This document shows, one piece after another, positions 1 to 32,231 of a DNA stretch of 32,231 nucleotides. The notes under the pieces were generated by a model that ran no database searches, had not been told where the DNA came from, and worked only from the letters and a program-made list of their open reading frames with translations. A program made the position numbers and the translations under genes. How positions within the stretch are numbered: position 1 is the first letter of the stretch; every line of letters starts with the position of its first letter. This DNA is from Desulfobulbaceae bacterium (lineage in GTDB: Bacteria; Desulfobacterota; Desulfobulbia; Desulfobulbales; Desulfobulbaceae): positions 1 to 32,231 of the forward strand of contig WFUT01000199.1 of NCBI GenBank assembly GCA_015484845.1. The letters run 5' to 3'.

Positions 1-63
1 GCTGGTTAGAGCGCACGGCTCATATCCGTGGTGTCCGGGGTTCAAGTCCCTGCATCGCCACCA
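1..63 (+). tRNA. tRNA-Met (CAT anticodon), 5' end cut by window edge
   Basis: The window opens inside a tRNA. The D-loop, a 5-bp anticodon stem (CACGG/CCGTG) around a loop with anticodon CAT at 21-23, the T arm with GTTCAAGT-type loop, the acceptor 3' strand CATCGCC and an encoded CCA end at 63 are all visible. CAT can be elongator Met, initiator Met or lysidine-modified Ile. The layout fits elongator tRNA-Met best, but the missing 5' strand prevents a firm decision. A terminator follows directly. Confidence 0.9.
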
Positions 64-71
64 GAAATCCC

Positions 72-114
72 AATAACCCGAGCATAATATATTGATTATG
101 CTCGGGTTATTTTG
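72..114 (+). terminator. Rho-independent terminator after tRNA-Met
   Basis: A perfect 17-bp inverted repeat (72-88 with 95-111) around a 6-nt loop ends in TTATTTTGT. It begins 9 nt after the tRNA CCA end, so it should end that transcript. The T-tract is short, but the stem is long and uninterrupted. Confidence 0.85.
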
Positions 115-562
115 TGTGAGCCCTTCGCGGTGACTATGCGCTGTACCGGTGGCACAACGGCAGTTCCCAGCGGCTCAAATGTCCCTCACAACCAAGGGAT
201 CAGAGCCATGCACACACCATCCTCCCTGCTGAAAAATTCCTGTGGTATTTATCATCCCCGCCTTGCCGTTCCTCGATGTGACCTCGGGGACCTTACGCAT
301 TTCTTACTGAGAGAGAACATTTGTCACCTCGTGACATCGCTCTGCGGTGTCACGAGGTGACAAATGCTGCCTTTTTTTCGACCGTCTTTTCTTGCAGGCG
401 AGAGGAACCGTTGCTCAGCAGCGGCCCGTACCCAGGCACGGGCTGCTGCAGCTTTTCCGGGCTCGCCGTTTGAGGACCAAAGGCCCTGGTCGCTGTTACT
501 GGTCGATTGTCCGTGGGAAAGGCTTGATGGAATCGAGTGGTTCAGATCGCTCAGGTGACGTT
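115..562. other. Non-coding stretch between tRNA-Met and the ICMT-like gene
   Basis: I find no convincing gene on either strand here. The open frames (for example 112-360 on plus and 324-665 on minus) have low-complexity or arginine-rich translations, no ribosome binding site and no family resemblance. The stretch holds the nested palindrome at 318-366 and an imperfect hairpin at 417-448 (CAGCAG...CCCGT pairing with ACGGGCTGCTG, 3-nt bulge). Nothing else is recognisable. Confidence 0.6.
318..378 (+). repeat. Nested palindrome (palindrome of palindromes) with T-run
   Basis: Left arm 318-339 and right arm 345-366 are 22-nt reverse complements with one mismatch, separated by 5 nt. Each arm also contains its own small palindrome, GTCAC-CTC-GTGAC on the left and GTCAC-GAG-GTGAC on the right. 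A run of seven T follows at 372-378 on the plus strand. It could be a strong terminator-like hairpin, a cruciform-forming element, a paired operator or a miniature mobile repeat. No gene on the plus strand ends nearby to need a terminator. Confidence 0.75.
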
Positions 563-1093
563 TCACTTTTTTGCAAAGAGCTTTTTCAGGCAGGTCAGAT
601 TGAAACAGACGGGAGGCACCTTTTGGGCGTAGGCTTCGTAGTCGGCGCCGAATTTCTTTCGACACTCCCTCTCTTCGAGGGTCATGACCATGATGACGAT
701 AAATAGCATCTCTATCGGGGCGATGACCGTGATGAAGGTGGGCGAGCCGATTATCAGCGCCAGGGCGAGGGGAACGAGCGTGAGTCCGAAAAGCATCGGA
801 TGGCGCATATGCTCATAGATTCCGCTCGTGACCAGGCGGTTGGTCTCCAGGCGTGCTACGTCGCCTTCCCTGCCGTGCCTGGCAAGCTCCCGTCCGCCGG
901 TGGCTGCGGCACGAAATGCCATCCTCATCAGGATATACCCGACGACGAACGTGAGCAGGTGATAGAGGGGATTGAAAAAGAGTTTTCGAAAATGGATGAG
1001 ATCGAAGTATATCCCCCCGGCGGCCCCGCCTATGAGCATCAGCGCCCAGAGCAGGATGCGGATGACCACGGAGGGGGTGGTTTTAAGTTTCAT
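563..1093 (-). CDS. Isoprenylcysteine carboxyl methyltransferase-like (ICMT/PEMT) membrane protein
   Basis: A 176-residue integral membrane protein of the ICMT/phospholipid methyltransferase superfamily. N-terminal hydrophobic helices lie at about 10-60. They are followed by the family signature SGIYEHMRHPM (about 108-118), more hydrophobic segments, and the C-terminal EERECRKKFG...YEAYAQKVP block that helps bind S-adenosylmethionine. Bacterial members methylate unknown small or lipid substrates, because bacteria lack prenylated CaaX proteins. It is the last gene of the permease-thioredoxin operon, 144 nt after the thioredoxin stop. An AAAGGG sits just before the ATG. Substrate cannot be told from sequence; methylation of a thiol or metalloid compound is one idea suggested only by the context. 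Confidence 0.8.
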   Translation of the reverse strand: MKLKTTPSVVIRILLWALMLIGGAAGGIYFDLIHFRKLFFNPLYHLLTFVVGYILMRMAFRAAATGGRELARHGREGDVARLETNRLVTSGIYEHMRHPMLFGLTLVPLALALIIGSPTFITVIAPIEMLFIVIMVMTLEERECRKKFGADYEAYAQKVPPVCFNLTCLKKLFAKK

Positions 1094-1237
1094 GACCCTT
1101 TGCGAACTCTTCGAGCCGCTCCATTGTCAACAGATGCTCGACATTTCTCCGGGAAGGTGCCGGAAGGAAGTCAGGGCCATTCTCCGGGACAAAAGATGCG
1201 GTTGGTTGGTGTGGCGCTTACGCACGGCACGCCGGGA

Positions 1238-1468
1238 TCAGGCGATCCACTCCTCGACTTCGGCCTGTTTCGGCACCCGGCCGACACACTTGACCTCGCC
1301 GTCAACAACGATGGCAGGTGTTGAAAAGATGCCCATCTTGGCGATCTCGGCAAAATCCGAGACCTTGGTCACTGTCGCCTCGACACCCCTGGCGGCAAGG
1401 GCCGCCTCGACAACCTTCCGGGCCTGCTCGCAGGATGCGCACCCTGGCCCGCATACCTTGATTTCCAT
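1238..1468 (-). CDS. Small thioredoxin-fold redox protein (TM0996/MTH895 type)
   Basis: A 76-residue thioredoxin/glutaredoxin-like domain. Three cysteines lie at the start (C6, C10, C13), with C10-A-S-C13 as the CxxC redox site directly after the first strand. The cis-proline loop is seen in GIFSTPAIVVDGEV (about 47-60). The size and missing N-terminal extension match the redox-active disulfide protein 2 family, which is often encoded beside YraQ/ArsP-type permeases in anaerobes. A GAGGA ribosome site lies 6 nt before the ATG. It sits 123 nt downstream of the permease, presumably on the same transcript. It probably works as a cytoplasmic thiol-disulfide or metal-thiol partner of the permease; that partnership is inferred from linkage. 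Confidence 0.88.
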   Translation of the reverse strand: MEIKVCGPGCASCEQARKVVEAALAARGVEATVTKVSDFAEIAKMGIFSTPAIVVDGEVKCVGRVPKQAEVEEWIA

Positions 1469-1591
1469 AATTCTTCCTCGCTTGGCTGTTTTGTGTATGT
1501 GGTGAGATGGCTCGAAAACGTCGCTTCCGCACCGTTCGTGGCGGCATGGCGCTTCCCGGAACCGGCATTCCTGTTCCCCCTGTTGGCCTCC

Positions 1592-2689
1592 CTATATAAT
1601 CAGGTTGAAGAGAAAGCCTGTAAAGAGGATGCCGCTGCCGACAACGGCGATAAAGACCGCAATGAGCTTGGGCTTGAGCACCTTGCGCAGGATGACCATT
1701 TCCGGAAACGAAAGGGCAATGACGCTCATCATGAAGGCCAGCACCGTTCCCAGGGCCGCGCCCTTGCCGAGCAGGGCCTCGACCACCGGCACGATCCCGG
1801 CCGCGTTGGAATACATGGGAATGCCCACGAGAACGGCGGCCGGCACGGACCACCAGGCGTCCTTGCCCATGATCGCCGCCATCAGCGATTCCGGCACGTA
1901 TCCGTGAATGAGGGCCCCGACACTGATGCCGAGGACAACATAAAACCATACCTTGCCGACGATGTCACGGACCGCCTCCCTGCCCCGGTCGACCCGGTCG
2001 GCCCAAGTCAGTTTCTCCTCGATGACCACCGCTTCTGCCGCCCGCAGCTCCTGGACCCAGTCCTCCACCCAGTGTTCCAGCCCGAAGCGGCCGATCACCC
2101 AGCCGGCAATGATGGCGATGAGCAGGCCGGTGACCAGGTAGATGGCTGCAACCTTCCAGCCCAGCAGTCCGTAGAGCAGGACCAGGGCGATCTCGTTGAC
2201 CATGGGTGCCGCGATGAGAAAGGAAAATGTTACTCCCAGGGGCACCCCGGCCTGGACAAAGCCCAGGAAAAGCGGCACGGCGGAACAGGAGCAGAAGGGC
2301 GTGACAATGCCCAGCAGGGCCGCCATCACGTTGCCGACCGTTTCCCGTTTGCCGGCCAGGTACTTCCTGGTCCGTTCCTGGGTAAAAAAGGAGCGGACCA
2401 TGCCGATGATGAACACCACCAGCACCAGGAGCATGAGCACCTTGGGGGTATCATAGACGAAAAACTGGACAGCCTCTCCCAGGTGGGTTCCGTGCCTGAT
2501 CCCGAGCAGGGAATAGGTGAAGAAGAGGGAGAACGGCTCCAGTTGCCTGTAGACCAGGTACCAGAGAACGAGAGCAGCGGCACCGAGAAGGAGGGATAAT
2601 CCCATGCCCATTCTCTTCTGGCCGGTGCCTGTTTTCCGGTGGTCATCGGCAGCGCCGCAGTCACATCCGGCAGGTTGGATAGGTTCCAT
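1592..2689 (-). CDS. YraQ/ArsP-family (DUF318) permease
   Basis: A 365-residue polytopic membrane protein. After a short N-terminal tail with C9 and C11 (GCDCG), about eight hydrophobic helices follow in two clusters split by a charged cytoplasmic loop (about 205-245). The signature TPFCSCSAVPLF (about 139-150), with two cysteines near a proline, marks the DUF318 permease family. ArsP of this family exports organoarsenicals. A second half-site, GIPMYSNAAG, lies near 290-300. AGAGGA before the ATG gives a good ribosome site. An ArsR-type palindrome overlaps its promoter, which fits metalloid or metal-thiol efflux. The exact substrate is unknown. The N-terminal CDC pair could be a metal-binding tail. 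Confidence 0.88.
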   Translation of the reverse strand: MEPIQPAGCDCGAADDHRKTGTGQKRMGMGLSLLLGAAALVLWYLVYRQLEPFSLFFTYSLLGIRHGTHLGEAVQFFVYDTPKVLMLLVLVVFIIGMVRSFFTQERTRKYLAGKRETVGNVMAALLGIVTPFCSCSAVPLFLGFVQAGVPLGVTFSFLIAAPMVNEIALVLLYGLLGWKVAAIYLVTGLLIAIIAGWVIGRFGLEHWVEDWVQELRAAEAVVIEEKLTWADRVDRGREAVRDIVGKVWFYVVLGISVGALIHGYVPESLMAAIMGKDAWWSVPAAVLVGIPMYSNAAGIVPVVEALLGKGAALGTVLAFMMSVIALSFPEMVILRKVLKPKLIAVFIAVVGSGILFTGFLFNLII

Positions 2690-2726
2690 GGTTTTCCTCT
2701 TGCTGTTGAACAGGGTGTGTCGTGAT

Positions 2727-2752
2727 CTATATATCGCTATTTAACGATATAG
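2727..2752 (-). promoter_or_regulatory. ArsR/SmtB-type operator over the permease -10
   Basis: An AT-rich inverted repeat TATATCG (2730-2736) and CGATATA (2745-2751), with an 8-nt spacer, stands out from the GC-rich surroundings. The TATCG-spacer-CGATA pattern is typical of ArsR-family repressor sites. It overlaps the predicted -10 of the permease operon promoter, so repressor binding would block RNA polymerase. No arsR gene is visible in the window. Confidence 0.65.
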
Positions 2753-2776
2753 TAACACCGTCCTGTTCTTTGTCAA
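2749..2776 (-). promoter_or_regulatory. Sigma-70 promoter of the permease-thioredoxin-ICMT operon
   Basis: On the minus strand, TTGACA (2771-2776) is a perfect -35. A 16-nt spacer and TACTAT (2749-2754) as the -10 follow. The start of transcription would fall near 2742, inside the operator palindrome and about 50 nt before the permease ATG. Confidence 0.7.
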
Positions 2777-2966
2777 ACGATTTTCTTCCCCAAAAAAAGG
2801 AAAAAAATGGGGCCGGGGGCGGGCGGCGATGGCGGCGGAATGTGCCTCCGGCCGGTCCCGGGCATGGCGGCAGCACCACCGGCTGCCCGTGATGATCGCC
2901 TGTGAGGCTGCGGCGACTGCTGTCGCTACCGGCAGGGGTGGTGAGAAAGGCTTGAACGAGCTGCAA
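2777..2966. other. GC-rich intergenic spacer, nothing recognised
   Basis: This is the space between the back of the permease promoter and the tRNA terminator. A minus-strand open frame (2727-2984) crosses both the promoter and the terminator and looks like no protein family. No arsR-like gene is present here. Confidence 0.5.
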
Positions 2967-3014
2967 ATAAAAAAAAGCCATCAAGGGGATTGATGTCCCT
3001 GGATGGCTTTTTGC
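2967..3014 (-). terminator. Rho-independent terminator of the tRNA-Lys/Glu operon
   Basis: On the minus strand an AAAAAGCCATC...GATGGCTTTTT stem with an adjoining CCC/GGG extension (one mismatch) closes a short loop. It is followed by a run of eight T. It starts about 47 nt beyond the tRNA-Glu CCA end. Confidence 0.88.
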
Positions 3015-3060
3015 AAAAGAGAGGGGCTGTACCTGCCTGTTCCCGCTCCTTCAAAAAAAA

Positions 3061-3138
3061 TGGCGTCCCCAACCGGATTTGAACCGGTGTTGCCGGCGTG
3101 AAAGGCCGGTGTCCTGGACCTGACTAGACGATGGGGAC
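3061..3138 (-). tRNA. tRNA-Glu (TTC)
   Basis: Complete cloverleaf on the minus strand. The acceptor GTCCCCA pairs with TGGGGAC. The D arm is CGTCTAGTCAGGTCCAGGAC-like. The anticodon stem CCGGC/GCCGG surrounds the anticodon TTC, the T loop is TTCAAAT, and the CCA end is encoded. It is the second tRNA in a two-tRNA transcript, 17 nt after tRNA-Lys. Confidence 0.96.
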
Positions 3139-3155
3139 CTGTCCGTATTTCTGAC

Positions 3156-3231
3156 TGGTGGGTCGTGCGCGACTCGAACGCGCGACTCTCTGCTTAAAAG
3201 GCAGATACTCTACCAGCTGAGTTAACGACCC
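3156..3231 (-). tRNA. tRNA-Lys (TTT)
   Basis: Complete cloverleaf on the minus strand. Acceptor GGGTCGT pairs with ACGACCC. The D loop contains CAGCTGGTAGAG. The anticodon stem CTGCC/GGCAG surrounds the loop with anticodon TTT, the T loop is TTCGAGT, and CCA is encoded at 3156-3158. It is first in the tRNA operon and lies about 10 nt from the predicted transcription start. Confidence 0.96.
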
Positions 3232-3248
3232 CTTTTTTGAGAGAGTTT

Positions 3249-3277
3249 TCTCTACCCTTTTTTATATACCGTGTCAA
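3249..3277 (-). promoter_or_regulatory. tRNA operon promoter
   Basis: On the minus strand, a consensus -35 TTGACA (3272-3277), a 17-nt spacer and TAGAGA (3249-3254) as a weaker -10. Transcription would begin near 3242, a short leader ahead of tRNA-Lys, which is normal for a tRNA operon. Confidence 0.65.
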
Positions 3278-3347
3278 CGAAAAATATGCAAAGCGGTTGT
3301 GAAAAATTACCGTCCTGCAAAGGCATTCTCCGGGGGGTCGTATTTCC

Positions 3348-3376
3348 TTGTTGCCTGGGTGCAGGTCTGCTATATC
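3348..3376 (+). promoter_or_regulatory. Sigma-70 promoter for the rdgC-like genes
   Basis: TTGTTG (3348-3353), exactly 17 nt, then TATATC (3371-3376). Start of transcription would be near 3383, giving a leader of about 70 nt before the rdgC-like ATG. It may also serve the genes down to radC. Confidence 0.5.
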
Positions 3377-3454
3377 AAGGGACGAAACAGAAGAGGCGCT
3401 CTCCGCTCGGGGGATCGCCATCATATTGATTTCGTATCGTGAATGTGTTGACCC

Positions 3455-4063
3455 ATGGGCCTGTTATCCGGTTCTGCATCGTTTGTTCGTTTCGTGGTCG
3501 AGGGCGAGATGCCCGACCGTTTCTGGGATTTTGTCGCCGACCGGGTGGCGGCCAACAGTTTCCAGGACATAGATGATTCCCTGGACGAGTATTCCATCGG
3601 CTGGGTCTCGGTGGCCAACATGTTTGATGCCGAGTTCGCCTACAGCTCCTATGCGGCCGGCGATTACGTGGTGCTGACCATGCGGGTCGACGAGCGCAAG
3701 GTCTCGCCGGCGGTCCTGAAGAAGTGTGTCATGAAGGAGGAGGAGCGCATCCGCCAGGAGAAGCAGTTGCCACGGCTTTCCCGCGCCGTGCGCCTGGAGA
3801 TCAAGGAGCGGGTGCGGGCGGAGCTGGTGCGCAAGTCCGTGCCCGTGCCCGCGACCTATGACCTCTGCTGGAATCTCTCGGACAACACCCTGCTCTTCTT
3901 CTCCACCTCGAAAAAGGCCATGGCCCTGCTGGAGGAACTCTTCTCCGATACGTTCGACATGACCCTGGTGCCGCAGATTCCCTGGTTCTCGGCCATCCGC
4001 GTGCTGGATGGAGAGGACGCGGAGCAGCGCCTGGAAGAGCTGCGGCCCGCGATCCTTATCTGA
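3455..4063 (+). CDS. RdgC-like recombination-associated protein, short (N-terminal part)
   Basis: A 202-residue protein that resembles the N-terminal two thirds of RdgC, the ring-shaped dsDNA-binding protein that restrains RecA. An opening strand (VRFVVEGEMP) leads into an SIGWV motif, which aligns with KMGWV in E. coli RdgC. A basic helical part with KKCVMKEEERIRQEK and RLSRAVRLEIKERV follows, then a strand SDNTLLFFSTSKKAMALLEELF matching the RdgC CDLW/SAKKAEDTLALL region. E. coli RdgC has 303 residues; this protein stops about 100 short. An in-frame TGA lies just before the ATG, so the start cannot be further upstream. No clear Shine-Dalgarno is seen. The next gene looks like the missing part. 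Confidence 0.7.
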   Translation: MGLLSGSASFVRFVVEGEMPDRFWDFVADRVAANSFQDIDDSLDEYSIGWVSVANMFDAEFAYSSYAAGDYVVLTMRVDERKVSPAVLKKCVMKEEERIRQEKQLPRLSRAVRLEIKERVRAELVRKSVPVPATYDLCWNLSDNTLLFFSTSKKAMALLEELFSDTFDMTLVPQIPWFSAIRVLDGEDAEQRLEELRPAILI

Positions 4064-4111
4064 GATGCGGCGGACACCGGCGACAATCACCTACCCGCGG
4101 AGTGACAAGCA

Positions 4112-4651
4112 ATGGATCTCGTCGATCTGATACAGGAAAAGCGGTTCATCGGCCAGGAGTTCCTGGCCTGGCTCTGGTACAAGTCCGAAGAGCGGGGCGG
4201 CTCGGTGGAGGTGGAGGGGCTGGGCGATGTGCTGGTGGTCTTTGAAAAACACATGCTCCTGGAGTATGGTGAGGGCGAAGCCAGTGAAAAGGTCATCTGC
4301 CGCGGCCTGCAGACCGAGCTGAAAGAGGCCCGCGCCGGGCTGGGTCTGGGCAAGAAGCCGGAGCAGGCGCGCCTGCGCCTGGCCAGGGGCGATTACGAGT
4401 TCGGGGTCACCCTGACCGCGACCCTGTTCGAGTTCCGCAACGTGCGCCTGCCCAAGACCGTTGCCGCGGCCGACGAGGGCACGGACCCGGATTCCATCGA
4501 GGGCCAGATCCTGGAACGGATCGCGCTCTTCGAGGAGCTGACCGGGCTGGTGGGCGAGCTGTTCAGGATGTTCATCACCATCCGCGCTTCGGACCAGTGG
4601 CCCGATGAGCTGCTCAGGATACGGGCCTGGGTGGGCGAGGTCGAGGAGTAG
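4112..4651 (+). CDS. Conserved protein, candidate C-terminal RdgC half
   Basis: A 179-residue soluble protein beginning 48 nt after the rdgC-like gene, with GGAG 9 nt before its ATG. It starts with a helical [19 protein letters not shown] segment. A strand-rich middle follows, with a [14 protein letters not shown] stretch and [15 protein letters not shown]. An acidic helical tail ([22 protein letters not shown]) closes it. The order of strand ([13 protein letters not shown]), conserved RNVRLPK-like basic turn and final long helix parallels the C-terminal region of E. coli RdgC (KLALDWQQRIQFVM, KRLKF, ELAALIQNLIEGL). No catalytic motif is seen. I infer it forms a two-subunit RdgC with its neighbour; similarity is faint and unproven. 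Confidence 0.55.
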
Positions 4652-4707
4652 AAGGCAGGGCGTTGGTGGGAACGAGTGATTGCAACGAGTATGTACAGGT
4701 AGTGACA

Positions 4708-6129
4708 ATGGAATTTGAGACCGTGATCGGGCTGGAGATCCACGCCCAGATGAAAACCAGGAGTAAGATCTTCTGCGGTTGCTCCACCGAGTTCGGGGCC
4801 CCGCCCAATACCCATACCTGCCCCGTCTGCCTGGGGATGCCGGGGGTCCTGCCGGTCCTGAATCGCAAGGTGGTGGAGTTCGCCATCAAGCTGGCCCTGG
4901 CGACCGAGTCCACCATCAACCTGGAGAACCGGTTTGCACGCAAGAACTATTTTTATCCCGACCTGCCCAAGGGGTACCAGATCTCCCAGTACGAGCTGCC
5001 CATAGCCGAGCACGGCCGGATCGGGATCGAGGTGGATGGCGAACAGAAGTATATCGGCATCACCCGCATCCACATGGAGGAGGATGCCGGCAAGCTGGTC
5101 CATGACGACGTGGAGCCGGTGAGCTACGTGGACCTGAACCGCACCGGCACGCCGCTTCTGGAGATCGTCTCCGAGCCCGATATCCGTTCCCCGGCCGAGG
5201 CCGCCGCCTACCTGAGGAAACTGCATGCCATTGTCCGTTATCTCGACATCTGCGACGGCAACATGCAGGAGGGCAGTTTCCGCTGCGACGCCAACATCTC
5301 CCTGCGGCCCAGGGGGCAGGAGGAGTTCGGCATCCGCACCGAGCTCAAGAACATGAACTCGTTTCGCAACGTGCAGCTCGCCCTGGAGTACGAGGAGCGC
5401 CGCCAGCGCGACATCCTCCTCGACGGTGGCCAGGTGGTCCAGCAGACCATGCTCTGGAACCCGGACAAGGGCCGGACCGAGCCCATGCGCGGCAAGGAGG
5501 AGGCCCACGACTACCGCTATTTTCCCGACCCCGACCTGGTGCCGGTGGAGGTGGACGAGGCCTGGATCGAGGCGGTGCGCCGCGACCTGCCCGAGCTGCC
5601 CGACATCCGCAGGCAACGGTTCATGACCGAGCTGGGGCTGCCGGAGTACGACGCCACCATCCTCACCGCCTCCCGCGAGCTGGCCGACTTCTTCGAGGCC
5701 GCCCTGGCCGGCTTTGCCAATGCCAAGAAGCTGAGCAACTTCATCGGCACCGAGCTCCTGCGCGAGTATGGCCCGGAGCGCATCACCGAGTGCCCGGTGG
5801 CGCCGGCCCAGCTCGCCCGCCTGCTGGCCATGGCCGACGAGGGCACCATCTCGGGCAAGATCGCCAAGACGGTCTTTGTCGAGATGCTGGCCTCGGGAAC
5901 CGACCCGGACGTGATCGTCAAGGAGAAGGGACTGGTGCAGATGAGCGACGAGGGCGAGCTGGTGGCCCTGGTCCGGGAGATCATCGAGGCCAACCCCGCC
6001 CAGGCGCAGCAGTACCGGGACGGCAAGACCAAGGTGATCGGCTTCTTTGTCGGCCAGCTCATGAAGAAGACCCGCGGCCAGGCCAACCCGCAGCTTGCCA
6101 ACAGGCTCTTTCAGCAGGAACTTTCCTAG
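4708..6129 (+). CDS. gatB: Aspartyl/glutamyl-tRNA(Asn/Gln) amidotransferase subunit B
   Basis: GatB of the GatCAB complex, which converts Glu-tRNA-Gln and Asp-tRNA-Asn to the amide forms in the cytoplasm. At 473 residues it has the usual family length. The N-terminal cradle carries the [12 protein letters not shown] signature. Zinc-site cysteines lie in CGCSTEF and THTCPVCLG. The [16 protein letters not shown] motif, [24 protein letters not shown] and [11 protein letters not shown] follow in normal order. The C-terminal helical YqeY-like tail ends with [18 protein letters not shown] chose the ATG at 4708 because family members begin [10 protein letters not shown]; a longer frame from 4663 adds 15 residues without support. 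gatA and gatC are not in the window. Confidence 0.97.
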
Positions 6130-6160
6130 CAGGGCCGTCGACCGGCAGGCAGGCGGAACC

Positions 6161-6907
6161 GTGGCGCCACAGCGGAAAGGGCAGAAGCAGCAGCGCGGGG
6201 CAGGGCACCGGCAGCGGCTGCGGGACAAGTTCCTCGAGCGGGGCATCGAGGCCTTTGGCGATGACGAACTGATCGAGCTGCTCCTCACCTTTGGCACGCC
6301 GCGCACCGATACCCGGCAGACCGCCCGCGCGGCCCTGGCCCGCTTCGGCTCCCTGCCCGCGGTCCTGGACGCCCCGGCGTCCGAGCTGCAGCAGGTCCGG
6401 GGCCTGGGGCCGAAGAATATCTTTGCCCTCCACTTCATCCAGGGCGTGGCCCGCCGCTACCTCCGGCAGCGCATCATCGGCAAGAAGTACATCGCCTCGT
6501 CCCGGGACGTGGCCGAGTACCTGATCCACGAGATGCGCGGCCTGGAGCGCGAGGTCTTCATGGTGGTCTACCTGGACGCCTCGCACGCGGTCCTGGACAG
6601 CGAGATCCTCTCGCAGGGTACAGTGAATGTCAACACCGTCTATCCCCGCGAGGTGGTCCGCGCGGCCCTGGCGCGCAACGCCAGCGCCCTGGTTATCGCC
6701 CACAACCACCCCTCGGGCAGCCTCACCCCATCGGCCCAGGACGAGCGCCTTACCCGCACCCTGCACCTGGTCTGCTCCTTCATGCACCTCACCCTGCTCG
6801 ACCACCTGGTCATCGGCCAGGGCGAGACCGCCTTCAGTTTTGCCGATCACGGCCTCATGGCCCGCATCCGCCGGGAATGCGGGGAGCTGCTGGACCGGCT
6901 CGGCTGA
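6161..6907 (+). CDS. radC: RadC-family JAB/MPN metalloprotein
   Basis: RadC (UPF0758) family protein of 248 residues with the GTG start at 6161; a TTG at 6095 would overlap gatB by 35 nt. After a basic tail, RQRLRDKFLERGIEAFGDDELIELLL is the family N-terminal helix-hairpin-helix-like part, with a second hairpin in VRGLGPKNIFALH. The JAMM-type metal site is complete: the HNHPSG motif with SAQD about ten residues later (HxH...SxxxD). Despite the historical name, a direct DNA repair role is doubtful. It directly follows gatB (31 nt to the GTG), so it probably shares its transcript. Confidence 0.93.
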   Translation: MAPQRKGQKQQRGAGHRQRLRDKFLERGIEAFGDDELIELLLTFGTPRTDTRQTARAALARFGSLPAVLDAPASELQQVRGLGPKNIFALHFIQGVARRYLRQRIIGKKYIASSRDVAEYLIHEMRGLEREVFMVVYLDASHAVLDSEILSQGTVNVNTVYPREVVRAALARNASALVIAHNHPSGSLTPSAQDERLTRTLHLVCSFMHLTLLDHLVIGQGETAFSFADHGLMARIRRECGELLDRLG

Positions 6908-6919
6908 CCGGCTGCCCGG

Positions 6920-6950
6920 CCCGGCGCAGGGCCTGCCCGGCCGCGCCGGG
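6920..6950. terminator. Candidate bidirectional hairpin between convergent radC and ybhB-like genes
   Basis: CCCGGCGC (6920-6927) pairs perfectly with GCGCCGGG (6943-6950) in the 48-nt gap between two converging genes. No T-run is present on either side, so this is a possible rather than a clear intrinsic terminator. Confidence 0.35.
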
Positions 6951-6955
6951 GTTCA

Positions 6956-7516
6956 TCAGCGGCCGTAGGTGACCATGATCCTGGCCCGGGCCAGGGCGTG
7001 CTGGTGCAGGTAGAAGCCCACCATGGCCGGCGAGGCATCGCTGTCCAGGGGCAGGCTGGCCGTGTCCAGGGCATAGATCGTGAACAGGTAGTGGTGGGGC
7101 GCATCGCCCGCGGGCGGACAGGCGCCGCCATAGCCCGGCCTGCCGAAATCGGTCCTGCTCTGCACCGCGCCGGCCGGGGCCAGGCCGCTGGCCGGATCGC
7201 CGGCGCCCGCGGCCAGGTGGTGCACGCTGGCCGGGATATTGAAGATCACCCAGTGCCACCAGCCGCTGCCCGTGGGCGCGTCCGGGTCATAGACCGTGAT
7301 GGCGAAACTTTTCGTGTTGGCCGGTTCCCCGTGCCAGTCCAGCTCCGGCGAGATGTTCCGGCCGGAGCAGCCAAAGCCGTTGAACACCTGGGCGTTGGCC
7401 ATGGTGCCTCCCGGTTGCAGTTGCGGGCTGCTGAGGGTGAAGTCCGCGGCCCGGGCCTGGCCGGTTGCCAGGAGCAGCAGGGCCGTGAGTGTCGCGCAGA
7501 TCCATCGTAATTGCAT
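6956..7516 (-). CDS. Secreted YbhB/YbcL family (PEBP/Raf kinase inhibitor-like) protein
   Basis: A 186-residue phosphatidylethanolamine-binding-protein fold. A classic signal peptide (about 1-22, cleaved near ARA-A) sends it to the periplasm. The family core is complete: NISPELDWHGEP, the ligand-site DPDAPTGSGWWHWV and GYGGACPP...HHYLFTIYAL. A strong Shine-Dalgarno AAGGAGGA sits 4 nt before the chosen ATG; the frame runs on upstream but would overlap the hydrolase gene. Bacterial members have no settled function. It lies 25 nt downstream of the cysteine hydrolase, so the two are co-transcribed. Confidence 0.93.
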   Translation of the reverse strand: MQLRWICATLTALLLLATGQARAADFTLSSPQLQPGGTMANAQVFNGFGCSGRNISPELDWHGEPANTKSFAITVYDPDAPTGSGWWHWVIFNIPASVHHLAAGAGDPASGLAPAGAVQSRTDFGRPGYGGACPPAGDAPHHYLFTIYALDTASLPLDSDASPAMVGFYLHQHALARARIMVTYGR

Positions 7517-7541
7517 GTCGTCCTCCTTGTTTCTGGGGTGA

Positions 7542-8102
7542 TTACGGTTTTGCTTTGAGCAGGTTCTCCACCTCGCCTGCCGGCAGGACCCGGGCATAGA
7601 CCGCGGCCAGGGCGGCCATGAAGGCGGCGTGCACCTGGGCGGCCGGGACCGTCCGGTGGCCGAAGCACAGGTCACGGGTGGCGCAGGCGTCATGGGCCAC
7701 AATGCATTCAAGGCCCAGGTCAAAGGCGGCCCGGACCGTGGCATCCACGCACATGTGGCTCATCATGCCGCACAGGACCAGGCGTTCGGTCCCCGCCCGG
7801 CGCAGGGTCTCTGCCAGGCCGGTCTCCCGGAAGCTGTTGGGAAAGTGCTTGCTGATCACCTCCTCGCCGTCCAGGGGCCGGACCGGGTCGGCAAACCGGA
7901 TCCCTTCCGAGCCGGGCAGGAAAGAGTCCGCACCCGGCCGGGTTGTGATGTGGCGCACGTGGATGACGGGGATGTTCCGTTCGCGGCAGCGCGCCAGCAG
8001 CCGGGCCGCTGTCCGCGCGGCTGCGCGGCCCCCTGCAAGCTCCATCCTGCCGCCGGGCAAGTACTCGTTCTGGATGTCGATAAGCAGCAGTCCCGTCTTC
8101 AT
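7542..8102 (-). CDS. Isochorismatase-like cysteine hydrolase
   Basis: A 186-residue member of the isochorismatase/nicotinamidase superfamily. The likely catalytic triad is visible: Asp in LLLIDIQNEY (about residue 9), Lys in ISKHFPNSF (about 83) and the nucleophilic Cys in CGMMSHMCVD (second Cys, about 117), preceded by the non-proline cis-peptide loop. The closing DACATRDL segment is also typical. The ATG at 8102 is preferred because GGAGG lies 8-10 nt before it; a GTG five codons upstream is possible. Substrate is not predictable; pyrazinamidase-type amidases and isochorismatase-like enzymes look alike. It is divergent from a LysR gene, which probably controls it. Confidence 0.9.
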   Translation of the reverse strand: MKTGLLLIDIQNEYLPGGRMELAGGRAAARTAARLLARCRERNIPVIHVRHITTRPGADSFLPGSEGIRFADPVRPLDGEEVISKHFPNSFRETGLAETLRRAGTERLVLCGMMSHMCVDATVRAAFDLGLECIVAHDACATRDLCFGHRTVPAAQVHAAFMAALAAVYARVLPAGEVENLLKAKP

Positions 8103-8120
8103 ACCTAAATCCTCCACTTC

Positions 8121-8222
8121 GAAAATGAAGAAAAAATTTTCTTTTGCCGTATCAGTGGATTATGCGAACGTGATCGTTTTTCTCGAATCATTGACCGTGT
8201 GAAGGATTTTTTCTTCATTTTC
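8121..8222. repeat. 17-bp perfect inverted repeat spanning the divergent promoter region
   Basis: GAAAATGAAGAAAAAAT (8121-8137) recurs as its exact reverse complement at 8206-8222, with 68 nt between. The repeats are A/T-rich in an otherwise GC-rich genome and lie between the hydrolase start and lysR. The spacer holds ATCA-N16-TGAT (8151-8174), a possible regulator dyad. A long-range operator pair, a looped regulatory site or a structured leader are all possible. Confidence 0.7.
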
Positions 8223-8376
8223 TCGCCCTCCGGGATTTCAATTGCAGGATTTGGGTCATATCTTTTCTCTCCTGTTCTGTTGTCTTTGCTTTACCCGGGC
8301 ACGGTAAGAGGCTACCCTGACCGGAGAAGAATTGCCAATCATAGCTTGTGATCTCCCTGATCCGGAAACCTGATCA

Positions 8377-9267
8377 ATGGAACTCTATCACCTGCGCAGT
8401 TTCGTGGCCGTGGCCCGGGAGGGACACCTGACCCGGGCCGCGCGCCGGCTCCATACCAGCCAGCCGGCGGTGAGCGCCCATGTCAGGACCCTGGAAGAGG
8501 AGCTGGGCCTGCGCCTCTTTGAGCGCACTCCCAGGGGCATGCGGTTGACCAACGCCGGCCGGGAACTGCTGGCGCCGGCCGAGGAGGTCCTGGCCGGGGT
8601 GGCCGGGCTCGAGGCCCGGGCGCGGGGACTGGCGGGCAGCCTGGCTGGCAGCCTGGTCATCGGGGTGCGCAGCGATGCGGCCATGCTGCGCCTGGACGCC
8701 ATCTACCGGCAGCTGGCGGACCGCCATCCGGGCATCGGCCTGGCCCTGCTCCAGGCCATGTCGGCCCAGGTGATCGAGCAGGTCGGCGACCGCCGCATGG
8801 ACGCTGGCTTTGTCTTCGGTCCCTGGCCCAGGGACCGGTTTGACGGCCTTCTCCTCACCCGGGTGCGGGTGCGGGTCATCGGGCCGCCCGGGTGGCAGGA
8901 GCGCCTTGCCCGCGCCGACTGGCAGGACCTGGCCGCCATGCCCTGGGTCTGGACGCCGGAGGACTGTCCCTTTCACCTGGTCGCCCGCAGCGAGTTCGAG
9001 GGCAGGGGCCTGGCCCCGGCCCGGGTCATCGAGGCGGACAGCGAGGCCACCATCGCCAGCCTGGTGGCCTCCGGTGTTGGCCTGGGCCTGCAGCTCGAGG
9101 CCGGCGCCCTGCGGGCCCGGGACGCGGGCCGGGTCAGCCTCTGGGAGCGCGGCGCCCTGGCCATGGACCTCTCCTTCATCCACCTGCGGGAGCGGGGTCG
9201 CGATCCCCTGCTCCAGGCCGTTGTCGCGGCCGTGCGCCGGGCCTGGCAGCCGGAGACCTGCGCATGA
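8377..9267 (+). CDS. LysR-family transcriptional regulator
   Basis: A 296-residue LysR-type regulator of standard length. The N-terminal winged helix-turn-helix (about 1-60) reads LRSFVAVAREGHLTRAARRLHTSQPAVSAHVRTLEEELG, followed by LFERTPRGMRLTNAG. A linker helix and then an inducer-binding periplasmic-binding-protein-like domain (about 90-290) follow, with SLVIGVRSD, an IGPPGW strand and EADSEATIASLVASGVGLGL. It is divergent from the hydrolase/YbhB-like pair (274 nt between starts), the usual LysR arrangement, so those genes are the first candidates for control. Its stop codon overlaps the ATG of hemW (ATGA), so hemW may be translationally coupled. Confidence 0.95.
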   Translation: MELYHLRSFVAVAREGHLTRAARRLHTSQPAVSAHVRTLEEELGLRLFERTPRGMRLTNAGRELLAPAEEVLAGVAGLEARARGLAGSLAGSLVIGVRSDAAMLRLDAIYRQLADRHPGIGLALLQAMSAQVIEQVGDRRMDAGFVFGPWPRDRFDGLLLTRVRVRVIGPPGWQERLARADWQDLAAMPWVWTPEDCPFHLVARSEFEGRGLAPARVIEADSEATIASLVASGVGLGLQLEAGALRARDAGRVSLWERGALAMDLSFIHLRERGRDPLLQAVVAAVRRAWQPETCA

Positions 9268-10427
9268 ACGGTCCCCGATCCCGGCCCGGGCCCCTTGGCC
9301 TCTACCTGCACCTGCCGTTTTGCCGCGCCAAGTGCCCCTACTGCGATTTTTATTCCCTTGCCGGCCGCACCGATCTTGTCAGCGCCTACCTGGACGCCCT
9401 GGCCCGGCAGGCGCACCACATGGCGGAGCTGCCCTGGACAGGATCGCGGCAGGTGAGCACCATCTTTTTCGGTGGCGGCACCCCCAGTATCCTGGCCCCG
9501 GCGGAACTGGCCGGCCTGCTCGCCCTCTGCCGCCGTCTCTTCCCGGTACCGGCCGCCGGGGTCGAGACCACGGTGGAGGTCAACCCGGCCACCGTGGAAC
9601 GGCGCGCCCTGGACCTGCTGCGCCGGGCCGGGTTCAACCGGGTCTCCATCGGGGTCCAGTCCCTGGATGACCGGCTGCTTGGCCGCATCGGCAGGGTGCA
9701 CACGGCGGCTGACGCGGTGCGGACCGTCCGCTCCGCCAGGCAGGCCGGGTTCGCCAACCTGGGGCTGGACCTGATGTACGGCCTGCCCGGCCAGGACCTC
9801 GCCACCTGGCGCCGCACCCTGGAGCAGGCCCTGGCCCTGGTCCCGGACCATCTCTCCCTCTACGAGCTGACCCTGGAGGAGGGGACCCCGTTTGCCCGCC
9901 GGGCCGCGGCCGGGGAGCTGCTCCTGCCGGACGAGGAAGAGGTCCTGGCCATGATGGCGCTTGGCCGGGAACTGGCCGAGGGTGCCGGCCTGCACCGCTA
10001 CGAGATCTCCAACTACGCGCGGCCGGGCCACGAATGCCGCCACAATATCAACTACTGGCAAAACGGCTCCTACATCGGCCTGGGCGCGGGCGCGGTCTCC
10101 TGCCTCTCCGGCCGGCGGCTGACCGCGGTGGCGGACGTGGAGGCCTTCTGCCGGCGCCTGGCGGCCGGAGAGCCGGTCTGGTCCGACGAGGAGCGGCTGA
10201 CGCCGGCGGCCCGCTTCCGGGAGACCGTGGTCATGGGGTTGCGGATGATCCGCGGTGTCGACCTGGCCGGGCTGGAGGCCCGGTTCGGCATGGATGCCCG
10301 CAGCCACTACGGCCCGACCCTGGAGCGGCTCCTGGACCAGGGGTTGCTGGCCGTGCGCGACGGCCGCCTCTGTCTCACCGGGCAGGGGTTGCCGCTGGCC
10401 AACAGGGTCATGGCCGAGTTGGTATAG
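9264..10427 (+). CDS. hemW: Radical SAM heme chaperone HemW
   Basis: A 387-residue radical SAM protein of the HemN/HemW group. The N-terminal [4Fe-4S] site is C20-x3-C24-x2-C27 followed by DF. The lack of a fourth cysteine after C27 separates HemW, the heme-transfer chaperone, from oxygen-independent coproporphyrinogen oxidase HemN. GGGTPS, EVNPATVE, RVSIGVQSLDD and LGLDLMYGLPGQ follow as expected. The HNINYW motif, linked to heme binding, is at about 261-266, and a C-terminal winged-helix-like HemN_C domain is present. The ATG overlaps the lysR stop by 4 nt. An older name for such genes is coproporphyrinogen oxidase. Confidence 0.93.
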   Translation: MNGPRSRPGPLGLYLHLPFCRAKCPYCDFYSLAGRTDLVSAYLDALARQAHHMAELPWTGSRQVSTIFFGGGTPSILAPAELAGLLALCRRLFPVPAAGVETTVEVNPATVERRALDLLRRAGFNRVSIGVQSLDDRLLGRIGRVHTAADAVRTVRSARQAGFANLGLDLMYGLPGQDLATWRRTLEQALALVPDHLSLYELTLEEGTPFARRAAAGELLLPDEEEVLAMMALGRELAEGAGLHRYEISNYARPGHECRHNINYWQNGSYIGLGAGAVSCLSGRRLTAVADVEAFCRRLAAGEPVWSDEERLTPAARFRETVVMGLRMIRGVDLAGLEARFGMDARSHYGPTLERLLDQGLLAVRDGRLCLTGQGLPLANRVMAELV

Positions 10428-10466
10428 CGGCTCGGAAAAGGTGTACCTGGTTACGGGATATTTACC

Positions 10467-10484
10467 GGAACAGTGTTCTGTTCC
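10467..10484. terminator. Candidate hairpin between convergent hemW and solute-binding-like gene
   Basis: GGAACAG-TGTT-CTGTTCC is a perfect 7-bp stem with a 4-nt loop placed in the 73-nt gap between two converging genes. TCTTC follows on the plus strand. It is a plausible weak bidirectional terminator. Confidence 0.4.
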
Positions 10485-10500
10485 TCTTCGCTGCAGGTGA

Positions 10501-11370
10501 TCAGGGGGCCGGGCGGTCCAGGCCGTGGTGGCGGTAGATGGTCGTGACCTCGTCTGCGGCGAGAAAGTCGAGGAACTGCCTGCCCCAGGGGCCGCCGTCA
10601 CCCACCAGGCCGGCATGGATCCGGCCGATCCTGTTGCCCGGGCCGGGCAGGGGCACCAGCTCGAAGAGATCGGGAAATACCCGGCAGAAGCGCAGGGCCA
10701 GGTGATAGTAGAGGATGGCAACATCGGCGCGGCCGTCGGCCACGGCCTGGGGCGCCTCGCGGTGGTGGATCAGCCTGCCGTAGACGATCTCGCCGCGTCC
10801 CTCCTTGGCGGCCAGGAAATCGTCAGCCAGCCCCTGGTTGCGGGCAAGGGCCAGCAGGGTGTCCCGGTAGCCGCGAAAGCTGACCGCCTCGGTGTCGGGA
10901 TTGGAGAGAAAGAGGCGGATGCCGGGCCGGGCCAGGGCGGCCAGGTCGATCTGTTGCGGGTTGCCACGGCGCACCAGCAGCGCGGAGCCGCGGTTCTGCA
11001 TAAAGGGGAGGCGCCGGCTGATCCTGCCCTCGTCCGCCAGGGTGTCGAGGACGTGCGGCGGGCTGAGAAAGAGATGGGGCCGTACCGAGAGCACCAGGTT
11101 GCCCATGCGCAGGCGGCCGCGGCGCAGCAGCTCCAGGATGGGGGCGGGCGGCGTGGTGGCGTAGAAGATCACGCAGTCCGGGTGCAGTTCCCGGAAGCGC
11201 TGCACGCATTCCTGCAGGGCCATGTGGTGGTTGCCGTCGGAGAGGATCGCCAGGTTCGCCCCGGCCGGATCGCCGTGGAAATCCAGGCAGATGTTGGAGG
11301 CGGCCGCAAAGAGCGGCAGCGTGTCCGCATCGGGGCAGGGCAGTTCGGCGGGCCAGTCGAGCAGCGTCAT
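10501..11370 (-). CDS. Orphan solute-binding-like protein (ModA/PBP type II fold), no signal peptide
   Basis: A 289-residue protein resembling molybdate/tungstate- or phosphate-type periplasmic binding proteins: LAILSDGNHHMALQECVQRF at the start of the domain, VIFYATTPPAPILELLRRG, NLVLSVRPHLFLSP, LARPGIRLFLSNPDTEAVSFRGY and DGRADVAILYYHLAL. Unlike normal members it has no signal peptide or lipobox. The N-terminus MTLLDWPAELPCPD is polar, and a strong GGAGGAATG-type ribosome site supports the ATG used. No ABC transporter gene adjoins it. It may be a cytoplasmic sensor or a non-exported relative. Ligand unknown. Confidence 0.65.
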   Translation of the reverse strand: MTLLDWPAELPCPDADTLPLFAAASNICLDFHGDPAGANLAILSDGNHHMALQECVQRFRELHPDCVIFYATTPPAPILELLRRGRLRMGNLVLSVRPHLFLSPPHVLDTLADEGRISRRLPFMQNRGSALLVRRGNPQQIDLAALARPGIRLFLSNPDTEAVSFRGYRDTLLALARNQGLADDFLAAKEGRGEIVYGRLIHHREAPQAVADGRADVAILYYHLALRFCRVFPDLFELVPLPGPGNRIGRIHAGLVGDGGPWGRQFLDFLAADEVTTIYRHHGLDRPAP

Positions 11371-11411
11371 TGCATTCCTCCACTTTCATTGTGCCCTTGG
11401 GCCGTGGATAG

Positions 11412-11430
11412 GGTAGAGTAGAAATCTACC
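11412..11430 (+). promoter_or_regulatory. Small dyad ahead of the ClC gene
   Basis: GGTAGA (11412-11417) and TCTACC (11425-11430) form a 6-bp inverted repeat in the 79-nt divergent gap between the solute-binding-like gene and the ClC gene. A run of eight T follows (11441-11448) just before the ClC ATG, which lacks a visible Shine-Dalgarno. It may be an operator or a leader hairpin. Confidence 0.35.
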
Positions 11431-11449
11431 ATTATTTCCATTTTTTTTC

Positions 11450-13276
11450 ATGAGAACGGCACGGCAATCCTTTTCCGAGATCATCTTTCCCCTGCTCCTG
11501 GCCCTGGCCATCGGCGGCCTGGCCGGGCTGGGCGCGGTCTTTTTCCGCTGGCTGATCACCTTTGAGGTCCGCTTGTTCTGGTCCGGCGACGACTCGTTCC
11601 TGCACCTCTACCAGCAGGCGCCCTGGCTGCTGCGCTTCGCTATCCCGGTGGTGGCCGGCCTGGCCCTGGGGCCGCTGCTGGCCTGGTTCGCGCCGGAGAT
11701 CCGCGGTCCGGGCGTGCCCGAGGTCATGGCCTCCCTGGCCCTGCGCGACGGCATCATCCGCCACCGGGTGACCCTGGCCAAGAGCTTTGCCACCGCCACC
11801 TTCATCGCCGCCGGGGGCTCGGTGGGCCGGGAAGGTCCCATTGTCCAGATCGGCTCCTCCATCGGTTCCTCCATCACCCAGTTGTTCCGCCTCGGCCCTG
11901 ACCACCGCAAGCTGGCCGTGGCCTGCGGCGCCGCGGCCGGCATCGCCGCCACCTTCCAGGCCCCCATGGCCGGGACCCTCTTCGTGGTCGAGATCCTGCT
12001 CTTTGACCTGGAGGTCGCCTCGCTTTCCAACATCGTCATTGCCGCTGTCACCGGCACCGTGGTCTCCAAGCTGTTCTGGTCCGACGAGACCGTGTTCCAG
12101 ATCCCTTTCTTCACCATGTCGCACCCGGGCGAGCTGCTCCTCTACTTTGGCCTGGGCATCGCGGCCGGCCTGTTCAGCCTGCTGTTCATGGCCGTGGTCT
12201 TCGGCCTGACCCGGTTCCTGGACCGGCTGCGGGTGCCGGTCTGGCTGGCCCCGGCCGTGGGCGGCCTGGTGGTGGGCGTGGTCGGCCTGGTCCGTCCCGA
12301 GACCCTGGGCGTGGGCTATGTCACGGTCAACGAGATGCTGCACGGCCACGTCCTGCTGACCGCCGCGGCCTGGCTCCTCCTGGCCAAGCTGATCACCACC
12401 GGCGGCTGTGTCGGCTCGGGCATGAGCGGCGGAATATTTGCGCCGTCGCTCTTTCTCGGCGCCTCCCTGGGCTCCATTGTCGGCTCCCTCGCCCAGATGA
12501 TCTGGCCCGACACCCCGCTCTCCCCGGCCCACTACGCCCTGGTCGGCATGGGCGCGGTGGTGGCCGGCACCACCCTGGCCCCCATCACCGCCATCCTGAC
12601 CATCTTCGAGCTGACCTACAACTACCAGGTGGTCCTGCCGCTGATGGCGGCCTGCATCCCCAGCATCATCGTGGTCCGGCTCCTGCACGGCTATTCCATC
12701 TACGAGACCAAGCTGCTGGTGCAGGGCATCCGCATCGTCCGCGGCCACGACGTCAACCGGCTCCGGACCATGAAGGTGCGGGACTACGTGTGCCGGGATT
12801 TTCAATACCTTCGGAAAAACACGCCGTTCCATGACCTGGTCCACGACGTGCTCACCAGCCCGTTCCCCCATTTCGTGGTCCTGGACGAGCACGACCGGCT
12901 GGCCGGGGTGCTGACCCTGCGCGATATCCGTGCCCTGCTTGCCGATCCGGAGTATGATGGCGAGGGCGTGATCGCCGGCGACCTGATGCGGCGCGACGTG
13001 GTCACGGTGCGCGAGGACCAGAACCTGGAGGAGGCCTTTCACCTCTTTTCCCGGGGCAATTTTTCCTTTCTGCCGGTGATCTCGGCCACGGACCCGGAGC
13101 GGGTGGTGGGCTGCCTGAAAAAGGACGACCTGATCACGGCCTATAACCAGCACGTGCTGCGGGACCAGGTCCAGCCCTCGGCACGGTGGATCTGCAGGCT
13201 GCCCGGCGGCAGCAGGCAGAAGAGCGAACAAGGGCGCAACCCTTCCCGCGCCTGCACGACGGAGAAGACTTCATGA
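11450..13276 (+). CDS. ClC-family anion channel/antiporter with tandem CBS domains
   Basis: A 608-residue ClC protein: membrane domain about 10-430, CBS pair about 440-570 and a short polar tail. The anion-site motifs are present: GPGVPE (86-91), GREGP (126-130, external gating Glu E128), [11 protein letters not shown] (322-332) and a tyrosine near 415-418. Two points are unusual. The filter serine of E. coli ClC is a proline (P87), as in nitrate-preferring plant AtCLCa. The internal proton-path Glu (E203 in E. coli) aligns with I182 in FVVEILLFD. Transport may thus be uncoupled or differ in ion choice; this is inference from alignment by eye. CBS domains may bind adenine nucleotides. Its stop overlaps the fumarase ATG by 4 nt, which indicates translational coupling. 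Confidence 0.93.
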
Positions 13277-14889
13277 AATTTTTCTACCAGGATCCCTTTC
13301 CCCTGCGCGGGGAGACCACCGAATACCGGCTCCTGCCCGGCTCGGAGACCCTTGTCCGCCTGGAGCGGTTCCAGGACCAGGACATGCTGGTGGTCGATCC
13401 CCGGGCCCTGGCCGAGCTGGCCCGCCAGGCCATGCATGACGCCTCCTTTTTCCTGCGCCGCCGCCACAACGAGAAGGTGGCCGCCATCCTCGACGATCCC
13501 GGGGCCTCGGACAATGACCGGGCCGTGGCCCTGGCCATGCTGCGCAACGCCGAGATCGCGGCCCGCGGCGTCCTGCCCGTCTGCCAGGACACCGGCACCG
13601 CCATCGTGATCGGCAAGAAGGGGCAGCAGGTCTGGACCGGCTGCAATGACGCCGAGGAGATCAGCCGCGGCATCTTTACCACCTACACGACCGAGAACCT
13701 GCGCTATTCCCAGCTTGCGCCGCTGACCATGTACGAGGAGCGCAACACCGGCACCAACCTGCCGGCCCAGATCGATATCTATGCCACGCCAGGGGCGGCA
13801 TACCATTTCCTGTTCGTGGCCAAGGGCGGCGGCAGCGCCAACAAGACCTTTCTCTACCAGGAGACCAGGGCCCTGCTCGAGCCGGAGACGCTGTTCCGTT
13901 TCCTGGTCGCAAAGATGAAGACCCTGGGCACGGCCGCCTGCCCGCCCTATCACATCGCCTTTGTCATCGGCGGCACCAGCGTGGAGGCCAACACCAAGCT
14001 GGTCAAGCTGGCCTCCACCGGCTACCTCGACACCCTGCCGGAGAGCGGCAACGAGTATGGCCGCGCCTTCCGCGACCGCGACCTGGAGGAGCGGCTGCTG
14101 CGGGCCAGCCGCGAGCTGGGCATCGGCGCCCAGTTCGGCGGCCGCTTTTTTGCGCACGACGTGCGCGTGGTGCGCCTGCCGCGCCACGGCGCCTCCTGTC
14201 CCGTGGGCATGGGGGTCTCCTGTTCCGCGGACCGCAACATCCTGGCCCGCATCGACGCCCGCGGCCTGTGGCTGGAGCAACTGGACACCGATCCGGGCAG
14301 CCTGATCCCGGAACGCTACCGCGGCCGGGAGGATGCCGGCGCCGTGGCGATCGACCTGGACCGGCCCATGGCCGAGGTCCTGGCCGATCTTGGCCGCCAC
14401 CCCGTGGCCACCCGGGTCCGTCTCAACGGCACCATCATCGTGGGGCGCGACATCGCCCATGCCCGCTGGAAGGCCCTCCTGGACCAGGGCAGGCCCCTGC
14501 CGGAGTACCTGAAGAATCACCCGGTCTACTATGCCGGCCCGGCCAAGACCCCGCCCGGCAGGCCATCGGGTTCCTTCGGCCCCACCACGGCCGGCCGCAT
14601 GGACTCCTATGTCGAGCTGCTGCAGAGCCACGGCGGCTCCCTTGTCATGATCGCCAAGGGCAACCGTTCCCCGGAGGTAACCGAGAGCTGCCGCCGGTAC
14701 GGCGGCTTCTACCTGGGATCCATCGGCGGCCCGGCCGCCCTGATCGCCGAGGAGTGCATCCGGCAGGTGGAGTGTATCGACTACCCGGAGCTGGGCATGG
14801 AGGCGGTGTGGCGGATCAAGGTCAGGGATTTCCCTGCCTTCATCCTCATCGACGACAAGGGCAACGACTTCTTTGCCGGCCTGGTGTGA
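13273..14889 (+). CDS. Class I (Fe-S) fumarate hydratase
   Basis: A 538-residue single-chain class I fumarase, the oxygen-sensitive [4Fe-4S] enzyme that interconverts fumarate and malate in the cytoplasm. Cluster ligands C104 (LPVCQDTG), C223 (AACPPYH) and C317 (GVSCSAD) sit one residue from the E. coli FumA positions 105, 224 and 318. The C-terminal fumarase beta domain has [29 protein letters not shown] and [15 protein letters not shown] lies 9 nt before the ATG, which overlaps the ClC stop (ATGA). The pairing of fumarase with an anion transporter and a two-component system is not a standard operon. Tartrate dehydratase-like activity cannot be ruled out. Confidence 0.95.
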
Positions 14890-14930
14890 TGATGGTTGAG
14901 CATGGCGGACCTGTTGTGGCGTAGCGCGAT

Positions 14931-17357
14931 ATGGTGAACCTGCTGACCGGCATGCGGGGCATGGCCTTTTCCCTGCTCCCGCTGAGTCTCCTGCTGCTCT
15001 TCTCCTGCCTGGCCCTGGTCTCCGGCTCGCCCGGGTTCCGGGTCGACAAGGTCCCGGAAGGGTTGCTGGTCTCCCAGGTCACCCGGCCGCTGAACCCGGT
15101 GCGGAAAGGAGACCTGATCGTGGCGGTGGACGGGATCCCCTATGACCGGTTGCTGGCCGCCCTTGTCACCGGTCCCCGCGGCCTGCAGCCTCCCGCGACC
15201 ATCACGCTGCTGCGCGGCGGCGAGCGGATCCGGCTCGGCCTGCGCCTGGCCCCGCTCCCGCCCGCCGCCTGCCTGGCCATCGCCTGGCCCCACCTGCTCC
15301 TGATCACGGTCTTTCTGTTCCTGGCCGGCATTGCCCTCCTCAGGGCGCCGCCCGGCCAGCCGGTCCATCTCTTCGCCCTCATGCTGTTTGGCTTTGCGAC
15401 CTCCATCGCCAGCACCCTTGTCTCCCACTTCAGCCTGCTGCAGCCGGTGGCGGTGTCGCTCAGCTTTTTCGTGCTCATGGTCAGCAACTGGATCGCCTTC
15501 GGGGCCTGGGCCCATTTCATCTGCCGCTTTCCGCCGGAACGGGACCTGCTGCGGACCAGGAGATGGCCCGTTCCCCTCTTCTACCTGCTGCCGCTTGTCC
15601 TCTCGGTCACGGTCGGGCTCTACGAGGCCGGACCGTCTCCCGCCTTCTGGGGCTGGATGCAGCGGCTGCGCAACCTCTTTGTGCCGCTGATCATCGTCGG
15701 CGCCTTTGGCAAGCACCTGCTCGACTATCTCCGCCTTTCGTCCTCCCTTGCCAGGAACCAGCTCAAGCTGCCCCTGGCGGCCTACTGGCTGTCGTTTGGG
15801 CCCTACCTGTTTCTCTACCTGCTGCCCAACCTTGTCGTTGGTCATCCCTTCATTCCCTTCCGCTGGGTCCTCATCTCGGGCCTGGCCCTGCCCATGGCCT
15901 ACATGGTGGCGCTGCTGCGCTACCGCCTCCTGGGGGTTGACCGGCTCATCAGCCGCGTCCTGGCCCACATCATCCTGGTCATCGCCCTGACCCTGCTCTA
16001 CTCGGTCTTCCTTGTCGAGATCAAGCGATGGTTCTGGGGCAGGGAGGTCGTTTCCGAGGAGCTGTTCCTGCTCTTTCTCATCCTGGTGGCCCTTCTCTTC
16101 AATCCCCTGGCCAGGAGGGTGCAGGCGGTCATCGACCGCGTGGTATTCCACCATCGTTCCGACGATTCCTATCTCCTGGCCGGGTTCAGCCGCAAGATGG
16201 CCTCCTCCCTGCACATGGAGCAACTGGCCCGGGTGCTGACAGAAGAGCTGGCCGACGGGTTCAGGCTCAGCCGGGCCGCACTGCTGACCATTGATGAAAA
16301 CGGCTGCCGCCTCTATCCCGGGGACGCCGCCATGGGCGAGCGGGCCTGGGAGAAGGGCCGGCTGCTCCATCGTCTCGGCCACGGCGATCCCTGCCTGTTC
16401 ACCCTGGCCGCCGGCGACGACCCGGAGCTGCAGCCGGAGCTTGCGGAGATCAGGCGGGCGGGGTATTCTCTGGTTCTCGGCCTGCGGGGCAGTGCGCAGC
16501 TCGTCGGCGTTCTGCTGCTGGGGGCGCGCCGGGACGGGCACCTGTTCAGTGACCAGGATCTCCGTACCTTCTCCACCCTTGCCAACCAGGCGGCCATTGC
16601 CCTGGAAAACGCCATGCGCTACGAGTCCCTGGAGGCCTCCAAGCGCGACATGCAGGAGCTGTTCGCCAAGGTGGTGCAGAGCGAGAAGCTGGCCGCCCTG
16701 GGCGAGATGACCGCCGTGCTCGCCCATGAGCTGAAAAATCCCCTGGCTATCATCCGCAGTTCGGCCCAGTACCTGGCCGGTGGTGACCGTCCGGCCCCGG
16801 TACGGGAAGAGATGCTGGGCTACATCATCGAGGAGGTGGACGACCTGAACCGCGTGGTCTCCAACCTCCTGGGACTGGCCCGTTTCCGGCCGCCGCTGTT
16901 CGGGCCGGTGGACCTGGAGCGGGAGCTTCCGGCCCTGGTGGACCGGTGGCTGCGCAGCGAGGGGCACAACCCGGCCGTCACGATCAGGGTAACCCTGGAT
17001 GGCGCCATCCCCACCCTGTATGCCGATGGCAAGCAGCTGGAGCAGGTCTTTCATAACCTGCTGGCCAACGGCGAGGAGGCCATGCCGGATGGCGGCGCCA
17101 TCGAGATCCGGGTGCGGGGCCGGGCCAGGGACGTGGAGATAACCATCCGTGATCACGGGCCCGGGATCAGTGGCCGGGACCTGGACAAGGTGTTCAGGAA
17201 GTTTTTTACCACCAGGGAGGAGGGCCTGGGCCTGGGCCTGCCGGTCTGCCGGCAGATCGTCCGGGCCCACAACGGCGAGATCAGCCTGGACAATGCGGCC
17301 GGCGGCGGCGCGGTGGTGACGCTCCGCCTGCCCTGCCATCCCCTGGGACACGCATAG
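14931..17357 (+). CDS. Membrane sensor histidine kinase (PDZ, multi-TM, GAF, HisKA, HATPase)
   Basis: An 808-residue sensor kinase. A hydrophobic start (10-31) is followed by a PDZ-like domain (about 35-108; VRKGDLIVAVDGIPYD), probably outside the membrane. About eight or nine further hydrophobic helices run from 113 to 392, then a GAF-like domain (about 415-560) and a short coiled helix. The HisKA phosphoacceptor is H599 in LAHELKNPLA. HATPase_c carries the N box (N709, N713), DHGPGISG and a GLGLGL lid (765-770). It begins 41 nt after fumarase and ends 37 nt before an NtrC-type regulator, its evident partner. The signal is unknown; PDZ on the outer face could read peptides or lipoproteins. 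No strong Shine-Dalgarno is seen. Confidence 0.92.
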   Translation: MVNLLTGMRGMAFSLLPLSLLLLFSCLALVSGSPGFRVDKVPEGLLVSQVTRPLNPVRKGDLIVAVDGIPYDRLLAALVTGPRGLQPPATITLLRGGERIRLGLRLAPLPPAACLAIAWPHLLLITVFLFLAGIALLRAPPGQPVHLFALMLFGFATSIASTLVSHFSLLQPVAVSLSFFVLMVSNWIAFGAWAHFICRFPPERDLLRTRRWPVPLFYLLPLVLSVTVGLYEAGPSPAFWGWMQRLRNLFVPLIIVGAFGKHLLDYLRLSSSLARNQLKLPLAAYWLSFGPYLFLYLLPNLVVGHPFIPFRWVLISGLALPMAYMVALLRYRLLGVDRLISRVLAHIILVIALTLLYSVFLVEIKRWFWGREVVSEELFLLFLILVALLFNPLARRVQAVIDRVVFHHRSDDSYLLAGFSRKMASSLHMEQLARVLTEELADGFRLSRAALLTIDENGCRLYPGDAAMGERAWEKGRLLHRLGHGDPCLFTLAAGDDPELQPELAEIRRAGYSLVLGLRGSAQLVGVLLLGARRDGHLFSDQDLRTFSTLANQAAIALENAMRYESLEASKRDMQELFAKVVQSEKLAALGEMTAVLAHELKNPLAIIRSSAQYLAGGDRPAPVREEMLGYIIEEVDDLNRVVSNLLGLARFRPPLFGPVDLERELPALVDRWLRSEGHNPAVTIRVTLDGAIPTLYADGKQLEQVFHNLLANGEEAMPDGGAIEIRVRGRARDVEITIRDHGPGISGRDLDKVFRKFFTTREEGLGLGLPVCRQIVRAHNGEISLDNAAGGGAVVTLRLPCHPLGHA

Positions 17358-17394
17358 GGCCGCCGGTGGGCGGTTGAAGGAAGCGGACAAGGCA

Positions 17395-18723
17395 ATGACG
17401 GGAAAAGTCCTGATCCTGGAAGACGAGGCCCGCATGCGGCGGCTGCTGGAGCTGGTCCTGGCCGAACAGGGCCTCGAGGTGCGAACCGCGGCCGATGGCC
17501 GGGCCGGGGTGGAACTCTGGCGGCAGTGGCGGCCCGACGTGGTCCTCAGTGACCTGAAGATGCCCGGCATGGATGGCCTGGAGGTCCTGCGCCTGCGCAA
17601 CAGTGAGTTCCCGGGTGTGCCTTTTGTCCTGCTCACCGCCTTTGGTACCGTGGATACCGCCGTGGCGGCCATGAAGGACGGCGCCTTTGATTATCTCACC
17701 AAGCCGGTGGACAACGACCAGGTCCTGGAGGTGGTTGCCAGGGCCCTGGCCAGCACCTGCAGGCCGTCCGGCCAGGTCATGATCGGTTCTTCCCCGTTCA
17801 TGCAGGAGCTGGCGCGCGAGATCGCCATGGTCAGCCGGACCGATTCCGCGGTCCTCGTCACCGGCGCCTCGGGCACGGGCAAGGAGCTGGTCGCCCGGGC
17901 CATTCACCATGGTTTTGCCAGCCCCGGCGCGCCCTTTGTCCGGGTCAACTGTCCCGCCATTCCCCGGGAGCTCCTGGAGAGCGAGCTGTTCGGTCACCGG
18001 CGGGGCGCCTTCACCGGCGCGGTCGGTGACCGGCCCGGCTGCTTTGTCCAGGCCGACGGCGGCACGCTTTTTCTCGACGAGATCGGCGACCTGCCCCTGT
18101 CCCTGCAGCCCAAGCTACTGCACGCGGTGGAGGAGAAATCCGTGCTGCCCGTGGGTGGTTCACGGCCCAGGAAGGTACGGGTGAAGATCATCTCGGCCAC
18201 CAACCGCGACCTGGAGGCCATGGTTGGGGAGGGCGGCTTCCGCGAGGACCTCTTCCATCGCCTCAATATCTTCCGGATCCACCTGCGCCCCCTCCGGGAA
18301 CGGGGAGACGACGTGGTCGAGCTGGCGCACCATTTCCTGGCCGGGTTTGCCGCCCGCCATGGCAGGAGCGCCCCCGCAATCGAGCCCGGGGCCCTGGCGC
18401 TGCTGCGCGCCTATGCCTGGCCCGGCAATGTCCGGGAACTGCGGAATATCATGGAACGGCTGATCCTGGAGGGACGGGAGGAGATCAGGGCGGAAGACCT
18501 GTCGAACCGGCTCCGGCCGGCGCAGGAACAGGACGCGGCCGCGGAGACGGCACCGGAGCGCCTGGACCTGGCGGCCCGGGAAAGGGAGCTGATCCGCGAG
18601 GCGCTGGTCCGTTGCGGCTGGAACCAGTCGCAGGCCGCCCGCTGCCTCGGCATCACCCGGAACACGCTGCGCTACCGGGTGCGGAAGTACGGCATCAGGA
18701 GGGAGGATCAGGGCTCGGTGTAG
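17395..18723 (+). CDS. NtrC-family sigma-54-dependent response regulator
   Basis: A 442-residue response regulator. The receiver domain (1-118) has acidic residues E9-D10, phosphoacceptor D53 in LSDLKMPG and K103. The AAA+ domain has Walker A GASGTGKE (157-164), GAFTGA (204-209) for contact with sigma-54, Walker B GGTLFLDEIGD and the R-finger FREDLFHRLN. A Fis-type helix-turn-helix ends the protein (about 395-432; WNQSQAARCLGITRNTLRYRV). The ATG at 17395 follows GAAGGAAG; a TTG seven codons earlier is less likely. Together with the preceding kinase it forms a complete two-component system acting on sigma-54 promoters. Its 3' end overlaps that of the convergent PilZ gene by 16 nt. Confidence 0.96.
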   Translation: MTGKVLILEDEARMRRLLELVLAEQGLEVRTAADGRAGVELWRQWRPDVVLSDLKMPGMDGLEVLRLRNSEFPGVPFVLLTAFGTVDTAVAAMKDGAFDYLTKPVDNDQVLEVVARALASTCRPSGQVMIGSSPFMQELAREIAMVSRTDSAVLVTGASGTGKELVARAIHHGFASPGAPFVRVNCPAIPRELLESELFGHRRGAFTGAVGDRPGCFVQADGGTLFLDEIGDLPLSLQPKLLHAVEEKSVLPVGGSRPRKVRVKIISATNRDLEAMVGEGGFREDLFHRLNIFRIHLRPLRERGDDVVELAHHFLAGFAARHGRSAPAIEPGALALLRAYAWPGNVRELRNIMERLILEGREEIRAEDLSNRLRPAQEQDAAAETAPERLDLAARERELIREALVRCGWNQSQAARCLGITRNTLRYRVRKYGIRREDQGSV

Positions 18724-19043
18724 GCGATGCCGAGCCGGCCGGCCGCCTGGTCGAGCCAGATGATCCTGCCCCTGATCTGCACCGGGTGGCGTTCATGCTG
18801 CCGGTAGCGGTCCACGGCCGGCATGCAGATGACCTCGATCTCGGTTCCCTGTTCCAGGTTCGAGAGATCGGTACCGCTTATCTGCAGACCGTCCATGCTG
18901 GCATCGCGGGTCTCGCCGAAATGCCACTGGTTGGCGTGGACGCTGGGTTCCATGCACCGGAAGGAGATGGGAAGTCGAATGGGCCTGCGGGCGTACCGGC
19001 GTCGTTCCGCAGGCGCCGGGGAGTGATCCGGTTCTGTGTTCAT
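18708..19043 (-). CDS. PilZ-domain protein
   Basis: A 111-residue single PilZ domain. The c-di-GMP binding signature is complete: RRRYARR (RxxxR, about 15-21) and DASMDGLQISG (D/NxSxxG, about 48-58), separated by a beta-strand segment. A C-terminal GRIIWLDQAAGRLGIAY strand pair closes the barrel. It is likely a small cytosolic c-di-GMP receptor. The much longer minus-strand frame it belongs to (to 21536) covers purL in antisense and is not real. I took the ATG at 19043 because the PilZ similarity begins just after it. The gene converges on the NtrC-type regulator and overlaps it by 16 nt. Confidence 0.88.
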   Translation of the reverse strand: MNTEPDHSPAPAERRRYARRPIRLPISFRCMEPSVHANQWHFGETRDASMDGLQISGTDLSNLEQGTEIEVICMPAVDRYRQHERHPVQIRGRIIWLDQAAGRLGIAYTEP

Positions 19044-19272
19044 GTTCGTGTCGTGGTCGGTTTCGGGTTTGCTGGGGGGCGACCGGGTCCCGGGGGCACC
19101 TTCCGGGCAGGGTCCGGGCCGGTCATGGGAATAGCCTATGCAGGGGACGTGCCAGCCAGGTCGTCCTGCCTGCCCCTGTTCCACATGTCGATGATGTGAT
19201 CTCTTTCCGGGCTGTTGCGGAATCTCGCTGCCCGGGGCCGTGATGTCGTGTTTTCCTCGTAACCGGTCGGCT

Positions 19273-19309
19273 GGTGCAAAAGCACCACCGGAACCGGTGC
19301 TTTTGCACC
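19273..19309. repeat. Nested palindrome GGTGC-N4-GCACC doubled
   Basis: Left arm GGTGCAAAAGCACC (19273-19286) and right arm GGTGCTTTTGCACC (19296-19309) are perfect 14-nt reverse complements, 9 nt apart. Each arm is also a 5-bp hairpin on its own with a 4-nt loop (AAAA or TTTT). The design equals that of the palindrome at 318-366 although the sequences differ. Confidence 0.8.
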
Positions 19310-19373
19310 GGTTGGGGGCGTGCTGCCACGGGCCGGTCGCGGCCACTTTCCTGCAGAAAATTTTTTGGTTTAA

Positions 19374-19382
19374 TGCTATGGT
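19374..19382 (+). promoter_or_regulatory. Possible extended -10 promoter for purL
   Basis: TGCTATGGT gives an extended -10 (TG-n-TATGGT) in an AT-rich patch that follows ATTTTTTGG. No good -35 is found 16-18 nt upstream. If used, the purL leader would be about 160 nt. Confidence 0.3.
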
Positions 19383-19512
19383 CGGGGGGACAGGAGCGGC
19401 AGGATCGGCTGTCCCCGGCAGGTATGCCGCTCTGTCCACATGATGAGGCCACAGCACGCATGCCCCGCGACCAGTTGCGTTTTTCCCGCAGAGGGGGCGG
19501 GTATCAACAAGG

Positions 19513-19533
19513 CGATCCGCTGCCGGCGGATCG
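19513..19533 (+). promoter_or_regulatory. Hairpin abutting the purL ribosome binding site
   Basis: CGATCCGC (19513-19520) pairs perfectly with GCGGATCG (19526-19533) around TGCCG. The final G of the stem is the first base of the GGAGAAGG Shine-Dalgarno (19533-19540), 7 nt ahead of the ATG. It could modulate initiation or attenuate transcription. Confidence 0.45.
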
Positions 19534-19547
19534 GAGAAGGTAGAACT

Positions 19548-22500
19548 ATGGGAGCCATTGTCAGTCGGTTGTACCGGAAGATCAGCGAGGAGTTTGCCTA
19601 CTGCTACAACGTCGAGTCGTCGCGGCCGCTCACGGAACAGGAAATGGAGCGGCTGCGGTTGATCCTGGCGGATGGCTTTCTCGCCCGCACCGTGTCCCTG
19701 GAGCCGGTTCTCGAGGGAGAACGGGTGGTGGAGGTGGGGCCGCGGCTCAACTTTGCCACGGCCTGGTCCTCGAACATGGTCTCCATCTGCCGGGCCACGG
19801 GGCTGGACTGCATCACCCGGGTGGAGCGTTCGCGCCGGTACCTGGTGCCCGGGGACGAGGATATCCAGTCCTTCATCGACGCCCACCATGACCGGATGAC
19901 CGAGTGCCACTACCCCGAGCCGCTCACCACCTTCGAGACCGGCATCACCCCGGAACCGGTCTACGAGGTGGACATGCTGGGCAAGGGGCCCGATGCCCTG
20001 CTCGAGATCCCGGGCATCTCCATGGACGAGTGGGACCGCAACTTCTATTACGACTATTTTGTCGGCCGCCACGGCCGCAACCCCACCATTGTCGAGATCA
20101 TGGATCTCAACAATGCCAACTCCGAGCACTCCCGGCACGGTTTCTTCCGCGGCCGGCAGATCATTGACGGCAGGGAGCTGCCCGAGACCCTGTTCCAGGT
20201 GGTGACCGCCACCCTGGAGGCCAATCCCAGGGGCTCGGTGGTCGCCTTCAAGGACAACTCCAGCGTGGTCGCCGGCCACGGGATCACCACCCTGCACCCG
20301 CAGCGTCCCGGCGAGCCGTCGCCGCTGGTGCCGGTGGATGTGCACTACCACGTGCTGCTCACCGCCGAGACCCACAACTTTCCCACCGGTGTTGCGCCCT
20401 TTCCCGGTGCCGAGACCGGCACCGGCGGCCGCATCCGCGACGTGCAGGCCACGGGCAAGGGCGGTTTTGTCATGGCCGGCACGGCCGGCTACTGCGTGGC
20501 CAACCTGCACATTCCCGGCTACGAGCTGCCCTGGGAGAACCGCTATCCCTGTCCCGACAACCTGGCCCCGGCGCTGGAGATCGAGATCGAGGCCAGCAAC
20601 GGCGCCTCGGACTATGGCAACAAGTTCGGCGAGCCCCTGGTCCAGGGGTTCACCCGCTCCTTTGACCTGCGCCTGGAGAACGGCGAGCGCTGGGGCTATC
20701 TCAAGCCCATCATGTTCACCGGCGGCATCGGCCAGATTGATGCCCGCCACACCGAAAAGGCGGCCGAGGAAAAGGGCATGCTCATTGTCCAGGTGGGCGG
20801 CCCGGCCTACCGGGTCGGGTTTGGCGGCGGCGCCGCCTCTTCCATGCTCCAGGGCGAGAATGTCTCGGAGCTGGACTTTGACGCGGTCCAGCGGGGCGAT
20901 GCCGAGATGGAGCAGAAGATGAACCGGGTCATCCGCGCCTGCAACGAGATGGGTGACCGGACGCTCATCGACGTGATCCACGACCAGGGCGCGGGCGGGC
21001 CGGCCAACGTGCTCAAGGAGCTGGTCGAGCACTCGGGCGGCTGGGTGGAGATCCGCAACATCCACGTCGGCGATCCCACCATGAGCGTGCTCGAGATCTA
21101 CGTGGCCGAGTACCAGGAGCGCAACGGCTTCCTGATCCGGCCGGAAAACATCGACCGTTTCAAAAAGATCTGCGAGCGGGAAAAGGTGGCCTGCGAGGTC
21201 CTGGGCGAGGTGACCGGCGACCTGCGCTTCGTGGTCCACGACGCCAGCGACGACACCACGCCGGTGGACCTGGAACTGGACAGGGTCCTGGGCGGCATGC
21301 CGCAGAAGACCTTTACCGACAACCACGTGGATCCGGGCCTTGCCCCCCTGGAGGTCCCGGCCGACCTCACGGTGCGCCAGGCCCTGGAGAACGTGTTTCG
21401 CCTGGTCTCGGTGGGCTCCAAGCGCTTTTTGACCAGCAAGGTGGACCGGGCCGTCACCGGCCTGATCGCGGCCCAGCAGTGCTGCGGTCCCCTGCAGCTG
21501 CCGCTCACCGACGTGGCCGTGGTGGCGCAGAGCCACTTCAGCCTCTCCGGCTGCGCCACCGCCATCGGCGAGCAGCCGATCAAGATGGTGGTGGACCCGG
21601 CCGCCGGCGCCCGCATGGCCGTGGGCGAGTCGCTCACCAACCTGGCCTGGGCGAAAATCGACGATCCCCTGCAGATCAAGTGCTCGGCCAACTGGATGTG
21701 GGCGCCCAAGCTGCCCGGCGAGGGCGCGGCCTTAAATGATGCGGCCCGGGCCATGCGCGATGCCATGATCGGCGTGGGCATGGCCGTGGACGGCGGCAAG
21801 GACTCCCTGTCCATGGCCACCATGGTGGGCGACGAGACGGTCAAGTCGCCCCGCCAGCTCGTGATCTCGGCCTATGCGGCCATGGCGGACGTGCGCAGGG
21901 TGGTGACCCCGGACATCAAGGAGCCGGGCAGCACCCTTCTCTTCATCGACCTGGCGCCGGGCCGCAACCGGCTGGGGGGCACGGCCCTGGCCCAGACCCT
22001 GGGCCGGCTGGGCAACGAGGTGCCGGACCTGGAGGACCCGGACCTGCTGCGGCGCGCCTTTGGGGCCGTGCAGGAGCTCATCGGCGACGACCTGGTCCTG
22101 GCCGGTCACGACCGCAGCGACGGCGGCCTGGTCACCACGGTGCTGGAGATGGCCTTTGCCGGCAACTGCGGCCTTGATCTCGAGCTCAAGGGCGGCGATC
22201 CCGCCCTGGCCGCGCTCTTTTCCGAGGAGCTGGGCCTGGTGCTCGAGTGCCGTACCAGCGACCTGGACCGGGTGCGCGGGGTCCTGGACCGGGCCGGCGT
22301 GGAGGGCGTTGTCCTTGGCAGGACCACGGCCGAACCGCAGGTCCGCATCCGCTACAACGGCGAGTCCGTGCTCGACGAGGACATGCGCCTCTTGCGGCAA
22401 TGGTGGGAGGAGACCAGCTACCGGATCGAGCGGCTGCAGATGAACGCGGCCTGCGCGGACGAGGAAAAAGAGAACATCTTTGACCGGCCGGGCCCTGCCT

Positions 22501-23351
22501 ACCGGGTGCCTTTTTCCCTGCAGGGGCTCGGGCTGCGGCGCCCTGCCAGGGACGACAGGCCCAGGGTGGCCATCCTCCGCGACGAGGGCTCCAACTCGGA
22601 CCGGGAGATGAGCTCGGCCTTTTTTGCCGCAGGCTTCGAGCCCTGGGACGTCTGCATGACCGACCTGCTCGAGGGCCGGGTCAGCCTGGAGCAGTTTCGC
22701 GGCCTGGCGGCGGTGGGCGGCTTTTCCTATGCCGACGTGCCCGAGTCGGCCAAGGGCTGGGCCGCGACCATCCTGTTCAACGACCGCTTGAGGGGGATGT
22801 TCCAGGAGTTTTACCAGCGCAGCGATACCTTTACCCTGGGGATCTGCAACGGCTGCCAGCTCTTCGGCCTCCTGGGCTGGGTACCGTTCACCGGTATCGA
22901 GCCGGAGCGGCAGCCCCGTTTTGTCCGCAACACCTCGGGCCGGTTCGAGTCGCGCTGGGTGACCGTCAGGGTCCTGGACAACCCGGCCATCATGCTGCGC
23001 GGCATGCAGGAGATGGTCTTCGGCATCCATGTCGACCACGGCGAGGGCAGGCTCCACTTCCCTGACCCGGCCCTCCGCAGCCGGGTGGAGGCGGAGCGGC
23101 TGGTGCCGCTGGTCTACGTGGACGACACCGGCGCTGCCACCGAGCGCTATCCCTTCAATCCCAACGGCTCGGCCGGCGGCTGGGCCGGCCTCTGTTCCCC
23201 GGACGGCCGTCACCTGGCCATGATGCCGCACCCGGAGCGCGCCTTCCTGCCCTGGCAGTGTCACTGGCTGCCGACAGAGATGCGGCTCCAGGAGGCCACG
23301 CCCTGGCTGCGCATGTTCCACAACGCCTGGACATGGTGCATGGAGGGGTGA
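19548..23351 (+). CDS. purL: Phosphoribosylformylglycinamidine synthase, large fused form
   Basis: The one-chain PurL that makes FGAM from FGAR, glutamine and ATP in purine synthesis. It has 1267 residues (E. coli 1295). The order is as expected: an N-terminal PurS-like part (about 1-150), a linker with NPTIVEIMDLNNANSEHSRH, two AIRS-type synthase repeats (AETHNFPTGVAPFPGAETGTGG; GGGAASSMLQG; DVIHDQGAGG; LVLAGHDRSDGG) and a C-terminal class I glutaminase. Glutaminase residues are the nucleophile C1100 in LGICNGCQ and H1228/E1230 in MMPHPERAF. The ATG at 19548 follows GGAGAAGG. An in-frame extension to 19440 has no similarity. No other pur gene adjoins it. Confidence 0.97.
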   Translation: MGAIVSRLYRKISEEFAYCYNVESSRPLTEQEMERLRLILADGFLARTVSLEPVLEGERVVEVGPRLNFATAWSSNMVSICRATGLDCITRVERSRRYLVPGDEDIQSFIDAHHDRMTECHYPEPLTTFETGITPEPVYEVDMLGKGPDALLEIPGISMDEWDRNFYYDYFVGRHGRNPTIVEIMDLNNANSEHSRHGFFRGRQIIDGRELPETLFQVVTATLEANPRGSVVAFKDNSSVVAGHGITTLHPQRPGEPSPLVPVDVHYHVLLTAETHNFPTGVAPFPGAETGTGGRIRDVQATGKGGFVMAGTAGYCVANLHIPGYELPWENRYPCPDNLAPALEIEIEASNGASDYGNKFGEPLVQGFTRSFDLRLENGERWGYLKPIMFTGGIGQIDARHTEKAAEEKGMLIVQVGGPAYRVGFGGGAASSMLQGENVSELDFDAVQRGDAEMEQKMNRVIRACNEMGDRTLIDVIHDQGAGGPANVLKELVEHSGGWVEIRNIHVGDPTMSVLEIYVAEYQERNGFLIRPENIDRFKKICEREKVACEVLGEVTGDLRFVVHDASDDTTPVDLELDRVLGGMPQKTFTDNHVDPGLAPLEVPADLTVRQALENVFRLVSVGSKRFLTSKVDRAVTGLIAAQQCCGPLQLPLTDVAVVAQSHFSLSGCATAIGEQPIKMVVDPAAGARMAVGESLTNLAWAKIDDPLQIKCSANWMWAPKLPGEGAALNDAARAMRDAMIGVGMAVDGGKDSLSMATMVGDETVKSPRQLVISAYAAMADVRRVVTPDIKEPGSTLLFIDLAPGRNRLGGTALAQTLGRLGNEVPDLEDPDLLRRAFGAVQELIGDDLVLAGHDRSDGGLVTTVLEMAFAGNCGLDLELKGGDPALAALFSEELGLVLECRTSDLDRVRGVLDRAGVEGVVLGRTTAEPQVRIRYNGESVLDEDMRLLRQWWEETSYRIERLQMNAACADEEKENIFDRPGPAYRVPFSLQGLGLRRPARDDRPRVAILRDEGSNSDREMSSAFFAAGFEPWDVCMTDLLEGRVSLEQFRGLAAVGGFSYADVPESAKGWAATILFNDRLRGMFQEFYQRSDTFTLGICNGCQLFGLLGWVPFTGIEPERQPRFVRNTSGRFESRWVTVRVLDNPAIMLRGMQEMVFGIHVDHGEGRLHFPDPALRSRVEAERLVPLVYVDDTGAATERYPFNPNGSAGGWAGLCSPDGRHLAMMPHPERAFLPWQCHWLPTEMRLQEATPWLRMFHNAWTWCMEG

Positions 23352-23429
23352 GCCGATTGCGCCTGCTCCCCGGGACACCCGGAGAAAGGGAATATTTCTT
23401 GCAGTAATTGATCTCGTACAGGAGACCCC

Positions 23430-23453
23430 GGGCCGGTTGGCAAAGGCCGGCCC
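23430..23453 (+). terminator. Candidate hairpin after purL
   Basis: GGGCCGG (23430-23436) pairs with CCGGCCC (23447-23453), 79 nt after the purL stop. No T-run follows, so termination is only possible. It may separate purL from the small lipoprotein gene. Confidence 0.3.
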
Positions 23454-23501
23454 GCAAGAAAAGCCATGCAGGCGCAGACCGCGCTTCGGGAGGAACATAC
23501 G

Positions 23502-23744
23502 ATGGGAAAAAAGGGAATCGTCGCGATACTGGTTCTGATGATGCTGGGCAGCCTGCAGGTGGGCTGCAGCCGGGATTTTGTTGGTGGCGCTGCTGTCGGT
23601 GCCGTGGGCGCCGGCGCGGCCTACGAGTACCGGACCAAGAAGCAGCTCGACCGGCTGGACCGTGACTTCGAGGCCGGCAGGATATCGCGGCAGGAGTATC
23701 TGAAGCGGAAAAAAGAGATCGAGGCCGGCTCGCTCATCTACTGA
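23502..23744 (+). CDS. Small exported glycine-zipper/SHOCT-like protein
   Basis: An 80-residue protein with an N-terminal signal (MGKKGIVAILVLMMLGSLQVGC). The cysteine at 22 would make it a lipoprotein, but the lipobox (LQVGC) is not ideal since Q takes the usual -3 leucine place. A glycine-rich segment (GGAAVGAVGAGAAY) follows. The tail LDRDFEAGRISRQEYLKRKKEIE resembles the SHOCT short C-terminal domain found on many small bacterial proteins. The ATG has GGGAGGAA upstream; the longer frame from 23466 lacks a ribosome site. Function unknown; a cell-envelope accessory peptide is likely. Confidence 0.75.
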   Translation: MGKKGIVAILVLMMLGSLQVGCSRDFVGGAAVGAVGAGAAYEYRTKKQLDRLDRDFEAGRISRQEYLKRKKEIEAGSLIY

Positions 23745-23928
23745 TCCCCCGGTCGCCACCGCAGGCGCAGGCTTTTTCCGCTTGCATTCTCCCGGATGTC
23801 CTGTTTACCATGTCCTGTTCATGGACAGTCCTGCAGCCATGACGCCCGGCCACTGCCTGAAATCCGGGCAGGCCTGCCATCATGGAAAAGGAAAGCAGGA
23901 AAGACAACAGAATCCACGGGGGAAAGAC

Positions 23929-24423
23929 ATGTTTGGCATACGCAGACTCGTTATCCTGTCCCTGGCAGCGCTCCTGCTGCTGGGCTCGTGTGGCGGCAAA
24001 AAGGCGGTGATCTACACGGGCAAGACCTACCCGCCCACGGAAAAGGTGGGCTATGCCTTCCTGCCCAGCCAGGTGCCGCCGACGTGCCGTGTCTTTGCCC
24101 AGGTCCTGGTGACCCTGCCCGCCGACTCCACGGGCAAGAGCATCCGCGACAGCATCACGGACGAGGCCAGGATGCGCGGCGCCGACATGATCCTGATCGG
24201 CCAGAGCCGCCAGATGAAGGAGGATGAGGGCCTGAACTTCGTCTACTACGGACCGGAGCGGGAATACCTGTGCAACGAGAAGTGGTGCGGCTGGAAATAC
24301 GGCTATGACGCCTGGGAAAAGCAGGGTGACTGGGTCAATATCGGGCTCAAGGAGTGGGGTAACGCGAAGATCCGCTTTGACTACCCCATCATGATGCAGG
24401 CCGCCTTCCTGCGCTGCCGGTGA
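23929..24423 (+). CDS. Hypothetical lipoprotein
   Basis: A 164-residue predicted lipoprotein. The signal peptide has a good lipobox (LLLLGSC, lipidated Cys at about 22), and GGGGGAAAG lies just before the ATG at 23929; the frame upstream to 23782 lacks support. The mature part begins GGKKAVIYTGKTYPPTEKVGYAFLPS. A segment DEARMRGADMILIGQSRQ resembles the AD-alpha/ADxI(V)I patterns of small secreted YbjQ/DUF4156-type proteins. A cysteine pair follows in YLCNEKWCGWKYGY, then aromatic residues. I do not recognise a family with confidence. It is convergent with the c-di-GMP enzyme gene downstream. Confidence 0.75.
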   Translation: MFGIRRLVILSLAALLLLGSCGGKKAVIYTGKTYPPTEKVGYAFLPSQVPPTCRVFAQVLVTLPADSTGKSIRDSITDEARMRGADMILIGQSRQMKEDEGLNFVYYGPEREYLCNEKWCGWKYGYDAWEKQGDWVNIGLKEWGNAKIRFDYPIMMQAAFLRCR

Positions 24424-24463
24424 GGCCGGTGCGACAGGGGGGAGTGGCCGGTACAGGCAGCAG

Positions 24464-27331
24464 TCACTCTTTCCCGTTCCGGGCCGGGTAGGCGGCGCAG
24501 GATCCGCCCCGGGCCAGGAGCACGGTCATTTCCCGGGCCGTCATGGGCCTGGCCAGCAGGTAACCCTGGACCTTGTCGCACTCCTGGTCGAGCAGCTTGG
24601 CAAGCTGGGCCTGGGTCTCCACGCCTTCCGCCACCACGCTCAGGTCCAGGCCGTGGGCCATGGCGATCACCGCCCTGGTGATGGCCGCATCCTCGGGGGC
24701 CACCGCGATATCGCGGACAAAGAACCGGTCGATCTTCAGGTGATCGACCGGAAACTGTTTCAGGTAGCTGAGCGACGAGTAGCCGGTCCCGAAATCGTCG
24801 ATGGAGACCGTGCCCCCGAGTTCCCTGAATCCCTGGATGAAGCGGCTCGAGTGTTCCAGGTGCTGGATAATGGTGTTCTCGGTGATCTCCAGCTCCAGGT
24901 AACGGGCCGGCATGCCGGTCTCCTCCAGGACCTCGACGATCAGCTGCAGGTAATCCTTCTGCAGGAACTGTTTCGGCGAGATGTTGACCGCGATGGTGAT
25001 GGGCGGATAGCCCGCATCCTGCCACTCTTTTCCCTGCCGGCACGCCTTTTCCAGGACCCACCTGCCAATGGCCAGGATCAACTCGCTCTCTTCGGCAACA
25101 GGAATGAACCGGGCCGGCGAGATGTTCCTGCCGTCCCTGGTCTGCCAGCGCAGCAGCGCCTCGACCCCCATGAGGCGGCCGTCACTGAGGCGGACCTGGG
25201 GCTGGTAATAGAGCTCGAGCTCGTCGTTTTCCAGGGCCAGGCGCAGGTTTTTCTCCATATCCAGCCGTTCCTGCAGCCAGTCCTGCATCCTGCCGGTGAA
25301 GACCATGATATCGTTGCCGCTGGTCTCCTTGACATGGCTCATGGCGATATCGGCATTGCGCAGCAGTTCATCGACCCGGCAGCCGTGATCGGGGAACAGG
25401 CTGATCCCGATGGAGGCCGAGAGCCGGATGGCCTGGTCCTGGATGACAAAGGGTCTGCGCAGACCGGCGAGCAGCCCTTCCGCCACCTCCGTCACCTGCT
25501 CCCTCCTGACCAGTTCCTCCTGCAGAACAACGAACTCGTCCGCTCCCAGCCGACTGACGGTCATCTCCCGGCCGGCCACTGCCTGCAGCCGCGCCGCTGC
25601 CTCCTGCAGGAGCAGGTCGGCGCCGGCATGGCCCAGCATGTCGTTGGCCTTCTTGAATGAATCCAGGTCGATATGGTAGATCGCCACCCGCAGCCTGCGG
25701 CGGTCTGCCCGGCTGATGGCCTGGCCGAGGCGATCCTTGAGCAGGGCGCGGTTGGGCAGCCTTGTCAACGGGTCATGGGTGGCCTGAAAGGCGAGCCGCT
25801 CCGCCATGGAGCGCGTCTCGGTGAGATCGCTGATCCCGAGCACCACGCCGCTGTTCCGTTGCCGGGCCCGGATGGTGCCGGCGCTGACGTGGACGATGTA
25901 TTCCCGGCCGTCCCGGTTGGCCAGCCGGGCGTCCACCTGCACGGTCGCGGGCCGGTCCGCCTGCAGGCAGCGGTCGAGCAGCGGGCCCAGGTCCCGGCCG
26001 TGCCGTTCGTCACGCAGCTGCACCAGCTCTGCCAGCGGCCGGCCGAATGCCCTGTCACCCGTGCAGGCGGTCAGTTGTTCCGCCATGGGGTTCAGGTAGC
26101 GGACCCGCCCCTGCCGGTCGAGGCGGATTACGCCGTCGCCAATGGAATGGAGGGTCACCAGGGCCTGTTCCCGTTCCCGGGCCAGCGCGGCCACGGTCCA
26201 CTCCAGGCGGCGCCAGGTCCAGAGCAGGTACCCCAGCACCAGGCAGACCAGCAGGGCCACCGGCGGATACCAGAGGTGCAGCAGGCGCAGGAGCAGGGCA
26301 CTGGCAAGAAGGGCCAGGGCCAGGAACAGGATCACTGCCGCCAGGCTGGCCCTGGGCCGGAGCCGGGGGTAGAGGAGGAAGGAGAACAGGAGAAGGCAGC
26401 CGCCCAGCGCCAGTTGCAGGGGCAGGCCCAGGGGCAGGATGGCGTGGCCGGTGCGCAGGGTGTCGAGGATGTTGGCGTTCAGCTCCACGCCCGGCATGGG
26501 CACGCCATTGCCGGACACCGGGGTGGGCAGGCCGTCGCCCAGGCCCAGGGCGGTCATGCCGACCAGGACATAGGCATTGTTGAGCCGGCGGGTGTCAAAG
26601 GATGGATCGAGAAAATCGGCCACCGAGATGCGCCGGAAATGGCCGGGTGGGCCGGCGAAAGGAATCAGGACCTGGTAGTCGCGGACCCAGGCGCCGGCAG
26701 ATGTCCCCTCCGGAGCCGGGTTGCGCAGGCCGGGCAGGTTGTCGGCCGCGTCCGGGTTCTCGACCAGCAGCATGGCCAGGGCAAAGGCGGGCAGGTCGGG
26801 GCGGCCGGGACCGGCCATGAGGAAGGTGCGGCGGACGATGCCGTCCGGGTCCATCTCCACGTCCACGTGGCCGAGAGCTGCCGCGGCCCCGGCGAGCAGC
26901 GGCAGGGGCCGGGTAAGGCCGAGGGGCCCGCCGGTCCTGGATGCCTCGCTGACCAGGGGCAGGACCACGCGGCCGTTGTGGCGGATGGCCCGGGCCAGTA
27001 CCTGGTCGTCATCGCTTCCGGCCGGCGAGGGCTCGGCGAAGAGGATGTCCAGGCCGACGGCCCTCGTGGCGCAGCGGCTCAGCTTGTCCACCACCCGGGC
27101 ATGGATGCGGCGCGGCCAGGGCCAGCGGCCCAGCCGTGCCAGGCTGTGCTCGTCAATGGCCAGGATGACAATGTCCGCGGGCGCCGGCCGCCGGAAGAGG
27201 GGAGCGGCAAGATCATAGAGGGTGAAGTCCCAGCGCCGGACCAGGTGGCCGCTCGTGAGCAGGAGAAGCACAGCGGCCAGCAGCAGGCTGAAGAGCAGGG
27301 GATGGCCCCGGTATTTCTCCTGCTCGGCCAC
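24464..27331 (-). CDS. CHASE2-PAS-GGDEF-EAL cyclic-di-GMP enzyme
   Basis: A 955-residue membrane signalling protein. An N-terminal TM (11-27) is followed by an extracytoplasmic CHASE2 sensor (about 30-295; DIVILAIDEHSLARLGRWPWPR, NNAYVLVGMTA), three TM helices (305-375), a PAS domain (about 385-505) and GGDEF (about 510-680). The EAL domain lies at about 685-940. GGDEF is altered to GADEF (596-600) and no RxxD inhibitory site precedes it, so cyclase activity is doubtful. The EAL domain is intact (EALLRW at 724-729, ITENT, DDFGTGYSS at 845-853, K866, QGYLLARP), so it should degrade c-di-GMP. Start is GTG, 2 nt after the stop of the LysM-FecR gene, so the genes are coupled. Confidence 0.94.
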   Translation of the reverse strand: MAEQEKYRGHPLLFSLLLAAVLLLLTSGHLVRRWDFTLYDLAAPLFRRPAPADIVILAIDEHSLARLGRWPWPRRIHARVVDKLSRCATRAVGLDILFAEPSPAGSDDDQVLARAIRHNGRVVLPLVSEASRTGGPLGLTRPLPLLAGAAAALGHVDVEMDPDGIVRRTFLMAGPGRPDLPAFALAMLLVENPDAADNLPGLRNPAPEGTSAGAWVRDYQVLIPFAGPPGHFRRISVADFLDPSFDTRRLNNAYVLVGMTALGLGDGLPTPVSGNGVPMPGVELNANILDTLRTGHAILPLGLPLQLALGGCLLLFSFLLYPRLRPRASLAAVILFLALALLASALLLRLLHLWYPPVALLVCLVLGYLLWTWRRLEWTVAALAREREQALVTLHSIGDGVIRLDRQGRVRYLNPMAEQLTACTGDRAFGRPLAELVQLRDERHGRDLGPLLDRCLQADRPATVQVDARLANRDGREYIVHVSAGTIRARQRNSGVVLGISDLTETRSMAERLAFQATHDPLTRLPNRALLKDRLGQAISRADRRRLRVAIYHIDLDSFKKANDMLGHAGADLLLQEAAARLQAVAGREMTVSRLGADEFVVLQEELVRREQVTEVAEGLLAGLRRPFVIQDQAIRLSASIGISLFPDHGCRVDELLRNADIAMSHVKETSGNDIMVFTGRMQDWLQERLDMEKNLRLALENDELELYYQPQVRLSDGRLMGVEALLRWQTRDGRNISPARFIPVAEESELILAIGRWVLEKACRQGKEWQDAGYPPITIAVNISPKQFLQKDYLQLIVEVLEETGMPARYLELEITENTIIQHLEHSSRFIQGFRELGGTVSIDDFGTGYSSLSYLKQFPVDHLKIDRFFVRDIAVAPEDAAITRAVIAMAHGLDLSVVAEGVETQAQLAKLLDQECDKVQGYLLARPMTAREMTVLLARGGSCAAYPARNGKE

Positions 27332-27333
27332 GA

Positions 27334-28986
27334 CTAGAGAATGATGCCGAGGAAGAACAGCGGCCCGAGGATCAGGCCCCAGGGATTGGGCGGGGACGGA
27401 ACCCTCAGGTGCTGCGGACTGCTGAACGGGCCCTGGAAGTCATCGGGTTCGATGGTCGCCACCCGGATGTAGTAGTCGCCCGGCTTCAGGGAGGCCATTT
27501 TGAAGCTGGCCCGGTCGGTCTTCCTGTTGACGAGAATGTGGGTAAAGTCCGCATCGGTGGCGATCTGGATGCGGTAGCGCTGCTTCGGCCCCACGGCCTG
27601 CCAGCGGAAGACCATGTCCTTGTCGTCAAACCTGGCCTTGCCCATGTCCGGCGCCGGTTCCGGGATCCGGAAACTCATGACCATGCCCATGGGGCCGGGT
27701 TTTCCCTCTGCATCGCGGCCGGCGACCCGCCAGTAGTAGGTGCCGGGCGCCAGCCTGCCTGTGGCCCGCAGGGTCGTCTTGCCATAGGCCTGCAGGTTGA
27801 TGAGCGGGTTCTTGAATTTCTTGTTATCGGCCAGTTGGAAGAGGTAGCTCCTGGCCTGCTCGGGCGCTGACCAGAGAAAGGTGGGGCGCGGGTCGGTGAG
27901 CACGGCCCCGTCCCTGGGCCTGACCCGGATGGGCGGCAGGGGACGGGCGTTGAGGGTGCAGGCATGGTAGGCATCCAGGCCCTCCAGGCCGTTGCCGTCA
28001 ATGGCCCGCAAGCGCAGGATATAGTCGCCGTCGGCCAGTTGCGGCACTACTATCCGCGGCCGGTCGGAGACCGTGTCCGCCAGCAGGACGTTGAACTGCC
28101 GGTCCGTGGCCACCTGCAGCCGGTAGGCGGTGGCGCCCGGCACTGCCGGGAAGCGCAGCATGAAGGGTGACTCCTCCATGACCTTCGGCAGGGAGGAGAG
28201 GTCCGGGGGCGGCAGCAGCGGGATCGGCGGCCCGGGTTTTTCCTTCTTCCTGGTCAGGGCCCCGTACCGGGCCGGCACCACGCGGCTGGCCCGGCTGTTG
28301 GCCACCTGCACGGCGCCGCCGCTGACCTCGGTGCGCATGAGCTCGGTGTTGCAGCCGATCCGGTAGCTGGTGCCGCGCACCGCGGCCATGGCCGAGGGCG
28401 TGCGGATCTCGAAGCGGGAACCGGGCCCTTTCTTGGGCGTCACCTTGTTGTCGGTTCGGCCTTTCTTCAGGTGCAGCCGGGTGTCGGCCATGCCGGTGCC
28501 GCCATAGTCCATGAGCAGGTCCAGGGCCAGGACCGAGTCCTGTTCCAGGAGGACCCTGGAGTCGTCGGCAAAGCGGAGAGTGGCATTGCCGCCGGAACCG
28601 GTATGGACCTCGTCCCCTGCCCAGAGGGCCATGCCGGGCCGGGCCGGGACAGTGGCGCCGCTGCCGGCCCGCAGGACCGTCACTGCGCCGTGGACCGACT
28701 GCAGGGTGGCCATGACGGCGCCGGACTTGAGCCACTGCAGCCGGAAACGAAGCGTGCTGCCGGGGGCGATGCGGCGGGGGTCGCTGATCTGGTTGAGCTT
28801 CTTGAACTCCCGCCAGTAGCGCATGCTCCTGAGATACCGTTTGCCCACGTCCCAGGCATTGTCACCCGGCCGGACCGTGTAGAGCCAGAAGTCCTGGCCG
28901 AGGGCGGGCCCGGGCAGCAGGAGGAGCAGGCACAGCAGGGAGAGAAGAAGGTGTGCGGCAAACAGGTGGCGGTCATGCGGTCTCAT
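27334..28986 (-). CDS. LysM-FecR surface/periplasmic protein with repeat domains and C-terminal TM
   Basis: A 550-residue exported protein. A signal peptide (1-30, cleaved at ALG-QD) precedes a LysM peptidoglycan-binding domain (about 35-82; YTVRPGDNAWDVGKRYL). A FecR domain (about 98-230) has AGDEVHTGSGGNATLRFADDS and AAVRGTSYRI. Three Fn3-like beta repeats follow (about 270-345, 365-455 and 460-535; YYWRVAGRD and YYIRVATIEP are core strands). The last 15 residues are hydrophobic and may anchor it. FecR proteins beside CHASE2 sensors are a known pairing, so it may present a wall signal to the CHASE2 domain of the next gene. The ATG at 28986 precedes the signal peptide directly; the Shine-Dalgarno is weak. 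Confidence 0.88.
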   Translation of the reverse strand: MRPHDRHLFAAHLLLSLLCLLLLLPGPALGQDFWLYTVRPGDNAWDVGKRYLRSMRYWREFKKLNQISDPRRIAPGSTLRFRLQWLKSGAVMATLQSVHGAVTVLRAGSGATVPARPGMALWAGDEVHTGSGGNATLRFADDSRVLLEQDSVLALDLLMDYGGTGMADTRLHLKKGRTDNKVTPKKGPGSRFEIRTPSAMAAVRGTSYRIGCNTELMRTEVSGGAVQVANSRASRVVPARYGALTRKKEKPGPPIPLLPPPDLSSLPKVMEESPFMLRFPAVPGATAYRLQVATDRQFNVLLADTVSDRPRIVVPQLADGDYILRLRAIDGNGLEGLDAYHACTLNARPLPPIRVRPRDGAVLTDPRPTFLWSAPEQARSYLFQLADNKKFKNPLINLQAYGKTTLRATGRLAPGTYYWRVAGRDAEGKPGPMGMVMSFRIPEPAPDMGKARFDDKDMVFRWQAVGPKQRYRIQIATDADFTHILVNRKTDRASFKMASLKPGDYYIRVATIEPDDFQGPFSSPQHLRVPSPPNPWGLILGPLFFLGIIL

Positions 28987-29037
28987 GAATATGGCACCCG
29001 GTGGCGGGGATTGATCAGGACCTCGATGTCTGTCTGT

Positions 29038-29067
29038 ACTATAGGCCAGGAGAGCTGCTCCAGTCAA
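29038..29067 (-). promoter_or_regulatory. Sigma-70 promoter of the FecR/CHASE2 operon
   Basis: On the minus strand: TTGACT (29062-29067), 18-nt spacer, TATAGT (29038-29043). Transcription would start near 29031, about 45 nt before the FecR-protein ATG. It lies in the 119-nt gap after the AAA+ gene, so the module has its own promoter. Confidence 0.7.
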
Positions 29068-29105
29068 CGCGGTTGTCCGGTCCGCGCGCAGGACAGGGGC
29101 CGTGG

Positions 29106-31364
29106 CTACCATACCGCGCGCAATCCTTTCTGTTTCCGGACCTGGTCGATCCTGCGCTCCAGGTCCACCCGCCACTGGGCGTGGATCCTGGCCGCTGACG
29201 GCGCGATCAGCTCGGGCAGGCCGTAGACCAGCCGGTCCGCGGCGCGGCTTGCCTCGATGACCGCCTCGATGGAGCGGGCCCCGAACTTGTAGTCGGCCAG
29301 CAGCAGGCGCAGGAGCAGGCCCGAGGTCTTGCGGGCCGCCGAGCGCCAGTGGGTCTGCATCTGGTGGGCGATGATGAAGGCCCGCTTGAGCAGGATCCTG
29401 CGCAGTTCCTCGAGTTCCTCTTCCGAGGCCGAATCGCGCAGCAGGTGCTCCTGGATCTCGATGCCGTCGATGTCGAGCACCACCCGCAGGCGGCTCATGA
29501 AGTCCGGTATCTTGAGGGTCTTGGCCCGCTGCAGCTTTTCCGGGCTGTCCGGGGTCAGCAGGGCCTCCATGTCGGCCCAGCTCGCCTTGACGCCGCCGGC
29601 AAAGACGAAGATGGCCCGGCCGATGTGGTAGGGGATGCCGTGCACGTAGGTGACCCCGTCCTGCATGGAGGGGAGAAAGTAGCGCAGGTAGCCGAACTCC
29701 TGGTCATCGTAACGGCAGTCGAACTCGTCCCAGAAGGCGATGGGAACCTTGCCCTGGGCCACCGAGGCCCGGACCGGGTCGATGGCGGAGTTGATCTCGT
29801 CGGGGCTGGCGAACTGGGTCAGGTTGAATTCAAAGAAATCGAACGGGCTGCCCTCGAAGTTCCTGGCAATCACGCCGGCCACCTGCTTGACGGCAAAGGA
29901 CTTGCCGGAGCCGGGCGGGCCGAAGACGCCGATGCACAGGGGCCTGAGTACCTGGGTCTTGGAGACGTAGGACTCCATCACGTTGTGCAGGGTGATGACC
30001 GGGTCGATCTCGGCCGGATCGGTGGTGCGCAGGTGGCCGAGCTGGAAGATGGGCAGCTCGGCAAAGCCCCGGCCCCGGTTGACCTCTTCCTTGAGATGGT
30101 GGAGGACCGAGACGATCACGTCCAGGTAGTCAAACGGCGGCGCCTCGTAGGGAGCCGCCGACACGCCCCGCGCCGGCCGCCGGAAAAAGGAGCGCAGGGC
30201 CTTTTTCTTGCCCTCGTTCCAGACCTGGCTGGCCACCAGGTCGAGGGTGCTGTCGAAGTCGGCGGAAAAGGCCGGCAGCTCGATGAAGGAGGGATCCGGC
30301 GTGGTGTTGATGAACGAGCAGGGCGAGCCGTCGGGAAAGGTGGCCGAGAGATCGAGGTTGGGAAACTCCAGGCCGTCGTTGAAATAATAGCCGTGCTCGT
30401 AGAGGATGTGCCAGTTGAGCAGGACCTGCTTGGAGAAGTCGAAGATGTAGTTGCGGCAGAACTCGAAGCCGCCGAAGCGCATGGCATCCATGGTCAGCAT
30501 GGAGGTGACCATGGTGTCGTAGCAGGGGACCGAGCCCCGCTGCCGGGGGGTGGATTTCTCCGGCAGGTGATTCTTGCGATAGCGGAAAAAGGTGCCTTCC
30601 GGACCGACATAGAGGATGCCGTGCGGGAACATCTCCACCACTATATGACAGCGAAAACGGTTTCTTTCCCGGTCCCACAGGCCGACCTCCGGCGTGCGCA
30701 GGGCACGCAGGCTCATGGCGACGATGGTCTCCCAGTTGACCGAGCTGTCCATCTCCATGCGGGTGGTCTCCAGGTCGGAGAGGCGGCAGAACAGGGTGAA
30801 CCGGTCTCCGAGCCTGTCGGCCCACTGCTGCCAGTGGGCCACCGAGATGCCCATGGCGATGCACCAGAAGCCGGGGTTCAGGTCGGCCAGGTCGTCGCAG
30901 ACCCGGGGCGGGACCCCGGAGTCGTCGATGATGACGATGCCGGAGTTGCCCCGCATCACCTCCAGGTTGCCGTTGTCGATGACCAGGGGATCGGCCTCGG
31001 AACCACGGCCCTCGGAGGGCAGGATCTGGTTGACCATGAACCAGCCGTGATCCGGCTTTTCCACGGCCGCGCTCTTACGCTTGCGGAAGATCTGGTAGAC
31101 CTGCTTCTCGCTGCCATAGGCCATGGAGTTGATCCGCGGCGTCAGTTCCGAGCTGGCCAGGTAGATGGAGAGCCAGGTCAGGCACTGCTCCAGGCGGCCG
31201 TTTTCAATGGAGACCCGCCCGGCCAGCAGGTCGATGGCATCGCCCGGATTGTAGCCATAGGCGGGCAGGCTGCCCTCCTCGAGCAGGCTGACCTCCTTGA
31301 TGGGCAGGTTGGTGATCTTGACGTTGGAGCCGAGCAGCAGGATCTTGGGCGATGTCTGTTCCAT
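29106..31364 (-). CDS. AAA+ ATPase with a large N-terminal region of unknown type
   Basis: A 752-residue protein. Residues 475-720 form a AAA+ domain with Walker A GPPGSGKS (482-489), Walker B PIAFWDEFD (541-549), a sensor-1-like FVFAGG (586-591), an arginine-bearing PDFMSRLRVVLDID (620-633) and a helical lid. The first about 430 residues have no motif I can name. They look soluble and mixed alpha/beta, with strand-like SGIVIIDDSG (141-150), FWCIAMGIS (166-174) and FTLFCRLSDL (189-198), plus a basic linker (385-400). It has no signal peptide or TM segment. It follows cydB and a 30-codon gene, behind a GC-rich hairpin. No Shine-Dalgarno is seen. It may be a remodelling ATPase or a nucleotide-gated defence or stress protein; function is unknown. 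Confidence 0.85.
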   Translation of the reverse strand: MEQTSPKILLLGSNVKITNLPIKEVSLLEEGSLPAYGYNPGDAIDLLAGRVSIENGRLEQCLTWLSIYLASSELTPRINSMAYGSEKQVYQIFRKRKSAAVEKPDHGWFMVNQILPSEGRGSEADPLVIDNGNLEVMRGNSGIVIIDDSGVPPRVCDDLADLNPGFWCIAMGISVAHWQQWADRLGDRFTLFCRLSDLETTRMEMDSSVNWETIVAMSLRALRTPEVGLWDRERNRFRCHIVVEMFPHGILYVGPEGTFFRYRKNHLPEKSTPRQRGSVPCYDTMVTSMLTMDAMRFGGFEFCRNYIFDFSKQVLLNWHILYEHGYYFNDGLEFPNLDLSATFPDGSPCSFINTTPDPSFIELPAFSADFDSTLDLVASQVWNEGKKKALRSFFRRPARGVSAAPYEAPPFDYLDVIVSVLHHLKEEVNRGRGFAELPIFQLGHLRTTDPAEIDPVITLHNVMESYVSKTQVLRPLCIGVFGPPGSGKSFAVKQVAGVIARNFEGSPFDFFEFNLTQFASPDEINSAIDPVRASVAQGKVPIAFWDEFDCRYDDQEFGYLRYFLPSMQDGVTYVHGIPYHIGRAIFVFAGGVKASWADMEALLTPDSPEKLQRAKTLKIPDFMSRLRVVLDIDGIEIQEHLLRDSASEEELEELRRILLKRAFIIAHQMQTHWRSAARKTSGLLLRLLLADYKFGARSIEAVIEASRAADRLVYGLPELIAPSAARIHAQWRVDLERRIDQVRKQKGLRAVW

Positions 31365-31388
31365 GGCAGCGGGTGATGGAAGGAAAGC

Positions 31389-31423
31389 GGGCGGCCGGGG
31401 AAAAGGAGAAGACCCGGCCGCCC
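31389..31423 (-). terminator. GC-rich hairpin between the 30-codon gene and the AAA+ gene
   Basis: A perfect 11-bp stem (GGGCGGCCGGG at 31389-31399 with CCCGGCCGCCC at 31413-31423) closes a 13-nt pyrimidine-rich loop on the minus strand. It is followed by GCTTTCCTTCC rather than a clean T-run. It likely acts as a leaky terminator that lowers transcription into the AAA+ gene. Confidence 0.5.
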
Positions 31424-31440
31424 TGGAGGAGGTATCGTGG

Positions 31441-31533
31441 TTACAACAGGTTCAGCTTGTCAAGGGCATAGACGGCGCCGCGGTAGGATACAACGATCAG
31501 TGCCACCCAGCAGATAAGCAGTACGGTACTCAT
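31441..31533 (-). CDS. 30-residue single-TM peptide, candidate bd-oxidase small subunit
   Basis: MSTVLLICWVALIVVSYRGAVYALDKLNLL in outline: one membrane helix (about 3-16), then a short SYRG turn and a polar/amphipathic tail. AAGGAG lies 7 nt before the ATG, a good ribosome site for such a short gene. It is 77 nt downstream of cydB on the same strand. Small single-TM subunits (CydX in proteobacteria, CydS in Firmicutes) are encoded at this place and stabilise the heme site of cytochrome bd. Sequence identity to E. coli CydX is not obvious, so the role rests on size, topology and position. Confidence 0.65.
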   Translation of the reverse strand: MSTVLLICWVALIVVSYRGAVYALDKLNLL

Positions 31534-31575
31534 TGGCGAACTCCTTGTCAGAAATCGAAAGTCGGTAATCGGTTG

Positions 31576-31604
31576 CCGGGGCCGGCGGTCGGAGCCGGCC
31601 CCGG
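31576..31604 (-). terminator. Intercistronic hairpin after cydB
   Basis: CCGGGGCCGGC (31576-31586) pairs perfectly with GCCGGCCCCGG (31594-31604), an 11-bp stem with 7-nt loop starting 6 nt after the cydB stop. No T-run follows on the minus strand. It may protect the cydB mRNA 3' end or partly terminate before the 30-codon gene. Confidence 0.45.
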
Positions 31605-31610
31605 TCCGGT

Positions 31611-32231
31611 TCAATACGCCTTGCCGCTGACCTCGTCGGCGGTGAGCCTTCTCCGGTCCATGGCCCACCAGACATAGGCGATGTAGGCGAGCACAAAGGG
31701 AATGGCAATGGCGACATAGGTCATGACCCTCAGGGTGTAGGGACTGGAGGAGGCATTGAAGATGGTCAGGCTCGACTGCAGGTCCACCCTGGAGGGGTAG
31801 AAGGCCGTGTTGTTGTAGGCCGGCAGCAGGAGCACCGTGAGCCCGACCAGTACCGTGCCGGGACCGGCAAACCAGATCCCGGCCCTGCTGGCGGACTTGG
31901 CGCCGCGCAGGACACCGATGATGACCAGGACCAGGCCGCCGGCGAGCAGGCCGAGCAGCCAGGGATTGGCCAGCAGGTTGGCCAGGTACTTGCGGGTCAC
32001 CAGCTCGATGGTGCCCTTGTCATCGACAATCCCGTATCCCTTCATCAGGAGCAGGCTGATCAGCACGTAGAGGAGAAAGGGCAGGGAGCAGATGAAGCTG
32101 GTCCAGACCGCCTTGCGCAGCCGGGGCTCCATCTCGGTGGCACCGGCCAGGTCGATGTTGTTGAGCAGGTAGAGTGCGCCCAGGGTGCGGGCGTTGAAGA
32201 CCAGGAACAGGCCCAGCGACAGGTTGAAGAG
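31611..32231 (-). CDS. cydB: Cytochrome bd ubiquinol oxidase subunit II, C-terminal part (5' end outside window)
   Basis: The frame stays open to the window edge, giving the last 206 residues of CydB, the membrane subunit that pairs with CydA in the high-affinity quinol:O2 oxidase. Hydrophobic helices alternate with typical CydB loops: LFNLSLGLFLVFNARTLGALYLLNN at the edge, WTSFICSLPFLLYVLISLL, a NPWLLGLLAGGLVLV segment, LLLPAYNNTAFYPS (a CydB signature, with SRVDLQSSLTIFNASSSPYTL) and VLAYIAYVWWAMDRR near the C-terminus. A bd oxidase in a likely anaerobe would serve oxygen removal. cydA is presumably upstream, outside the window. Confidence 0.93.
   Translation of the reverse strand, partial: LFNLSLGLFLVFNARTLGALYLLNNIDLAGATEMEPRLRKAVWTSFICSLPFLLYVLISLLLMKGYGIVDDKGTIELVTRKYLANLLANPWLLGLLAGGLVLVIIGVLRGAKSASRAGIWFAGPGTVLVGLTVLLLPAYNNTAFYPSRVDLQSSLTIFNASSSPYTLRVMTYVAIAIPFVLAYIAYVWWAMDRRRLTADEVSGKAY

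Follow-up and report, generated by a model that had tools for sequence, protein, structure and literature searches.

Gene content of the locus

The analyzed window, a 32,231-nucleotide stretch of a Desulfobulbaceae genome (contig WFUT01000199.1), ends within a cyd terminal oxidase operon. The window is joined to another contig, C31, by an exact 66-bp overlap, and C31 carries the remaining part of cydB, along with cydA and the genes for a DUF4492 protein and an Rrf2 regulator. The gene order in the window genome is Rrf2, DUF4492, cydA and cydB; these are followed by a membrane peptide of 30 aa, then a hairpin, and then the gene for an AAA+ ATPase (Table 1). The ATPase ORF begins with an ATG at position 31364 and ends with a stop codon at 29106-29108 on the minus strand, spanning 752 codons; in the encoded protein, a kinase-fold half precedes the AAA+ module. 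The ORF, its Walker A and B motifs, and the adjacent cydB, membrane peptide and strong hairpin had all been recognized in a sequence-only reading of this DNA and are upheld here, with the strand added.

Table 1. Features of the cyd-linked AAA+ ATPase locus (window coordinates)
Feature	Position	Strand	Evidence
cydB, 3' part, cut at the contig end; remainder on contig C31	31611..32231	-	PF02322, 8.9e-16; 66-bp overlap
Single-pass membrane peptide (30 aa) behind cydB, CydX-like candidate	31441..31533	-	conserved over 16 cyd-linked loci that were read, usually as 30 aa
GC-rich hairpin separating the AAA gene from the cyd operon; a terminator or an attenuator	31389..31423	-	-27 kcal/mol, z -3.4
AAA+ ATPase gene, 752 aa	29106..31364	-	ORF, orthologs, dN/dS 0.086
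Ribokinase (PfkB)-fold domain, residues 1-372, with CYDT (281-284) for GAGD	30249..31364	-	AF2, Foldseek, VIA, profile match to the N-domains of RyR-AAA proteins
AAA+ module and C-terminal helical part, residues 413-752	29109..30128	-	Pfam PF00004, conservation; low-confidence model
Walker A, GPPGSGKS, residues 482-489	29898..29921	-	ORF translation, ortholog conservation
Walker B, PIAFWDEFD, residues 541-549	29718..29744	-	ORF translation, ortholog conservation
Candidate arginine finger R625 (PDFMSR)	29490..29492	-	invariant in 24 orthologs and RyR-AAA relatives
Candidate sensor-2 arginine R697 (GARS)	29274..29276	-	invariant in 24 orthologs

Strong hairpins that differ in sequence are found in most of the cyd-linked loci. 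In the window, the hairpin ends about 25 bases ahead of the AAA start codon, which leaves scant space for a separate promoter, so that attenuated read-through from the cyd operon is predicted as the likely mode of expression. The 30-aa peptide, which has no Pfam match, resembles a small subunit of the CydX type that has not been described before. Peptides with the motif ..SY[RK]..A..LDK..LL follow cydB or cydA in the cyd-linked loci L046-L122.

Two further features of the surroundings were observed. On contig C31, Rrf2 is preceded by another cydB-like gene (L123, 3062-4261), which places two copies of cydB around a single cydA, and an upstream cydB ahead of Rrf2 recurs in several Desulfobulbaceae. 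Downstream of the AAA gene, the same strand encodes LysM/FecR-like and CHASE2-like GGDEF-EAL proteins (24464-28960; recognized by eye), and L046 and L093 have this pair in the vicinity of the AAA gene as well.

Conservation and distribution of the AAA+ gene

Most residues of the Walker motifs are invariant across 24 orthologs, among them the key residues within GPPGSGKS (482-489) and FWDEFD (544-549). As for the sensor and arginine motifs, R625 and R697 are invariant, sensor 1 is atypical (IFVFAGG), and the structural model of this half is too poor for these sites to be placed in it. Pfam yields only a weak AAA match (PF00004, 21.9 bits against a cut-off of 21.2), while bpMoxR scores 18.3 bits where its cut-off is 27, and there is no NCBIfam match to the protein. 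An assignment to an AAA clade from structure was attempted and dropped: a second model reached a pLDDT of 56, the best Foldseek match had an E of 1.1e-3, and the best VIA Z was 6.4, to unrelated folds.

The gene is under purifying selection, with a dN/dS of 0.086 against the nearest ortholog (L046), 0.12 for the N-terminal half and 0.06 for the AAA half. It is present in a single copy in the window genome, and orthologs with 58-94% identity over the full length, some of them fragments, were detected in 35 of the 57 relatives. A phylum-wide sample contained the gene in 25 of 297 genomes, a count that includes distant relatives. In a scan of named genomes, 52 loci came up, spread over Desulfobulbaceae, cable bacteria (Electronema and Electrothrix), Thermodesulfobacteriaceae and 'Deltaproteobacteria'. 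In the tree of the AAA+ proteins, inheritance is mostly family-wise and largely vertical, and the oxidase-linked members fall within Desulfobulbales, with a few outside.

Duplication and decay were both encountered. One cable bacterium, with a closed, Electrothrix-like genome of 4.85 Mb (G033), carries three near-identical copies at separate sites (L118, L119, L120). In G052, which lacks CydA and COX1, only the C-terminal half of the gene is left, behind a transposase (L126), and in G022, about 30 codons persist next to cydA (L125).

The N-terminal half

Residues 1-430 match nothing in Pfam or NCBIfam, and the sequence-only reading could not relate them to any domain. This no longer holds for residues 1-370, which have the ribokinase (PfkB) fold in a structural model. 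This AlphaFold (AF2) model, built from the 24 orthologs, reaches mean pLDDT values of about 70-93 for the bulk of residues 1-330, leaving a conserved loop (24-47) unresolved and the AAA half poor. A Foldseek search of the PDB with the N-terminal half retrieved 77 chains at E <1e-3; among the matches listed, all are PfkB/ribokinase-type kinases, and VIA-align superimposed this half on tagatose-6-phosphate kinase with Z 16.8 and an rmsd of 3.9 over 262 residues. Direct hhalign comparison of the N-terminal domain with 20 PfkB proteins produced no signal (E 0.25), so that the assignment is carried by the fold evidence; the N-terminal domains of the RyR domain-bearing relatives discussed below match PfkB with an E of 0.0015.

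This fold raises the question of catalysis. The protein could be an active small-molecule kinase controlled by the AAA+ ring, and the invariant D283 is, in profile alignments, no more than one residue away from where the GAGD motif has its catalytic aspartate, so that it may stand in for the catalytic base. However, the GAGD anion hole is not conserved (the equivalent stretch in the profile alignment reads CYDT, 281-284), the substrate aspartate of the GDxxxD motif, which is kept in the RyR relatives, has been lost (GSNVKI in its place), and Pfam gives no PfkB match (PF00294) in the protein. We therefore consider an active kinase highly improbable; the N-terminal half has the fold of a kinase and probably does not function as one.

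Recurrent association with terminal oxidases

Within its own family, the AAA gene adjoins a canonical cydA in 13 genomes in addition to the window genome, where the contig break intervenes, and the window arrangement is common to many genera of this family, with cydB sometimes shifted upstream. Beyond it, cydA is adjacent in two genera of family f12 and in families f4 and f15. The AAA gene is located downstream of cydAB in f1 and f12, and upstream, a few hundred bases ahead of cydA, in f4 and f15. In two genera of f6 (G053 and G040), it precedes ccoNOP, which encode a cbb3 oxidase; upstream of it, G053 carries an overlapping Rrf2 gene together with a gene for hemerythrin. The linkage to the oxidase is thus not peculiar to the window genome, which would have told against the sequence-only reading; it extends over several families, where the AAA gene is found on one or the other flank of cydAB or with cbb3.

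Other neighbors recur as well. In f11, Rrf2 lies immediately upstream of the AAA gene and a gene for a CoA-disulfide-reductase/NADH-oxidase-like protein lies downstream; Rrf2 is immediately upstream in L110, L114 and L117, and a peroxiredoxin gene in L109. In four loci without the AAA gene (L181, L182, L183 and L185), a peroxiredoxin gene follows cydB, the place that the AAA gene occupies elsewhere.

A rough calculation puts the chance of the AAA gene lying so near an oxidase gene at about 0.4% per genome. The link was observed in 5 of 8 families, giving P ~8e-11 if the families are independent and 5e-4 when the count is reduced to two events. The link to terminal oxidases is real and recurrent over several families, and a conserved, unnamed ATPase comes to lie repeatedly near two unrelated terminal oxidases. 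We conclude that the AAA+ gene represents a new branch, as yet unnamed, of a kinase-fold AAA+ superfamily, and that this branch is recurrently tied to terminal oxidases; in the literature searched, no paper describes the family or the joining of a kinase fold to an AAA module. Given its repeated placement by genes for oxygen-reducing enzymes, the protein probably helps these anaerobic sulfur bacteria to cope with oxygen.

Limits of the oxidase association

Across genomes, the presence of the gene does not correlate with that of an oxidase: canonical CydA or COX1 was detected in 27 of 35 genomes with the gene and in 16 of 22 without it (p 0.76). The cyd operon is intact in most relatives that lack the AAA gene and, conversely, some genomes contain the gene and have no detectable canonical CydA or COX1. 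The gene is located away from oxidase operons in Desulfurivibrio-like genomes and in cable bacteria, which, according to published work, reduce oxygen and for the most part have no canonical CydA. Outside Desulfobulbales, most lineages show no linkage either; there, the neighbors are mixed and include genes for PAP2, RACo, [NiFe] hydrogenase and MobB (the latter two recognized by eye). Together, the missing correlation, the intact cyd operons without the gene, the unlinked copies in cable bacteria and the mixed neighbors speak against the protein being a subunit dedicated to the oxidase or a factor on which its assembly strictly depends. These observations fit a broader accessory role in respiration and oxygen handling, in which the AAA+ protein is not an obligate part of the oxidase.

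The same evidence bears on the possibility that the protein is a chaperone dedicated to the maturation of respiratory metalloenzymes, similar to NorQ or RavA, whose ring would open the oxidase, or a hydrogenase, for insertion of haem or metal. The adjacency to both cydAB and ccoNOP is in line with such a role, as are the loci outside Desulfobulbales in which [NiFe] hydrogenase genes start 7 bp after the AAA gene (L135) or other hydrogenase genes lie nearby (L140), or MobB abuts it (L137). There are also precedents: NorQD inserts Fe into a NO reductase of the haem-copper family, and RavA is tied to Nuo, Frd and Cyo (PMC9976466, PMC13036017, PMC3893208, PMC10585395). Against this role, most of the relatives that lack the gene still have the same cyd operon, and some genomes carry the gene but no canonical CydA or COX1; furthermore, cyd and cbb3 oxidases have little beyond haem b in common, no vWA partner gene was seen adjoining the AAA gene, and no Pfam MoxR match exceeds the cut-off. 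We regard this explanation as rather unlikely. An oxidase assembly factor had been among the functions suggested from the sequence; of that suggestion, the adjacency to the oxidase stands, recurring in other genomes, but the frequent absence of the gene next to cyd, the unrelated cbb3 oxidase as a neighbor and the genomes with no detectable canonical CydA or COX1 weaken it.

Beyond the oxidase-linked loci, in separate lineages (L135, L137, L140, L086, L067 and L082), the AAA gene abuts genes for [NiFe] hydrogenase, MobB or RACo-type activators of corrinoid proteins. Several hosts of the gene, Dissulfurimicrobium among them, disproportionate sulfur, and a link to this metabolism was considered and set aside, as the YedE-family loci of the window genome show no obvious YTD cluster.

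Proposed function

The explanation that we tentatively favor, at somewhat less than an even chance, is that the protein is an AAA+ ATPase with an accessory, remodelling role in the oxygen and respiration response of Desulfobulbales and some other Thermodesulfobacteriota, with the kinase-fold domain serving as a sensor or adaptor. Rrf2 regulators often sense the redox state via an FeS cluster, as established for several members of the family, and AAA+ rings are established as a class of ATP-powered machines that remodel client proteins. Under the proposed scheme, an Rrf2 regulator of the FeS type would turn on the terminal oxidase operon upon exposure to oxygen, and the AAA gene product would be made with this operon or beside it, the hairpin probably keeping it less abundant than CydAB. 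The AAA+ half would assemble into an ATP-driven ring. Because the N-terminal fold is a small-molecule-binding one, we propose that this half, having lost GAGD, binds a metabolite or holds a client protein and thereby gates the motor. The ring would then remodel or repair respiratory or redox enzymes exposed to oxygen.

Among the functions put forward in the sequence-only reading, an oxygen or redox stress protein fits best. The orthologs in oxygen-using cable bacteria count in favor of the oxygen response. Against the accessory role stand the lack of correlation between the gene and oxidases, the lineages in which the two are unlinked, the poorly folded AAA half in the model, and the presence of the gene in Dissulfurimicrobium, an obligate anaerobe that does not grow with oxygen.

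A broader and doubtful extension of the accessory role, to which we assign a low probability, would see the protein as a respiratory-protection machine, that is, an AAA+ ring gated by a pseudo-sugar-kinase sensor, recruited from an ATPase superfamily whose other members occur in RyR/SLOG/TIR conflict loci, and servicing terminal oxidases and other redox enzymes in anaerobes that meet oxygen, cable bacteria included. The handling and use of oxygen by anaerobic sulfur bacteria and cable bacteria are incompletely known, and the AAA+ gene offers a concrete candidate.

Comparison with known systems

The next relatives of the window protein by sequence are the RyR-AAA proteins, annotated as 'RyR domain-containing protein' (for example, WP_264051538.1 of Methylobacterium sp. 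FF17; L036-L040). The alignment covers residues 140-715 (hhalign probability 100, E 1.5e-62), that is, the second half of the kinase-fold domain and the AAA module, and the AAA+ cores have the motifs DEFD, PDFxSR and GxRS in common. In contrast to the window protein, these relatives keep the N-terminal GDxxxD...GG and end in a single RyR domain or a pair of them; PF02026 was detected in 5 of the 7 relatives scanned and is missing from the window protein. Their genes, unlike those of the window family, adjoin SLOG/SLATT, TIR/ThsB, NB-ARC, DUF4062 and HSP70 genes, as in bacterial conflict systems. Specifically, in L128-L132 and L099, a RyR-AAA protein with a sugar-kinase-like N-terminus is accompanied by a SLOG-like/SLATT two-domain protein, TIR/ThsB, NB-ARC-WD40, DUF4062 or HSP70. 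The homology thus ties a respiration-linked protein to an ATPase superfamily that otherwise comes from conflict loci.

The extent of this homology and the company kept by the relatives would be compatible with an anti-phage or cell-suicide ATPase that sits beside cyd by chance, and a defence-type ATPase had indeed been envisaged for this locus. However, the window protein has no RyR domain, no SLOG, TIR or SLATT genes were seen in the neighborhoods of its family that were read, its sequence is strongly conserved and largely vertically inherited, and its oxidase neighbors recur. Phage records and viral contigs yielded no ortholog and plasmids no full-length match, and the sole PADLOC match, to mad8, covers 36 residues of the P-loop (E 0.0098). 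A conflict function is improbable on these grounds, and the defence reading is unsupported, even though the RyR-bearing relatives occur in conflict-type loci. One distant relative of the RyR-AAA proteins is encoded on a contig filed as viral (L173, IMGVR_UViG_3300048597_000653); it lies by relaxase-, coupling-protein- and ParB-like genes, recognized by eye, and the contig is probably a plasmid. The hypothetical protein WP_331746307.1 of Streptomyces sp. NBC_01001 also combines the kinase fold with AAA and lacks RyR, with 25% identity over residues 143-728, but is encoded on a linear actinomycete plasmid, with no oxidase neighbor.

Kinases of the PfkB/ribokinase family (2jg1, 1rkd and the PUKI structure 7c1z) resemble residues 2-370 in fold, with Z of 14-17 and about 260 residues aligned. 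They differ in that identity is only about 4-14%, and the window protein lacks GAGD and the substrate aspartate, is fused to an AAA+ module and has no Pfam match to the family.

The MoxR ATPases NorQ, RavA and CbbQ are, like the window protein, AAA+ proteins linked to genes for respiratory enzymes or metalloenzymes (PMC9976466, PMC3893208). The window protein departs from them in its N-terminal kinase fold, its bpMoxR score and the apparent lack of a vWA partner, none being recognized next to the orthologs in neighborhoods that were partly read by eye. NorQ and RavA demonstrate that AAA+ proteins are able to service respiratory enzymes (PMC9976466, PMC3893208), and by analogy, the window protein may act in a similar way.
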